Assembly (NCBI RefSeq): GCF_900100655.1
Contig: NZ_FNCE01000001.1
Coordinates: 372,001-436,000, forward strand
Length of the DNA: 64,000 nucleotides
DNA from: Limimonas halophila
GTDB lineage: Bacteria > Pseudomonadota > Alphaproteobacteria > Kiloniellales > Rhodovibrionaceae
Direction of reading: 5' to 3'
The notes under the pieces were generated by a model. That model ran no database searches, was not told the origin of the DNA, and saw only the letters and a list, made by a program, of their open reading frames with translations. Each line of letters opens with the position of its first letter. The stretch's first letter is position 1. Positions 1-64,000 of the stretch are shown one piece after another. The position numbers and the translations under genes are program-made.

Positions 1-474
1 CAGATCTGGGGCGAGCGCACGGGCTGCCCCGTCACGGCCAAGGACACGGGCGCGGACGCCGCCGGGCTGGCCTACGACGCGCTGGAAGCCGCGCGCGCGA
101 ACGGCGAGGACGTGCTGCTGATCGACACCGCCGGGCGCCTGCAGAACAAGGCGAACCTGATGGCGGAGCTGGAAAAGATCATCCGCGTCATCCAGAAGCT
201 GGACCCGGAAGCCCCGCACGACACCGTCCTCGTGCTGGACGCCACGATCGGCCAGAACACCGTCCACCAGGTCCAGGTGTTCGAGCAGCTGGTGAACGTC
301 ACGGGGCTGGTCCTCACCAAGCTCGACGGCTCGGCGCGCGGCGGCGTGCTGGTGCAGCTGGCCGACGGCTACGGCCTGCCGGTCCACGCCATCGGCGTGG
401 GCGAGACGGCCGACGATCTGCGGCCCTTCGACGCCGAGGACTACGCCCGCGCGCTGGTGGGCCTCTCCACCTGA
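1..474 (+). CDS. ftsY: Signal recognition particle receptor FtsY (3' end only)
   Basis: The frame is open from base 1 and ends in TGA, so only the last 157 residues of the SRP receptor are present. FtsY is the GTPase that docks SRP-bound ribosomes at the inner membrane. Visible are the G3 motif DTAGR (near bases 124-138), the IGQN segment typical of the SRP GTPase insertion, and the G4 motif TKLDG (near 319-333). The family's acidic A domain and P-loop lie outside the window. It is followed 62 bases later by an ftsH-type gene on the same strand. Confidence 0.93.
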   Translation, partial: QIWGERTGCPVTAKDTGADAAGLAYDALEAARANGEDVLLIDTAGRLQNKANLMAELEKIIRVIQKLDPEAPHDTVLVLDATIGQNTVHQVQVFEQLVNVTGLVLTKLDGSARGGVLVQLADGYGLPVHAIGVGETADDLRPFDAEDYARALVGLST

Positions 475-536
475 GCGGGGCGACTCCCCAGCTTTAGGGG
501 CGTACCGATTGGCGCGGTGAACCGGAGGTCCGTCGG

Positions 537-2420
<1,884 letters not shown>

Positions 2421-2426
2421 ACGGGC

Positions 2427-3122
2427 ATGGCGGATCCCGACGCGCCCTCGCTCTCGGTCGTGATCCCCACGCTCAACGCGGCGGCGGGTCTGCCGGCGTG
2501 TCTGGCCGCGCTGGCGGAAGGCGAGGATCTGGTGGGCGAGGTCCTCGTCGCGGACGGCGGTTCCAGCGACGGCACGCCCGATCTCGCGCGCCGGCACGGC
2601 TGCCGCCTCGTGGAAACGCGCGCGGGCCGGGGGCGGCAGCTCGCGGCAGGGGCCGAAGCGGCCGAAGGGGATTGGCTGTTGTTCCTGCATGCGGACACGC
2701 GGCTCGGCGAGGGATGGGCGGATGCCGTGCGCGCCTTCGTGGCCGATCCGGCGAACCGCGACCGTGCCGGCGTCTTCCGCCTCGCTTACGACCGTGACAC
2801 GCCGGGCGCGCGGCGCGTGGCGCGCTGGGCCAACCGGCGCACGCGCTGGCTGGGGTTGCCCTACGGCGATCAGGGGCTGCTCATCCGCCGCGCCACCCAC
2901 GACGCGCTCGGCGGTTTCCCCGACGTGCCGCTGATGGAGGACGTCATGCTCGTCCGCCAGCTTGGCCGGGCGCGCGTGCGCGTGCTGGACGCCGACGCCG
3001 TCACCTCCGGGGCGCGCTACGAGCGCGACGGCTGGTGGGCGCGCCCGCTGCGCAACCTTTCCATTCTCACGCTCCACCTTCTCGGCGTTTCGCCCGACCG
3101 CCTGAAGCGATTGTACGGATGA
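2427..3122 (+). CDS. TIGR04283-type glycosyltransferase (rSAM/selenodomain-associated transferase 2)
   Basis: A 231-residue family 2 glycosyltransferase with the GT-A start (LSVVIPTLNAA), the DGGSSDGT nucleotide-sugar loop at about residues 46-53 and a GDQGLLIRR motif late in the protein. It matches the small group called rSAM/selenodomain-associated transferase 2, sometimes labelled arsenosugar biosynthesis transferase. Its stop overlaps the start of the next gene (ATGA at 3119-3122), so the two are coupled. The group normally travels with the partner encoded next. The true substrate is not established by the sequence. It starts 6 bases after the protease gene. Confidence 0.85.
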   Translation: MADPDAPSLSVVIPTLNAAAGLPACLAALAEGEDLVGEVLVADGGSSDGTPDLARRHGCRLVETRAGRGRQLAAGAEAAEGDWLLFLHADTRLGEGWADAVRAFVADPANRDRAGVFRLAYDRDTPGARRVARWANRRTRWLGLPYGDQGLLIRRATHDALGGFPDVPLMEDVMLVRQLGRARVRVLDADAVTSGARYERDGWWARPLRNLSILTLHLLGVSPDRLKRLYG

Positions 3123-3721
3123 GCCTGGAACAGCATCTGGTTCTCTTCGCGCGCGAGCCGCGGCTCGGCAAGGGCAAGCGCCGGCTCGCCCGCGAGCTCG
3201 GCGACGTGGCCGCGTGGCGCTTTCACCGCCTGACCACCGCGCGTCTGCTGCGCCGGCTGGCGGGCGATCCGCGCTGGCGCACCTGGCTGGCCGTGACGCC
3301 GGACAGCGCCGTGAACCGGCCCGGCCGCCTGTGGCGCGCGCCCGTCAGTGTGATGCCGCAGGGGCAGGGCGATCTGGGCGACCGCCTGGCCCGGGCCGCG
3401 AATACCCTGCCCAAGGGGCCGATGGTGGTGATCGGCGCCGACGTGCCCGACATCCGGCCGCGCCACGTGGCGCGCGCGTTCGACCGGCTGGGGCGCGACG
3501 ACGCGGTTCTGGGCCCGGCGGACGACGGCGGCTACTGGCTGATCGGGCTCAAGCGCCGCCCGGTGGTGCGGGCGCCGTTCGACGGGGTGCGCTGGGGCGG
3601 ACCGCACGCCCTGGCGGACACGGCCGCCAACCTGGAAAACGCCGGCCTGCGCGTGGGCTATCTGGAAACGCTGTCCGACGTGGACACGGCCGCGGATCTG
3701 CGCGCGCACATGTGGCGGTGA
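3119..3721 (+). CDS. TIGR04282-type CofC-like transferase (rSAM/selenodomain-associated transferase 1)
   Basis: A 200-residue protein of the nucleotidyltransferase-like fold related to CofC. Visible motifs are the N-terminal LFAREPRLGKGKRRLA (a G-x-G-K-x-R loop), VIGADVPDIRP and PADDGGYWLIGL, which are typical for TIGR04282. The ATG at 3119 is chosen over an upstream in-frame ATG because it overlaps the previous stop as ATGA. With its neighbour it forms the usual two-gene transferase module; in some bacteria this is tied to arsenosugar or related small-molecule glycosylation. No radical SAM partner is in the window. Confidence 0.85.
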   Translation: MSLEQHLVLFAREPRLGKGKRRLARELGDVAAWRFHRLTTARLLRRLAGDPRWRTWLAVTPDSAVNRPGRLWRAPVSVMPQGQGDLGDRLARAANTLPKGPMVVIGADVPDIRPRHVARAFDRLGRDDAVLGPADDGGYWLIGLKRRPVVRAPFDGVRWGGPHALADTAANLENAGLRVGYLETLSDVDTAADLRAHMWR

Positions 3722-3723
3722 CG

Positions 3724-4320
3724 TCAGGCGGCGAGGGCGAGGGGGTGCACGAACACGATCTCGCCGGCCGGATCGCGTCGCCCTGCCGTCGGGTCGTTGC
3801 TGCCCAGGAAGACCACGCAGCGCACGGCGGCGTCGGCCCGGTCGCCGGAATCGCTGAGCGGGCAGACGACTTCACGGGATTCGCGCGCCGCTCCCAGCGC
3901 GGAGACGTGCCGCCCGGCAGCGTAGATGGGCGCCCCGGCCTGATACATGTGCCGATTCAGGCGGCGGCACATGTCGGTGAAGCGCCGCCCGTCGCGGTCG
4001 TCGTGCAGGTCGCTTCCCGTCGGATCGAAGCCGAGGTGATCGACGATCCGCGTCCCCGCGAGGCGGACGCGGTCGCGCCCGTCCGGCGTCAGTTTCGTGA
4101 TCATCACATGCGGAAGCAGACGCGGGATCGCCACGGGGTCCAGGTCCGCGCGGCGCGGCCAGGCGTCCCCGGCCAGCAACTTGCGCCAGTAGGCCAGGAA
4201 CGCGGCGAGGTCGGCCTCCGCAACGACGTCGTCGGACGCCGTGGCCGCCGCCCCGCTGGTGCTCGCCTGCGTCGGATTGGGACCGTTCAGCACCGTCATC
4301 ACCGCCCGTGCCGTTGTCAT
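3724..4320 (-). CDS. PAS_5-type single-domain protein, copy 1
   Basis: A soluble protein of about 198 residues that is essentially one PAS-like domain of the type abundant in Rhodospirillales. Landmarks are AYWRKLLAGDAWPRRADLDP, IPRLLPH, GTRIVDHLGFDPTGSDL and the late VCPLSDSG...CVVF strand. It is a close paralogue of the next gene (4560-5150) and a more distant one of 23399-23953, so it looks like a tandem duplicate. The role of the family is not known; sensing of a small molecule is only inferred from the fold. The start is uncertain: ATG codons at 4338, 4320 and 4299 are all in frame, and none has a strong ribosome site. 4320 gives an N-terminus of similar length to the paralogue. Confidence 0.75.
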   Translation of the reverse strand: MTTARAVMTVLNGPNPTQASTSGAAATASDDVVAEADLAAFLAYWRKLLAGDAWPRRADLDPVAIPRLLPHVMITKLTPDGRDRVRLAGTRIVDHLGFDPTGSDLHDDRDGRRFTDMCRRLNRHMYQAGAPIYAAGRHVSALGAARESREVVCPLSDSGDRADAAVRCVVFLGSNDPTAGRRDPAGEIVFVHPLALAA

Positions 4321-4450
4321 CCCGGACCACGAAAGCATGGTGCCGGCCGATTCATCGCGTTCCGGACGCAAACATGCTTTCACATCAGCGGCCTGTCCCG
4401 TGATGCGGGGCGCCGGCCAAGCGTGGGCGCCGCGCCCGATCGTTCGAATT

Positions 4451-4479
4451 TGGATAACATCCGGGTGATCTGCGCACAA
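4451..4479 (-). promoter_or_regulatory. Candidate promoter of PAS copy 1
   Basis: On the minus strand TTGTGC is followed by exactly 17 bases and then TATCCA, preceded by an extended -10 TG. The same two boxes with the same spacing stand upstream of PAS copy 2 (5184-5212). A small dyad, GAAAC-AC-GTTTC, lies just upstream at 4490-4501. The leader to the chosen start would be about 120 bases. Confidence 0.55.
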
Positions 4480-4559
4480 CCAAAGATAGGAAACACGTTT
4501 CTTATCGGTCCGGCCCAAAGACCGGTCGGTGTTTTGTCCGAAGGCCGCTGAACGAACCT

Positions 4560-5150
4560 CTAGGCCAGGACGTGGAGGGGCACGGGTGCCGTGAACTCGA
4601 GGTAGGCCGGGCCGCCGTCGCCGATCGGCGCGCCATCGCGGGAGGCGGAAAACACGACACAGCTTACCGTGGCGTCGATCCCGTGGCCGCCGTCGCTGAG
4701 CGGGCAGACGATCCGTTGGCAGAGCCGTGTGGCGCCGCCGGGACTGAGGTGGCGACCGCCAGCGTGCAGGACCGTGCCGGTGCGCCGGGTTTCGGCCAAA
4801 AGCTCCAGACACAGGTCGGCGAAATTGCCGTCGCCCGCCATTTCACAAAGGTCGCGGCGCGTCGGGTCGAAGCCCAGATGATCGACGATGTGCGTGCCCA
4901 CCAGGCGCAGGCGCTCGCCGCCTTCAAGCGTGCGTTGCGTGATCATCAGGTGCGGCAGGAGCTTCGGGATTTCGGTCGGCTCCAGGTCCGCCCGGCGCGG
5001 CCAGGCCGAGCCGCGCAGCCGCGTCCGCCAGTGCGCGAAAAACGCTGCCAGCTTCGGGTCGTCGAAGGGCTGCATCTCGTCCGGGGCCGGGACCGCGTGC
5101 TCACCCGCTTCCGGGGCCGCCTGACCGCTGGCGATGGCAAAGCAGCGCAT
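4560..5150 (-). CDS. PAS_5-type single-domain protein, copy 2
   Basis: A 196-residue paralogue of the preceding gene. It shares HWRTRLRGSAWPRRADLEP, IPKLLPHLMI, GTHIVDHLGFDPTRRDL and VCPLSDGG, aligned almost without gaps. The start at 5150 is fixed by a strong ribosome site, AGGAAGGAGGGGC, ending a few bases upstream; the longer in-frame start at 5210 would lie inside the promoter. No catalytic or DNA-binding domain is attached, so it is either a stand-alone sensor or a protein-interaction module. Function unknown. Confidence 0.8.
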   Translation of the reverse strand: MRCFAIASGQAAPEAGEHAVPAPDEMQPFDDPKLAAFFAHWRTRLRGSAWPRRADLEPTEIPKLLPHLMITQRTLEGGERLRLVGTHIVDHLGFDPTRRDLCEMAGDGNFADLCLELLAETRRTGTVLHAGGRHLSPGGATRLCQRIVCPLSDGGHGIDATVSCVVFSASRDGAPIGDGGPAYLEFTAPVPLHVLA

Positions 5151-5183
5151 CAGCGCCCCTCCTTCCTCTCGTTCACATAAATT

Positions 5184-5212
5184 TGGATAGCATACCGGAC
5201 GAATTCGCACAA
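5184..5212 (-). promoter_or_regulatory. Candidate promoter of PAS copy 2
   Basis: TTGTGC, 17 bases, TATCCA on the minus strand, with TG one base before the -10 box. The leader to the AUG at 5150 would be about 27 bases and holds the strong ribosome site. The match to the promoter at 4451-4479 includes flanking bases, which supports both. Confidence 0.6.
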
Positions 5213-5226
5213 TCGATGAAGATTAT

Positions 5227-5243
5227 TTCGCATCAAATGCGAA
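5227..5243. terminator. Stem-loop after moaE / before PAS promoter
   Basis: A perfect inverted repeat TTCGCAT-CAA-ATGCGAA. Read from the moaE side it is a 7-bp stem with a 3-base loop followed by ATAATCTT, about 50 bases after the moaE stop, so it may end the molybdenum cofactor operon. It also lies 15 bases upstream of the PAS copy 2 promoter and could be an operator instead. Confidence 0.45.
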
Positions 5244-5292
5244 CGGGCGGTTGGGGCGTCAGCGGAGCGCTGTGGCGTCGGGGGTGCGAGCT

Positions 5293-5763
5293 TTAGGTGC
5301 CGCTTCCGGACTCCGGCATCAGCCACCTGGCGGCGGCCTCGTCGTCGCTGCGGCGGGCGTCCACCCAGCGCGGGCCGTCCGGCGTCTCTTCGCGCTTCCA
5401 GAAGGGGGCCTGGGTCTTCAGCCAGTCCATGAGGAACTGGCACGCCTCGAACGCGGCGTGCCGGTGGGGGCTGGCGGTGACGACGAGCACGATGGGCTCG
5501 GTGGGTTCCATGCGCCCGTAGCGGTGAACGATGCGCACGGCTTCCAGGGGCCAGCGCTCGCGCGCCTGCTCGGCGACGCGCGTCAGCATCTTTTCCGTCA
5601 TGCCGGGGTAGTGCTCCAGCGTCATCGCGCTGACGCCGGCGCCGTCGTTCATCTCGCGCACCAGGCCAATGAAGCTGCACACCCCGCCGATGCGCGGGTT
5701 GCCCTCGGTGGCGGCGGCGATCTCCGCGCCCGCGTCGAAGGCCTCGCGCTGCACGCGGATCAT
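5293..5763 (-). CDS. moaE: Molybdopterin synthase catalytic subunit MoaE
   Basis: MoaE (156 residues) inserts the two dithiolene sulfurs into cyclic pyranopterin monophosphate, using MoaD thiocarboxylate as sulfur donor. Visible are GVCSFIGLVREMNDG near the N-terminus, HRYGRMEPTEP, and the active-site stretch LKTQAPFWKRE with its two conserved lysines. It is the last gene of the mobB-moeA-moaD-moaE operon and starts 4 bases after the moaD stop. Length is normal for the family. Confidence 0.95.
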   Translation of the reverse strand: MIRVQREAFDAGAEIAAATEGNPRIGGVCSFIGLVREMNDGAGVSAMTLEHYPGMTEKMLTRVAEQARERWPLEAVRIVHRYGRMEPTEPIVLVVTASPHRHAAFEACQFLMDWLKTQAPFWKREETPDGPRWVDARRSDDEAAARWLMPESGSGT

Positions 5764-5767
5764 GGCG

Positions 5768-6019
5768 TCACCCCCCGGTGACGGGCGGAAAGAGCGCGAT
5801 CTCGTCGTCCGGCCCCACGCCGTCGTCCGGGCCGGCGTATTCCTGGTTCACCGCCACGCGGATGCGGCCGCGGTCGGCCAGCGCCGCGCCGTGTCCCTCG
5901 GACCGACCGGCCAGCCAGTCGAGCAGGGCGTCCACGGTCGCCACCTCCGCCGGGGGCGTCACGGCTTCCTCGCCGACGCCCGTGTGGCTGCGCAGCCAGG
6001 CGAAATACAGCACCTTCAT
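5768..6019 (-). CDS. moaD: Molybdopterin synthase sulfur carrier subunit MoaD
   Basis: An 83-residue ubiquitin-like protein ending in PPVTGG; the terminal Gly-Gly is the site of adenylation and thiocarboxylation. The start MKVLYFAWLR at 6019 overlaps the moeA stop as ATGA (6016-6019), so the longer upstream frame is not used. It acts as sulfur donor to MoaE, encoded directly downstream. Confidence 0.94.
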   Translation of the reverse strand: MKVLYFAWLRSHTGVGEEAVTPPAEVATVDALLDWLAGRSEGHGAALADRGRIRVAVNQEYAGPDDGVGPDDEIALFPPVTGG

Positions 6020-7272
6020 CCCGCCACCTCGCTGTAGGGCAGAAAATCCACGACGCTGCCCGCCTCGACATGGGTGGTGTCCTCGGCCAGTTCCACCAGC
6101 CCGTCGCTTTCCACCACGGCCGAGAGCACGCCGGAGCCCTGGCGCTCCACCTTCTCCACGGCCGGCGTGCCGTCGGCCCCCGGCACGAGGCGCGCGCGCA
6201 GCCACTCGCGGCGGGCGGGCTTTTTGCGGTGGTCGAACGCGGCGGGCAGGCGGTAGCCGCGCGGGCGATCCGCCGTGCCGCCCAGCATCTGTTCCAGCAT
6301 CGGCTGCACGACAGTGATGAAGGTGACCATGACGGCCACGGGGTTGCCGGGCATGCCCACGAAGGGCGTCCGCCCGAGCTGACCGAGCGCGATGGGCCGC
6401 CCCGGTTTGATGGCGAGCTTCCAGGTGTGGATCGACCCCTGGGCCTCGACGGCCTGCTTGACGTGGTCTTCCTCCCCGACGGAAACGCCACCGGAGGTCA
6501 GGATCACGTCGTGATCCGCCGCCGCGCCGGCCAGGGCGTCGTGAACCGCGTCGTGGTGGTCGGGCAGGATGCCCAGGTCGGTCACCGTGCAGCCCGCGGC
6601 CTGCAGCAACCCGTGCAGCGTGTAGCGGTTGGAATCGTGGATGCAGCCGGCATCGAGCGGCTGGCCGGGTTCGCGCAGTTCGTCGCCCGTCGAGAAGAGG
6701 GCCGCGCGCAGGGGCCGCGCGACCGTCAGCCCCGTGCAGCCGACGGCGGCGGCCTGCCCCAGGTCCTGCGGGCGCAGGCGCCGGCCGGCGGCCAGCACGG
6801 TGTCGCCGGTGCGGATGTCCTCCCCCCGGCCGCGCACGTTGGCGCCGCGCGCGATGCCCGGCATGAGCACGACCTCGTCGCCCTCGGCGCGCGTGTCCTC
6901 CTGCATGTAGACGGTGTCGGGCCCGTCGGGCATGCGCGAGCCGGTGAAGATGCGGATGGCCTCGCCGCGCCGGGCGGGGCGGTCGAGCGGGTGCCCGGCC
7001 GTGACGCGCGCCGTGACGGGCAGGCGCGTCTCGCCCTCGGCCTTCAGGTCGTCGAAATGGACGGCGAAGCCGTCCACCGCCGAGTTGGCGTGCGGCGGCA
7101 CGTCGTGCCCGGCGACGACGTCGCGCAGCAGCATGCGGCCGAGCGCGTGCCGCGGGGCCACGGTTTCCGGGTCCGCCACGGGCGTCACGCGCTCGCGGAT
7201 CGCGGCGATGGCTTCGTCCACGGTCATCAGCGCGCCGCCGTGGGCGAAGCAGTCGCTGCTCAGCTGCGCCAT
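6016..7272 (-). CDS. moeA: Molybdopterin molybdenumtransferase MoeA
   Basis: A 418-residue MoeA, which inserts molybdate into adenylylated molybdopterin. Recognised from the N-terminal ALGRMLLRDVVA segment, NSAVDGFAVH, FTGSRMPDG, STGDEL, LTSGGVSVGEEDHV and GMPGNPVAVMV, in family order. It begins one base after the mobB stop and its end overlaps moaD, so the four cofactor genes form one transcript. Two in-frame starts (7272, or MTVDEAIAAI 15 codons later) are possible; the first is kept. Confidence 0.95.
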   Translation of the reverse strand: MAQLSSDCFAHGGALMTVDEAIAAIRERVTPVADPETVAPRHALGRMLLRDVVAGHDVPPHANSAVDGFAVHFDDLKAEGETRLPVTARVTAGHPLDRPARRGEAIRIFTGSRMPDGPDTVYMQEDTRAEGDEVVLMPGIARGANVRGRGEDIRTGDTVLAAGRRLRPQDLGQAAAVGCTGLTVARPLRAALFSTGDELREPGQPLDAGCIHDSNRYTLHGLLQAAGCTVTDLGILPDHHDAVHDALAGAAADHDVILTSGGVSVGEEDHVKQAVEAQGSIHTWKLAIKPGRPIALGQLGRTPFVGMPGNPVAVMVTFITVVQPMLEQMLGGTADRPRGYRLPAAFDHRKKPARREWLRARLVPGADGTPAVEKVERQGSGVLSAVVESDGLVELAEDTTHVEAGSVVDFLPYSEVAG

Positions 7273-7273
7273 C

Positions 7274-7783
7274 TCAGGCCGCCTTGGTCTGCATCAGGAC
7301 GAAATCGGCAATGGCAGCCACGTTGTTCAGGTTCAACACCGGCACGTCCACGCGCTGGATGCTTTCGTCGCTCGCGACCGCGAGCACGTTGGGGATCTCG
7401 TCGAGCAGCAGCGGCTTTCCGACGCTGGGCCGGTGGACCTCCACCTTGGGGTGGCTTTCGCGCTTGTAGCCCTCGACCAACACGAGGTCGCACGCCGCGA
7501 ACTTGCCGAGAAGATCCCAAAGGCCCGGCTCGGCGTCGTCTCTGTGCTCGTGCACCAGCGCCCAGCGGCGGGCGGAGGCCACCAGCACCTCCTGCGCCCC
7601 GGCGGCGCGGTGCTCGTAGGAGTCCTTGCCGGGCTGGTCGATCTCGAAGCCGTGGTGGGCGTGCTTGAGCGTCGAGACGCGCAGCCCGCGCCCCGTCAGC
7701 TCGGGCAGCAGCGCGCGCACCAGCGCCGTCTTGCCGCTGCCGGAATAGCCCGTGATGCCGAACACGGGCGGGAGGTGGGACAT
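7274..7783 (-). CDS. mobB: Molybdopterin-guanine dinucleotide biosynthesis adapter MobB
   Basis: A 169-residue P-loop protein with ITGYSGSGKTALV at its N-terminus, LKHAHHGFEID, and LVEGYKRESHPKVEVHR. MobB binds GTP and assists MobA in forming the MGD cofactor; mobA is not in the window. First gene of the operon mobB-moeA-moaD-moaE, so the dinucleotide form of the cofactor, and therefore enzymes of the DMSO reductase type, are expected in the cell. Confidence 0.93.
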   Translation of the reverse strand: MSHLPPVFGITGYSGSGKTALVRALLPELTGRGLRVSTLKHAHHGFEIDQPGKDSYEHRAAGAQEVLVASARRWALVHEHRDDAEPGLWDLLGKFAACDLVLVEGYKRESHPKVEVHRPSVGKPLLLDEIPNVLAVASDESIQRVDVPVLNLNNVAAIADFVLMQTKAA

Positions 7784-7957
7784 CTGCCTGCGCTCCGGTG
7801 GTCTCGTGCGGGACTGTGGAAGCTCGGCGGGCGAGAGTCACGCACGCCGCGATCGCTGAAGCCTTTCATGGGTGGCCGCCAGCGGGCCGATCGTGGCGCG
7901 GGCGGGCACCGCACGGGAGCGGGGCCGGTGCGTGTGCCCGTAGCCTGGCTGCGCCGG

Positions 7958-9811
7958 TCACGAGTCCGACGCGGTCGGGCCGGTGTCCCCGAGTGTTCGC
8001 AGTTCTTGCACCAGGGGATGCGCATCCGTTGGGCTCTGGCGATGTCCGGCGCGCCGCAACTCGATCAGGCGGTGCAGCGTCGCATCCGGCAGCGCCTCGG
8101 CGGGTGTTCGCAACACTCCGATCCGCTGACACCAGTGCCCGACCGTGTCGCGACTGGACCAGACCGCGAGCGGCACGGTCGTCGCGAAGCCGGCGACGAG
8201 CGGCGTCATCCACCAGACGAGGGCCGGGGCCCACCAGGATGCCGCGGCGGTCAGGCCGATCCCGACGAGGCATCGCGGGCCGAGGGCCCGCATCGCGGTC
8301 GGCCAGTCCACGCCCCGTCCGTCGCGACACGCCGGGGTCCATTGGATCGACCGGCCGCTCAGGATCGCCCCCACGAATTCCGTGTGGAGCAGCATCATGG
8401 TGGGCGCGATCAGGGCCGTGAAGACGATTTCCACCAAGCCGCCGACCGTGAGCCGCAGCACCCCGCCCGCGGCCCGGCGGCGCGAAGGGGCCGCTGCCAG
8501 CGTGATGATGCCGAGCAGCTTGGGGCCGACGAGCAGCATCGCCGTCAGCCCGATCAGCCAGACAGCGCCGTGCGGAATCGCCACGTCCCCCACCGTCGCC
8601 GCCCACGCCCGCAGCGCGTCCGGCTGGGCGTGCGTGGCATCCGCCGCGACCACGACGGCCGTGACGACGAACGCGAGCCACACGGGCGAGGCGCAATACG
8701 ACATGATGCCGAGCACGAAGTTCAATCGGCTGGCCGTCGTGAAGCCTTCGACGAACAGCAATCGGCCGTGTTGCAGATTGCCTTGGCACCAGCGCCGGTC
8801 CCGTTTGACGTGATCCAGGAGGTTGCGCGGCGCCTCCTCATAGCTGCCCTCGGGCGACACCGTGATCCGCACGCGCCATCCCCGGCGGCGAAGGAGCGCC
8901 GCCTCGACAAAGTCGTGGCTGAGGATGTCGCCCCCGAGTGGCTCGCGGCCCGGAAGCTGAGGCAGGCCGCAGCTTTCCACGAACGCGCTGACGCGAACGA
9001 TCGCGTTGTGGCCCCAATAGGTGGCGGACGGCCCCATCAGCGCCGCCAATCCCGCGGCGATCAGGCGGCCGTGGGCCGCCGCGGCGAACTGTTGCATCCG
9101 GGCGAACAGCGTCGTTCCGTTCACCGGCACGGGCCAGGCCTGCAGCAGGCCCAACTCGGGTTCGCGGTCCATGCGCTCGACCATCCCGAGCAGGGTCTCC
9201 TCGGCGACCAGGCTGTCCGCGTCCAGGACGACCATGTAGTCGTAGCGGCGGCCCCACCGCTCACAGAAGTCGGCGAGATTGCCCGCTTTCTTGCCCGCGT
9301 TCTCCACGCGCCGGCGGTAGAAGAGCCGGCCGCCCGCCTCCAGCCGGCGGCACAACCGGATCCAGGCAGCCTGTTCCTGCGCGCAGATGGCGGGGTCCTG
9401 GCTGTCGCTGAGGACGAAGAAGTGAAACCCCGCGATCACGTCCCTGGCCTCGAGCCGCTCGTACATGGCTCGAAGCCCGTCCAACGCCCGGTCGGCATCC
9501 TCGTGAAAAATCGGCATCACCACCGCCACCCTGGGAGCGCCCAGCGCGGTTTTCGCCGAAAGGGCCGTCGCGGATGGGGCGTGCGCATCGCGCCCCCGCG
9601 CCAGGATGTGCCCGGCGCCGATCACGGAAATCCAGAAACTCGACCCGATCCAGGCGATGAGCGTGGTGTACAAGACCAGCAGCAACCATTCCGCGCCCGT
9701 GGTGCCCGTGACCGCGAGTTCGCAGCGGAACATCCACGCCGCCAAAGCGGTCGATACCGCGAGCAAGCCGGCGAATGCGAGCGCGAGCAGACGGTCTCGG
9801 CCCTTCCGCAT
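7958..9811 (-). CDS. opgH: Glucans biosynthesis glucosyltransferase H (OpgH/MdoH)
   Basis: The inner-membrane GT2 enzyme that builds the linear backbone of osmoregulated periplasmic glucans from UDP-glucose. After two N-terminal membrane segments come VVMPIFHEDADR, SDSQDP, YDYMVVLDADSL, SHDFVEAALLRRRGW and the KRDRRWCQGNLQH motif (QxxRW region), then several C-terminal membrane segments. The start MRKGRDRLL at 9811 overlaps the previous frame's stop as TGATG; a longer in-frame start at 9922 exists. At 617 residues it is shorter than many OpgH proteins because the usual N-terminal PPE-x-MPxQ region is missing here and appears in the upstream frame. It is divergent from the glucan gene at 11003. 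Confidence 0.88.
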   Translation of the reverse strand: MRKGRDRLLALAFAGLLAVSTALAAWMFRCELAVTGTTGAEWLLLVLYTTLIAWIGSSFWISVIGAGHILARGRDAHAPSATALSAKTALGAPRVAVVMPIFHEDADRALDGLRAMYERLEARDVIAGFHFFVLSDSQDPAICAQEQAAWIRLCRRLEAGGRLFYRRRVENAGKKAGNLADFCERWGRRYDYMVVLDADSLVAEETLLGMVERMDREPELGLLQAWPVPVNGTTLFARMQQFAAAAHGRLIAAGLAALMGPSATYWGHNAIVRVSAFVESCGLPQLPGREPLGGDILSHDFVEAALLRRRGWRVRITVSPEGSYEEAPRNLLDHVKRDRRWCQGNLQHGRLLFVEGFTTASRLNFVLGIMSYCASPVWLAFVVTAVVVAADATHAQPDALRAWAATVGDVAIPHGAVWLIGLTAMLLVGPKLLGIITLAAAPSRRRAAGGVLRLTVGGLVEIVFTALIAPTMMLLHTEFVGAILSGRSIQWTPACRDGRGVDWPTAMRALGPRCLVGIGLTAAASWWAPALVWWMTPLVAGFATTVPLAVWSSRDTVGHWCQRIGVLRTPAEALPDATLHRLIELRRAGHRQSPTDAHPLVQELRTLGDTGPTASDS

Positions 9812-10317
9812 CACCAAGCCCGACGGAAAACGCTGCCCAGCGTGCGGCCAAGGTGCGCGAGCCCCCGCGCAAAGGGCTGTCGCACCGAAATGGGATGCAG
9901 GCGTTGCCGCGGCATCGGGCATCGACGTTCCGGCGGCACGACGACGGACACGCCAGCCGCCCGCCGCCGCGCGCAGCGGGCGTCGGGGCCGTGGGCGTCG
10001 AGGAGGGCTCTGGGATGCCGCCGCATCGTGCCGGAGAGAACCAGCGCGAGAATGACCTCTGCTTCCTCGGCCCCGGACCGCGGGGCGGGGCGGCCCAGGG
10101 CGCGGGCACAGCGGAGGGCGAGCAGCCGCCGAACGGCCATGGTGCGGGCATCATCTCCCGACCCGTGCGCGTCCGTGCTCGCGACGCTTGCGATCAAGGC
10201 GGTGCGAACCTCCCTGTCGTGGACGTCCAGCGCGACCAGATACGCGTCCATCGCACCGGCATCCGGCTGGCCGCGCCACGTGTCCCGAACCGGCGATGCG
10301 GAATCGAGCAGGGTCAT
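9811..10317 (-). CDS. Coupled upstream frame, probably the detached N-terminal part of OpgH
   Basis: A 168-residue frame, rich in Arg and Ala, whose TGA shares a base with the opgH ATG (TGATG). The start at 10317 has GGGAG upstream; earlier in-frame starts reach 10566. Near its C-terminus is PPERRCPMPRQRL, which resembles the PPEAPLAMPEQSL-type motif that sits at the N-terminus of complete OpgH proteins. It is therefore either a separate small subunit translated by reinitiation, or the first part of opgH thrown out of frame by an indel or sequencing error. The first 100 residues are not recognised. Confidence 0.5.
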   Translation of the reverse strand: MTLLDSASPVRDTWRGQPDAGAMDAYLVALDVHDREVRTALIASVASTDAHGSGDDARTMAVRRLLALRCARALGRPAPRSGAEEAEVILALVLSGTMRRHPRALLDAHGPDARCARRRAAGVSVVVPPERRCPMPRQRLHPISVRQPFARGLAHLGRTLGSVFRRAW

Positions 10318-11002
10318 CAGGATTGCTCCCGGGCTGTCGCGAGGCGCGCGAAGAGACGTTCGACCGCAACGGACCGCTTTTCCACAGCAACATCGGCGCC
10401 GCGGGATGTGTTCCGTATCCGGCAGATGCCGCTTGGTCGCCGCGTGCGAAGAAGCTGCGCGGCGAACCGACTTGGCCGTCTCGGAGAACCATACCGACGC
10501 GCCGCCGGACACAGCGTCCCTCGGCGCCGCTGCGTCACCCGGACCGGTCTGTGCGGGTGCCCCCAACGGTGGCGAAGCATTTGGGCCCCTCGGTCAACAA
10601 AAGGGATACCCAGAATATTCAAGTCGTTAAGGAAGAATGCGGCTGCCGGGCCGAATGCGTCTTTGTGTTTATTGCGTGTGTAATCGAATGGGTGTCAATA
10701 TAGATCTTATCCGTGTGCAGATTGGAAATGTTATTCGTTTAAAGGAATTTCGTTAATGCCATGAAAATGTCACGCGAATGGACGTTCCACGGTCATCGGG
10801 CCGAGCCGTGGTCCGCCCCACCGCCTCGTTGCGCCCGGCCGCCGGCCCGGCACGATCGGCGTGTGGCAGCCGAGCAACGCACACGAACCGATCCACAGGC
10901 CAGCGATCCGGCCTGTCGGGCACGGAACCGCGTGCGGCCGGCGCTGTTGGATCGTCGACGACAACCGGACCCGCCGACCCGCGGGCGAATGGATCTCCGA
11001 TC
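10318..11002. promoter_or_regulatory. Divergent intergenic region between glucan genes
   Basis: About 685 bases without a convincing gene. Bases 10600-10760 are much richer in AT than the surroundings and probably hold the promoters for both directions. On the minus strand TTGACA (complement at 10693-10698) is followed after 18 bases by CAATAA (10669-10674), a fair -35 with a weak -10, reading towards opgH. The stretch 10778-11002 is open in frame with opgG but has no ribosome site and is taken as leader. Confidence 0.4.
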
Positions 11003-12577
11003 ATGACAGCTTGGACGCGACGCCGCGTGCTCGGGACGCTGCTGGTGGCTTCGTCCCAAAGCTTCTCCGTGCCGGTGGCAGGGGCGGGCACCGCGCCCAC
11101 CCTGGGCGCCGGGACGCCGTTCAGCTTTGAACGCTTGAAAGCCCGAGCACGCGATCTGGCCAATGCACCCTTTTCACCGCGCGCGACGCCGGCATCGGAT
11201 ATTGCGTCGAAAATCGATTACGACGCGCACGGCGAAATCGGCTATCGCCGTGATGCGGCCCTGTTTGCCGACGGCACGGGGGCATTTCCGGTGACCTTCT
11301 TTCATCTGGGACGACTTTTCCAGAAACCGGTCCAGATGCACGTCGTCGACGGCGGCCGGAGCGCCGCAATCCGGTACGATCCGGCATATTTCGACATTCC
11401 GCAGGACAATCCGGCCCGGCGGATGCCGGCGGACGCCGGGTTCGCGGGTTTCCGCGTTCACGAGTGGCGCAAGCGCGGCGATTGGGCGCACACGGACTGG
11501 GCGGCGTTTCTGGGCGCCTCGTATTTCCGCGCCATCGGGGCGTTGGAGCAGTACGGCCTGTCCGCGCGGGGGATCGCCGTCGACACGGCCACGGCCACGG
11601 GCGAGGAATTCCCGGCCTTCGTCGAGTTCCACATCGAACCGGCGCCGACGCCGCGGGACCCGGTCACGGTGCATGCTTTGCTCGACGGGCCGAGCATCGC
11701 CGGGGCGTACCGCTTCGAGCTGTCCCGCACGGCCGGCGTGGTCATGGATGTGGAGGCGCATCTCTTCCTTCGGCGAGCCGTCACGCGGCTCGGGATCGCC
11801 CCGCTGACCTCGATGTTCTGGTACGCGCAACACGATAAGCCGTATCGGGCGGACTGGCGACCCGAGGTCCACGATTCCGACGGACTGTGTCTCTGGCGCG
11901 GCAACGGCGAGCGCATTTGGCGGCCGCTGAACAATCCGGCCGAGCCGCGGGTTTCGAGCTTTCAGGATACGGACCCGCGCGGGTTCGGCCTGTTTCAGCG
12001 CGACCGCGACTTCGCCAACTACCGCGACGGCGTCCACTACGAGCGCCGGCCCAGCGCCTGGGTCGAGCCCTTGGCGCCGTGGGGAGACGGCGCGGTCGAG
12101 TTGATCGAACTGCCGACGAACAACGAAATCCACGACAACATCGTCGCGGCATGGCGGCCGGCGCAGCCCATCCGGGCCGGCGACGAACTGACCTTCCGGT
12201 ACCGGCTGCACTGGGTGGCCGACCATCCCCATCCCAGCGAGTCCCTGGCGCGCTGTGTCGGGACCTGGGTCGGGGCCGGCGGCGAGCGGGGCGCGCCGGC
12301 GTTGGTGGGAACGACGCGATTTGCCGTGGCCTTCGCGGGCGGGGTGCTGGACACCCTGGGCAGCTACGCGCAGCCCCGCTGCATCGTCGAGGCCTCGCGG
12401 GGCAAGCTCCTGAACATCCGCGCGGAACACGTGCCCGAGACGGGGCGCTGGCGAGCCATCTTCGATCTGGCCGCCAACGGCACCGCGCCCGTGGAGCTGC
12501 GGCTGTATCTCCGGCAGGGGGATCGCGCCTTAACGGAAACCTGGCTTTACCAGCACGTCCCCGAGCGGACGGCGTGA
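11003..12577 (+). CDS. opgG: Periplasmic glucan biosynthesis protein OpgG/OpgD with Tat signal
   Basis: A 524-residue MdoG-family protein that modifies or branches the glucan chain in the periplasm. The N-terminus TRRRVLGTLLVAS is a twin-arginine signal, followed by the family start FSFERLKARARDLA and later DYDAHGEIGYRRD, FHLGRLF, FWYAQHDKPYRADWRPEVHDSDGL, SSFQDTDPRGFGLFQRDRDF and ELPTNNEIHDNIVAAW. A Tat signal is the pattern of OpgD rather than the Sec-type OpgG, but only one gene of the family is seen. It starts at the ATG at 11003, since the signal begins there. It diverges from opgH, not co-transcribed with it as in enterics. Confidence 0.9.
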   Translation: MTAWTRRRVLGTLLVASSQSFSVPVAGAGTAPTLGAGTPFSFERLKARARDLANAPFSPRATPASDIASKIDYDAHGEIGYRRDAALFADGTGAFPVTFFHLGRLFQKPVQMHVVDGGRSAAIRYDPAYFDIPQDNPARRMPADAGFAGFRVHEWRKRGDWAHTDWAAFLGASYFRAIGALEQYGLSARGIAVDTATATGEEFPAFVEFHIEPAPTPRDPVTVHALLDGPSIAGAYRFELSRTAGVVMDVEAHLFLRRAVTRLGIAPLTSMFWYAQHDKPYRADWRPEVHDSDGLCLWRGNGERIWRPLNNPAEPRVSSFQDTDPRGFGLFQRDRDFANYRDGVHYERRPSAWVEPLAPWGDGAVELIELPTNNEIHDNIVAAWRPAQPIRAGDELTFRYRLHWVADHPHPSESLARCVGTWVGAGGERGAPALVGTTRFAVAFAGGVLDTLGSYAQPRCIVEASRGKLLNIRAEHVPETGRWRAIFDLAANGTAPVELRLYLRQGDRALTETWLYQHVPERTA

Positions 12578-12598
12578 GCGCTGCGCGGCGGCCGTGCG

Positions 12599-12613
12599 GG
12601 CGCCTCAGGCGCC
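12599..12613. terminator. Stem-loop built around the pgsA stop codon
   Basis: GGCGCC-TCA-GGCGCC, a perfect 6-bp dyad whose 3-base centre is the pgsA stop (TGA on the minus strand). It lies in the 27-base gap between the convergent opgG and pgsA genes. There is no T-run; a role in ending either transcript is inferred from position. Confidence 0.35.
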
Positions 12614-13171
12614 GTGGGCGGTCTGCATGCGCTTCAGGCCGTTGATGAGGTAGTCGGCCCCGGTCACGAGCGTCAGGCCCCCGGCCGCCCAGAGGCCGAT
12701 CTCGCCGAGCAGGCGCACGGGCAGGAACCCCGGCCCGGCCTCGCCGACGATGAGCACGCCGAGGGCCACCATCTGCAGCGTGGTCTTCCACTTGGACATG
12801 CGCGTCACCGGCATGGGCACGCGGATCTCGGCCAGGTGCTCACGCAGGCCGGACACCAGGATCTCGCGGCACAGGATCACCAGCGCCGGCAGCACCACCA
12901 GCCCGGTGACGCGCTGGCTCGCCACCAGCATCACCACCACGGCGGCGACCATCAGCTTGTCGGCGATGGGGTCCAGGAAGCGGCCCACGGGCGAGGTGTC
13001 GCCGTACTTGCGCGCCAGGTGGCCGTCCAGCCAGTCAGTCACCGCCGCTGCGACGAAGAGCACGAGCGCCAGCCAGCTCGCCCAGAAGCCCGTGAAGTAG
13101 AGAAGCCCCACGAGCAGCGGAATGACGGCGATGCGCGAGAGGGTGAGCGTGTTGGGCAGGGTCAGCGTCAT
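12605..13171 (-). CDS. pgsA: CDP-diacylglycerol-glycerol-3-phosphate 3-phosphatidyltransferase
   Basis: An integral membrane enzyme of 188 residues making phosphatidylglycerophosphate, the committed step to acidic phospholipids. The CDP-alcohol phosphotransferase motif is complete: DG-HL-AR, eight residues, G-RFL-D-PIA-D. The start MTLTLPNTLTLSR at 13171 fits the family; the longer frame to 13255 would run into uvrC. It follows uvrC on the same strand with a 76-base gap, a common alphaproteobacterial pairing. Confidence 0.94.
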   Translation of the reverse strand: MTLTLPNTLTLSRIAVIPLLVGLLYFTGFWASWLALVLFVAAAVTDWLDGHLARKYGDTSPVGRFLDPIADKLMVAAVVVMLVASQRVTGLVVLPALVILCREILVSGLREHLAEIRVPMPVTRMSKWKTTLQMVALGVLIVGEAGPGFLPVRLLGEIGLWAAGGLTLVTGADYLINGLKRMQTAHGA

Positions 13172-13247
13172 GGGGCGGGCTCCGCGTCGGTGGCGGCGGT
13201 CCGCCCCGTTGTAGCCAGCACGGCCCCGCCGGCCAAGCGCCGCCCGC

Positions 13248-15254
13248 TCAGCCACTGTTGTAGAAGTCGTACACGCGCCGCGCCACGGTCTCGCTGATGC
13301 CCTCCACGGCCTCCAGGTCGGCCAGGCCCGCGCGCGCCACCTCGCGCGCCGAGCCGAAGTGGAGCAGCAGCGCGCGCTTGCGCTTGGCGCCGATTCCGGG
13401 GATGTCGTCCAGGCTGGAGCGCAGCCGCGCCTTCTGGCGGCCCGAGCGGTGCGTGCCCACGGCGAAGCGGTGGGCCTCTTCCGAAAGCCGCGAGATCAGG
13501 TAGCTGACGGGATCGTCCTTGGGCAGCAGCATGGGCTCGCGCTCGGGCAGCACGATCTCCTCGCGCCCGGCCTCGCGCTCCGGCCCCTTGGCGACGCCCG
13601 CCACCGCCACGTCGGTGATCCCCAGCTCCGCGAAGACCTCCAGCGCCACGTTGAGCTGGCCGCGCCCGCCGTCCACGAGCACAAGGTCGGGCCAGCTGCC
13701 GCGCTCGTTGTCCGGGTCCTCCTTGACCGCGCGACGGAAGCGCCGGGTCAGCACCTCGCGCATCATGGCGTAGTCGTCGCCCTGCTCGGCGTCGCTGCCA
13801 CCCTCGCCCCTGATCTTGAAGGTGCGGTAGTGCTTCCTCATGAAGCCCTCGGGCCCGGCGACGATCATGGCGCCGTAGGGCTCGCTGCCCTGGATGTGGC
13901 TGTTGTCGTAGACCTCGATGCGCTCGGGCGTGGCCGGCAGGCCCAGGCGCTCCGCCAGGCCGTCGAGCTGCTTGCGCTGGCTGCTGCTTTCCGCGAGCTG
14001 GCGCGCCAGGGCCTCGCGCGCGTTGGTGAGGGCGTGGTCCACCAGCCGCCGCTTGTCGCCGCGCTGGGGCACGCGGATGTCCACCTTGGCGTCCGCCCGC
14101 TGGCTCAGCGCCTCGCGCAGCGTCTCGCGGTCGTGCGGCCCGTGGCTGAGCAGCAGCAGGCGCGGCACCGGCTTGTTGTCGTAGAATTGCGCCAGGAAGG
14201 CCGCGAGGATGGCGCCGGGGCGCATGTCGTCGTCGTGGGCGGGGAAGTAGGCGCGGTTGCCGTAGTTGCGCCCGGCGCGCACGAAAAACACCTGGAGGCA
14301 GGTCTGCCCGCCTTCCTGGTGCAGCGCCACCACGTCGGCGTCATCGACGCCCGTGACGTTGACGTCCTGGTGGGCCTGGATGTGGGCGAGGGCGCGCAGG
14401 CGGTCGCGGTAGATCGCCGCCGTCTCGAAGTCCTGCTCCGCCGCCGCGGCGTCCATGGCGGCCTTGAGGTCTTGCTGAATGGCCTGATCCCGCCCGGCCA
14501 GGAAGTCGCGCGCCTGCTGCACCAGGGCTTCGTACTCGGGCTTGGAGATGTAATCCACGCACGGGGCGCTGCAGCGCTTGATGTGGTACATCAGGCACGG
14601 GCGCTGGCGGTTGGAAAAAACGTGGTCCGTGCACGAGCGCAGCAGGAAGGCCTTTTCCAGCGCCGTGATCGTGCGGTTGGTCGCCCCGGCGGAGGCGAAC
14701 GGGCCGTAGTAGTCGCCCGGCTGCGTCTGCGCGCCCCGGTGCTTCACGATGCGCGGGAAGTCGTGGTCCCCTGTCAGCAGGATGTAGGGGAAGGACTTGT
14801 CGTCGCGCAGCTGGACGTTGAACGGCGGCGAGAAGCGCTTGACCAGGTTGCTTTCCAGCAGCAGCGCCTCGACCTCGGTGTGGGTCGTGACGATCTCCAG
14901 GCTGGCGGTCTGCGCCACCATGCGCCGCAGCCGGTAGGGCAGGCGCTGCAGCTGCGTGTAGGTGGTGACGCGGCGCTTCAGGTTGCGCGCCTTGCCCACA
15001 TACAGCGGCTCGCCCGTGCGGCTGAGCATGCGGTAGACGCCCGGCCCCGTGGGCAGCGTCTTCACCGCGCGGCGCAGCACATCCAGGCCACGCTCGGTGG
15101 ACACGGCCGGGTGCTCGCCGCCGGCTTCCGTCGAGCCGTCGAGCGTGGCGATCTGGGTGAAAGAATCGCCCGGGTCCTCCTCGGGGCGCATGCCGGAGCG
15201 CTTGCCGCCGGCCGAGGGGTCGTCGGGCCGCCGCTGTTGGGTGGGTCGCGTCAT
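13248..15254 (-). CDS. uvrC: Excinuclease ABC subunit C
   Basis: UvrC makes the two incisions flanking DNA lesions bound by UvrB. The 668-residue protein has an extra hydrophilic N-terminal stretch of about 60 residues, then the GIY-YIG domain (GPGVYRML...LYVGKARNLKRR), a UVR motif (AAMDAAAAEQDFETAAIYRDRL), the RNase H-like 3' nuclease region (EVYDNSHIQGS, DLVLVDGGRGQL), and C-terminal helix-hairpin-helix repeats (IPGIGAKRKRALL). All domains are intact. Its partner uvrB is at 21023-23290. Confidence 0.95.
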   Translation of the reverse strand: MTRPTQQRRPDDPSAGGKRSGMRPEEDPGDSFTQIATLDGSTEAGGEHPAVSTERGLDVLRRAVKTLPTGPGVYRMLSRTGEPLYVGKARNLKRRVTTYTQLQRLPYRLRRMVAQTASLEIVTTHTEVEALLLESNLVKRFSPPFNVQLRDDKSFPYILLTGDHDFPRIVKHRGAQTQPGDYYGPFASAGATNRTITALEKAFLLRSCTDHVFSNRQRPCLMYHIKRCSAPCVDYISKPEYEALVQQARDFLAGRDQAIQQDLKAAMDAAAAEQDFETAAIYRDRLRALAHIQAHQDVNVTGVDDADVVALHQEGGQTCLQVFFVRAGRNYGNRAYFPAHDDDMRPGAILAAFLAQFYDNKPVPRLLLLSHGPHDRETLREALSQRADAKVDIRVPQRGDKRRLVDHALTNAREALARQLAESSSQRKQLDGLAERLGLPATPERIEVYDNSHIQGSEPYGAMIVAGPEGFMRKHYRTFKIRGEGGSDAEQGDDYAMMREVLTRRFRRAVKEDPDNERGSWPDLVLVDGGRGQLNVALEVFAELGITDVAVAGVAKGPEREAGREEIVLPEREPMLLPKDDPVSYLISRLSEEAHRFAVGTHRSGRQKARLRSSLDDIPGIGAKRKRALLLHFGSAREVARAGLADLEAVEGISETVARRVYDFYNSG

Positions 15255-15734
15255 CGCATCGCTATTTTTGCTGTCCGGGGCACGGCGTCAACGCGCAGGC
15301 TCGCGTTGGCTCAGCCGTTCGTGTGAATCGGGCCGCTGCGCCGATTCCTGTCACGCGGTGGAAACATCCACGGAAGTTGTGGACAAACGTGTGGAAAGCT
15401 GCGTGATGAAACCGCCAAGCCCCCGGTGTGCGGCGGTTCGCGCTGGCGTGCCCAATCACTGGGCAGATTTTCCAAGTCCCTGAAAAACGGAAATTATGGG
15501 GGCGTCAAGCGGGTTTGGGCGGGATGCGCCTGCGAATTTGAACCACCGGTATGAGCGCCGTCCCGCTTCCGCCCGGGCTGTGGACAAAATCCGGGTGTTG
15601 TGTGGAAAACGAGCGCGCTCAGGCGGTTGCGCCCCGACGTTGCGACACACGCACGACGTACCCCCGAAGCCCCAATAGGGCCGGGGCGGGACGGCTTCCG
15701 CCCGGCGGTGGAAAGGCGGCTGGGAACGCCGCGA
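15255..15734. other. Gene-free stretch with paired DnaA-box-like sites
   Basis: 480 bases with no credible gene between uvrC and folB. It holds TGTGGACAA (15378-15386) followed by TGTGGAAAG (15390-15398), and about 200 bases on TGTGGACAA (15579-15587) followed by TGTGGAAAA (15601-15609), all in the same orientation. TGTGGACAA is the complement of TTGTCCACA, one base from the E. coli DnaA box and the preferred box in high-GC actinobacteria. Two GANTC sites lie at about 15325 and 15343, and a locally AT-richer patch at 15465-15500. This could be a replication origin or a DnaA-controlled promoter region; the sequence alone does not decide. Confidence 0.4.
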
Positions 15735-16127
15735 TCAGTCGCTCCGGGTGTGCTCCACCTCGACGCCGACGGAGCTGGTGTCGGCGTAGAGGTCCAGCTT
15801 CTCGATGCGCACGCGGGCGCTGCGGGCACGCGGGTCGTGGAAACAGGCCTGGGCGATGCGCTCGGCCAGGGTTTCCAGCAGCTTCGGCCGCTCGGTGCGC
15901 ACCAGGTGGCGGATGGTCGGAACGATGTCGCGGTAGTCCACGACGTGCGCGGGGTCGTCGTCGGCCGGATGTTCGGGCCGCACCGTGAGGTCCACGTTGA
16001 CGCGGATGCGCTGAGCCTTGGCCTGCTCGCTCGCCGTGACGCCGAGGTGGCCGCTGACCACGAGATCGCGCACCAGGATGCGTTGATCGCTGACTTGCGT
16101 TGGGATCCGCGCGGATTCCGCCGGCAT
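15735..16127 (-). CDS. folB: Dihydroneopterin aldolase
   Basis: A 130-residue FolB-type enzyme of folate synthesis, which converts dihydroneopterin to hydroxymethyldihydropterin. Landmarks are ILVRDLVVSGHLGVTASEQAKAQRI, a VDYRDI segment and LLETLAERIAQACF with the conserved glutamate. The ATG at 16127 has AGGAGGGGC directly upstream. Preceded 29 bases upstream by an SDR of the pteridine reductase type, which fits a role in pterin metabolism. Confidence 0.9.
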   Translation of the reverse strand: MPAESARIPTQVSDQRILVRDLVVSGHLGVTASEQAKAQRIRVNVDLTVRPEHPADDDPAHVVDYRDIVPTIRHLVRTERPKLLETLAERIAQACFHDPRARSARVRIEKLDLYADTSSVGVEVEHTRSD

Positions 16128-16156
16128 CGCCCCTCCTGATTCGGCTGCGGACCCGG

Positions 16157-16936
16157 TTACTCCACCGTGGGGTCGGCGCCCGGCTGAGCCCAGCCGAGGT
16201 GCTGGCCCCCGTCGAGCGCAATCATCTGCCCGGTCACGCTCCGCGCGGCAAGGATGAACTGCACGGCCTGACAAATCTCCTCGGGTGAGCTGCCGTGGCC
16301 GAGCGGCATCTGCCCGGCCTGGCGGGCGAAATCGGCGGGGGTTTGGCGAACCGAAGGCAGGGTGGGGCCGGGGCCGACGGCATTCACACGGATGCGCGGC
16401 GCCAGCTCCAGCGCCAGAGTCTGCGTCAGCGCCCACAGCCCCGCCTTCGAGACGGTGTAGCTGGTGAACCCGGGTGCCAGGTTCCACACCTTGGCGTCGA
16501 GGATGTTGATGACAGCGCCGCGGGCGTCGTCGGGAAGCTGCTCGGCGAGGCGCTGCGTGAGCACGAAGGGCGCGCGCAGGTTGGGGTCCAGGTGGCGGTC
16601 CCAGCTGGCGCGGCCGGCCGTGTGGACGTCGTCCCATTCGAAGACGGACGCGTTGTTGACCAGACACGTCAGCGGGCGGCCGAGGGCGTTGGCCGCGCGC
16701 GGGACGAGGCCCTGCGTCTCGGCTTCGTCGGACAGATTCGCGGCAACGGCCGCCGCCACGCCGCCGGCGGCGCGGATGGCGGCCACGGTTTCCGCGGCCT
16801 CGGCTTCGGAGGAGTTGTAGTGGACCGCGACCGCCCAGCCCTGGCCGGCGAGATCGCGCGCGATGGCCGCCCCGATGCGCCGGGCGGCGCCGGTGACGAG
16901 CGCGCCGGGTCGGTCCGTGGGCGCGGGTGTGCTCAC
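16157..16936 (-). CDS. SDR oxidoreductase, pteridine reductase/FolM-like
   Basis: A 259-residue short-chain dehydrogenase with the dinucleotide site [12 protein letters not shown], whose double arginine is typical of pteridine reductases and FolM and suggests NADPH. Also seen are NNASVFEWD, and the catalytic Tyr and Lys in [11 protein letters not shown]. The start is GTG, overlapping the msrB stop as GTGA (16933-16936). Being next to folB supports reduction of a dihydro- or dihydromonapterin; this is inferred from context. Confidence 0.85.
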
Positions 16937-17346
16937 GCGTCCTCGGCGTCCAGCTTCAAGGCGGCGGAGTTCATGCAGTAGCGCTTGCCCGTGGGGGCGG
17001 GGCCGTCGTCGAAGACGTGGCCCAGATGGGCGTCACAGCCGCTGCACAGCACCTCGGTGCGGCGCTGAAACAGGCTGCGGTCGTCGCGGTAGGCGACGGC
17101 ATCCTCGCTGACGGGCTGGGTGAAGCTCGGCCAGCCCGTGCCGCTGTCGTACTTCGTGTCCGAGCCGAAGAGCGCCTGGCCGCAGCAGATGCAGTGATAG
17201 GTGCCGGGTGTCTTCGTGGCGTGGTAGGCGCCGGTTAAGGGGCGCTCGGTGCCGCCCTTGCGCGTGACGCGGTACTGCTCCTCGGTCAGCACTTGGCGCC
17301 ATTCCCGGTCGCTCTTGTGAACCTTGTTCGTGGTGTCCTGGGCCAT
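16933..17346 (-). CDS. msrB: Peptide-methionine (R)-S-oxide reductase
   Basis: A 137-residue MsrB, repairing methionine-R-sulfoxide in proteins. Both zinc CxxC pairs (CICC and CSGC) are present, together with GWPSF, HLGHVF and the catalytic cysteine in RYCMNSAAL. The ATG at 17346 follows GGGGAGCGAGCG; longer upstream frames belong to the opposite reading of the TRAP genes. It sits between dctM and the SDR, coupled to the latter. Confidence 0.95.
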
Positions 17347-17441
17347 CGCTCGCTCCCCTGGTTGCCACCACGAATATGGGCGGTCACGGTCGCGCGCCAA
17401 GCCCGGCCCACGCGGTTCCGCCGGGCGGCGCCGGCGTTGGC

Positions 17442-18806
17442 TCAGACCGCGCCGACGCTGGGCAGCCAAGTGACGATCGACGGGAACATGAACACCAGCA
17501 GCAGGCCGAGCAGCTGCAGCAGGATGAAGGGCACCACGCCCTTGTAGATGTCCTTCACCGATATTTCGGGTGGGCAGACGCCCTTCACGTAGAAGATGGC
17601 GAAGCCGACCGGCGGTGTGAGGAAGGAGGTCTGCAGCGTCACGGCGAACATGATGGTGAACCACACCAGGTCGAAGCCCAGGTCGGTCACCACCGGCGCC
17701 ACCAGGGGCAGGATGATCAGCGTGATCTCCACCCAGTCCAGGAAGAACCCGAGGAAGAAGACCACGATCAGAATGGTCGCGAGGATGCCAACGGGCGGGA
17801 AGGGCAGGCCGAGCAGCAGCTCCTCGATGACGCGGTCGCCGCCCAGCCCGCGCAGCACCACCGAGAACGCCGTGGCGCCGACGAAGATGGCGAAGATGAA
17901 GCAAGCCGTGCGCGTGGTCTGCGTCACGGACTGGCGCAGGACCTCCCAGTTCAGCCGCCGGTTGAAGGCGGCCAGGACCGTGGCGCCGGCCGCGCCCACG
18001 CCCGAGGCCTCCGTGGGCGTGGCGATGCCGAAGAAGATCGTGCCCAGCACGGCGAGGATCAGCGCCACCGTCGGCAGCACCGCCACCAGCACGTCCAGGA
18101 AAACGCGCGGCGTGATCTTGGGCAGGTCCGCCGGCAGCGGCGCCTTGCGCGGGCTGATGACACCGATCGTCAGGATGTAGGCGATGTAGAGCGCACCCAG
18201 CAGCAGGCCGGGGAAGAGCGCGCCCAGGAAGAGGTCGCCGACCGAGGCCTTGGGCGTCGCCAGGCGGTCGGCCATCAGCACCAGCATGATGGACGGCGGG
18301 ATCAGGATGCCGAGCGTGCCGGTGGCGCAGGAGGTGCCCACGGCCAGCGACTTGTCGTAGCCGTTCTTCATCATCACCGGCAGCGACAGCATGCCCAGCA
18401 GCACCACCGCGGCGCCGATGATCCCGGTGGTTGCGGCGAGCAGCACGCCGATGACGACGACCGTGATGGCGTAGCCGCCGCGCACGACGCCGAACAGCTT
18501 GACGATGTTGTTCATCATGCGTTCGGCGACGCCGGACTGGTCCAGCATGATGCCCATGAAGATGAACATGGGCAGCGCGACCAGGACGTCGTTGCTGACC
18601 ATGCCCCAGATGCGCTCGGGCAGCAGCCCCAGGGAACTGCCCCAGTCGAACCAGAGCCCCGCGCCGAACCAGTTCACCGCGATCATGCCGACCACGGTCC
18701 AAATCACGGCCGTGCCTCCCAGGACCCAGGCCACCGGGAAGCCGGTGAACAGCAGGATCCCGAAGGTCAGGAACATACCGGCGACGAAGATTTCGGACAG
18801 CAGCAC
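17442..18806 (-). CDS. dctM: TRAP transporter large permease (DctM type)
   Basis: A 454-residue integral membrane protein of the DctM family, about 12 membrane helices, energised by a sodium or proton gradient. Typical stretches include [22 protein letters not shown] near the first third, and [16 protein letters not shown], the conserved TEA motif. Together with the small permease upstream (18843-19436) and the binding protein at 19591-20673 it forms a complete DctP-type TRAP system. Substrate cannot be read from the permease. Confidence 0.94.
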
Positions 18807-18842
18807 GGCGCCTTCCCCCCGGACGGCGGCTCGTTGTTGGGC

Positions 18843-19436
18843 TTATTGCTGGCGGCGCTTCATGGGCCTGGGCACGCCGAAGAGCAGCGCGGTGCACTTC
18901 AACAGGCGTGAGACCCCGGCCACGAGGATCAGCGCGAAGGACACGGACAGGAAGAACTTGAGCACGTAGCGCGCGGGTAGGCCGCCGGGCGACTGCGACG
19001 TCTCCCCGACGTTGTAGGAGTTCAAGAAGTACGGGAAGGATTCCCAGATGCCCACGGCGACGAACGGCAGCAAAAGAACCGCCAGCCCGAGCAGCTCGAT
19101 CCACGCCTGGGTGCGCAGCCCGAAACGCTCGTGGAGCACGTCGACGCGCACGTGGGCGTCGTGCACCAGGGTGTAGCCCAGCCCGACGAGCCAGACGGCG
19201 CTGGAGATGTGCCAGCGGATCTCCTCCCAGAGCACCGAGCCCATGCCGAAGGCGTAGCGACCGAAGACCCCGACCAGGATGGCGACCACGACGACGATCC
19301 AGAGCCACGAGAACGCGTGCCCGATCGCCTGGACCACGCGGTCCACGGCGGCCGACGGGCGGGTCGTGGGCAGTTCGGTGTGGTGACTGAGGTCGCCGGG
19401 ACCGCCGTGTGGGGCGTCGTGGGTGGTGTCCGTCAT
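18843..19436 (-). CDS. dctQ: TRAP transporter small permease (DctQ type)
   Basis: A 197-residue protein with a hydrophilic N-terminus of about 40 residues and four membrane helices, matching DctQ. The conserved WEEIRWHIS region and [11 protein letters not shown] follow the first helices. It is of the longer small-permease type seen with mannitol/chloroaromatic-class TRAP systems. It precedes dctM by 36 bases on the same strand. Confidence 0.92.
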
Positions 19437-19540
19437 GGCGTCCGTCCCCTGGTCCTGGGAACCCTAGATCGGATGCGGTCGGGCTGCGCGGCGGCGCGCG
19501 CCGGGCAACCGGGCCGCACCGGCTGCCGGACAGGCACAAG

Positions 19541-19572
19541 GCGCCGGTGGACGGCGTACCATCCACCGGCGC
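19541..19572 (-). terminator. Intercistronic stem-loop between dctP and dctQ
   Basis: A perfect 11-bp inverted repeat, GCGCCGGTGGA (19541-19551) and TCCACCGGCGC (19562-19572), with a 10-base loop, 19 bases after the dctP stop. There is no T-run. Such a hairpin commonly partly stops transcription or protects the upstream mRNA end, giving more binding protein than permease. Confidence 0.6.
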
Positions 19573-19590
19573 TGCTGGCGAGAGGTCAGC

Positions 19591-20673
19591 TTAGTTGTTC
19601 TCGCCCAGGGTGGGCGGCAGGTAAGCCCGGCGCTCCCACTCCTGGTAGAGTTCCTGGAACTTCTGCTGCGACTCGTAGACGCGGGCGAAGTCCTCGTCGT
19701 TCTCCGCCTCGGTCGCGAGCACCTCGTCGGCCGTCTCCTGGAGCTTGGCCAGGGTCTTGCGCGGGATCAGGGACTGCGTCACGCCCTTGTCGCGGAAGCC
19801 GGCGAGCACCTTCGGGTTCTTGTACTCGCCCTCGGCCAGGCCGCGCATCGTGGCCGCGGTGCAGGTCGTCTTGATCTGCGCCTTCTGCATGTCGCTGGCG
19901 GCCTTCCAGTCATCGCCGTTGATGAGCATGTACTGCGCCGTGAACGGCTGATGCCAGCCCGGGAAGAGGTTGTACTTCACGACCTCGTTGAAGCCGAGGT
20001 TCTGGTCGATCGCGGGCATGGAGAACTCGGTGGCGTCGATCGTGCCCTGCTGCAGCGCCTGATACAGCTCGCCGCCGGGCATCATGGTGACGGACGCGCC
20101 CAGCTTCTCCAGGATCTTGCCGCCGAGCCCGGCGAAGCGGATCTTCATGCCCTTGTAGTCTTCCAGGCTCTCGATCGGCGAGGAGTACCAGCCGGCCGTC
20201 TCGGGGCCGATGATGCCGCACAGCTGCGCGTGCACGTTGTAGCCCTTGTTGGCGTACACCTCCTGCAGCATCTCGTGCCCGGGGCCATAGTAGTACCACG
20301 CGGTGAACGCCCAGGGCTTCAGGCCGAACGGCGTCGCCGCGAACAGCGGGATCGCCGGGATCTTGCCCTGGTCGTAGCCGATCCAGGTGTAGCCGGCCGA
20401 AACCTTGCCGGAATCAACGGCCTGCAGGATGTCGAACGGCGGCACCAGCTTGCCGGGCTCGAAGACGCGCACCTGCGTCTGGCCGCCGCTGATCTGTTTG
20501 AGCCGCTTTTCCACGAACTTGGACGGCGTGCCCAGCCCCGGCAGGTCCGACGGGAAGGCGATCGGCATCTTCCAGCGGATCTGCTCGGCCTGGGCACCGG
20601 TGGCGCCGGCCACAAGCGCGCTGCCCAGCGCAAGGGCGCCAGCGACAGCGGTGAATCGCTTCGCCACGGACAT
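19591..20673 (-). CDS. dctP: TRAP transporter periplasmic binding protein (DctP family, TakP/mannitol-chloroaromatic class)
   Basis: A 360-residue exported protein with a signal peptide ending near residue 29 (GATGAQA). The sequence GMKIRFAGLGGKILEKLG, the MPGGELYQALQQGTIDATEF segment and NLGFNEVVKYNLFPGW resemble TakP-type proteins that bind 2-oxo or other monocarboxylates. It should deliver ligand to DctQM encoded downstream. The start at 20673 has AGGGAGGTTCG upstream, ruling out the longer frame to 20706. Ligand identity is inferred only from family resemblance. Confidence 0.92.
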   Translation of the reverse strand: MSVAKRFTAVAGALALGSALVAGATGAQAEQIRWKMPIAFPSDLPGLGTPSKFVEKRLKQISGGQTQVRVFEPGKLVPPFDILQAVDSGKVSAGYTWIGYDQGKIPAIPLFAATPFGLKPWAFTAWYYYGPGHEMLQEVYANKGYNVHAQLCGIIGPETAGWYSSPIESLEDYKGMKIRFAGLGGKILEKLGASVTMMPGGELYQALQQGTIDATEFSMPAIDQNLGFNEVVKYNLFPGWHQPFTAQYMLINGDDWKAASDMQKAQIKTTCTAATMRGLAEGEYKNPKVLAGFRDKGVTQSLIPRKTLAKLQETADEVLATEAENDEDFARVYESQQKFQELYQEWERRAYLPPTLGENN

Positions 20674-21022
20674 CGAACCTCCCTGATGTCTTTTGCCTCT
20701 TGGCACCGGAGCGGTGCCGGCATGCTCGGAAAAGGTTACCGCAGGCGTGGTGCGCTGCGAAAACCGGAGGCACGATAGCGTAGCCCCTCGCGAGGCGCAA
20801 GGCAGAACTGCAAGCAGCGCATAGCCAAAAGCATTTCGCAGTCAAAGGGTTGCGGGAATCAGGCCCCTGGCCGGAAGCGGCCCGTCGCGGCGTGGGGATG
20901 CATCGGCCGGACGGTCGGCGGCGCCGGCACGGCACAGCCGCGTGCCGTTCGCACCGCGGTAGAGCGCGCCGTCGGGATCGGCCGCGCCCCACGCCCACAC
21001 GCATCGGGTTCCACGCCCGTGC
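20674..21022 (-). promoter_or_regulatory. dctP upstream region with candidate promoter and hairpin
   Basis: 349 bases without a gene. On the minus strand TTGCGC (complement at 20795-20800), 17 bases, and TATCGT (20772-20777) form a candidate promoter for dctP. In the resulting leader a perfect dyad GGCACCG-GAG-CGGTGCC stands at 20702-20718, about 30 bases before the start, and could be an operator or leader hairpin. The rest, up to the uvrB stop, shows nothing further. Confidence 0.45.
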
Positions 21023-23290
21023 TTATCGGGAGCCGCGCCCGCCCTTTGGTTTGCCGGACCGGGTCTTGCCCTTGGCCTTGCCGCTCTTGCCTTTGTCGGC
21101 GCCCGTGCCGCTTTGCTTGCGGCTCTTGCTGGCGGCGTCCGCCTTGGCGACCTGCTGCGCGAAGCGGTCCGCGCCGCCCTTGCCGTCATCGCCCTGCGGC
21201 ACGCCCAGGTCGGCTTCCTCCAGCTTCTTGATCTCGTCGCGCAGGCGCGCCGCTTCCTCGAACTCCAGGTTGGCGGCGGCCTCCTTCATGCGGTTTTCCA
21301 GATCCTTGATGGTCTGCTGGAGGCTGTGGCCGCTGGCGGGCTCCGCTTCGGTGCTGGTGGAGACGTCCACGTGGTCGCCGCGCTCGTAGACGCTCTCCAT
21401 GACGTCGGAGATCTGCTTGCGGATGGTCTCCGGCGTGATGCCGTGCTTGGCGTTGTAGGCCTGCTGCTTCTCGCGCCGGCGTTCGGTCTCGTCGATCGCC
21501 TGCTGCAGCGCCTTGGTGCGCTTGTCGGCGTAGAGCACGACGCGCCCGTCCACGTTGCGCGCCGCGCGGCCGATGGTCTGGATCAGCGCCGTGGCGGAGC
21601 GCAGGTAGCCCTCCTTGTCGGCGTCCAGAATGGCGACCAGCGCGCACTCTGGGATGTCCAGGCCCTCGCGCAGCAGGTTGATGCCGACGAGCACGTCGAA
21701 CTCGCCGAGCCGCAGGTCGCGGATGATCTCGATGCGCTCCAGGGTGTCCACGTCGGAGTGGATGTAGCGCACCTTCAGCCCCGCCTCGTGCAGATACTCC
21801 GTCAGGTCTTCCGCCATGCGCTTGGTCAGCGTGGTCACGAGCGCGCGGTAGCCCTCGCTTTTGACCTGCTGCACCTCGGCGATCAGATCGTCCACCTGAT
21901 CCGAGGTCGGGCGCACGTGCGTGACGGGATCGATCAGCCCGGTGGGGCGGATGATCTGCTCGGTAAACACGCCGCCGGTCTGGTTCAGCTCCCACTGGCC
22001 TGGCGTGGCTGAGACGTAGACCGTCTGCGGCCGCATGGCGTTCCACTCCTCGAACGACAGCGGCCGGTTGTCCATGCACGAGGGCAGGCGGAAGCCGTAT
22101 TCCGACAGCGTGCCCTTGCGGGACATGTCGCCGCGCACCATCCCCTGGATCTGGGGCACGGTGACGTGGCTTTCGTCCACGATAAGCAGCGCGTCCTGGG
22201 GCAGGTATTCGAACAGCGTTGGCGGCGGCTCGCCCGGATTGCGCCCCGTCAGGTAGCGCGAATAGTTCTCGATGCCGGGGCAGGAGCCCGTGGCCTCCAT
22301 CATCTCCAGGTCGAAGGTGGTGCGCTGCTCCAGCCGTTCCGCCTCCAGCGGCTTGCCCTGGTCGTGGAAGTATTTCACGCGCTCCTTCATCTCCGCGCGG
22401 ATGTCCTTCATCGCCTGCTGGAGCGTGGGGCGCGGCGTGACGTAGTGGCTGTTCGGGTAGATCTTGATGCGGTCGAGGTCTCCCGCGGATTTCCCAGTCA
22501 ACGGATCAAACTGCGACAGTTTGTCGATTTCGTCGCCGAACAGCGAGATGCGCCAGGCCGTGTCCTCCAGGTGGGCGGGGAAGAGCTCGATGGTGTCGCC
22601 CTTCACGCGGAAGGTGCCGCGCGTGAAGGAGATGTCGTTGCGCTTGTACTGGAGCGCGACGAGGTTCTGCAGGAATTCGTCGCGGTTGATGACGTCGCCG
22701 GTGTGCAGCTCGACCGTCATGCGCGAATAGGTCTCGGGCGCGCCCATGCCGTAGATGCAGGACACCGAGGCCACGATCACCACGTCCTCGCGCTCGAACA
22801 GCGCGCGCGTGGCGGCGTGGCGCATGCGGTCGATCTGCTCGTTGATCGAGGATTCCTTCTCCACGTAGGTGTCGGTGCGCGGGACGTAGGCCTCGGGCTG
22901 GTAGTAGTCGTAGTAGGAGACGAAGTACTCCACCGCGTTCTCGGGGAAGAAGCCCTTCATCTCCGCGTAGAGCTGCGCGGCGAGTGTCTTGTTCGGCGCC
23001 AGGATCAGCGTCGGCCGCTGCACGCGCTGGATCACCTGTGCCATGGTGTAGGTCTTGCCCGAGCCCGTGACGCCCAGCAGCACTTGGCCGTTTTCGCCCT
23101 GGTTCAGCCCCTCGGACAGCTCCTCGATCGCCTGCGGCTGGTCGCCGGCCGGCGCATACTCGGACTGGATCTGGAATGGCCGCGTTTCCGGCTTCTCGCC
23201 CGCGGGCATGCGCGTGCCCGGAATCGCGACGGTGTCGCCGAGCGAGGTGTCGGCGGCCGCGGTGTCCTGCGTCGGGGTGTCGCTCGCCAT
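21023..23290 (-). CDS. uvrB: Excinuclease ABC subunit B
   Basis: UvrB is the damage-verifying helicase-like core of nucleotide excision repair. The 755-residue protein carries Walker [11 protein letters not shown], the beta-hairpin region [33 protein letters not shown], helicase motifs V/VI in [13 protein letters not shown] and QTIGRAARN, and a C-terminal UVR motif for UvrC contact. It has about 50 extra N-terminal residues and a lysine/glycine-rich tail. The ATG at 23290 follows GGAG; the longer frame to 23686 overlaps the divergent PAS gene. Confidence 0.96.
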
Positions 23291-23398
23291 GGACGTGGCT
23301 CCGGTGGTGGCTGCCGGGAATGTAGGGTGGGTCCACCCGGCGCGGCCAGGGGCGCGGGACGATTGACAATCCGTTAACCGCCGGGACAGGGTAGCGTC

Positions 23399-23953
23399 AT
23401 GATTGAGGGCGATCTCGCACAGGTTGCGGAATCGGCTGAAGAGCGCTTGAGCCAGCCGATGCTGCACGAGCTGCACGCCTACTGGTCGCACAAGGCCGAG
23501 GCGCGCGGGAGCATCCCCCACCGCGCGGACATCGATCCGATCGACATCCCGCGGCTGCTGCCGCACATCTACATCGTCCAGCACGATCCGGCCTGCGACG
23601 CGTTTTACATGCGGCTCGTGGGCACGCGCCTTGTGGAGTTGCGCGGCGACGACCCGACCGGCAAGTACGTCAGCGAAGACCTTCACGGCCCGGTGGCGCC
23701 GCTGGTGAACGCCTTCTTCCAGCGCGTGCTTGCCTCGGGCGCGCCGCTCGGCTTAACGGGGCGCGCGGTCTGGGTTCCGGGCAAGGAGTGGGCGCCGGTG
23801 GAGGCGCTGGCCGTGCCGCTCAGCGCCGACGGCGGCGCCACGGATCAGGTGCTCGGCTGCTACCTGCGTGACGGCGCGCCGGCGACCTTCCGCGAGGGCG
23901 GCAGCAGTGCCAGCGTCGAAGGGATCCGGATCCTGACACGGCCCGTCGGATGA
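23399..23953 (+). CDS. PAS_5-type single-domain protein, copy 3
   Basis: A 184-residue protein with the same fold landmarks as the two PAS genes at 3724 and 4560: [50 protein letters not shown] and a late [10 protein letters not shown] strand. It is clearly more distant than those two are from each other. No good ribosome site precedes the ATG at 23399; TTGACA lies at 23364-23369, so the leader would be very short. Start at the internal Met (LHELHAYW) is an alternative. Function unknown. Confidence 0.75.
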
Positions 23954-23959
23954 TCGGCC

Positions 23960-23975
23960 CCGGGCGCCCGGTTTT
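23960..23975 (+). terminator. Possible terminator after PAS copy 3
   Basis: CCGGGCGCCCGG followed directly by TTTT, 7 bases after the stop codon. The stem is short because the dyad has no separate loop, so this is a weak call. Confidence 0.35.
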
Positions 23976-24073
23976 CCCGCCTTGACGCCCGACCGCCGGT
24001 CGTTTTCTCTCCGCCCGCCGGTGCGTCCGCGCGCGCCGCGGTGAGGGCCCATTCGAAAACGCAGGCGGGGACG

Positions 24074-24607
24074 ATGGCGGAGAGCCCGGACGAGCTGCGC
24101 TCGAGGACGGATACGGAATCGCGCACGATCGCGGTGCTGGTGGACAACGAACCCGGCGTGCTGGCGCGCGTGATCGGCCTCTTCTCCGGGCGCGGCTACA
24201 ACATCGAAAGCCTGACCGTGACCGAGGTGGACCCGGAAAACCACCTCTCGCGCATCACGGTCGTCACCAGCGGCACGCCCATGGTGCTGGAGCAGATCAA
24301 GGCGCAGCTCGGCCGGCTGGTGCCCGTGCACCGCGTCTCCGACCTGACGCGCGAAGGCCCCTACGTGGAGCGCGAGCTGGCGCTGGTGAAGGTGCGCGGC
24401 GCCGGCGACAAGCGCGTGGAGGCGCTGCGCATCGCCGACATCTTCGGCGCCGAGGTGGTGGACACCGGGCTGGAGCACTTCGTCTTCCAGCTCACCAACC
24501 GCAGCGACAAGCTGGACGCCTTCATCGAGCTGATGAGTCCGCTGGGCCTCACCGACGTCTCGCGCACGGGCGTCGTCGCCATCCAGCGCGGGCCGGAGGC
24601 GTTGTAA
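24074..24607 (+). CDS. ilvH: Acetolactate synthase small (regulatory) subunit
   Basis: A 177-residue regulatory subunit that binds valine through an N-terminal ACT domain (TIAVLVDNEPGVLARVIGLFSGRGYNIESL), followed by the C-terminal activation domain (ELALVKV...FGAEVVD). The ATG at 24074 follows GGCGGGGACG; an in-frame GTG at 24041 is less likely. The catalytic subunit ilvI/ilvB usually lies directly upstream but here the neighbour is a PAS gene, so it must be elsewhere. ilvC follows after 103 bases. Confidence 0.94.
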   Translation: MAESPDELRSRTDTESRTIAVLVDNEPGVLARVIGLFSGRGYNIESLTVTEVDPENHLSRITVVTSGTPMVLEQIKAQLGRLVPVHRVSDLTREGPYVERELALVKVRGAGDKRVEALRIADIFGAEVVDTGLEHFVFQLTNRSDKLDAFIELMSPLGLTDVSRTGVVAIQRGPEAL

Positions 24608-24610
24608 CGC

Positions 24611-24632
24611 GCGGCACGGCCGGGCGTGCCGC
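24611..24632 (+). terminator. Stem-loop between ilvH and ilvC
   Basis: GCGGCACG-GCCGGG-CGTGCCGC, a perfect 8-bp stem with a 6-base loop starting 4 bases after the ilvH stop. No T-run follows. Likely an attenuating or mRNA-stabilising hairpin between the two branched-chain genes. Confidence 0.45.
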
Positions 24633-24710
24633 CGCGCCGTTTCATCGACGAGAACCGCCGCGGTCGGGATCGCCCACCGGCGGCGGGAGCGCTAGAAGGG
24701 GAAGCACACC

Positions 24711-25721
24711 ATGCGCGCCTACTACGACCAGGACGCCGACCTGAACCTGATCAAGGGCAAGAAGGTCGCCATCGTGGGCTACGGCAGCCAGGGCCACGCC
24801 CACGCCAACAACCTCAAGGAAAGCGGCGTCGAGCAGCTCCGCGTCGCCCTGCGGCCGGGTTCCAAGACGGCGCAGAAGGCCGAGCAGGCCGGCCACACCG
24901 TGGTCACGCCCGAGGAGGCCGCCGAGTGGGCCGACCTCGTCATGGTCCTCGTGCCGGACGAGCTGCAGGTGTCGCTCTACACCGAGAAGCTCGCGCCGAA
25001 CATGAAGGAACACGCCGCGATCGCGTTCGCGCACGGCTTCAACATCCACTACCGCCTGATCGAGCCGCGCCCCGATCTCGACGTCTTCATGATCGCGCCC
25101 AAGGCCCCCGGCCACACCGTGCGCAACGAGTACACGCGCGGCGCCGGCACCCCGGCCCTGATCGCGGTGGAGCAGAACCCCAGCGGCCAGGCGCACGACG
25201 TCGCGCTCGCCTACGCCGCCGGGCTGGGCTGCGCGCGCGCCGGCGTGCTGGAGACCACCTTCCGCGAGGAGACGGAGACCGACCTCTTCGGCGAGCAGTC
25301 CGTGCTTTGCGGCGGCATCTCCCAGCTCGTCCGCGCGGGCTACGAGACGCTCGTCGAGGCCGGCTATCAGCCCGAGATGGCCTACTTCGAGTGCCTGCAC
25401 GAGGTGAAGCTCATCGTCGACCTCATGTACGAGGGCGGTCTGCGCAACGTGCGCTACTCCATCTCCAACACGGCCGAGTTCGGCGACTACACGCGCGGCC
25501 AGCGCGTCATCGACGAGGGCGTGAAGGAGCGCATGAAGGGCGTGCTGGAGGACATTCAGTCCGGCCGCTTCGCCAAGGAGTGGGTGCTCGAATGCCAGGC
25601 CGGCCAGCCCCAGTTCAAGGCCGAGCGCCGCCGCTGGGCCGAGCACGAGATCGAGCAGGTCGGCGAAAAGCTCCGCGCCATGATGCCCTGGATGAAAGAG
25701 GGCAAGCTCACCCAAGAATGA
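24711..25721 (+). CDS. ilvC: Ketol-acid reductoisomerase
   Basis: The 336-residue class I enzyme that rearranges and reduces acetolactate in valine, leucine and isoleucine synthesis. The NAD(P)-binding start [20 protein letters not shown], a loop [11 protein letters not shown] of the NADPH type, [21 protein letters not shown] and the metal-binding region [13 protein letters not shown] are all present. AGAAGGGGAAGC precedes the ATG. Its last codons (CAA GAA TGA) are themselves a half unit of the repeat array that follows. Confidence 0.97.
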
Positions 25722-25973
25722 CCAAGGATGATCCTTGGAACCATCTGTCACGCGACACCCGCGTCGCGTGGCGGACGGGTGGGAGTTCTCACGACCAAAG
25801 ATGATCCTTGGACCAAGAATGATTCTTGGAACCCTGTGTCATTCGACATCGGCGTCACGCGGATATGAATGGGTCTCTCACGACCAAGAATGATTCTTGG
25901 AACCACCTGTCACGCGACACCGGCGTCGCGTGGCGAACGGATGGGGCCTCTCACGACCAAAGATGATCTTTGG
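25711..25973. repeat. Tandem array of covarying 17-bp palindromes after ilvC
   Basis: Five copies of a palindrome with constant centre ATGAT: CCAAGGATGATCCTTGG (25722-25738), CCAAAGATGATCCTTGG (25795-25811), CCAAGAATGATTCTTGG (25813-25829 and 25884-25900) and CCAAAGATGATCTTTGG (25957-25973). Four are perfect, and the arms differ between copies in compensated pairs. Most units are 71-73 bases long; copies two and three abut. Between palindromes lies a second dyad, CACGCGAC-6-GTCGCGTG, intact at 25749-25770 and 25911-25932 and eroded after copy three. A half copy, CCAAGAATGA, forms the end of ilvC. In RNA each palindrome gives a 6-bp stem with an AUGAU loop. No known element is recognised. Confidence 0.9.
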
Positions 25974-26299
25974 AAACCGGTGTCGGGAAGCCTTTGCGGA
26001 CTCGTCCGCGCCGCCCGTTACGATCTCGGGGACGAATGTCGCTTGCGACGGCTTCTGACACACTGGCGCTGATAAAGGCGCACGCTTTGAGCCGCTCTAC
26101 AATCTCCCCCTTCTCCTTCGAGGAGAAGGGGGAGATGACGTTCGCGCACACGCTGCGCGAAAGTCAGAGGGGGATGAGGCCATCCTTTTGGCCAAGCCAT
26201 TCCAAGTCGTTTTGTAGGGCTCGCCGCGAACGCGGCAGCCCGCCTTTTCCGTTTCGGTCGATTGGCAGGGGCTTGGTCCTCGGGCCCGCCTGTTCGTTT
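25974..26299. other. Gene-free remainder of the ilvC-methyltransferase gap
   Basis: After the array come about 325 bases with a degenerate tail of the last unit (to about 25990), ordinary GC-rich sequence, the strong hairpin listed at 26103-26135, and a locally AT-richer stretch before the methyltransferase stop. Short frames here have no ribosome sites or recognisable products. Confidence 0.5.
26103..26135. repeat. REP-like perfect hairpin
   Basis: A 15-bp perfect inverted repeat, TCTCCCCCTTCTCCT (26103-26117) and AGGAGAAGGGGGAGA (26121-26135), with a 3-base TCG centre. It is followed by GCGCGAAAGTCAGAGGGGGATGAGG-like sequence. Purine/pyrimidine-biased intergenic hairpins of this kind are scattered through many alphaproteobacterial genomes. 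It could also serve as terminator for the convergent methyltransferase transcript. Confidence 0.7.
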
Positions 26300-27358
26300 C
26301 TACGGCCGCGCTTCCAGGATCATGTTGAACGGCGTTTCGGTGGCCCGGCGCCACTGGCCGAAGCCCGCGTTTTCAGCGACGTCGCGCAGCCGCGCCTCGC
26401 CGGCCTGTGCCCCCAGGGCCGCGCCCTTTTCCTGCGCCAGCGAGCAGGGCACGCACACACTGGTGGAAAAGCCGTAGTAGACCGCGCCGACCGGGTTCAG
26501 GTTCTCCGTTGCGGTGTCGCCAGCCATCGGCTCCACCAACATCACCGCGCCGTCCGGCTTCAGCACTTCGCGGGCCCGGCGCAGCGCGCCTTCGGGATCG
26601 CCCATGTCGTGCAGGCAGTCGAAGAAGCACACCAGATCGTAGCCGCCGTTCGGAATTTCCTTGCCCGCGCGGACTTCGAAGCTGACATTGTCGACATTCG
26701 CCGCGTCGGCACGCTCCCGCGCCGTGGCGATCGAGGGCGTATGGAAATCGTAGCCCTCGAACCGGCTGGCCGGGTAGGCCGCCGCCATCAAGACCGTCGA
26801 GGCGCCGTGGCCGCAGCCCACGTCCGCGACGCGCGCGCCGGCTTCCAGCTTCTCCGTCACGCCGTCCAGCGCTGGCAGCCATTCCGGCACCAGATGCGCC
26901 TTGTAGTTGGGCTTGAAGAACTTTTCCGTGCCGCAGAACAGGCAGGCGTTGTGCTCCCCCCAGCCCAGGCCGCTGCCGCGCGCGAAGGCCGCTTGCAGGG
27001 GGTCGAGATCCCGGTAGATCGCGCCCACGGACTCGAATCCACCGGTCAGCAGCACCGGGCTTTCCGGGTCCGCGAACACGGCCACCTGTTCGGGCGTCAT
27101 GTGATACCGCGTGGCTGTCTCGTCGGGCGTCACATAGCCCTGCGCCGTCATGGCGCCGAGCCACTCACGGGCGTAGCGTTCGCCCACGCCGGCCGCTTCC
27201 GCCAACTCGGCGGGCGTTGCACGCTCCATGCCGCTGAGCGCGCGGAACAGCCCCAGGCGCTCACCCAGCACCACCAGGGCCCCGTTCACCGCCGCGCCCA
27301 TGTCGCCGACCATCTTGTGCAGCAAATGGTCCAGGCGGTCCGCATCCACCGCTGTCAT
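26300..27358 (-). CDS. Class I SAM-dependent methyltransferase with N-terminal winged helix
   Basis: A 352-residue protein of the Rv2258c-like type. The first 90 residues form a winged-helix dimerisation domain (GALVVLGERLGLFRAL, TPAELAEAAGVGERYAREWL), followed by a linker and a Rossmann methyltransferase domain with motif I VADVGCGHGAST, VCFFDCLHDMGDPEGALR and LKPDGAVMLVEPM. Substrate unknown; small aromatic or secondary metabolites are methylated by relatives. The ATG at 27358 has GGAGATCGG upstream. It stands alone, downstream of the luxR-type gene on the same strand with a 124-base gap. Confidence 0.88.
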   Translation of the reverse strand: MTAVDADRLDHLLHKMVGDMGAAVNGALVVLGERLGLFRALSGMERATPAELAEAAGVGERYAREWLGAMTAQGYVTPDETATRYHMTPEQVAVFADPESPVLLTGGFESVGAIYRDLDPLQAAFARGSGLGWGEHNACLFCGTEKFFKPNYKAHLVPEWLPALDGVTEKLEAGARVADVGCGHGASTVLMAAAYPASRFEGYDFHTPSIATARERADAANVDNVSFEVRAGKEIPNGGYDLVCFFDCLHDMGDPEGALRRAREVLKPDGAVMLVEPMAGDTATENLNPVGAVYYGFSTSVCVPCSLAQEKGAALGAQAGEARLRDVAENAGFGQWRRATETPFNMILEARP

Positions 27359-27482
27359 CGTCCGATCTCCACAAAGGCCAAGTGTGAGACCGGCACGATA
27401 GCGCCGCGCCCGGCTGGCCGGACACGGTGCAAGCGGGGTGATGCACCGCATCGTTCCGACGGGTGAGGGGCGCCGCAGCGAT

Positions 27483-28247
27483 CTAAAGCGAAATCAGGCC
27501 GCGCGAGAGGGCCAGGGCGACGGCATGCGCCTTGTGTGCGGCCCCCAGTTTCTGCATTGCAATTTGGAGATGCTTTTCCACCGTGCGCGCGCTGATGGTC
27601 AGTCCGGTAGCCGTTTCTTCGGCTGTGTAGCCTTGCGCAGCCCACCCCAGGATGTCACGTTCCCGGTCACTCAAGTCAGCGACCCGGCGGATCGCGCCGA
27701 GTCGCTCCGGCATGATCTCGCCAAGACGCGTATGTGCTGCTTGCGAGACGACCGGTAACCATGCCCGAATGCTGGGGTCAACGTCGTCTTGAGCATAGCT
27801 ATCCAAAAAAACACTGAGTAATGCACAGGAAGGTCGAATGTCAGCGGTGTCTCCATGCAACGGAATCACTATTCCGTCTGAAAAACCATGATCAAAAGCG
27901 AGTCGCATGACAGATGCGCCATGGCGATCTGGTAAATTTCCACGGGCGTGACCCATACGCCATTCGGCAAGTTGCGACCATGTGAACAAATTCGACCCGA
28001 TATATGCTCGACGTATACATGGATCAATAAAAAAACATTTATTCTGGACGTACGTCTTCTGAAAGTCTTCGGGTATCGTGTCTCGACAGGCGGCAACGTA
28101 CTCCCCTGGCTGGTCCGGGAGAAGAGCGATGTCCGCGTATGCCCAGGCGCATCCGCCGATAGCTTCGGCCAAGTCACGAAAGACCGCGTCGATTTCCGCG
28201 AGGGTTGACGCAGTGCTCGCGCGTGCGAGCGCGTCCGGCATGTGCAT
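27483..28247 (-). CDS. LuxR-family quorum-sensing type regulator (no LuxI nearby)
   Basis: A 254-residue regulator with an N-terminal autoinducer-binding domain and a C-terminal LuxR HTH (LSDRERDILGWAAQGYTAEETA...ISARTVEKHLQIAMQKLG). In the ligand domain the usual Asp-Pro (FIDPCIRR), Trp (FTWSQLAEW) and Gly (GFSDGIVIPL) positions are kept, so an acyl-homoserine lactone or similar ligand is plausible. No synthase gene is in the window, making it a LuxR solo here. Bases 27740-28060 are visibly richer in AT than neighbours, a sign of transfer or relaxed composition. It is followed downstream by the methyltransferase gene. Confidence 0.9.
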   Translation of the reverse strand: MHMPDALARASTASTLAEIDAVFRDLAEAIGGCAWAYADIALLPDQPGEYVAACRDTIPEDFQKTYVQNKCFFIDPCIRRAYIGSNLFTWSQLAEWRMGHARGNLPDRHGASVMRLAFDHGFSDGIVIPLHGDTADIRPSCALLSVFLDSYAQDDVDPSIRAWLPVVSQAAHTRLGEIMPERLGAIRRVADLSDRERDILGWAAQGYTAEETATGLTISARTVEKHLQIAMQKLGAAHKAHAVALALSRGLISL

Positions 28248-28283
28248 GGCGTCTGTCCCGCACTGGCCTACGTGGTTTTACGT

Positions 28284-28297
28284 ACCTCGCACGTGGT
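28284..28297. promoter_or_regulatory. Imperfect dyad upstream of luxR-type gene
   Basis: ACCTCGCACGTGGT matches its own complement at 10 of 14 positions and lies 37 bases before the luxR-type start, in the 214-base gap to the divergent small gene. It could be the operator of that regulator, but is shorter than a classical 20-bp lux box. Confidence 0.3.
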
Positions 28298-28461
28298 GTA
28301 GAGTTTGCTATCATATTCGCGCATCGCCGTCGACGTGTGGCGGGTGGGTGACGGCGCGCGACGCGCGAAGCGGCTTTAAGCTACCCGACCGACGCCTGCC
28401 GTGGCGCGGGCAGACTCCGACACGCGCCCCGCACGACATACGCTGATCGCAGGATACGCGC

Positions 28462-28689
28462 ATGACGCCGGATACCTGTCACACGCACGTGCCGATCGGA
28501 CGTCCGGACAACGACAACGACCCCTCGCGCCGTAAGCCCGACCTCGTCACGGAGCGCGACGCCATCGCCACGCTTCTCAAGGACGGCTTCTCCCTGGCGC
28601 AGGCGTCGGAAATCTGGCGTATCCTGGTCCGCGCCGAGAGTGAGGGGGCGAGGGCACGCCAGGCCGATGCGCCGGACGCACCCGACTGA
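28462..28689 (+). CDS. Small hypothetical protein
   Basis: A 75-residue frame with GCAGGAT 8 bases before the ATG. The N-terminal half has GRPDNDNDPSRRKPD, a polar motif common at the start of small alphaproteobacterial proteins, and the second half forms a predicted amphipathic helix-turn-helix-like stretch (ERDAIATLLKDGFSLAQASEIWRILVRAE). I do not recognise a family. It diverges from the luxR-type gene and converges on the XRE regulator. Confidence 0.5.
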   Translation: MTPDTCHTHVPIGRPDNDNDPSRRKPDLVTERDAIATLLKDGFSLAQASEIWRILVRAESEGARARQADAPDAPD

Positions 28690-28740
28690 CCCTTCAGGAG
28701 CAATCCCGCGTCGACGGCCTGCGAGGCGAAACGAGGGCTG

Positions 28741-29160
28741 TCAGCCCTCTTGCGCGCGCCTCAGCCGGTGTGCGCGATCTTCGCTGGCCACGGCGCGCAG
28801 CAAGTGGCGCACGGCCGTCTGAACGCCGCCGTCCGACAGGCTGGCGTAGGTCCGCACGATGTCGAAAAGCTCGCGCGAAACCTCGCCGTCAGCCACCGAT
28901 CCGCCGTCCGTCGCCGGTGTTTCCGCTGGCTCGTGGACGTCGGCGAAGAGCAAGGCGATCGGCACGTTCAGCCGTTCCGCAACTTGGTACAGCCGGCCGG
29001 CGCTCAACGAGGACGTCCCCCGTTCGTATTTGGCCATCTGCTGGGGGCTGATCCCCAGCGACTGTGCCAGATCGCGCTGGGAAAGGCCCAGCATGGCCCG
29101 CCGCTCGCGGACCTTTTGGCCAACCTTCGCATCGACCAGATCGTGAAGTTCGCCCTGCAT
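28741..29160 (-). CDS. XRE-family transcriptional regulator
   Basis: A 139-residue protein with a Cro/C1-type HTH (GQKVRERRAMLGLSQRDLAQSLGISPQQMAKYERG, about residues 12-47) and a C-terminal tail of about 70 residues ending in a helix-rich part. This layout is typical of alphaproteobacterial SinR-like regulators. The start MQGELHDLVDAKVG at 29160 is chosen because the upstream extension would cover the operator-like palindromes at 29206-29244. No obvious target gene is linked, and autoregulation is likely from those dyads. Confidence 0.85.
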   Translation of the reverse strand: MQGELHDLVDAKVGQKVRERRAMLGLSQRDLAQSLGISPQQMAKYERGTSSLSAGRLYQVAERLNVPIALLFADVHEPAETPATDGGSVADGEVSRELFDIVRTYASLSDGGVQTAVRHLLRAVASEDRAHRLRRAQEG

Positions 29161-29205
29161 GCAGCCCCATCCCACCGTTGATCGCGCGGCTTTGAACCCG
29201 TTCCC

Positions 29206-29244
29206 GTGTTCGCAAGGAACACAATGCCACTTTCGCGAAAGTGG
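29206..29244. promoter_or_regulatory. Two operator-like palindromes upstream of the XRE gene
   Basis: A perfect 18-bp palindrome, CCACTTTCGCGAAAGTGG (29227-29244), and a second dyad, GTGTTC-GCAAG-GAACAC (29206-29222), lie 4 bases apart, 46-84 bases before the XRE start. On the minus strand TTGTAC, 17 bases and CATTGT frame the first palindrome as a possible promoter spacer. This is the layout expected for repressor autocontrol. The flanking DNA (29245-29285) is AT-rich. Confidence 0.6.
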
Positions 29245-29331
29245 TACAATCATAAGAAACATATTTCGACAGGGTCGGCACGCCGCGCGAGTATTAACCA
29301 CGCCAGCCAGGCCTGTATGCCGCCGAATCCG

Positions 29332-29565
29332 TCAAATCCCGGCGCGCTCGCGCAGCCGGTGAAGCACCCATACGCGCACGGCGCTCGACAATGGGCCGGT
29401 GCGCGCGGCGTCGATCTCGGCGATGACGGCGTTGACGGGCCGGCCCTGGGCGCGCGCCAGGGCGAAGAGCGCGTCCCAGACGGCCGGCTCCAGGCTGATG
29501 CTGGTGCGGTGCCCCGCAACCGTGACGGACCGCTTGCGGGGCCGCGTGTCCAGCTCCGCGCTCAC
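29332..29565 (-). CDS. Ribbon-helix-helix domain protein
   Basis: A 77-residue protein with the RHH signature [31 protein letters not shown] and a conserved AVIAEID segment. Start is GTG overlapping the fumC stop as GTGA (29562-29565). The family is widespread in alphaproteobacteria and is often encoded right after fumC; its role is not established. The fold suggests DNA binding, possibly as a dimer. Confidence 0.85.
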
Positions 29566-30974
29566 GAGCGCTGCGTGGGGCCGAGCATCTGCTCCGGGCG
29601 CACCCAGGTGTCGAACTGCTCCTCGGTGAGCACGCCCAGCTCGACGGCGGCGGCCTTGAGCGAGGTGCCGTCGGCGTAGGCCTTCTTGGCGACCTTGGCG
29701 GCCTGGTCGTAGCCGATGTGCGGGTTCAGCGCCGTCACCAGCATCAGCGAATTGCGCATCATCTCGCCGATGCGGGCCTCGTTGGCCGCCATGCCGCGCA
29801 CGAGGTTGTCGGCGAAGCTCTGCGCCGCGTCGCCGAGAAGCTGCGCCGCCTGCAATAGGTTGTAGATCATCACCGGCTTGAAAACGTTCAGCTCGAACTG
29901 GCCCTGAGTCCCGGCCATCGAGATCGCGGTGTGGTTGCCCATCACCTGCGCGCACACCTGGGTCAGCGCCTCGCACTGCGTGGGGTTCACCTTGCCGGGC
30001 ATGATGGAGGAGCCGGGTTCGTTCGCCGGCAGCAGCAGCTCGAAGAAGCCCGCCCGCGGGCCGGAGCCCATCATGCGGATGTCGTTGCCGATCTTGAACA
30101 GCGAGCCGGCGGCGGTGTTGAGCGCGCCCGACATCTCCACCACGGCGTCGTGGGCGGCCAGCGCTTCGAAGGTGTTGTCGGCGGGCCGGAACTCGATCCC
30201 GGTGATGGTTGCCGCTTCCTCAGCGAAGCGCGCGGCGAAGCCGTCGGGCGCGTTGAGGCCCGTGCCGACGGCCGTGCCGCCCTGGGCGAGGTGGCGCAGG
30301 CGCGGGAAGGCGTCCTCGATGCGAGCGAGGGCGTTGGTGACCTGCTGCGTGTAGCCGGAAAACTCCTGGCCGAGCGTCAGCGGCGTCGCGTCCATCATGT
30401 GGGTGCGGCCGATCTTGATGATGGCCTCGAACGCCTCGGCCTTCTCGTGCAGCGCGTCGCGCAGCGCGGCCAGCTTGGGCAGCGTGTCGTTCACGATCAG
30501 CCGCCCGGCGGCGATGTGCATGACCGTGGGAAAGGTGTCGTTGGAGGACTGGCCGTAGTTGCAGTGGTCGTTCGGGTGGACGGGCTGCTTGCCGCCGCGC
30601 TGGCCGGTCAGGATCTCGTTGGCGCGCCCGGCGATGACCTCGTTCGCGTTCATGTTGGACTGCGTGCCCGAGCCCGTCTGCCAGACCACCAGCGGGAAGT
30701 GCTCGTCCAGCTTGCCCTCGACGACCTCCAGCGCCGCGGTGCACAGCGCGTCGCCGACCTCGCGGTCCAGCACGCCCAGGGCGATGTTGGCGCGCGCGGC
30801 GGCCAGCTTCTGGATGCCCAGCGCGCGCACGATCTGGGAGGGCATGCGCTCGCCGCCGATGCGGAAGTTCTGCAGCGAGCGCTGCGTCTGCGCGCCCCAG
30901 TAGGCCCAGGCGGGAACCTGCATCTCGCCCAGGGAGTCCGTCTCGACGCGCACGCTTGTTTCCTGATCCGTCAT
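29562..30974 (-). CDS. fumC: Class II fumarate hydratase
   Basis: The iron-independent fumarase of the TCA cycle, 470 residues, with [18 protein letters not shown], and the signature [11 protein letters not shown]. The ATG at 30974 is preceded by GGGAGCGACG; a longer upstream frame is discarded. It is translationally coupled to the RHH gene downstream. The 208-base gap to the divergent sat-cysC gene should hold both promoters; no clear boxes were picked. Confidence 0.96.
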
Positions 30975-31182
30975 CGTCGCTCCCGTCGCTGTCCGGTTCA
31001 CGGTCGCCGCCGCCGAAGGAAGACCGAGCGCGCCCGGTGGTGCAACGGGTTTGTGCACCTCGCCGCCTCTCTTCTGAGCGAACGCGGAAGACTTCGCGCG
31101 GTCCGACCGCCATATGGTTGAAGGGCTGGCGGGGCTCGGCTACCACCGTCGACGCGTGTGTGGCACGACCAGGAGACGCTTC

Positions 31183-32907
31183 ATGAGCCTGCCCGGCCCG
31201 ATCGCCCCCTACGGCGGCGTGCTCACGGAGCGCTATCTGAGCGGTGACGCGCTGGCCGCGGAGCGTGAGCGCGCTCTCTCCCTGCCGTCACTGACCTTGA
31301 CGGCGCGCCAGCTGGCGGACGCCGAACTGCTGCTCAACGGCGGCTTCTCGCCGCTGGAAGGTTTTATGACGCGCGCCGATTACGAGCGCTGCGTACGCGA
31401 GATGCGGCTGGCCGACGGCACGCTCTGGCCCATGCCCATCACGCTCGACATCCCGCGCGAGCTGGCCGAGCGGCTGGCACCGGGCGACGGCCTGGCGCTG
31501 CGCGGCCCCGAGGGGCAGCTGGTGGCGACGCTCGACGTCGCGGAGCTCTGGGAGCCCGACCGGCCGTGGGAGGCGGAGGCCGTCTTCGGCACGGGCGATC
31601 ACGCGCATCCTGGCGTCCACCACGTGCTCTCGTGGTCGCAGCCGGTCTACGTCGGCGGCCGGCTCAACGGCGTGGCACCGCCGGTCCACCACGATTTCCC
31701 GGGCTACCGCCACAGCCCGCGCCAGCTGCGGGAGCACCTGGATGAACTGGGGTGGCAGCGTGTCGTCGCGTTCCAGACGCGCAACCCCATGCACCGCGCG
31801 CACGTCGAGATGACGCGCCAGGCGGCCGAGCAAACCGGCGCCGGGCTGCTGCTGCATCCGGTCGTCGGGCTGACCAAGCCCGGCGACGTGGACCACTACA
31901 CCCGCGTGCGCTGCTACGACCACGTGGTGCGGCGGTACGAGCCGGGGCAGGCGACCATGAGCCTGCTGCATCTGGCGATGCGCATGGGCGGCCCGCGCGA
32001 GGCGCTGTGGCACGCGCTGATCCGGCGCAATCACGGCTGCACCCACTTCATCGTCGGCCGCGACCACGCGGGGCCCGGCAAGCTCAGCGACGGCAGCGAG
32101 CCGTACGGCCCCTACGACGCCCAGGAGCTGGTGGACGCGCACCGCGACGAGATCGGCATCCGCATGGTGCCGTTCCAGTTGATGAGCTACGTCGCCGAGC
32201 TGGACACCTACCTGCCGGCGGATCGGGTGGAACCGCACCACACCGTCCGGCACATCTCGGGCACCCAGTTCCGGCAAAAGCTGCGGCAGGGCGAGCACAT
32301 CCCCGAGTGGTTCTCCTTTCCGGAGGTGGTGGGCGAGCTGCGCCGCACCTATCCGCCGCGCCACCGCCAGGGCTTCACGCTGTTCTTCACCGGCCTGTCC
32401 GGGGCGGGGAAGTCCACGCTCGCCAACGTGCTCCACGTCAAGCTGCGCGAGCAGGGCGACCGCTCGGTGTCGCTGCTGGACGGCGACATCGTGCGCACGC
32501 ACCTGTCCTCGGAGCTCGGGTTCTCCAAACGCGACCGCGACATCAACGTCCGCCGGATCGGCTACGTCGCCAGCGAGATCACCAAGGCGGGTGGCATCGC
32601 CATCTGCGCGCCCGTGGCGCCCTACGCCGACACGCGCCAGGACGTGCGCGAGCTGATCGCCGGCGTGGGCGGCTTCGTCGAGGTCCACGTGGCGACGCCG
32701 CTGTCGGTGTGCGAGGCGCGCGACACCAAGGGCCTGTACGCGAAGGCGCGGCAGGGGCAGCTCACCAACTTCACCGGCATCGACGATCCCTACGAGCCGC
32801 CGCAAGCGCCCGACGTGCGCGTGGACACCGCTGAAGCCAGCCTGACCGAGTGCGTCGAGGACATCCTCGACCGCCTGCGCGAACTCGGCTACGTGCGGGA
32901 CACCTGA
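31183..32907 (+). CDS. Bifunctional sulfate adenylyltransferase / adenylylsulfate kinase
   Basis: A 574-residue fusion that makes PAPS from sulfate in two ATP-dependent steps. Residues 1-390 are a Sat domain with the catalytic QTRNPMHRAHVE and the GRDHAGPG loop. The C-terminal part is CysC with Walker A GLSGAGKST, the LLDGDIVRTHL and GFSKRDRDINVRR segments, and KGLYAKARQG. AGGAGACGC precedes the ATG at 31183. The heterodimeric CysDN type is not present here. No other sulfur gene is adjacent, so use in assimilation or sulfation is open. Confidence 0.95.
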   Translation: MSLPGPIAPYGGVLTERYLSGDALAAERERALSLPSLTLTARQLADAELLLNGGFSPLEGFMTRADYERCVREMRLADGTLWPMPITLDIPRELAERLAPGDGLALRGPEGQLVATLDVAELWEPDRPWEAEAVFGTGDHAHPGVHHVLSWSQPVYVGGRLNGVAPPVHHDFPGYRHSPRQLREHLDELGWQRVVAFQTRNPMHRAHVEMTRQAAEQTGAGLLLHPVVGLTKPGDVDHYTRVRCYDHVVRRYEPGQATMSLLHLAMRMGGPREALWHALIRRNHGCTHFIVGRDHAGPGKLSDGSEPYGPYDAQELVDAHRDEIGIRMVPFQLMSYVAELDTYLPADRVEPHHTVRHISGTQFRQKLRQGEHIPEWFSFPEVVGELRRTYPPRHRQGFTLFFTGLSGAGKSTLANVLHVKLREQGDRSVSLLDGDIVRTHLSSELGFSKRDRDINVRRIGYVASEITKAGGIAICAPVAPYADTRQDVRELIAGVGGFVEVHVATPLSVCEARDTKGLYAKARQGQLTNFTGIDDPYEPPQAPDVRVDTAEASLTECVEDILDRLRELGYVRDT

Positions 32908-32919
32908 CGCGCCGGGCCG

Positions 32920-34635
32920 TCACCCGCGCTTGAGCGCCCACTTCACGACGGTGTCGCCTTTGCGCGTGGTGCCCGACAGCACGATCTGGCTGGTGCGCTG
33001 CACGCCGCGGCCGCCCAGGTAGACGCTGTCGGCGAGCGCCAGCGCGGCGCCCGAGGCGCGCAGGTTCCAGTTGGCGCCCGTCGAGGTGACGAGCTGAACC
33101 GTCTCGCCGTCCTTCGCCAGCCCGACGCGCACGGCCGGGTGGATGTGGAAGCGGACGGTGAAGGGCAGGTCCGCCGGCCCGGTCAGGGTGTCCTCGCCGC
33201 GCAGGTCGTCGCCCAAGGGCGAGAGGAAGAGCCGGCGCTGGTGCACCGCACCGAACAGCGGCCGATAGCCGTCGTGGCTCATCGCCAGCCACGCCATGCC
33301 CTCGCCGGTTTCGCGGCGGCAGGTCACGTGCTCGGGCTTGCGCCCCAGGCCGCCGCCCGGCGCCAGGATCTCGGCGGCGTTGGTTTCCGCGAGCGTCAGC
33401 GTGGAATGCGCGGCCGTGGCCCGCTGGGGGAGCTGCCACGCCGGATGGCCGGGGTAGGCGCCGCAGTTGACGATGACGCGGTCGGCGCCGTCGCTCAGCT
33501 CGAACGCCAGCGGCGCGGCGTGGGCGTGCCGGTCGTACCCCGGCGGCGGTGGCGGCCCGGCGTCGGCGATCAGCACGGTGCGCTGGGCGTTGAGCCGCTG
33601 GAAGCCGGACTGCGGCGCGGCGTCCTGCGTGCGTGCCCGCACCCCCGCCCGCTGCAGCGCCACGTCCACCACGGCCGAGCGCTCCTCGCGCCCGCCGTTG
33701 AAGCACCCCAGCCCGCCGTCGCCGTGGCGCAGCATCTTGAGCACCGGCGCCATGCTCTCGATCGCGGTGGTGAGCGATTCCGGCACGCCCGTCTGCGCGC
33801 TGGTCAGCACCGCGCGGATGTCCGTCAGATCCCCCAGGACGGTTAGATGCTCGGAGGGGCTGCGGGCAATGTGGCCGCCGTCGGCGTGCAGCTGGCGGTC
33901 CAGCTCCTCCTCCAGCAGCGCCAGCCCGCGTTTGAGCCACACCCAGCCGTCGGGAAAACAGGCCCCGGCCAGGATCAGGCCCTTGATGGCGGCGATCAGC
34001 TCCGCCCCGCGCAGGCTGCCCGGCAGCACGCGGTACAGGTGGCGCCCCTGCCGCCCGATGGACAGGAGCACCGCGGCCATAAAGGCCGTGCCCGCGCCGT
34101 GCAGCAGAAACGGCTGGTTGCCCAGCCAGATGGCGATGCGCCGCCCGATGGGTACGGGGTGCCAGGCTGTCGCCGGTTCGCCGGGGCCGGGATGCCGCGC
34201 CAGCCAGTCGGCCAGGAGCTCGCGGGCGCGGCGGCAGGCCTGTTCGCTGCCGAAGGCGCGCAGGTCGCGCACCCAGGTGAAGGCGTGCAGCTCGCGGAGC
34301 CACACCGGTTCCGCCTCCGGCGGCGCCCAGAAGGGCGTGGGCGCGGCCAGGGCGCTGTTGGCCAGCTCGATGCGGTCGGTGAGGAAGCGGCGGCCGCGTT
34401 CGGCGTCGCCGGGCCAGGGATCGGTCGGCTCCAGGCGCAGGGAATCGGGCGGATTGCGGCCGAGTGTCGCGTGGTAGAGCTTGCTGGTGTGCCAGGGGCG
34501 CTTGGCCGCCTCGACGGCGCGGCTGGCGAGCATCTCGCCGGGCAGGGCGAGTTCGGCCCGCACCCGCCGGCCCAGCGCGGACCGGCCGGGGAGGCCCGGA
34601 CGCGCGGCGGCTTTGGGGCCGTCCGCGCCCGCCAC
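32920..34635 (-). CDS. Heparinase II/III family protein
   Basis: A 571-residue protein with an N-terminal alpha/alpha toroid region (RELHAFTWVRDLRAFG, PIGRRIAIWLGN, LLEEELDRQLHADGGH) and a C-terminal beta-sandwich (VIVNCGAYPGH, AHSTLTLAETN, RFHIHPAVRV), the arrangement of heparinase II/III lyases. The substrate is probably an acidic polysaccharide, but relatives next to rpe and rsmB in Rhodospirillales are uncharacterised. Start is GTG, 4 bases after the rpe stop; a Met at residue 35 is an alternative. No signal peptide is seen, so it may be cytoplasmic. Confidence 0.85.
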   Translation of the reverse strand: MAGADGPKAAARPGLPGRSALGRRVRAELALPGEMLASRAVEAAKRPWHTSKLYHATLGRNPPDSLRLEPTDPWPGDAERGRRFLTDRIELANSALAAPTPFWAPPEAEPVWLRELHAFTWVRDLRAFGSEQACRRARELLADWLARHPGPGEPATAWHPVPIGRRIAIWLGNQPFLLHGAGTAFMAAVLLSIGRQGRHLYRVLPGSLRGAELIAAIKGLILAGACFPDGWVWLKRGLALLEEELDRQLHADGGHIARSPSEHLTVLGDLTDIRAVLTSAQTGVPESLTTAIESMAPVLKMLRHGDGGLGCFNGGREERSAVVDVALQRAGVRARTQDAAPQSGFQRLNAQRTVLIADAGPPPPPGYDRHAHAAPLAFELSDGADRVIVNCGAYPGHPAWQLPQRATAAHSTLTLAETNAAEILAPGGGLGRKPEHVTCRRETGEGMAWLAMSHDGYRPLFGAVHQRRLFLSPLGDDLRGEDTLTGPADLPFTVRFHIHPAVRVGLAKDGETVQLVTSTGANWNLRASGAALALADSVYLGGRGVQRTSQIVLSGTTRKGDTVVKWALKRG

Positions 34636-34639
34636 CGCG

Positions 34640-35305
34640 TCAGCCCCCGGCGCGGAGTGCCGCGATGTTGGCGGCGTAGGCGTCCGGCCCGCCCTTGAAC
34701 ACGGACGAGCCCGCGACCAGCACGTCGGCGCCGGCCGTGACCGCGCGCGCGCCGGTTTCGGCCTTGATGCCGCCGTCCACCTCCAGCGCCACGTCGTGAC
34801 CGCCGGCGTCGATGGCGCGGCGCAATTCCGCGATCTTGGCGAGCGCGCGCTCCTGGAATTTTTGCCCGCCGAAGCCCGGATTGACGCTCATCACGAGCAC
34901 CAGATCCACCTCGTCCAGCACCTCCAGCGCCAGCGACACCGGCGTCGCCGGGTTGAGCGCGACGCCCGCCTTCACTCCGGCGTCCCTGATGAGCTGGAGG
35001 GAGCGATGCAGGTGCGGCCCGGCCTCGGGATGGATGGTCAGGATGTCCGCGCCCGCCTCCGCGAACATCGGGATGTAGGCGTCCACCGGCGCGATCATCA
35101 GGTGCACGTCGAGCGGCAGCCGGGTGTGCGGGCGCAGCGCGCCCACCGCCTGCGGGCCGATGGTGATGTTGGGCACGAAGTGCCCGTCCATGACGTCGAC
35201 GTGGATCATGTCCGCGCCGGCGTCGGCCACGGCGCGCACCTCGGCGCCGAGCTGGGCGAAGTCGGCGGCGAGGATGGATGGCGCGATTCGGACGGTGTTC
35301 TGCAT
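34640..35305 (-). CDS. rpe: Ribulose-phosphate 3-epimerase
   Basis: A 221-residue TIM-barrel epimerase of the pentose phosphate and Calvin cycles. It has APSILAADFAQLG, HVDVMDGHFVPNITIG with metal-binding His and Asp, DVHLMI, MSVNPGFGGQKF and EVDGGIK. The ATG at 35305 is chosen from family length. Part of the rsmB-rpe-heparinase cluster on one strand. Confidence 0.96.
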   Translation of the reverse strand: MQNTVRIAPSILAADFAQLGAEVRAVADAGADMIHVDVMDGHFVPNITIGPQAVGALRPHTRLPLDVHLMIAPVDAYIPMFAEAGADILTIHPEAGPHLHRSLQLIRDAGVKAGVALNPATPVSLALEVLDEVDLVLVMSVNPGFGGQKFQERALAKIAELRRAIDAGGHDVALEVDGGIKAETGARAVTAGADVLVAGSSVFKGGPDAYAANIAALRAGG

Positions 35306-35372
35306 GGTTTTCGCGGTACCACCGGGTTGGGGTTGCGGCAAGCGGGCTCGGGGTGCGGCAAGCGGCGAGTGC

Positions 35373-36698
35373 TCAGGCGCTGCGGCGCAGCCGGGCGATG
35401 TAGAATGCGTCCAGGCCGCCCTGCTCGCCGAGGTGGTGGGGCAGGGTGCGCACGTCGCCGGCGGCCGTGACCGCTTCGGGCAGCCCGCCGATCTCGGCGG
35501 GGTCCACCGGCACGCGTTCGATGTCGCCGTGTTCGGCGAGCAGGGTGTCCACCAGCTCCACGCCTTCCGTCGGCTCCAGCGAGCACACCGCATAGACCAG
35601 CGTGCCGCCGGGCGCCAGCATGCGCGCGGCCGAGCGCAGCAGCGCCATCTGCAGCTCGGCCATCGCCGGGACGTCGGCCGGCTGTTTCAGGCGCGCGATG
35701 TCGGGGTGGCGGCGCAGCGTGCCCGTGGCGGTGCAGGGCGCGTCCAGCAGGATGTTTTCCAGCTTTTCCGGCGGCTGCCACTGCGTGACGTCGGCCGCGA
35801 CCGTGGCCGCCCCAAGCGACAGGCGGTTGAGGTTGTCGACGAGCTGGCGCAGGCGCTCGGTCGAGCGGTCGACCGCCAGCACCTCCGCGCCCTGGGCGAC
35901 GAGCTGGGCCGTCTTGCCGCCGGGGGCGGCGCACAGCTCGACCACGCGCTTGCCGCGCACCTCGCCCAGCAGCTTCGGCGGCAGGCCCGCGGCGGCGTCC
36001 TGCACCCACCAGGCGCCGTCGTCGTAGCCGGGCAGGCGGCGCGGATCGCGCGTGCCGGGCGGCAGCCGCAGCGTGCCCATGGGCAGCTCGCGCGCGCCCA
36101 GCCGCTCGCGCCAGGCTTCGCGGTCGGTCTGCTCGACCACGGTGAAGTCGAGCGGCGGCTCCTGCATGTGCTGCTCGGCGATGGCGCGCGCCGTTGCCTC
36201 GCCGTAGGCGGCGGTCCAGCCCTGCCACAGCCAGTCGGGGGTGTTCAGGTGCGGCGCGTCCAGGCCGTCCAGCAGGCTGTCGCCCTCGCGCGCGATGCGG
36301 CGCAGCACGGCGTTGAGCAGGTTGCGGTGCGCGCCCACGCGCACGCCCACGGCCAGCGCCACGGTTTCGCCGACGGCCGCATGGGCCGGTGTGTCCATGA
36401 ACAGCACCTGCGCCGCCCCCAGGCGCAGCAGATCCTGCACCGCCGCCAGCTTGGGCTTGAGCGGGCGGTCCAGGCACCGCGCGATCACGGCGTCCAGCTG
36501 GCCCAGCCGCCGCAGCGTCGTCGCGGCGAGGTGGCGGGCGAAGGCGCGGTCGCGCGCCTCCAGGTTCCGCCACCGGGGCGTGTGGCCGATGGCGTCTTCC
36601 AGCGTGCGGTGCTTGCGCAGCACGCCGCGCAGCAACTCCAGCGCCGCGCGGCGGGACTCGCGGCCGGGCGCCGGCTCGGGGGACTCCGGTTCACTCAT
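35373..36698 (-). CDS. rsmB: 16S rRNA m5C967 methyltransferase RsmB
   Basis: A 441-residue RsmB-type enzyme with an N-terminal NusB-like RNA-binding domain (about residues 15-145) and a SAM methyltransferase domain. The motif I stretch is ELCAAPGGKTAQL; the two active-site cysteines are in DAPCTATG and YAVCSLEPTE. It starts at 36698 after the htpX stop at 36791 and precedes rpe by 67 bases. The gene order htpX-rsmB-rpe-heparinase is usual in this order of bacteria. Confidence 0.95.
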   Translation of the reverse strand: MSEPESPEPAPGRESRRAALELLRGVLRKHRTLEDAIGHTPRWRNLEARDRAFARHLAATTLRRLGQLDAVIARCLDRPLKPKLAAVQDLLRLGAAQVLFMDTPAHAAVGETVALAVGVRVGAHRNLLNAVLRRIAREGDSLLDGLDAPHLNTPDWLWQGWTAAYGEATARAIAEQHMQEPPLDFTVVEQTDREAWRERLGARELPMGTLRLPPGTRDPRRLPGYDDGAWWVQDAAAGLPPKLLGEVRGKRVVELCAAPGGKTAQLVAQGAEVLAVDRSTERLRQLVDNLNRLSLGAATVAADVTQWQPPEKLENILLDAPCTATGTLRRHPDIARLKQPADVPAMAELQMALLRSAARMLAPGGTLVYAVCSLEPTEGVELVDTLLAEHGDIERVPVDPAEIGGLPEAVTAAGDVRTLPHHLGEQGGLDAFYIARLRRSA

Positions 36699-36790
36699 GC
36701 GGCGCTGTTTAGCGGCGTTTGGCGGCCAAGGAAACACCCGCGCAGGCAGGTGGGCCTGCCGGCGCGCACAAAGTCGGCGGGAGCTTGAAT

Positions 36791-37699
36791 TCAGGCCCAG
36801 GGACTGGCCGCGCGTGCTGTGCTGCCGCCGCCCGTCTCCCCGGCCATCTGGCGCAGCAGCTGGATGCGCTCTTCCATGTCCGGGTGGGTGGAGAAGAGCG
36901 AGGCGAAGCTGCCGCGCCCGCTCAGCGGGTTGACGATGAACATGTGCGCAGTCGCCGGGTTGCGTTCGGCGTCGCGGTTCACCGTCTCCTCCGCCGAGCG
37001 GCTCATGCGCTCCAGCGCCGAGGCCAGCCACTCGGGATGCCCGCAGATCTCCGCGCCGCCGCGGTCGGCCGCGTATTCGCGCGTGCGCGAGATCGCCATC
37101 TGCACCAGCGAGGCCGCCAGCGGCGCCAGCATGGCGATCACCAGCATGCCGACGAAGCCCAGCGGGCTGCCGCCTTCCTCGTCGTCGCCGCCCACGCCGC
37201 CGAACATTCCCGCGAACATGGCGAAGTTCGCCAGCATCGAGATGGCGCCCGCGATCGTGGCGGTGATCGTCATCGTCAGGGTGTCGCGGTTCTTCACGTG
37301 CGCCAGCTCGTGCGCCATGACACCCGCGATCTCCCGGTCGTTCAGGCGGTTCAAGAGGCCGCTCGTCGCGGCCACGGCGGCGCGCTCGGGGCTGCGGCCG
37401 GTGGCGAAGGCGTTGGGCTGGTCCGTCTCGATGATGAAGACGCGCGGCATGGGCAGGCCGGCGTTGTGGGCCAGTTGCTCGACGATGCCGTAGAAGGCCG
37501 GCGCGCTGGCCTTGTCCACCTCCTTGGCGTGGTACATGCGCAGCACGATCTTGTCGGCGTTCCAGTAGCTGAACGCGTTCATCGCCACCGCGATGACGAA
37601 GGCGATGACGATCCCGGTCGTGCCGGCGACCAGCCAGCCGATGCCGAGAAACAGCGCCGTCAGCGCCGCGAGCAGGGTGAAGGTGCGAAGCGTGTTCAT
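36791..37699 (-). CDS. htpX: Membrane zinc protease HtpX
   Basis: A 302-residue M48 family protease for quality control of inner-membrane proteins. Two N-terminal membrane helices, the zinc motif HELAH (near residue 137), two further helices, and the third-ligand segment REYAADRGG are visible, with the late [12 protein letters not shown] stretch. Start taken at MNTLRTF (37699); MRTP four codons earlier is possible. Divergent from the SDHAF4-like gene. Confidence 0.95.
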
Positions 37700-37831
37700 G
37701 GGTGTCCGCATCCCGCTGGTTTGCGGGACAGAATTTGGGCGCGGCGCGTGCGCAAATCAAGCGAGCCGCCGGCGGGCCTGCGACCCCACCACGCCTTGCC
37801 AGCGGCCTGGGCGCGCGCCACCATCTCCGCC

Positions 37832-38044
37832 ATGACCAAGGTGTTCCGCAGCTTCGTGCCCAAGCAGCAGCGTTCGCGCACAGCGCACGCGCAGCAGCAG
37901 ACCGTCCAACCCGCGCAGTCGGCGCAGGGCGAGGACAAGAGCCGCCGCGTGAACCCGGAGACGGGCGAGGTCGGCGGCCCGGACGGTCCCGAGCCCACGC
38001 GCTACGGCGACTGGGAACGCGGCGGCATCTGCTACGATTTCTGA
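37832..38044 (+). CDS. SDHAF4-like (DUF1674) succinate dehydrogenase assembly factor
   Basis: A 70-residue protein with a polar, glutamine-rich N-terminus and the family's hallmark C-terminus VNPETGEVGGPDGPEPTRYG-DWERGGICYDF. In mitochondria SDHAF4 binds flavinated SdhA and guards complex II assembly; bacterial DUF1674 proteins are thought to act likewise. The ATG at 37832 fixes the start by family length; no strong ribosome site. Divergent from htpX as in other alphaproteobacteria. Confidence 0.9.
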   Translation: MTKVFRSFVPKQQRSRTAHAQQQTVQPAQSAQGEDKSRRVNPETGEVGGPDGPEPTRYGDWERGGICYDF

Positions 38045-38065
38045 CGGGTCGAGCCGCACAAAGAA

Positions 38066-38090
38066 GGGGCCGGCCGCGCCGGCCGGCCCC
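38066..38090. terminator. Bidirectional terminator between SDHAF4-like gene and prfB
   Basis: GGGGCCGGCC, 5 bases, GGCCGGCCCC: a perfect 10-bp stem, 22 bases after the SDHAF4-like stop and between convergent genes. It lacks a T-run but its strength and place fit transcription ending. Confidence 0.6.
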
Positions 38091-38110
38091 GTGAACGGGA
38101 TCAGGCCCTA

Positions 38111-38222
38111 GGGCATGATGAGATCGGACCGAAAGGGCCCGGGCTCTAAATCATGCCCGCAAACGAAAGGCATAGAGCGCGATGCGGATCGCAAGACGAT
38201 TCTACGTCGTCTCATCGCGCTC
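38111..38222. repeat. Two successive palindromic elements at the prfB 3' end
   Basis: First element: GGGCATGAT (38111-38119) and ATCATGCCC (38150-38158) enclose 30 bases that contain a GGGCCCGGG core. Second element: GAGCGCGATG (38175-38184) pairs with CATCGCGCTC (38213-38222), and inside it AGACGA (38194-38199) pairs with TCGTCT (38207-38212), giving one long hairpin with a 9-base bulge. The right arm of the second contains the last codons and stop of prfB. They resemble dispersed intergenic palindromes of alphaproteobacteria but I cannot match a named family. Confidence 0.65.
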
Positions 38223-39349
38223 CAGCCTCGTCGCCGTCGCTTCCCTGACCGGGGGCGACGTGCTGGGCCAGGGCGCCTTCCAGGAACTCGTCGATGTCGC
38301 CGTCCAGCACCCGCTCGGTGTCGCTGCGCTCGATCCCGGTGCGCAAGTCCTTGACCATGCGATAGGGCTCCAGGACGTAGGAGCGGATCTGGTTGCCCCA
38401 GGCGATGTCGGACTTCTGCTCCTGGATGCCCTTGGCCTCTTCCTCGCGCCGCTTGAGTTCCTGCTGATACAGCTTGGAGCGCAGCAACGCGAAGGCCTCC
38501 GCCCGGTTCGAGTGCTGTGAGCGGCTGCTCTGCGACTGGACGATGATGCCGCTCGGCAGGTGGTGGATGCGCACCGCCGAGTCCGTCGTGTTGACGTGCT
38601 GACCGCCCGCGCCCGACGCCCGGAAGGTATCGACCTTGATGTCCTTGTCCTGGATGTCGATCTCGATCCGGTCGTCGATCACCGGCGTCACCCAGACGCT
38701 GGCGAAGGAGGTGTGGCGGCGCCCGCCGGAATCGAAGGGCGACATGCGCACCAGCCGGTGCACCCCCGACTCGCCCTTGAGCCAGCCGTAGGCGTTGTCG
38801 CCGTAGACGCGCACCGTCGCCGACTTGATGCCGGCCTCTTCGCCTTCCGTCTCGTCCATCTCCTCCGTCTTGTAGCCCTGGCGCTGGCACCAGCGGACGT
38901 ACATGCGCAGCAGCATCTGCGCCCAGTCCTGGGCCTCGGTGCCGCCGGCGCCGGCGTTGACCTGGATGTAGCAGTCGTTCGCGTCCGCCTCGCCCGACAG
39001 CAGGGCGCGTTTTTCCTGGCGCCGGGCGCGCTCGCGGATCTGGCGAAGCTGCTCCTGGGCCTCGCCCACGGAGTCCTCGTCGCCCTCGCTCTCGCCCAAC
39101 TCGGCGAGGGTGAGGGCGTCGTCCATGTCGCTTTCCAGCTCGCGGACGGTGGAAATGGCCTCGTCCAGGCGCTGGCGCTCGCGCATCAGCTCCTGGGCGC
39201 GGCCGGTGTCGTTCCAGATGCTGGGATCTTCGATGAGCGCGTTCAGCTCATCGAGGCGGCGAAGCGCGTTATCCCAGTCAAAGATGCCTCCTCAGCAAGG
39301 CAAGCGACTCACGGATGTCGCCCGCCAAGCTTTCGGTTTCCGCACGCAT
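38212..39349 (-). CDS. prfB: Peptide chain release factor 2, with programmed +1 frameshift
   Basis: RF2 ends translation at UGA and UAA. The main frame shows SPFDSGGRRH (the SPF stop-recognition motif) and the catalytic GGQ in ASGAGGQHVN. The frame breaks at codon 24: ATG at 39349 gives 23 codons ending in CTT, then TGA C. A +1 shift there joins to DWDNALRRLDEL, giving 378 residues in all, similar to E. coli RF2. The AGGAGG stimulator stands 3 bases before the CTT. The product thus controls its own synthesis. It lies downstream of mrcA on the same strand. Confidence 0.95.
39277..39292 (-). promoter_or_regulatory. Programmed frameshift site of prfB
   Basis: On the minus strand AGGAGG, CAT, CTT TGA C: an internal Shine-Dalgarno-like hexamer three bases before the slippery CTT and the in-frame UGA, the classical RF2 autoregulatory arrangement with identical spacing to E. 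coli. Confidence 0.93.
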
Positions 39350-39383
39350 GCGTGTGAACCTCGCTCGTTGCTTGAGATGGGTG

Positions 39384-39413
39384 GGTGTGTGTTCGGCCCG
39401 CCGGGCCATACAC
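39384..39413 (-). terminator. Stem-loop between mrcA and prfB
   Basis: The core GGCCCG-C-CGGGCC (39395-39407) is flanked by GGTGT/ACACC complementary ends, giving an interrupted hairpin about 50 bases after the mrcA stop and 35 before the prfB start. Likely the mrcA terminator or an attenuator for prfB. Confidence 0.45.
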
Positions 39414-39460
39414 CGTGTCAGACCTAGTCGGCGCGGGGTGGTGCCTTCAAGCCCGGGCCG

Positions 39461-41878
39461 TCAGTACAGCCCGCTGGTGCCGCCGGAGGAACCGCCGCTG
39501 CTTCCGTTGCCGCCGTTCGAATAGCTGCCGGGCGTTCCGGCATCCAGCACGCGGCGCTCGCCCGAGGGGCTGTTGCCGGCCTTGAAGGCTTCCAGCACCA
39601 CCGTTTCGGAATCCGGACCCGCCGGGCGGCCGGTGTCCAGGTCCATGCGGGTTAGATGGATGCCCGGCGGCACGCGGAACGGGATCGCCGGCTCGCCCTC
39701 CAGCGCGCGCGCCATGAAGTCCTTGAAGATGGGACCGGCCACGTTCGAGCCGTAGGCGTGCGCGCCCAGCGTGCGGTGGGAGTCGAAGCCGACGTAGACG
39801 CCCGCGACCAAGTTCGGCGTGAAGCCCATAAACCAGGTGTCGTGGCTGTCGTTGGTCGTGCCCGTCTTGCCGGCCACGGGCCGGTCCAGCGCGCGCATGC
39901 GCCGGCCGGTGCCGCGTTCCACCACGCCCCGCAGCATGGACACCACCTGATAGGCGCTGGCGCGGTCGGTCAGGCGCTTGCGCGTGTCGCGAATCGTCGG
40001 CGGTTCCTGGCCGGACCATTCGATGTTCTTGCAGTCCGGACACTCGGCGTAGGCGGGGCGGTAGATCGTGCTGCCGCGCCGGTCCTGCACACGGTCGATC
40101 AGCTTGGGCGTCACCTTCATCCCGCCGTTGGCGAAGCTGGCGTAGGCGCTGGCCAGCCGCAACAGCGTCGTCTCCCCGGCGCCGATGGACATGGAGAGCT
40201 GTTCGGGGAGGTCGTCGTAGAGGCCGAAGCTCTCCGCCGTCTTCGCCACCTTCTTCATGCCGACGGTCTGGGCGATGCGCACCGTCATCAGGTTGCGCGA
40301 CTGCTCGATGCCGACGCGCATGGGCGTGGGACCGTAGAACTGCTCCGTGTGGTTCGCGGGCTTCCACTTGCCCAGGCCGTCGCCCTGATCGATAACGAAG
40401 GGGGCGTCGAGCACCATCGTTGCCGGCGTGAGCCCGTTTTCCAGCGCCGTCAGGTAGACGAAGGGCTTGAACGCCGAGCCCGGCTGGCGCTTCGCCTGGG
40501 TGACGCGGTTGAACTGCGTGCGCGCGAAATCGAAACCGCCCTGCATGGCGAGCACGCGCCCGGTCCGCGGGTCGAGCGCGACGATGCCGCCGTTCACCGC
40601 CGGCATCTGTTCCAGCGCGAAGGCCTTCTCTGCCTCGGCCGGCGAGACGAGCACCACGTCGCCCTGGGAAACGACATCGCCTGGGCTGTCCGGCTTTTCG
40701 CCCACGTACTGCTCGTCCAGCGCCGGGCGCGCCCAGCGCATCGCCGACATGGGCAAGCGGCCGGTGGTGCCGTCGGCGAAGCCCAGCAGCGCGTCCTCCG
40801 CGCGCACCTTGAGTACCGCGGCCTGCCGCCATTCGTCCGGCAGGCCTTCGGGCGGCGTCATCTCGCTCAGCCGCGCGGCCCAGTCGGCGGGCAGCTCGAT
40901 GGAGCGCTGCGCCCCGCGCCAGCCGTGCCGGCGGTCGTAGGCGATCAGGCCCTCGCGCAGGGCGGATGTCGCGGCGTCCTGAAGGTCCGGGTCCACGGTC
41001 GTGCGCACGGAAAGGCCGCCGGTGAACAGCTTATCCCGCCCGTAGCGCTCTACGAGCTTGTCGCGCACCTCGGCCGCGAAGTAGGGGGCATCGGTCACCT
41101 CCGCCGGCGCGCGCTCGCGCATGCGCAGCGGCTCGTCGCGCGCTTCCCGTGCCCGGTCCGCGGTGATGTAGCCTTCTTCGTGCATGCGCGAGATCACCCA
41201 GTTGCGCCGGGCCAGCGCCGCGCGGTGGTCCTCGCGCGGATGGTAGTTGGCCGGTCCCTTGGGCAGCGCCGCGAGATACGCCGCCTGCGCCATCGTCAAT
41301 TCGTCAAGCGAGGTGTTGAAGTAGTTCAACGCGGCGGCGGCAACACCGTACGACCCCGCGCCCAGGTAGATCTCGTTCAAGTAGAGTTCGAGGATGCGCG
41401 ATTTGTCGAAGGTGTGCTCGATCTTGAGCGCGAGGATGGCCTCGCGGATCTTGCGACGGATCGACACGCGGTCGGACAGCAGGAAGTTCTTGGCGACCTG
41501 CTGCGTGATCGTGGAGGCGCCCACCGGCCGCTGGTTCGTGCCCATCCGCTTCAGGTTCGTCACGCCCGCGCGCACGATCGCCAGTGGATCCACGCCCGCG
41601 TGGTCGAAGAAGTTCTGGTCCTCGGCCGCGACGAAGGCGTGCACCACCTTACGCGGAATGGACTCGATGGGCACGAAGATGCGCTTTTCCTCGGCGTACT
41701 CGGCCAGCAGGCGGCCGTCCCCGGCATGCACGCGGCTGACCGTGGGCGGCTCGTACTGCGCGAGCGCCTGATAGTCCGGCAGGTGCCGGCCGAAGTACCA
41801 CATCACGCTGACCGCGCCGGCGGTCGCGATCACCCCCAGCAGGACCAGCGTGACGAGCGTGTAGCCAAGCGTGCGCAC
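39461..41878 (-). CDS. mrcA: Penicillin-binding protein 1A
   Basis: An 805-residue bifunctional class A PBP making peptidoglycan strands and cross-links. One N-terminal membrane anchor (residues 5-28) leads to a GT51 domain with AAEDQNFFDHAGVD and GASTITQQVAKN, an OB-like insert, and the transpeptidase domain with GSAFKP (active serine), SRN (QSRNL) and KTGTT. The tail is glycine/serine-rich (GGNGSSGGSSGG). It follows amiC with a 104-base gap, in the standard alphaproteobacterial order amiC-mrcA-prfB. Confidence 0.96.
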   Translation of the reverse strand: MRTLGYTLVTLVLLGVIATAGAVSVMWYFGRHLPDYQALAQYEPPTVSRVHAGDGRLLAEYAEEKRIFVPIESIPRKVVHAFVAAEDQNFFDHAGVDPLAIVRAGVTNLKRMGTNQRPVGASTITQQVAKNFLLSDRVSIRRKIREAILALKIEHTFDKSRILELYLNEIYLGAGSYGVAAAALNYFNTSLDELTMAQAAYLAALPKGPANYHPREDHRAALARRNWVISRMHEEGYITADRAREARDEPLRMRERAPAEVTDAPYFAAEVRDKLVERYGRDKLFTGGLSVRTTVDPDLQDAATSALREGLIAYDRRHGWRGAQRSIELPADWAARLSEMTPPEGLPDEWRQAAVLKVRAEDALLGFADGTTGRLPMSAMRWARPALDEQYVGEKPDSPGDVVSQGDVVLVSPAEAEKAFALEQMPAVNGGIVALDPRTGRVLAMQGGFDFARTQFNRVTQAKRQPGSAFKPFVYLTALENGLTPATMVLDAPFVIDQGDGLGKWKPANHTEQFYGPTPMRVGIEQSRNLMTVRIAQTVGMKKVAKTAESFGLYDDLPEQLSMSIGAGETTLLRLASAYASFANGGMKVTPKLIDRVQDRRGSTIYRPAYAECPDCKNIEWSGQEPPTIRDTRKRLTDRASAYQVVSMLRGVVERGTGRRMRALDRPVAGKTGTTNDSHDTWFMGFTPNLVAGVYVGFDSHRTLGAHAYGSNVAGPIFKDFMARALEGEPAIPFRVPPGIHLTRMDLDTGRPAGPDSETVVLEAFKAGNSPSGERRVLDAGTPGSYSNGGNGSSGGSSGGTSGLY

Positions 41879-41982
41879 GGGTGGGACTCACTCCTTCGCC
41901 GTGGACCGGCGCCGGTCCGGCCTCATCCGGGGCCATGTCACGACGGGAATGTGATCTCGGTTTGATGCGGTGCCAAGGTGTT

Positions 41983-43197
41983 TCACCGCCGCGCCTGCCG
42001 CCACTGGAAATACTGCTTCACCGCGTCCACCACTTGACTGTTCACCGTGCGCCGGTGCGAGGCGGTCTTGAGTTCCTGGATCTCCTCTTCGTGGGAGAGG
42101 AACCCGATCTCCAGCAGCACCGAGGGCACGTTCGGGGATTTGAGCACGACGAAGCCGGCATGGCGATGGCTGTTCTCCAGCAGCCGCACCTCGTTCTGCA
42201 ACTCGTCCACCAGCATCCCGGCGAAGCGCTTGGAGGTGTTCATCGTCTCGCGCTGGGCGAGGTCGATGAGAATCTGGCTGACCGTCTGGGTCGTGCCCTC
42301 CAGGTCCATGCCGGCGACGACGGCGCTCTTGTTCTCCTTGGCGGCGAGTTCGGCGGCCTCTTCGTCGGAGGCGGTCTCCGACAGCGTGAACACCGAGGCG
42401 CCGCTGGCGCGCCCGTTGCGCGTGGCGTTGGCGTGTAGCGAGATGAAGAGGTCGCCGTTCACCTCGTTCGCGATCTCCACGCGCTCGTTCAGCTTCAGGA
42501 AGATGTCGCGCTTGCGCGTGAGCACGACGCGGTAGGGCCCCGCTTGCTCCAGCCGCTCCTTGAGGTGGCGCGCATAGGTCAGCACCAGATCCTTTTCGTA
42601 GGTGCCGTCCACCCCGATCGCACCCGGGTCCGGCCCGCCGTGGCCGGCGTCGATGACGATGGTCAGGCGGTCGTCGTCAGCTTCTGCAACGTCGCGCTGG
42701 CGTTGTTCGGCTTCCGGCAGCGGGTTCGCCGACGCAATGGGGTCGCGTTCGCGCGGCTGCAGGAAGTTCTCCGGCGACACCCGCGTTACGTCCACGACTA
42801 GGCGGTGCGGGTAGCCGTCCTGCGGCGGCAGCCGAAACACGTCCGTGATCCGCACCGGACCCTTGGCGTCCAGCACCACGCGGCTGCGGTTGGGGGCGAA
42901 CAACCCGTAGCGCAAGGATTCGATGGCGCCGGTATCGACCTCCCCCTGGCGGTGCTCGGGAATGTTCCAGGTTACCTGAGGCAGGTCGATCACCACACGA
43001 TAGGGTTTTCCCAGCGTGAAGACGCGGTAGGGTGCGGCTTGCGACAGTTCCACGACGAAGCGCGTCTTGTCGGGGTGCTCGCCAAGGCGCACCGCGCTCA
43101 CCCGGGGCTGGGCCGCCGCGGCCGTCGCTGCGAGCAGCGCGGCGGCGGCCGCCAGGGCCACGGCCATCTCTCGCATGCGGTGCAGCACACGCGCCAA
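41983..43197 (-). CDS. amiC: N-acetylmuramoyl-L-alanine amidase with AMIN domain
   Basis: A 404-residue exported amidase that splits septal peptidoglycan. A signal peptide (to about residue 29) precedes an AMIN targeting domain (RVSAVRLGEHPDKTRFVVEL), then an Amidase_3 zinc domain with IVIDAGHGGPDPGAIG, LSLHANA-like FISLHANA and a catalytic glutamate in VLLEIGFLSH. The start is TTG at 43197, chosen because AAGGAGGC stands 7 bases upstream; the first ATG is 7 codons later. Divergent from rne. Confidence 0.94.
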   Translation of the reverse strand: MARVLHRMREMAVALAAAAALLAATAAAAQPRVSAVRLGEHPDKTRFVVELSQAAPYRVFTLGKPYRVVIDLPQVTWNIPEHRQGEVDTGAIESLRYGLFAPNRSRVVLDAKGPVRITDVFRLPPQDGYPHRLVVDVTRVSPENFLQPRERDPIASANPLPEAEQRQRDVAEADDDRLTIVIDAGHGGPDPGAIGVDGTYEKDLVLTYARHLKERLEQAGPYRVVLTRKRDIFLKLNERVEIANEVNGDLFISLHANATRNGRASGASVFTLSETASDEEAAELAAKENKSAVVAGMDLEGTTQTVSQILIDLAQRETMNTSKRFAGMLVDELQNEVRLLENSHRHAGFVVLKSPNVPSVLLEIGFLSHEEEIQELKTASHRRTVNSQVVDAVKQYFQWRQARR

Positions 43198-43835
43198 ACG
43201 AACGCCTCCTTCGCGTCTGTTGACGCCCCGGGCACGATACCGGCGCCGGGTGCGAGCCTATTGGGTCAGGGTTAAGAAAATACCACAAATCCGCCGCGGT
43301 CAACGCGGATCGGGCACATGCGGGTCCGTCGTTGTGCTGTGTGGCGCTTTCGCTTATTTTGCCGTCACCTGCACGATGGCTCGACGCACACGCCGCCGGG
43401 CGACAGCGAGGCCGCCCGATCAGGGCGCGGAAAGACCGGAGCGAGCCGCCCGCTCGGCGGGCTGGACCGGCAAACGGCGATCCGGCCGGGTCGAACCGGC
43501 CACCGGCCGGTCATGGCCATCCCCCGGTCATTTCCACCGCCCGGCGTCGCGTCCCCGGCGGCCGGCCGCCGCTGCAACCGCGCAGGACCACGATGGCGCG
43601 CCGCCCGTGAGCGGCGCGCAGCCCCACGATCGCAAGGCAGGCGAGGCGCCCGTGCCCGTCCCAACGATGCGTGTGCCGGCGGCAGTCCGCGACCCCTTCG
43701 CACCCAGTGTGCGCACGGTGGGCGCGCCCTGCGGCCGGCTGCGCACGTGCCTGCATCCCACACGCCGTGAACACAGCGCGCCGCGGACGGCCCCGATGGC
43801 CGTAACCGCCGAGCGCGAGACAAGGATTCCGGCTG
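43198..43835 (+). promoter_or_regulatory. amiC-rne divergent region with long rne leader
   Basis: 638 bases without a gene. TTGTGC (43332-43337), 17 bases and TATTTT (43355-43360) form a good candidate rne promoter, which would give a 5' leader of about 470 bases. The leader is very GC-rich with several potential stems. A long structured leader is how E. coli RNase E senses its own activity, so similar feedback is possible here. AT-rich bases at 43265-43295 probably hold the amiC promoter. Confidence 0.5.
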
Positions 43836-46730
43836 ATGAGCAGACGCATCCTCATCGATGCCGGCCACCCGGAAGAGACCCGGGTGGTCGCGCTTTCTGG
43901 CAACCGCCTGGAAGAATTCGACTACGAGAGCCGCGACAACAAGCCGCTTAAGGGAAACATCTACCTCGCCAAGGTGACGCGGGTGGAGCCGTCGCTCCAG
44001 GCCGCGTTCGTGGACTATGGCGGCAACCGGCACGGCTTCCTGCCGTTCTCGGAAATCCATCCCGACTACTACCGGCTGCCCGTCGCGGACCGCGAGGCGC
44101 TCATGGAGGAGGAGCGCGCGGCCCGGCAGCAGCGGCTGCAGGGGGAAGACGACGGCACCGCCGGGGACGGCGGCGAGCCCGATGAAGCCGCGCAGGCCGC
44201 GGCCGAGGGCGCGCAGCGGCGCACCGCCCAGGACGAGGGCGACGGCGATCCGCGCGCGGACGCCGACATCGAGCAGTTGGAGACGGCCAACGCCGTCGAG
44301 ACGCTGACCGGTGACGAGATGGAGGATGCCGCGCGCCGCCGCGCGGCCATGCTGGGGCGCTACAAGATCCAGGAGGTGATCAAGCGCCGCCAGGTCATGC
44401 TGGTTCAGGTGGTGAAGGAGGAGCGCGGCACGAAGGGCGCGGCGCTGTCCACCTACCTCTCCATCGCCGGGCGCTACTGCGTGCTCATGCCCAACACCGA
44501 CCGCGGCGGCGGGGTGTCGCGCAAGATCGCCAGCGCCAAGGACCGCAAGCGCCTGAAGGGCGTGCTGGCCGAGCTGAACATCCCGGACGGCATGTCGGTG
44601 ATCGTGCGCACGGCCGGCGCGGACCGCTCCAAGGTGGAGATCCGGCGCGACTACGAGCACCTGCTGCGCCAGTGGGACCACATCCGCGAGACAACGCTGC
44701 AGTCGCTCGCGCCGTGCCTGATCTACGAGGAAGCCAACCTCATCAAGCGCACCATCCGCGACCTCTACACGCGCGAGATGGAGCAGGTGATCGTCGAGGG
44801 GGACGAGGGCTACCGTGCCGCCAAGTCCTTCATGCGCTCCCTCATCCCCTCCCACGCCAAGAAGGTGCAGAAGCACGACGACCCGCGCGTGCCGCTGTTC
44901 CACAAGCACGGCGTGGAGACGCAGCTGGACAACATCCACAACCCGGCGGTCCAGCTGCAGTCGGGCGGCTATGTCGTCATCAACCAGACCGAGGCGCTGG
45001 TCGCCATCGACGTGAACTCGGGCAAGGCGACCAAGGAGCGCCACATCGAGGAGACGGCGCTCAAGACCAACCTGGAAGCCGCCGACGAGATCGCGCGCCA
45101 GCTGAAGCTGCGCGACCTGGCGGGCCTGATCGTCATCGACTTCATCGACATGGACGCGGCGCGCAACAACCGCGAGGTCGAGCACCGCCTGAAGGAGGCG
45201 ATGAAGCAGGACCGGGCACGCATCCAGCTCGGCCGCATCAGTCCCTTCGGCCTGCTGGAGCTGTCGCGCCAGCGGTTGCGGCCCAGCCTGCACGAGACCT
45301 CGACGGACGTGTGCAAGACCTGCGGCGGCAGCGGCTTCGTGCGCTCGCAGGATTCCACGGCGCTGCACGTTCTGCGCGCGCTGGAGGAAGAGGGCATCAA
45401 GCGCGGCGGCGGCGAGGTGGTGCTCACGATCCCGACGCAGGTCGCGCTCTACGTGCTTAACGACAAGCGCGACCGCCTCATCGGGATCGAGCAGCGCTAC
45501 GGCTTCCGCGCCCGCATCCAGACCGACGACCATCTGGTGCCGCCGCAGTACCGCCTGGACCGCATCGCCACGCAGCGTGCGGAAAGCGAAGAGGAGTCGG
45601 CCGACGCCGACGCCGGACAGGCGGCGAGCGGCGACAGCGAGACGGACGGCCGCAAGCGCGGCCAGCGCGGCGGCCGCAAGAGACAGGCGGAGCCGGCGGA
45701 GGAAGCTGCCGGCCAGCAGTCCGCCCAGGCCAGCGATTCCGGCGAGCAGGCCGCGCAGCAGGCGGAGTCCGGCGGCTCAGGCGAGGAATCGCGCCGGCGC
45801 CGCCGCGGCAAGCGGGGCGGCCAGCGCCGCTCCAAGCGCCGCCAGGAGCAGCCGGGCGAAACCGGCGGTGAGGCCGCTGTCCAGGCGCAGGAATCGGCCG
45901 GGTCCGGGCCCGAACTCGCGGCGTCCGCACCGGATGCGTCCGCCGAGGCGGCCTCGAATCCGGTGAGCGGCGACAGCGCGACGCCTGCCGAAGCCCCGGC
46001 GGCCGAGGTGGAAACGGCAGCCGCCGAAGCCGAACCGGTTGCCCGGACCGCGCCGGCCGAAGCCACCGGTGCGGAAACGTCGACAACCGAGGTGGCCACG
46101 ACGCAGGCACCTGACGAGGCGGCGGCCACGACCACGGAAGCCGGTGAAACCGAAGCGCAGGGCGAGGCGACGCAATCCGGCACCGGCGGCAAGAGCCGCC
46201 GGTCGTCGAACGGCCGCAAGCGCAGCAGCCGCGCCAGCGGCGGGCGCAGCCGGTCCAGCCGCAGCCGCAAGAGCGGCCAGGTCGCTGACACGACGGCGTC
46301 CGAACAGGCGGATACCGGGTCGGCGGGCGAGTCCGCGCCGGCCCAGTCCCCAGCGGCCGACACAGCGTCTGCAGACGCCGAAACGAGCGGGGGAGCGGCT
46401 CAGTCGGACACCGCACCCCAGACGGACACCGCCCCCGAGGCGGAGTCCGCCGTGGAGGCGCGGGACGCCAGCGAACCGGTGGCGCCGGCCCAGCCCGCGA
46501 TGGAAAGCCGGGACGACGGCGGCGCGACGGCCGCTACATCGAACGGGGGCGATACCGGGGAAAGCGCGGCTGACGACCAGGCCGGAGCGGACCCGGCCGC
46601 TGGCCGCGCCGAACCGGCGCAGGCCGAAGAGCCGGCGGCGCAGGAGGTTGCGGCGCCCACCGGTGTCGACGAGGTCAAGGAGTCGCCCCGGCCGCGCCGC
46701 CGCGGGTGGTGGCGCCGGTCCACGGGGTAA
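43836..46730 (+). CDS. rne: Ribonuclease E/G
   Basis: A 964-residue endoribonuclease, the core of mRNA decay and rRNA/tRNA processing. The S1 domain (LKGNIYLAKVTRVEPSLQAAFV) is interrupted by an acidic, disordered insert at about residues 88-160, as in other alphaproteobacteria. The catalytic aspartates are in VAIDVNSGKA and IVIDFIDMD, and the zinc-link is CKTCGGSG. From about residue 580 on the protein is a long low-complexity tail of Ala/Glu/Ser/Thr with arginine-lysine patches (RRRRGKRGGQRRSKRR), the expected scaffold for degradosome partners and RNA. AAGGATT precedes the ATG. Confidence 0.96.
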   Translation: MSRRILIDAGHPEETRVVALSGNRLEEFDYESRDNKPLKGNIYLAKVTRVEPSLQAAFVDYGGNRHGFLPFSEIHPDYYRLPVADREALMEEERAARQQRLQGEDDGTAGDGGEPDEAAQAAAEGAQRRTAQDEGDGDPRADADIEQLETANAVETLTGDEMEDAARRRAAMLGRYKIQEVIKRRQVMLVQVVKEERGTKGAALSTYLSIAGRYCVLMPNTDRGGGVSRKIASAKDRKRLKGVLAELNIPDGMSVIVRTAGADRSKVEIRRDYEHLLRQWDHIRETTLQSLAPCLIYEEANLIKRTIRDLYTREMEQVIVEGDEGYRAAKSFMRSLIPSHAKKVQKHDDPRVPLFHKHGVETQLDNIHNPAVQLQSGGYVVINQTEALVAIDVNSGKATKERHIEETALKTNLEAADEIARQLKLRDLAGLIVIDFIDMDAARNNREVEHRLKEAMKQDRARIQLGRISPFGLLELSRQRLRPSLHETSTDVCKTCGGSGFVRSQDSTALHVLRALEEEGIKRGGGEVVLTIPTQVALYVLNDKRDRLIGIEQRYGFRARIQTDDHLVPPQYRLDRIATQRAESEEESADADAGQAASGDSETDGRKRGQRGGRKRQAEPAEEAAGQQSAQASDSGEQAAQQAESGGSGEESRRRRRGKRGGQRRSKRRQEQPGETGGEAAVQAQESAGSGPELAASAPDASAEAASNPVSGDSATPAEAPAAEVETAAAEAEPVARTAPAEATGAETSTTEVATTQAPDEAAATTTEAGETEAQGEATQSGTGGKSRRSSNGRKRSSRASGGRSRSSRSRKSGQVADTTASEQADTGSAGESAPAQSPAADTASADAETSGGAAQSDTAPQTDTAPEAESAVEARDASEPVAPAQPAMESRDDGGATAATSNGGDTGESAADDQAGADPAAGRAEPAQAEEPAAQEVAAPTGVDEVKESPRPRRRGWWRRSTG

Positions 46731-46739
46731 CACCGATCA

Positions 46740-46797
46740 GGCCCGCCCCGCGTCCCGCTGGTGCGGGCGGGGCGGGCCGCTTGGTCGCCAAGCGGCC
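46740..46797. terminator. Two overlapping strong hairpins after rne
   Basis: Hairpin one: GGCCCGCCCCG (46740-46750) plus CCCGC pairs with GCGGG plus CGGGGCGGGCC (46763-46778), with one 3-base bulge. Hairpin two: GGCCGCTTGG (46775-46784), TCG, CCAAGCGGCC (46788-46797), perfect. They share bases 46775-46778, so the full forms exclude each other. They lie between the convergent rne and SRPBCC genes, 9 bases after the rne stop. Confidence 0.7.
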
Positions 46798-46800
46798 TGG

Positions 46801-47220
46801 TCAGGCGCCCAGCGTGAACCGCAGGTGCTCGAGCCCCTTGCGGTAGATGTCCCGCACGGCCTCGACGGCCTCGCCGGGGTCGTCGCTGGTGGGCTGGAAT
46901 TCGCTGTTCCACTCCACGGTGCAGCTGTTGCCATCGTCGCGGTGGACGCTAAGCGTCGCGCGGTAGTCGCGCACGGGCAACGGTCCGCTTTCGAGCGAAT
47001 AGCTGTAGCGCATGGCCCTGGTGTCGTGGACGTCCAGCCGCTCCACCACCGGTTCGTCGGCGCCCACGTCCAGCTTGCGCACGGTGTGCGTGCCGTGGCT
47101 GTCTAGCTCGCACGCCAGCACCCCCGGGTGCCAGTTCGCGATACTCCCGAACTCACCGATTGCTTCCCACACGCGCTCGGCGGGGGCATAAAGCCGCGCC
47201 GACTCGCTCACACGCGCCAT
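46801..47220 (-). CDS. SRPBCC-fold (polyketide cyclase/MxaD-like) protein
   Basis: A 139-residue START-like protein beginning MARVSESARLYAPAERVWEAIGEFGSIANWHP, the usual SRPBCC start, and ending in a long C-terminal helix. Such proteins bind small hydrophobic ligands in a central cavity; the ligand cannot be read from the sequence. AAGGAGAGC precedes the ATG at 47220. It stands alone, convergent with rne. Confidence 0.85.
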   Translation of the reverse strand: MARVSESARLYAPAERVWEAIGEFGSIANWHPGVLACELDSHGTHTVRKLDVGADEPVVERLDVHDTRAMRYSYSLESGPLPVRDYRATLSVHRDDGNSCTVEWNSEFQPTSDDPGEAVEAVRDIYRKGLEHLRFTLGA

Positions 47221-47399
47221 GCTGCTCTCCTTGTGGCCTGATCTGCTGTCTCGATGGCTCGCCGGAACGGGCGCGGTACCGTACAACGCCCATCGGGTGT
47301 TTACCGCGCGTGGCAAAAGCTGCCACAGCACGCGTCATACCGCCAAGCGGGCCGCGAGCGCGCGCCCGCGTCCTCGCACCACAGGACGGAGTGGAGGCA

Positions 47400-47543
47400 A
47401 TGTACATTTCCCTGCACATGGTTCAGCCGATCCTGGCGATCGCGATCGGCCTGCTGATCCTGCTGCAACCCAAGATGGCCCACTATCTGGTCGCGATCTT
47501 CCTGATCGTCTTCGGCATCCTCGAACTCGCGCCAATGATCTGA
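47400..47543 (+). CDS. Small DUF3096-type membrane protein
   Basis: A 47-residue protein, almost entirely hydrophobic: HMVQPILAIAIGLLILL, PKMAHYLVAIFL and IVFGILELA form two short membrane helices. This matches the small DUF3096 family. GGAGTGGAGGC stands just before the ATG, which decides the start against a longer upstream frame. Function unknown. Confidence 0.8.
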   Translation: MYISLHMVQPILAIAIGLLILLQPKMAHYLVAIFLIVFGILELAPMI

Positions 47544-47727
47544 TTCCTGCCGCGTCGATCCCGGCGACCATCAATCTGCGGCCGGTTCACCGCTCTGCGG
47601 CGTGGCGGCCCAGCCCGTCGCGCGGCTGTGTTGTACCTCCAAAGACGCTTGCCAGCAGCCGTCCTTCCCGGTCATACAGAAGACAGGTTCGGTGGAAGCA
47701 CCGCGACCGGGTAAACGGGGCGCGCAC

Positions 47728-49230
47728 ATGGGCGGCCGGATGGGCATTCGCGGTGGTCTTGTGGCGGCGTTGACGGCGGCCTGGACGCCCGCCGCGGCGA
47801 TCAACGAGGTGGTGCCGGAGCCGCCGGACCCCACCGCGTCCTCGCCGCGCGCCGTCATGTCGCAGCACGGCTTCGAGCCCGGCAACGTCGGCTACATCCT
47901 GCGCGAGCTCGACAGCGGCAAGGTCGTCGCGGCGCACAACGCGGCCACGCCCTTTATTCCCGCCTCCGTGGCCAAGATCCCCACAGCCGTCACCGCGTTG
48001 GCCGCCCTGGGGCCGGATCACCGCTTCACGACTCGGGTGTTCGGCACCGGCCCGGTGCGGAAGGGCGAGTTGGGCGGCGACCTCGTGCTGGTGGGCGGCG
48101 GCGACCCGTTGCTCGAACCGGCGGATCTCATGGCGCTCTGCCGCCGCGTCCGCGCGGCCGGCATCCGCCGCATCGCGGGGGCGTTCCGCTACGACCCGGG
48201 CGTCGTTCGCCGCCGCCAGCACATTGCCGCCGACCAGCCCGCGGACGCGCGCTACAATCCCGGCCTTTCCGGGCTGACGATGGGCTTCAACCAGATCCGG
48301 GTGGACTGGCGCCCCAAAGGGGCCAACGGGACCGTGGCGGCGAACCTGATTCCCTCGGTGCCCGTGATCGACCTGACGCGGGCCGAACGCGGCAACGGCC
48401 CCGGCCAGCTCTGGCAGCCCGAGGTCAACGGCAGCCGCACGGTCTGGCAGCTCGACCCCCACGCGCCGCGGCGGGGGAGCGCCAACCTCCCGGTGAAGCA
48501 CCCGGGGCGCGTCACCGCGCAGGTCTTCCAGCGCATGTGCGAGCAGGCCGGTGTGCGTCTGCCCGCACCGCGCCAGGGCGAGACACCGGCGGACGCCCGC
48601 CCGCTGGCGCGGGTGCGGAGCCGGCCAGTGCGCGAGATCGCCAAGGCCATGCTCGCGTATTCCAATAACCTCGTGGCCGAGTTGCTGGGGCTTGCCGCCT
48701 CGCGCGAGTTGGTCGGGAAGCAGCTCTCGCTGCGCGCTTCCGCCGCCACGGTGTCGGCGTGGTGGCGCGAGCGCCGCACCGGCATCGACTGGTCGACGAT
48801 GCACCTGGCGAACCACTCGGGGCTGTCGGCGGACGCGCGCCTGACGCCGGCGCAGGTGGCGGCGATGCTTCGCGATCCCGTGGCGCTCGGCCACACGGAC
48901 GGGGTCTCGCGCGGCCTGCCGTCGCTGCTGCCCGCCAGCGGCGGCTCGGCGGGCATGGCGGAGCGGCTCGACGGCCCCGCGACCGCCTACAAGGTGTGGG
49001 CCAAGACGGGGACGATGTTCTACGCCAGCGGCTTGGCTGGCTACCTCTATCCCGAAAGCGGGCGGCGGCTGGCGTTCGCGCTCTTCGTCAACGACAAGGC
49101 CGCTCGCCGCGCGTACGACCGCGATCCCGACCGGCGGCGGCGCAGCGTGCAGGCGTCCGCCTCGGCGTGGACGCGCCGGGCGAAGGACCTGGAAGACGCC
49201 CTGGTGCGCTACTGGGCACGGGAACACTGA
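47728..49230 (+). CDS. dacB: D-alanyl-D-alanine carboxypeptidase/endopeptidase (PBP4, S13)
   Basis: An exported class C PBP of 500 residues that trims or opens peptidoglycan cross-links. A signal peptide (MGIRGGLVAALTAAWTPAAA region) is followed by the SxxK motif SVAK (about residues 80-83), YSNN (the SxN motif) and WAKTGTM (the KTG motif). The start at 47728 is chosen because it gives a proper signal peptide; the frame is open 42 codons further upstream. It adds to mrcA, amiC and anmK as cell-wall genes in the window. Confidence 0.92.
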   Translation: MGGRMGIRGGLVAALTAAWTPAAAINEVVPEPPDPTASSPRAVMSQHGFEPGNVGYILRELDSGKVVAAHNAATPFIPASVAKIPTAVTALAALGPDHRFTTRVFGTGPVRKGELGGDLVLVGGGDPLLEPADLMALCRRVRAAGIRRIAGAFRYDPGVVRRRQHIAADQPADARYNPGLSGLTMGFNQIRVDWRPKGANGTVAANLIPSVPVIDLTRAERGNGPGQLWQPEVNGSRTVWQLDPHAPRRGSANLPVKHPGRVTAQVFQRMCEQAGVRLPAPRQGETPADARPLARVRSRPVREIAKAMLAYSNNLVAELLGLAASRELVGKQLSLRASAATVSAWWRERRTGIDWSTMHLANHSGLSADARLTPAQVAAMLRDPVALGHTDGVSRGLPSLLPASGGSAGMAERLDGPATAYKVWAKTGTMFYASGLAGYLYPESGRRLAFALFVNDKAARRAYDRDPDRRRRSVQASASAWTRRAKDLEDALVRYWAREH

Positions 49231-49314
49231 CGCCGACCCTTGCACGAAAGCGCCCCCGGCGGCAGGCTCCGCACCCCCGGAGAACGCCGCAGCGCAGCAT
49301 GAAAGGGGAGCGCA

Positions 49315-49854
49315 ATGGATCTCAGCAAGATTCCCGCGGGCAAGAACCCGCCGTGGGACGTGAACGTGGTCGTCGAAGTGCCCATGGGCAGCGACCCCGT
49401 GAAGTACGAGATCGACAAGGAGTCGGGGGCGCTGTTCGTCGACCGCTTCCTGCACACCCCGATGCACTATCCCTGCGACTACGGCTTCATCCCGCATACC
49501 GAGGCCGACGACGGCGATCCGGTGGACGTCTGCATTCCCAACAAGGTTCCGGTCGCCGCCGGCGCGGTCGTGCGCGTCCGCCCCGTGGGCGTGCTCGTCA
49601 TGGAGGACGAGGAAGGCCAGGACGAGAAGATCATCGCGGTGCCGCCGGCCAAGCTCTGCCCGGACTTCAAGCACGTGGAATCCCTCGACGATATCAAGGG
49701 CTTCACGCTCCAGCGCATCGCCCACTTCTTTGCGCACTACAAGGATCTCGAGGACAACAAGTGGGTGCGCGTCGACCGCTGGGGCGACCAGCACGAGGCG
49801 GCGCGGCTGATTCAACAGGCGCTCAACGGGGACGCCCAGAAGCTCGCCTCCTGA
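49315..49854 (+). CDS. ppa: Soluble inorganic pyrophosphatase (family I)
   Basis: A 179-residue cytoplasmic enzyme hydrolysing pyrophosphate from biosynthetic reactions. The signature EADDGDPVDVCIPN with its metal-binding aspartates, YPCDYGFIPHT near the start, and FAHYKDLEDNKWV are intact. AAAGGGGAGCGC precedes the ATG. Directly followed, after 259 bases, by the membrane pyrophosphatase hppA. Confidence 0.97.
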   Translation: MDLSKIPAGKNPPWDVNVVVEVPMGSDPVKYEIDKESGALFVDRFLHTPMHYPCDYGFIPHTEADDGDPVDVCIPNKVPVAAGAVVRVRPVGVLVMEDEEGQDEKIIAVPPAKLCPDFKHVESLDDIKGFTLQRIAHFFAHYKDLEDNKWVRVDRWGDQHEAARLIQQALNGDAQKLAS

Positions 49855-49994
49855 CGCCGGCCCGGACGCCCCCCGACAACGCGGATTCACCCGCTCAGCG
49901 CGGGCGCGGGAACCCTCTCGCGCCCGTGCTTTTGGTTGCGTCCTCAAACGCTGTGCATTGGGCGCTCGCCGTCAGCGTGGCATGCTGATTCGCG

Positions 49995-50032
49995 GCGGAC
50001 GCACAAAAAACGCACCACGTATCAGCGTCCGC
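49995..50032. promoter_or_regulatory. Inverted repeat upstream of hppA
   Basis: GCGGACGC (49995-50002) and GCGTCCGC (50025-50032), perfect arms separated by 22 bases that include an A-run. It lies 80-120 bases before the hppA start and may be an operator or the ppa transcript end. No firm promoter boxes were identified. Confidence 0.35.
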
Positions 50033-50113
50033 GTGTGAGAACAAGCGCCGGTGTGCCGGGCAGGGGTGCGTATCCCGGCACGCACGGCGGCCAAGTGCGA
50101 CGGGGGGCTTCCA

Positions 50114-52216
<2,103 letters not shown>

Positions 52217-52241
52217 CACGGGCGACACGGCTGGACGGAGG

Positions 52242-52271
52242 CGCCCCGGCCCATCGCGGCCGGGGCGTTTT
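52242..52271 (+). terminator. Rho-independent terminator of hppA
   Basis: CGCCCCGGCC (52242-52251), 6-base loop, GGCCGGGGCG (52258-52267), then TTTT. A perfect 10-bp GC stem 25 bases after the stop; one of the few canonical terminators in the window. Confidence 0.85.
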
Positions 52272-52341
52272 CGGTTGGGGACGGTTTCGGCGCCGGCCCG
52301 TACGCGGATAGGCTCCCGGGACACGGGTCGGAGACGTGCTC

Positions 52342-53346
52342 ATGGATCTCGGCGCATGGCCGCGCGTGCCGCTGGCGCACCTGCCCACGCCGCTGGAGCC
52401 CATGGACCGCCTGCGCCGCGCGCTCGGCACCGAGCGGGCGGTGTGGGTGAAGCGGGACGACGCCACGGGGCTCGCCGGCGGCGGCAACAAGACGCGCAAG
52501 CTGGAATATCTCGCCGCCGAGGCGAAGGCCGCGGGCGCGGACTGGCTCGTCACCACGGGCGGGGTGCAGTCCAACCACGCGCGCCAGACCGCCGCCGCGG
52601 CGGCGCGCCTGGGAATGGGCTGCGATCTCGTGCTGACGCGCGCCGTGCCCGACCGCGACGCGGGCTACGAGTCCACCGGCAACGTCCAGCTCGACCACCT
52701 GCTGGGCGCGCACGTGCAGATCCATCCCGTGGGCACGGACCGCGGCGAGGCCATGGACGCCGTCGCCGCGCGGCGGCGGGTCCAGGGGCACACGCCCTTC
52801 GTCATTCCCACGGGCGGCTCGACGGAAACCGGCGCGTTGGGCTACGTGCGCGCGGCGCTGGAGCTGGTTAACCAGGCGGTGGACCGCGATCTGGCCATCG
52901 GCACGATCGTGGTGCCGGCCTCCAGCGGCGGCACGCTGGCGGGCCTGCTGGTGGGGCTGCACGCGCTGAACCATTCGGCCCGCGTCATCGGGATCGACGT
53001 GGAGGCGGATGCGGCCACGACCCGGCGCACGGTCGCGGGGTTGGCGGCGTCCACGGCCCGGCGGCTCGGCGTCGAGCCGCCGCCGGGCGAGCGCCTGCAC
53101 ATCGAAGGCGCCCACGCCGGGCCCGCCTACGGCATCCCCACCGATGCCACGCTGGCCGCGGCCCGCATGGCGGCGCGGACCGAGGGCCTGGTGCTCGATC
53201 CCGTCTACAGCGCCAAGGCCATGGCCGGGCTGCTGCACGGGCTCGACACCGGCGCGCTGGCCGGCGAGGGCGCCGTCGTCTTTGTGCACACGGGCGGCCT
53301 GCCGGGGCTGTTCGCCTACCCGGAAGCTGCGGGGCCCGCCGCTTAA
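52342..53346 (+). CDS. D-cysteine desulfhydrase / ACC deaminase-like PLP enzyme
   Basis: A 334-residue fold type II PLP enzyme. GGGNKTRKLEYL carries the Schiff-base lysine (about K50), followed by TTGGVQSNHARQTAAAAA and the phosphate-binding loop PASSGGTLAG. These are shared by D-cysteine desulfhydrase (DcyD) and 1-aminocyclopropane-1-carboxylate deaminase; the N-terminal PLAHLPTPLEP favours DcyD-type proteins. It would release pyruvate, H2S and ammonia from D-cysteine, but other D-amino acids are possible. CGGAGACG precedes the ATG. Confidence 0.85.
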   Translation: MDLGAWPRVPLAHLPTPLEPMDRLRRALGTERAVWVKRDDATGLAGGGNKTRKLEYLAAEAKAAGADWLVTTGGVQSNHARQTAAAAARLGMGCDLVLTRAVPDRDAGYESTGNVQLDHLLGAHVQIHPVGTDRGEAMDAVAARRRVQGHTPFVIPTGGSTETGALGYVRAALELVNQAVDRDLAIGTIVVPASSGGTLAGLLVGLHALNHSARVIGIDVEADAATTRRTVAGLAASTARRLGVEPPPGERLHIEGAHAGPAYGIPTDATLAAARMAARTEGLVLDPVYSAKAMAGLLHGLDTGALAGEGAVVFVHTGGLPGLFAYPEAAGPAA

Positions 53347-53448
53347 CGCCCTGGTAGCAGACCGCTCACCAGTGGCAGACTGATCTCCTCGGCGCCCGCA
53401 TGGCGGCGTCGCCGTTCCGCCCAACACTCCTGCGACCACGGATGCACG

Positions 53449-54279
53449 ATGACCAAAACCGGCGACCGATCCACCTACCGCACCCCGGTGAAGGCTTACG
53501 CCAACAAGGATTTTCTGGAGAGCAAGGACGCGCGCGCGTTGCGCATCCTGGCCGAGTACCTGGAACCGCGCAGCCGCTTCGAGCATCACAGGATCGACGA
53601 CACCATCGCCTTCATGGGCTCGGCCCGCCTCAAGCCGCGCGACGTGGCCGAGGCGGCGCTGGCCGAGGCCAAGGCGAACGGCGGTGATGTCGAGACGGCC
53701 GAGCGCGACCTGGAAATGTCCGCCTACTACGAGGCGGCGCGCGAGCTGGCGCGCCAGCTCACGGCCTGGTCCAAGCAGCTCGACGCGCGCGAGCGCCGCT
53801 TCGTCGTCTGCACCGGCGGCGGGCCGGGCATGATGGAGGCCGCCAACCGCGGCGCCTCCGAAGCCAAGGGCATGAACATCGGGCTGTCGATCTCAATCCC
53901 GGCGGAGCCGTACGAAAACCCCTACGTCACCCGTGAGCTCGGGTTCGAGTTCCACTACTTCTTCATGCGCAAGTTCTGGTTCACCTACCTGGCCAAGGCG
54001 GCGGTGTTCTTCCCGGGCGGCTTCGGCACGCTCGACGAGCTGTTCGAGATGCTGACGCTCCTGCAGACGCACAAGATCCGCAAGCACCTGCCCATCGTGC
54101 TGTTCGGCCGCGCGTTCTGGAACGAGGTGGTGAACTTCGACGCGCTGGTGCGCTACGGCACGATCGACGCCAAGGACAAGGAGTTGATGCTGATCACGGA
54201 TTCCGTGGACGAGGCGTACGCCCACATCACCGAGCAGCTCTCGGCCTACAGCATCGCCGAACCCGGCCCGCACCTGTAA
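53449..54279 (+). CDS. LOG-family protein (TIGR00730-like)
   Basis: A 276-residue Rossmann-like protein with the LOG signature PGGFGTLDE, preceded by GSARLKP, CTGGGPGMMEAANRGA and a conserved FFMRKFWF. Short members act as cytokinin-activating phosphoribohydrolases or nucleotide 5'-monophosphate nucleosidases; this longer type (N-terminal extension of about 50 residues, insert DVETAERDLEMSAYYE) is uncharacterised. It precedes the aminotransferase gene by only 8 bases. Confidence 0.88.
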   Translation: MTKTGDRSTYRTPVKAYANKDFLESKDARALRILAEYLEPRSRFEHHRIDDTIAFMGSARLKPRDVAEAALAEAKANGGDVETAERDLEMSAYYEAARELARQLTAWSKQLDARERRFVVCTGGGPGMMEAANRGASEAKGMNIGLSISIPAEPYENPYVTRELGFEFHYFFMRKFWFTYLAKAAVFFPGGFGTLDELFEMLTLLQTHKIRKHLPIVLFGRAFWNEVVNFDALVRYGTIDAKDKELMLITDSVDEAYAHITEQLSAYSIAEPGPHL

Positions 54280-54287
54280 TCGAGCCG

Positions 54288-55625
54288 ATGTCCCGCGTTC
54301 TCCACCGCAGCCCCGCGGCGAGCTATCCCGTCGCCGCGAGCGGCGAGGGGCCGTACCTCTTCGACCGCGACGGCACGCGCTACCTCGACGGTTCGGGCGG
54401 CGCGGCCGTGTCCTGCCTGGGCCATGGCCACCCGGAGGTCGTCGCCGCGATCCAGGACCAGGCCGCGCGGCTGGCCTACGGCCACACCGCCTTTTTCACC
54501 AACGAGCCGGCGGAAGCCCTGGCCGAGCACCTCGTCGCGGACGCGCCGGGGAGTCTGGACCGGGTGCACTTCGTCTCCGGCGGGTCCGAGGCGACGGAAA
54601 CCGCGCTCAAGCTGGCCCGCCAGCACGCGGTGAACCGGGGCGAGCCCATGCGCCGGCGCGTGATCGCGCGCCGCCAGAGCTACCACGGCAACACGCTTGC
54701 CGCCCTGGCGGCGAGCGGCAATCCGGGCCGGCGCGTGCCCTTCGACGCCATGCTACCCGACGGCGTAACGCGGATTTCGCCCTGCTACCCCTATCGCGGC
54801 CAGCGCGCGGACGAGGACGAGGGCGCCTACGGCGAGCGCATGGCGGCCGAGCTGGAAGACGCCATCCTGGGGGCCGGACCGGAGACGGTGCTCGCCTTCA
54901 TCTGCGAGCCCGTCGTCGGCGCGACCCTGGGCGCGGTGCCGGCCGTGCCGGGCTACCTCAAGCGCGTGCGCGAGATCTGCGACCGCTACGGCGTGCTGCT
55001 GATCTTCGACGAGGTGATGTGCGGCATGGGCCGCACCGGGGTGCGCTACGCGTGCAGCCACGACGGCGCCGCGCCGGACCTGTTGACCTGTGCCAAGGGG
55101 CTGGCGGGCGGCTACCAGCCGCTGGGCGCGGTGCTGATGAGCCGTGCCATCGCGGAGTCCATCGAAACCGCCTCGCGGCCGTTCCCGCACGGCTTCACCT
55201 ACGTCGGCCACGCCACGGCCTGCGCGGCGGGGCTGGCGGTGCAGCGCGTGATCGACCGCGACGACCTGCTGGTGAACGTGACCCGCCAGGGCGCAGCACT
55301 GCGCGATGACCTGGCGGCGCGGTTCGCCGACCACCCGCATGTCGGCGACATCCGCGGGCGCGGGCTCTTTCTCGGGATTGAACTGGTGGCCGACCGCGAG
55401 AGCAAGCGGCCCTTCGACCCCGCCCTGGCGCTCAACGCGCGTATCAAGAAGGCGGCCTTCGCGCGCGGGCTGATCTGCTACCCCGGCGGCGGCACGGCCG
55501 ACGGGCAGGCGGGTGATCACGTGCTGCTCGCGCCGCCCTTCATCATCGGCGACGAGCACCGCGCCGAGCTGGTCGACAAGCTGGCGGACGCGATCGGGGG
55601 TGCACTCACGGAGATCGGGGCGTGA
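54288..55625 (+). CDS. Class III (omega) aminotransferase
   Basis: A 445-residue PLP-dependent aminotransferase of the aspartate aminotransferase/omega-amino acid type. Visible are LDGSGGAAVSCLGHGHPEV, HFVSGGSEATETALKLAR, SYHGNTLAALAASG, the Asp of LIFDEVMCGMGRTG and the Schiff-base lysine in LTCAKGLAGGYQPLGAV. Its stop overlaps the next gene's GTG start (GTGA at 55622-55625), so it is coupled to a BKACE-type enzyme. Together they could turn an omega- or beta-amino acid into a keto acid and then cleave it. Confidence 0.9.
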   Translation: MSRVLHRSPAASYPVAASGEGPYLFDRDGTRYLDGSGGAAVSCLGHGHPEVVAAIQDQAARLAYGHTAFFTNEPAEALAEHLVADAPGSLDRVHFVSGGSEATETALKLARQHAVNRGEPMRRRVIARRQSYHGNTLAALAASGNPGRRVPFDAMLPDGVTRISPCYPYRGQRADEDEGAYGERMAAELEDAILGAGPETVLAFICEPVVGATLGAVPAVPGYLKRVREICDRYGVLLIFDEVMCGMGRTGVRYACSHDGAAPDLLTCAKGLAGGYQPLGAVLMSRAIAESIETASRPFPHGFTYVGHATACAAGLAVQRVIDRDDLLVNVTRQGAALRDDLAARFADHPHVGDIRGRGLFLGIELVADRESKRPFDPALALNARIKKAAFARGLICYPGGGTADGQAGDHVLLAPPFIIGDEHRAELVDKLADAIGGALTEIGA

Positions 55626-56431
55626 CCTGGCCGCCGCTGCTGCTCGCGGCGGCGCCCAACGGCGCCCGGCGCACGCCGGCGGACCACCCGGCGCTGCCCG
55701 TGACGCCGGACGCCATTGCCGAGACGGCGGCGGCCTGCCGTGACGCGGGCGCGGCGATGCTGCACCTGCACGTCCGCGACCGCGAGGGCCGGCACACGCT
55801 CGATCCGGCGGCCTACCGCGAGGCCATCGCGGCCGTGCGCGCGCGGGTGGGCGACGATCTCGTCATCCAGATCACGACGGAATCGGCGGGGCGCTTCCGC
55901 CCCGTTGAGCAGATCGCCGCGGTGCGCGCCGTGCGCCCGGAGGCCGTTAGCGTCGCTTGGCGCGAGCTGGCGCCGGACGCCCGCCACGAGCGCGCCGCGA
56001 TCGCCTTCCTGCGCTGGTGCCGGGCGCGGGGCATCCGCGTGCAGATCATCCTCTACACGCCCGACGAGGTGGCGCGCTGGCGGGCCGTGGAAACGCGGTT
56101 CCCCGGCATCGCCGGACTGCCGCGGCTGTACGTGCTGGGCAGCTATGCGGGCGCGCAGGCCGACCCGGCCGATCTCTTCCCCTTTCGCCAGGCGGATGCC
56201 GGGAGCGGGGCGCCGTGGATGGTGTGCGCCTTCGGCGCGCGCGAAACCGCCTGCGCGGCCGTGGCGATGGCGCTCGGCGGCGATGTGCGTGTCGGCTTCG
56301 AAAACAACCTGACCCTGCCGGATGGCGCGCGGGCACCGGACAACGCCGCACTGGTCGCGGCGGCGGCGCGGGCAGCCACCGCCATCGGGCGCACCCCGGC
56401 GCCGGTGGCTGACCTCGCCGCCCGGCTATAA
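55622..56431 (+). CDS. BKACE-family (3-keto-5-aminohexanoate cleavage-like) enzyme
   Basis: A 269-residue member of the beta-keto acid cleavage enzyme family, shorter than the usual 275-310. The zinc-binding HLHVRD motif and the C-terminal RVGFENN are present. Characterised members react a beta-keto acid with acetyl-CoA to give acetoacetate and a new CoA ester. In the reference enzyme the last motif reads R-x-G-x-E-D, with the Asp acting in catalysis; here that Asp is Asn. GTG start, coupled to the aminotransferase. The TAXI transporter that follows may bring the substrate. Confidence 0.85.
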   Translation: MTWPPLLLAAAPNGARRTPADHPALPVTPDAIAETAAACRDAGAAMLHLHVRDREGRHTLDPAAYREAIAAVRARVGDDLVIQITTESAGRFRPVEQIAAVRAVRPEAVSVAWRELAPDARHERAAIAFLRWCRARGIRVQIILYTPDEVARWRAVETRFPGIAGLPRLYVLGSYAGAQADPADLFPFRQADAGSGAPWMVCAFGARETACAAVAMALGGDVRVGFENNLTLPDGARAPDNAALVAAAARAATAIGRTPAPVADLAARL

Positions 56432-56551
56432 CCCGTGCGGCGGAGGCCCATTGTGGGTGTCAATATCTGGTACCCTGATGGTCACTCGTGTTATCGGACC
56501 ACGTGCAAAATCGACCTGCCACACAGGCGAATCCACAGGGAGGCACCCACA

Positions 56552-57535
56552 ATGCGAAAACTGCTGACGGCCACGCTGGGCGCGGCCATGACGGCGTCCC
56601 TCGCCCTGGTGAACCCGGCGAGCGACGCCCGGGCCGCCGAGGAGACGTCCTTCGTCACGATCGGCACCGGCGGCGTGACCGGGGTCTACTACCCGGCGGG
56701 CGGCGCGATCTGCAAGCTGATGAACCGGGACCGCGACCGCCACGGCATCCGCTGCTCCGTGGAATCCACCGGCGGGTCCGTCTACAACCTGAACACCATG
56801 CAGGCCGGTGAGCTGAGCTTCGGCGTGGTCCAGTCCGACTGGCAGTACCACGCTTACAACGGCTCCAAGCGCTTCTCGGACAAGCCGTTCAAGGACCTGC
56901 GGGCGGTGTTCTCGCTGCATCCGGAGCCGTTCACGGTCGTTTCCCGGAAAGACAGCGGCATCGAGACCTTTATGGACACCGCCGGCAAGCGCGTGAACAT
57001 CGGCAACCCCGGCTCGGGCCAGCGCGCCACGATGGACGTGGTGATGGACGCCCTCGGCTGGACGCCGGACAAGTTCCAGCTCGCCTCCGAGCTGAAGGCG
57101 GACGAGCAAGCCTCGGCGCTGTGCGACAACAAGGTCGACGCCTTCGTCTACGTCGTCGGCCACCCCTCCGGTTCCATCCAGGAGGCCACGACCACTTGCG
57201 ACACCAACCTGGTGGACGTGAAGAACGACGAAGTGGCCAGTCTCGTCGAGAACCGGCCCTACTACAGCTGGGCCACGATCCCCGGCGGGATGTACAAGGG
57301 CAATGACGAGGACACGAAGACCTTCGGTGTGCGCGCCACCTTCGTGACCCACGCCGACATGTCCGAGAAGGCGGTCTACGAGCTGGTGAAGGCCGTCTTC
57401 GAGAACTTCGAGACGTTCAAGAGCCTGCACCCGGCCTTCAAGGTCCTCGACAAGGAGGAGATGGCCACGGAGGCGCTGTCCGCGCCGCTGCATCCGGGCG
57501 CCAAGAAGTACTACAAGGAAGCCGGCCTGATGTAA
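56552..57535 (+). CDS. TAXI-family TRAP transporter binding protein
   Basis: A 327-residue exported protein with a signal peptide ending in ARA (about residue 28). The mature part opens with [24 protein letters not shown], the TAXI hallmark, followed by [30 protein letters not shown] and [24 protein letters not shown] proteins capture substrates such as glutamate or 2-oxoglutarate-like compounds for a fused permease. The start at 56552 has AGGGAGGC upstream. The fused permease is the next gene. Confidence 0.95.
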
Positions 57536-57544
57536 GGCTCCTCG

Positions 57545-57576
57545 GCGGGCGGTGTCCGGTTTCGGACGCCGCCCGC
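57545..57576 (+). terminator. Stem-loop between TAXI protein and permease
   Basis: GCGGGCGGTGTCCG (57545-57558), GTTT, CGGACGCCGCCCGC (57563-57576): 14 pairs with a single G-T, ten bases after the binding protein stop. Like the one after dctP, it probably lowers permease expression relative to the binding protein. Confidence 0.65.
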
Positions 57577-57634
57577 AGTGTATCCGGCACATGACGATGG
57601 CTTGCGGCACGGTCCAGCCGGCGGGGCAGGGCGG

Positions 57635-60436
57635 ATGAGCACGGCATCGAGCGAGACGGACCTGAAGCATCTGGTCGCCGACATGGACACCGGCGGCCGC
57701 AACCCGTCCAACACGCTGGCGAAGAGCGTGCTGCTCTGCGTCGCGCTTCTGTGGTCGCTCTTCCAGCTCTGGTACGCCTCGCCGCTGCCGTTCCTGGTCG
57801 GGCCGGTGGTGCTCAACAGCACCCAGGCGCGCTCCATCCACCTGGCCTTCGCGATCTTTCTGGCGTTTTCCGCCTATCCGGCGTTCAAGGGTCAGCGCCG
57901 CGACACCGTGCCGGCGGTGGACTGGCTGATCGCTGCCGTGGCCGCCTTCTGCGCGGCTTATCAGTTCCTCTTCTACGACACGCTCTCGGGCCGCGTGGGT
58001 GTGCCCACCTGGTACGATCAGGCGGTCGCCGCGACGGGCCTGGTGCTGCTGCTGGAGGCGACGCGCCGCGCGCTCGGCCCGGCGCTGATGGTCGTGGCCC
58101 TGGTGTTCCTGGGCTACGTCTTCTTCGGCGACGCCGACATCGTGCCCGGCACGCTGCAATGGAAGGGCGCGTCCTTCGGCAAGGCGATGTGGCACCAGTG
58201 GCTGCAGACCGAGGGTGTCTTCGGCGTGCCGCTGGGGGTGTCGACCAGCTTCGTCTTCCTCTTCGTGCTCTTCGGCTCGCTGCTGGAGCGCGCGGGCGCG
58301 GGCAACTACTTCATCCAGATCGCGTTCGCGCTGCTGGGCCACATGCGCGGCGGGCCGGCCAAGGCGGCGGTGGTGTCCTCCGGCCTGACGGGCCTGATCT
58401 CGGGCTCCTCCATCGCCAACGTCGTGACGACCGGCACCTTCACCGTGCCGCTGATGCGCAAGGTGGGTTTCTCGCGCGAGAAGGCGGGCGCGGTCGAGGT
58501 CGCGTCCTCGGTCAACGGACAGCTGATGCCGCCGGTCATGGGCGCCGCCGCCTTCCTGATGGTTGAATACGTCGGCATCCCCTACTTCCAGGTCATCAAG
58601 CACGCCTTCCTGCCGGCGGTGATCTCCTACGTGGCGCTGCTCTACATGGTCCACCTGGAGGCACTGAAGGGCGGCATGGAGGGGCTGCCGCGCCGCCACC
58701 CACCCAAGCCGCTGGTGTGGACGCTGCTCTCAACGGGGCTGACGCTGGCCTCGATCGCGGCGCTCGCCGGCGGGATGGTGTGGCTGTTCGAGTTGGCGGG
58801 CATGCTGGCCCAGGGCGGCAACCTGTTCTGGGGCGCGATCGCGGTGGTGGCGCTCCAGGCGCTGGTGTACCTGGGCGTGCGCCGCGCGGTGCCCGCCGAA
58901 AGCCGCTGGCGCGTCATTTCCGGCGGCGCGCTCGTGCTCGGCAACGTCGTGCTGGGCGCGGCGGGTGTCTACGGCCTCGTCCAGCTGCTGGTCGCCTGGA
59001 CCGGCCCGGCGGCGGTCTACGTCATCGCCGCGCTGGTCCTGGCGGTCTATGTGGCGCTGGTGGCGGTGTCGACGCGCGTGCCCGAGCTCGCCCACGACAT
59101 TCGCGCCTACGGCGACCAGTTGCCGGACGTCGGGCTCACGCTCAAAGCGGGTCTGCACTACCTGCCGCCGGTGGGCGTGCTGGTCTGGGCGCTGATGGTG
59201 GAGCGGTTGTCGCCCAGCCTCGCGGCCTTCTGGGCCGCGGCCTTCATGGTGCTGATCCTGCTCACCCAGCGGCCGCTGCGGGCGCTCTTCCTGCGCAGCG
59301 GCGACATCCTCGCCGCAACGCGGAGGGGTGGCGTCGAGCTGTTGCACGGCCTCGTCACCGGGGCACGCAACATGATCGGCATCGGCGTGGCCACGGCCGC
59401 CGCCGGCATCATCGTGGGCACGGTGACGCTGACGGGCGTCGGGCAGGTGATGACGGCGTTCGTGGAAACGCTGTCGGGCGGCAACGTCATCCTGATGCTG
59501 GTCTTCACCGCGCTGCTCAGCCTCGTCCTCGGCATGGGGCTGCCGACGACGGCGAACTACATCGTGGTCGCCTCGCTGATGGCGCCGGTGGTGGTGCAGC
59601 TCGGTTCCGAAGCCGGGCTGGTCGTGGAGCTGATCGCCGTCCACCTCTTCGTCTTCTACTTCGGCATCATGGCGGACGTGACGCCGCCGGTGGGGCTGGC
59701 GTCCTTCGCCGCCGCGGCCGTGTCGGGCGGCGATCCGATCCGGACGGGTGTGACCGCCTTCTTCTACTCGCTGCGCACCGTGCTGCTGCCGTTCATCTTC
59801 ATCTTCAACACGCAGTTGCTGCTCATCGACGTGGCGGGGCCGCTGGAGTTCACGCTCGTCGTCGCGGCGGGCACGGCCGGGCTGCTCGTCTTCGCCGCGG
59901 CGCTTCAGGGCTACATGGTCACGCACAGCCGCGTGTGGGAGCGGCTGGCGTTGCTGCTGGTGGCCTTCACGCTGCTGCGGCCGGGCTACTTCATGGAGCA
60001 GATCGTCCCCTCGATGCGGACCGTGGACCCGAGCCGGATCCACACGATGGCGGCGAAGCAGCCGGCGGGCGGCACCCTGCGCCTCGTGGTCGAGGGCATG
60101 ACGATCGAGGGCACGGAAGCCACGAAGACGGTGCTTATCCCGCTCGGCGACGACACCGGGGCCAACGGCGCCGAGCGCCTGCGGCAGGGCGCCGGCCTGA
60201 CCGTGGAAACCACGCAAGCGGGCGTGGTGGTGAAGCGGGTGCGCTTCGGCTCGCCGGCCGACAAAAAGGGCATCTCGCTCGACTGGCGCGTGACCGCCCT
60301 GCAGGTACCCGGCGATCAGCCGCCCAAGCAGCTGTTCTACATCCCGGCGCTGCTGCTGCTGGGCGGCATCTACGCCAACCAGCGCCGTCGCCAAAAGCTG
60401 CGCGGCCAGGCGGCCCGCACGGCCGTGGCGTCCTGA
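57635..60436 (+). CDS. TRAP transporter fused permease (TAXI type) with C-terminal DUF3394-like domain
   Basis: A 933-residue polytopic protein combining the small and large permease parts. The DctQ-like region covers about residues 35-180, and the DctM-like core includes AKAAVVSSGLTGLISGSSIANVVTTG, ASSVNGQLMPPVMGAAAF and LGMGLPTTANYIV, which are typical of TAXI permeases. A further 110 residues after the last core helix (LRLVVEGMTIEGTEATKTVLIPLG...) form a soluble domain like DUF3394. This makes it longer than most fused permeases. GGCAGGGCGG precedes the ATG at 57635. Confidence 0.93.
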   Translation: MSTASSETDLKHLVADMDTGGRNPSNTLAKSVLLCVALLWSLFQLWYASPLPFLVGPVVLNSTQARSIHLAFAIFLAFSAYPAFKGQRRDTVPAVDWLIAAVAAFCAAYQFLFYDTLSGRVGVPTWYDQAVAATGLVLLLEATRRALGPALMVVALVFLGYVFFGDADIVPGTLQWKGASFGKAMWHQWLQTEGVFGVPLGVSTSFVFLFVLFGSLLERAGAGNYFIQIAFALLGHMRGGPAKAAVVSSGLTGLISGSSIANVVTTGTFTVPLMRKVGFSREKAGAVEVASSVNGQLMPPVMGAAAFLMVEYVGIPYFQVIKHAFLPAVISYVALLYMVHLEALKGGMEGLPRRHPPKPLVWTLLSTGLTLASIAALAGGMVWLFELAGMLAQGGNLFWGAIAVVALQALVYLGVRRAVPAESRWRVISGGALVLGNVVLGAAGVYGLVQLLVAWTGPAAVYVIAALVLAVYVALVAVSTRVPELAHDIRAYGDQLPDVGLTLKAGLHYLPPVGVLVWALMVERLSPSLAAFWAAAFMVLILLTQRPLRALFLRSGDILAATRRGGVELLHGLVTGARNMIGIGVATAAAGIIVGTVTLTGVGQVMTAFVETLSGGNVILMLVFTALLSLVLGMGLPTTANYIVVASLMAPVVVQLGSEAGLVVELIAVHLFVFYFGIMADVTPPVGLASFAAAAVSGGDPIRTGVTAFFYSLRTVLLPFIFIFNTQLLLIDVAGPLEFTLVVAAGTAGLLVFAAALQGYMVTHSRVWERLALLLVAFTLLRPGYFMEQIVPSMRTVDPSRIHTMAAKQPAGGTLRLVVEGMTIEGTEATKTVLIPLGDDTGANGAERLRQGAGLTVETTQAGVVVKRVRFGSPADKKGISLDWRVTALQVPGDQPPKQLFYIPALLLLGGIYANQRRRQKLRGQAARTAVAS

Positions 60437-60628
60437 CCCGCGTCGGCGTCGAACGGCCGGACCCGGCGCGGAGGCGTGTCGGCTTAGAGCGCTTTCGCAA
60501 CCGTTCATTCATCGATCAGGGGTTCACGTCCGGGTTATTTTTCGGCCCACTGCCTGCCGCGGGCACGAGCCGGGTGCGCCCGCGAAACGCGCGGCGCCAC
60601 CGCCGCGGGACCAGCAGCGGGGTTTGGG

Positions 60629-61393
60629 ATGCTTGGCAACTGGGCCCGACTGCTCTTGGCCGCCGGTTTTGCCCTGGCCCTGGCCGTTCCCGCCCGAGCG
60701 GGCACGCCGACCCTCGACGTCTATGCCCCGCACTGGGAGGGCTACACGAACCCCGACGGCAGCGGCATGGGATGGGAGGTCGTCCGCGCGGTGTACGAGC
60801 CGGCCGGCGTGCGGGTGCGCTTCCACACCGTGCCCTACCAACGCGCGGTGGTGCGGGTGAAAAACGGCGAAGCCGACGCCTGGCTGGCGTCCTATGCCCA
60901 CGAGCAAACCGGCGTGATCTACCCGGATTGGCACTACGACGCCGACCGGGTCAGCGCGGTGATGATGCGGGCCGAGGCGGCCGCCTGGACCGGCGTGGCG
61001 GCGTTGCGCAACCGGCGGGTCGCCTGGATGCCCGCCTACAACATGGACCAGTATCTCGACGTTCCGGTGGACCACGTTTCGGCCGTGGCCTCGCACGTGA
61101 GCGCGTTGCGGATGCTGAAGGCCGGGCGAATCGACTATTTCCTGGGCGCCGCCTACGAGATCGAGAACAGCCTCGAAAGCCTGCCCGACGACCTGAGCCG
61201 TTCCACGTTCACGGTGGAACACGCCTTCAATCTGAAGCTGTATCCGGGCTTTGCGCGAACGGAGGCGGGTCGGCGCTTCGCCGCGATCTGGGACCGCCGC
61301 ATCCCGGCGTTGCTGGCGAACGGCACCTTGGCCCGGATCTACGACGCCCACGACTTCGAGGTCTGGCCGTTCGACGTGCCGCGCGAGCCCTGA
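60629..61393 (+). CDS. Family 3 extracellular solute-binding protein
   Basis: A 254-residue exported protein with a signal peptide to about residue 24 (ALAVPARA), then LDVYAPHWEGYTNPDGSGMGWEVVRAVYEPAGVRVRFHTVPYQRAVVRVKNGEADAW (first lobe; described by position 29-85), the common pattern of amino acid-type binding proteins. No ABC permease is linked, so it may serve as a stand-alone sensor or feed a distant transporter. 192 bases separate it from the permease gene; nothing clear is seen in that gap except the motif TTAGAGCGC near 60484. Confidence 0.8.
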   Translation: MLGNWARLLLAAGFALALAVPARAGTPTLDVYAPHWEGYTNPDGSGMGWEVVRAVYEPAGVRVRFHTVPYQRAVVRVKNGEADAWLASYAHEQTGVIYPDWHYDADRVSAVMMRAEAAAWTGVAALRNRRVAWMPAYNMDQYLDVPVDHVSAVASHVSALRMLKAGRIDYFLGAAYEIENSLESLPDDLSRSTFTVEHAFNLKLYPGFARTEAGRRFAAIWDRRIPALLANGTLARIYDAHDFEVWPFDVPREP

Positions 61394-61406
61394 GCAGGGC
61401 CCGTGC

Positions 61407-61715
61407 TCACCCGCTGGCCGGAAAGACCTGCCGCAGCGTCACCTGCTTCTGCCCGGTGGCGCGCAGGTGCTCACGCACGGCAGCGATGAGGGCCAGTAGC
61501 ATTTCGTCCAGCGCGTCCGGCGGATCGAGCAGCACCATCTCCACGTCCGTGCGCGAGAGGGCGAGCAGCGGCGTGCCGTCCGGGTCCTGGCCGCGCGTGC
61601 CGACCCCGCCGACCGCCTTGATGTCGTGCAGGTGGTAGGTTTCGCCGCCCGCGTCCGCGTACAGCGGCGTCCAGCCGCCGTCGGGCTCGCGGGCGTACAC
61701 GCCGGGGGCGGTCAT
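61407..61715 (-). CDS. Hypothetical protein downstream of tyrS
   Basis: A 102-residue soluble protein, not recognised. The N-terminal half looks beta-rich (YHLHDIKAVGGVGTRGQD), the second half helical (ALDEMLLALIAAVREHLRATG). TGAGGAACGG precedes the ATG, 13 bases after the tyrS stop, so it is probably co-transcribed with tyrS. It converges on the family 3 binding protein. Confidence 0.7.
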   Translation of the reverse strand: MTAPGVYAREPDGGWTPLYADAGGETYHLHDIKAVGGVGTRGQDPDGTPLLALSRTDVEMVLLDPPDALDEMLLALIAAVREHLRATGQKQVTLRQVFPASG

Positions 61716-61728
61716 GGGCGTCCGTTCC

Positions 61729-63000
61729 TCATGGCACCGTCACCAGGGCGTGCTTCTTCTTGCCAGCGGAGATCTTGATGGCGCCGTCGTCGCGCAAGTC
61801 CGCAGTGCTGACGGTGACGTAGGGATCGCCGACCTTGGCGTCGTTCACGCGGGCGCCACCGCCCTTGATGAGCCGCCGCGCGGCGCCGTTCGAGTCCGCC
61901 AGCCCCGCCTCGTGCAGCAGGGCGTACAGGTGTACGCCCTCGGCCAGCCGCTCGCGCTCGACCCGGACCTGCGGCAGGTCCTCGGCGAGCTGGCCCTGCT
62001 CGAACACCTTGCGCGACGCTTCGGCGGCGCGCTCGGCCGCGTCCTCGCCCCGGCACAGCTTGGTCGCCTCGTACGCGAGCACCTTCTTGGCCTCGTTGAT
62101 CTCGGCGCCTTGGAGGTTTTCCAGGCGCGCGATTTCTTCCAGCGGCAGCTCGGTGAACAGGCGCAGGAAGCGGCCCACGTCCGCGTCCTCGGTGTTGCGC
62201 CAGAACTGGTAGTATGCGTAGCTGGAGAAGTTGCGCTCGTTCAGCCACACCGCGCCGTCGGCGGTCTTGCCCATCTTGTGCCCGGAGGCCGTGGTGAGCA
62301 GCGGGCAGGTGACGCCGTGCAGCTCGGCGTGTTCGATGCGGTGGCCGAGGTCGATGCCCTCGACGATGTTGCCCCACTGATCCGAGCCGCCGAGCTGGAG
62401 CCGGCAGCCGTAGCGCCGGTACAGCTCCAGGAAGTCGTAGGCCTGGAGCACCATGTAGTTGAACTCCAGGAAGCTCAGCGGGTGCTCGCGGTCCAGGCGC
62501 TGGCGCACGGACTCGTGGCCCAGCATGCGGTTGACGGAGAAGTGCCGCCCGTATTCGCGCAGGAACGCGATGTAGTTGAGGGAGTCCAGCCAGTCCGCGT
62601 TGTCCACCATGACGGCGTCGCTCGGGCCGTCGCCGAAGGTGAGGAACTGGCGGAAGATGTTCTTGATGGAGGCCTTGTTGGCCTCGATCTGCCCTTCGTC
62701 CAGCAGCTTTCGCTGCTCGTCCTTGCCGGAGGGGTCGCCGATCTTGGTCGTCCCGCCGCCCATGAGCACGATCGGCTTGTGGCCGTGGCGCTGCAGCAGG
62801 CGCAGCTGCATGATCGACAGCAGGTGGCCGACGTGCAGGGAATCCCCCGTGCAGTCGTAGCCCGCATAGGCCACCACCGGGGCGTGCTGGCTCAGCAGCG
62901 CGTCCAGCGCGGTCTGGTCGGTCGTCTGGTGGATGTAGCCGCGCGCCTGCGCGTCGCGCAGGAAGGTGGAGGCGGGCGGGTCGATCTGGGTCTGGCTCAT
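61729..63000 (-). CDS. tyrS: Tyrosyl-tRNA synthetase
   Basis: A 423-residue class I synthetase. The HIGH motif is LHVGH within [15 protein letters not shown] (Cys-Thr-Gly replaces the usual Pro-Thr-Ala), the substrate region is [11 protein letters not shown], and the KMSKS loop reads KMGKT, as in many alphaproteobacteria. A C-terminal S4 RNA-binding domain ([16 protein letters not shown]) is present. The ATG at 63000 is chosen; a longer frame overlaps anmK. Divergent from anmK, a conserved neighbourhood. Confidence 0.96.
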
Positions 63001-63088
63001 GGCGGGTCTGGATCTTGCGGGCTCGGGTTGCGGCGATGACGGGGCATTAGCACACTGCCGCGCGTCTGCCAAAGCCGGGGGAGAACAC

Positions 63089-64000
63089 ATGCCGGGGGCG
63101 GAGCCGGTCCTGGCGCTGGGCCTGATGAGCGGGACGTCGCGCGACGGTGTGGACGCGGCGCTCATCCGCACGGACGGCGACCGCGCGGTCGCCCCGCTGG
63201 CGGCCACGACACGGGCCTACGACGACGCCTTCCGCGCACACCTGGCCGCGGCGGTCGCGGGGGACGCGGATCGGGGTGAGGTTGCGCGCGACCTGACGGA
63301 CCGCCACGCCGATGCGGTCGAGCAGCTTCTGGACCAGGCCGGCGTCAGGCTCGATGCCGTCCGCGTCGCCGGCTTCCACGGGCACACGCTCGCCCACGAT
63401 CCCGCGCGCGGCATGACGCACCAGCTGGGCGACGGGCTGCGCCTCGCCGAGCGCATCGGCATCGACGTGGTGGCGGACTTCCGCAGCGCCGACGTGGCGG
63501 CGGGCGGACAGGGCGCCCCGCTGGCGCCGCTGTATCACCGGGCGCTGGCCGAACAGCTTGAGCGCCCCTTGGCGGTGCTCAACCTCGGCGGCGTCGGCAA
63601 CGTCACCTTCATCGGCCGCGACGACCGTGTGATCGCCTTCGACACCGGGCCTGGGAACGCCTTGCTGGACGATCTGGTCCGGCAGCGCGCCAACGGCTGG
63701 TTCGACTGCGACGGGCGGCTGGGCGCGGCGGGAACCGTGCACGAGCAGATGGTCGCCGGGTTCCTTACCGACCCCTTCTTCGACCGGCCGCCCCCCAAGG
63801 CGCTGGACCGCGACGCCTTCGACGCCAGCCACGCCGACACCCTGGGGCTGGCCGACGCGGCGGCGACGCTGACCGCCTTCACGGCGGCGAGCGTGGCCCG
63901 GGCGCGCGACCACCTGCCGGAAGCGCCCGCCCGCTGGCTGGTCGGCGGCGGTGGGCGCCACAACCCGACCCTCATGGGGGCGCTGCGCGAGCGGCTGGGC
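63089..64000 (+). CDS. anmK: Anhydro-N-acetylmuramic acid kinase (5' part)
   Basis: The frame is open from the ATG at 63089 to the window end (304 codons), so the C-terminus is missing. AnmK phosphorylates and opens anhydroMurNAc in peptidoglycan recycling. Visible are [15 protein letters not shown] (the ATP/substrate start), [52 protein letters not shown] and near the end [21 protein letters not shown] precedes the start. Divergent from tyrS by 88 bases. Confidence 0.95.

Follow-up and report, generated by a model that had tools for sequence, protein, structure and literature searches.

A candidate DARS-type DnaA-binding element upstream of uvrC in Limimonas halophila and many other Alphaproteobacteria

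DnaA boxes in the gap between uvrC and a folB-like gene

The analyzed stretch of DNA (64,000 nucleotides of the Limimonas halophila genome, here called the window) contains uvrC, pgsA and a folB-like gene, all encoded on the minus strand (Table 1); the open frame of the folB-like gene extends further 5' than 16082. The distance between uvrC and the folB-like gene was measured as 480 bases, in agreement with the original prediction of a gene-free stretch of this length flanked by uvrC and folB. The gap has a GC content of 64%, compared to about 70% in its surroundings, and the AT-richer patch that had been noticed there was located at about 15455-15494 (42% GC). No Rfam or tRNA matches were found in the window, and the reading as an RNA element was dropped. 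The gap contains neither LexA sites (GTTC-N7-GTTC or GAAC-N7-GAAC) nor CtrA sites (TTAA-N7-TTAA). Two GANTC (CcrM) sites, at 15325 and 15343, are present between the DnaA triad described below and uvrC. GANTC sites had been reported to lie between two clusters of boxes, but the two in this gap are both located between the first cluster and uvrC.

The predicted DnaA-box-like sites are all present on the plus strand, with TGTGGACAA at 15378 and 15579, TGTGGAAAG at 15390 and TGTGGAAAA at 15601. When read on the sense strand of uvrC, these four sites are TTGTCCACA, CTTTCCACA, TTGTCCACA and TTTTCCACA, in one orientation throughout. Their inner spacings are 12 and 22 bases as described, although only the former corresponds to about one helical turn and the latter to about two. 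The sites had been regarded as two paired clusters; they are real, but the clusters are not equivalent, as a conserved three-box geometry is found only in the proximal one. A third, inverted box at 15364-15372 had been overlooked. The resulting triad reads CTTTCCACA-CGT-TTGTCCACA-ACTTC-CGTGGATGT on the minus strand and lies 110 bp from the uvrC start (15254). Boxes II and III are arranged in tandem with the 3-bp gap of DARS1 and DARS2, the DnaA-reactivating sequences of E. coli, which recharge the replication initiator DnaA, and box I is placed in the opposite orientation at the DARS distance of 5 bp. The window boxes are degenerate (box II, TTGTCCACA; box I, ACATCCACG).

The motif TGTGGAAAR occurs three times in the window against 0.31 expected, and none of 100 shuffles reached a count as high. 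A genome-wide count, which had been proposed as a check, gave 15 occurrences of TGTGGACAA in the 3.04-Mb assembly, the only pair within 1 kb being the one in this gap. In a scan of 813 kb (contig C1 plus 160 kb of C7), a 300-base span with four near-consensus DnaA boxes was found only here and in the region upstream of hemE. Moreover, the triad is the sole match to its pattern in the window with up to 3 mismatches allowed (0/100 shuffles) and in the whole genome with up to 2 mismatches. Outside the window, three near-consensus DnaA boxes with 12- and 20-bp steps were observed at G000:C1:214845-214885.

Table 1. Coordinates of genes and sites at the uvrC locus of the window
Feature	Coordinates	Strand	Basis or remark
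pgsA, downstream of uvrC	12605..13177	-	TIGR00560, 147 bits
uvrC, excinuclease ABC subunit C	13248..15254	-	TIGR00194, 527.7 bits
DARS-like core triad, III-3bp-II-5bp-inverted I, towards uvrC	15364..15398	-	Pattern search
DnaA box I, plus strand ACATCCACG, minus strand CGTGGATGT	15364..15372	+	Inverted relative to II and III; read from sequence
DnaA box II, TTGTCCACA (TTATCCACA in most relatives)	15378..15386	-	Sequence
DnaA box III, CTTTCCACA, 3 bp from box II	15390..15398	-	Sequence
Palindrome TGCCCAgtgatTGGGCA, relative of conserved TGCCTAWWWWWTAGGCA	15449..15465	.	At -79, same fixed distance as in relatives
Degenerate IHF-consensus site TTTCAGGGACTTG, 2 mismatches	15473..15485	-	At conserved -99 position
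Distal DnaA box pair, TTTTCCACA-13bp-TTGTCCACA	15579..15609	-	Without inverted box, not DARS geometry
folB-like gene, far side of gap	15735..16082	-	TIGR00526 folB domain above cut-off; TIGR00525 folB below cut-off

Conservation of the triad upstream of uvrC

The uvrC gene was fetched from 38 genomes, nearly all representing different families of the same order, and the upstream region was examined in the 30 in which the locus was available. In 29 of these 30 genomes, a near-consensus DnaA box lies upstream of uvrC and is oriented as in the window. These 29 copies were anchored on that one box alone, without using the spacing, and the alignment showed CCACA 3 bp before it, the box itself (TTATCCACA), 5 bp, and then an inverted cGTGGATA. 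Box III was present at 3 bp in 29/29 copies (background about 1.4%) and inverted box I at 5 bp in 27/29 (background about 0.6%), these related genomes being non-independent samples; the full triad was present in 27/30 genomes of the order. When 26 copies from the class were added to the 29 of the order, the 3-bp gap was observed in 55/55 related elements and inverted box I at 5 bp from box II in 53/55, but the 26 class copies had been chosen by the triad pattern, and therefore the spacing is tested independently only by the 29 order copies. The distal pair (15579/15601) was not seen upstream of uvrC in the order genomes examined, and it is possibly a lineage-specific accessory binding or titration site.

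At the level of the class, when up to 2 mismatches were allowed, 188 of 385 genomes contained the triad and none contained the reversed pattern. Among 80 triad-bearing class genomes, 66 (spanning 33 families by our own count from the tables) have the triad no more than 2 kb upstream of uvrC and in the same orientation in every case (66/66); in some of the other 14, the contig with the triad does not contain uvrC, which precludes an assessment of linkage. The distance between the triad and the aligned uvrC start has a median of 122 bp and ranges from 23 to 1253 bp. Examples of triads upstream of uvrC include records of Pelagibius, Telmatospirillum, Rickettsiales and Paracoccus. The triad is absent from about half of the sampled class genomes, including several large families, and therefore it is not essential to the class. 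In the phylum, 137 of 299 genomes contain the triad with up to 1 mismatch, and the reversed control gave 0. The proximal cluster is a deeply conserved three-site element and an extragenic unit.

Accessory sites and candidate proteins

Further sites were found at fixed offsets, counted from box II. Among the 55 related elements, the IHF consensus is perfect in 23 (0.3 expected) and has at most one mismatch in 45, nearly all at -98 to -100. A conserved palindromic 15-mer, TGCCTAWWWWWTAGGCA, fits the Fis consensus GNNYRNNWNNYRNNC; the Fis-type 15-mer is perfect in 41/55 elements (2.8 expected), 35 of these at -78. In 106 copies from outside Alphaproteobacteria, the most common position of the Fis-type 15-mer is also -78 (31 copies), and the IHF consensus appears in the opposite orientation at about -110 (25 perfect, 0.5 expected). 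The window copy has retained the palindrome, and its IHF site is weakened (2 mismatches). A TTGAC at about -122 was considered as the -35 element of uvrC and rejected; no consistent -10 is present at 17 bp from it, because the IHF site occupies that spot. GANTC occurs inside the element in only 12/55 copies at -46 and in 7-11/55 between boxes II and I, and is absent there in the window; its conservation inside the element is suggestive at most.

The genome contains a dnaA gene and an IHF-alpha-type gene scoring above cut-off. An additional ORF resembling the AAA+ part of DnaA carries a clamp-binding-like QLPLDLP motif (read by eye) and likely encodes HdaA. No stand-alone Fis was found in the genome, all HTH_8 matches being located in open frames of 263-770 residues.

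Triads beyond Alphaproteobacteria

In Enterobacterales, the same triad is found upstream of uvrB (DARS1), pointing away from uvrB. Other beta- and gammaproteobacterial genomes have the triad beside priA or xseA (both confirmed by family scan) and beside a HemW-like gene (named by eye). The priA-linked loci, in which a replication restart gene adjoins the DnaA element, belong to Lysobacterales, Burkholderiales and some other Gammaproteobacteria. At L104 and 17 other beta/gamma loci, the triad is accompanied by IHF- and Fis-type sites beside priA. Two exact triads in Duganella (L127) and three in Alcaligenaceae (L161) lie within 300-450 bp of each other, which recalls the repeated cores of DARS2. 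In three genomes (G452, G499 and G655), overlapping triads on both strands produce a symmetric four-box III-II-I-IV arrangement.

Alternative explanations

The probability that DnaA-like 9-mers clustered here by chance is negligible. The imperfect window copy of the triad would fit such an origin by accident, but the shuffled windows contained no triad, the reversed control pattern was found in 0/385 and 0/299 genomes, and the triad is phylogenetically conserved; cross-family conservation and the reversed controls refute chance for the proximal triad. For the distal pair only, chance or lineage-specific use is conceivable. The original prediction also considered the region as an origin or a DnaA-titrating/regulated region, of which the latter is supported in a broad sense and the former is not supported by GC skew. 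A replication origin, active or cryptic, would agree with DnaA boxes and an IHF-type site within a gene-free gap, but it is extremely improbable. The gap is not oriC, because the cumulative GC skew of the contig increases monotonically over its full length of 653 kb without a switch at the site (387 kb). In a complete genome of the same family (G002), the skew switches sign in the interval from about 0.2 to 0.4 Mb and once more at about 2.5 Mb; hemE is located at 0.374 Mb and uvrC at 0.976 Mb, which places the switch near hemE and about 0.6 Mb from uvrC. The gap also has no strongly AT-rich unwinding stretch, its lowest 40-base block (15455-15494) being that of 42% GC. A better DnaA-box cluster was looked for near hemE, and four near-consensus boxes were found within about 125 bases upstream of this gene in the same genome; the hemE upstream region is the probable oriC of Limimonas halophila. 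This cluster (L003 1271-1394; G000:C7 about 66.69-66.81 kb) adjoins a ttgatcagaaaatatggggg stretch. Skew was computed from fetched stretches, and that of the hemE contig (C7) is too noisy in the draft assembly to place the origin alone.

It is unlikely that the element is just a DnaA-controlled uvrC-pgsA promoter, at which DnaA, with IHF and another factor, would repress or activate transcription in step with replication and without nucleotide exchange. The short median distance to the aligned uvrC start and the invariable orientation agree with such a promoter, as do the repression of E. coli uvrB by DnaA through the DARS1 boxes (PMC6015884) and the preference of E. coli DnaA, at the genes it regulates, for paired boxes separated by 2-3 bp (PMC11317965). 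However, the distance to the aligned start varies by more than a kilobase (23 to 1253 bp), ordinary double-box targets need no inverted box I at exactly 5 bp, and the same composite is found beside unrelated genes, even pointing away from uvrB in Enterobacterales. Promoter control can also coexist with a DARS role, as it does in E. coli, and may be an extra function. A passive DnaA-titration site, either datA-like or a simple sink, appears still less credible and is very improbable. Clustered boxes bind DnaA, and the four boxes here make up a notable share of the strong boxes of the genome, but titration needs no fixed spacing, orientation or phasing of IHF and palindrome sites, all of which are conserved here, and the published datA has a different box set with IHF between the boxes (PMC5742627). 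Fixed spacing and orientation, the inverted third box, the phased accessory sites and independence from the neighboring gene are better explained by a nucleoprotein machine of the DARS kind than by a simple promoter site, a sink or an origin.

Proposed function and implications

Judging from sequence, the proximal cluster is probably the DnaA-binding core of a DARS-type element that is conserved upstream of uvrC in many Alphaproteobacteria, and we infer that this uvrC-linked element may reactivate DnaA. DnaA-ADP, which would be made after initiation by an HdaA/RIDA system, is predicted to form a complex on boxes I-III in which the molecules at boxes I and II touch head to head. Bending by IHF and a palindrome-binding factor would then drive a conformational change; ADP would leave, and the released apo-DnaA would take up ATP again, so that the level of DnaA-ATP rises before the next initiation. 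Because the IHF half of the element has decayed in this high-GC genome, the window copy may act more like E. coli DARS1, which needs no IHF, or may be weak. Transcription of uvrC-pgsA may additionally be modulated by DnaA bound at the element. The position of the site also suits regulation of uvrC, and such control, in addition to the DARS role, is possible by analogy with E. coli, in which DARS1 overlaps uvrBp3 (PMC6015884).

DARS-mediated reactivation of DnaA has been investigated in E. coli. The presence of a fixed uvrC-side candidate across much of the class makes DnaA-ADP recycling in Alphaproteobacteria directly testable. It likewise prompts one to ask why elements that recharge DnaA are located beside genes of excision repair and fork restart, and what protein recognizes the Fis-like palindrome if a stand-alone Fis is not detected. 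It is conceivable, though on balance doubtful, that an element consisting of IHF site, palindrome and DARS core was already present in the ancestor of Alpha-, Beta- and Gammaproteobacteria and has been kept beside genes for DNA repair and replication restart (uvrC, uvrB, priA, xseA and mutH). If so, DnaA recycling at repair loci would be of ancient origin, and a non-Fis protein would fill the role of Fis in Alphaproteobacteria.

The general idea of DARS-like elements in proteobacteria is not new: a passage of a review (PMC10380432), citing Fujimitsu 2009, mentions conservation of DARS1/2-like sequences in many proteobacterial species. Another paper, however, describes the DARS2 core as specific to gammaproteobacteria related to E. 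coli (PMC4245941). What appears to be new is the uvrC-linked form together with its accessory sites, and no report of this form was found in the open-access subset of the literature.

Comparison with known systems

The alphaproteobacterial oriC on the hemE side likewise has DnaA boxes in a gene-free gap, but the window site is wrongly placed by GC skew and lacks an AT-rich unwinding element. The datA locus of E. coli is also a DnaA-box cluster with IHF; it uses boxes 2, 3 and 7 and promotes hydrolysis of DnaA-bound ATP (PMC5742627). In contrast, the boxes in the window have the geometry of the DARS core, with the IHF-type site located outside them rather than in between.

The DARS core comprises boxes I-III, which are spaced identically in DARS1 and DARS2; box I has the opposite orientation, and the DnaA molecules bound to boxes I and II make a head-to-head contact (PMC5742627). 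E. coli DARS2, located upstream of mutH, contains two box sets with the same 3/5 spacing as found here, and IHF and Fis sites belong to the functional element (PMC4245941). It differs from the window copy in the order of its parts (core, IHF, Fis, inferred from described mutants, versus core, palindrome, IHF in the window) and in size (455 bp versus about 150 bp), and no Fis protein was found in the present genome. The double boxes of DARS1 and DARS2 published from ChIP-seq match the double-box parts of these triads (PMC11317965).

DARS1 of E. coli MG1655, which lies between bioD and uvrB, reads TAATACACA-TGG-TTATCCACA-GGAAT-AGTGGATAA on the same strand. Its neighboring gene is uvrB instead of uvrC, with the opposite orientation of the element relative to the gene; most alphaproteobacterial copies differ from it in the presence of an IHF consensus plus a Fis-like palindrome, placed at a fixed distance, and the window copy in the degeneracy of its boxes. 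Both elements are compact, adjoin a gene of the UvrABC nuclease and share the arrangement of their three DnaA boxes, in orientation as well as in the 3/5-bp spacing.
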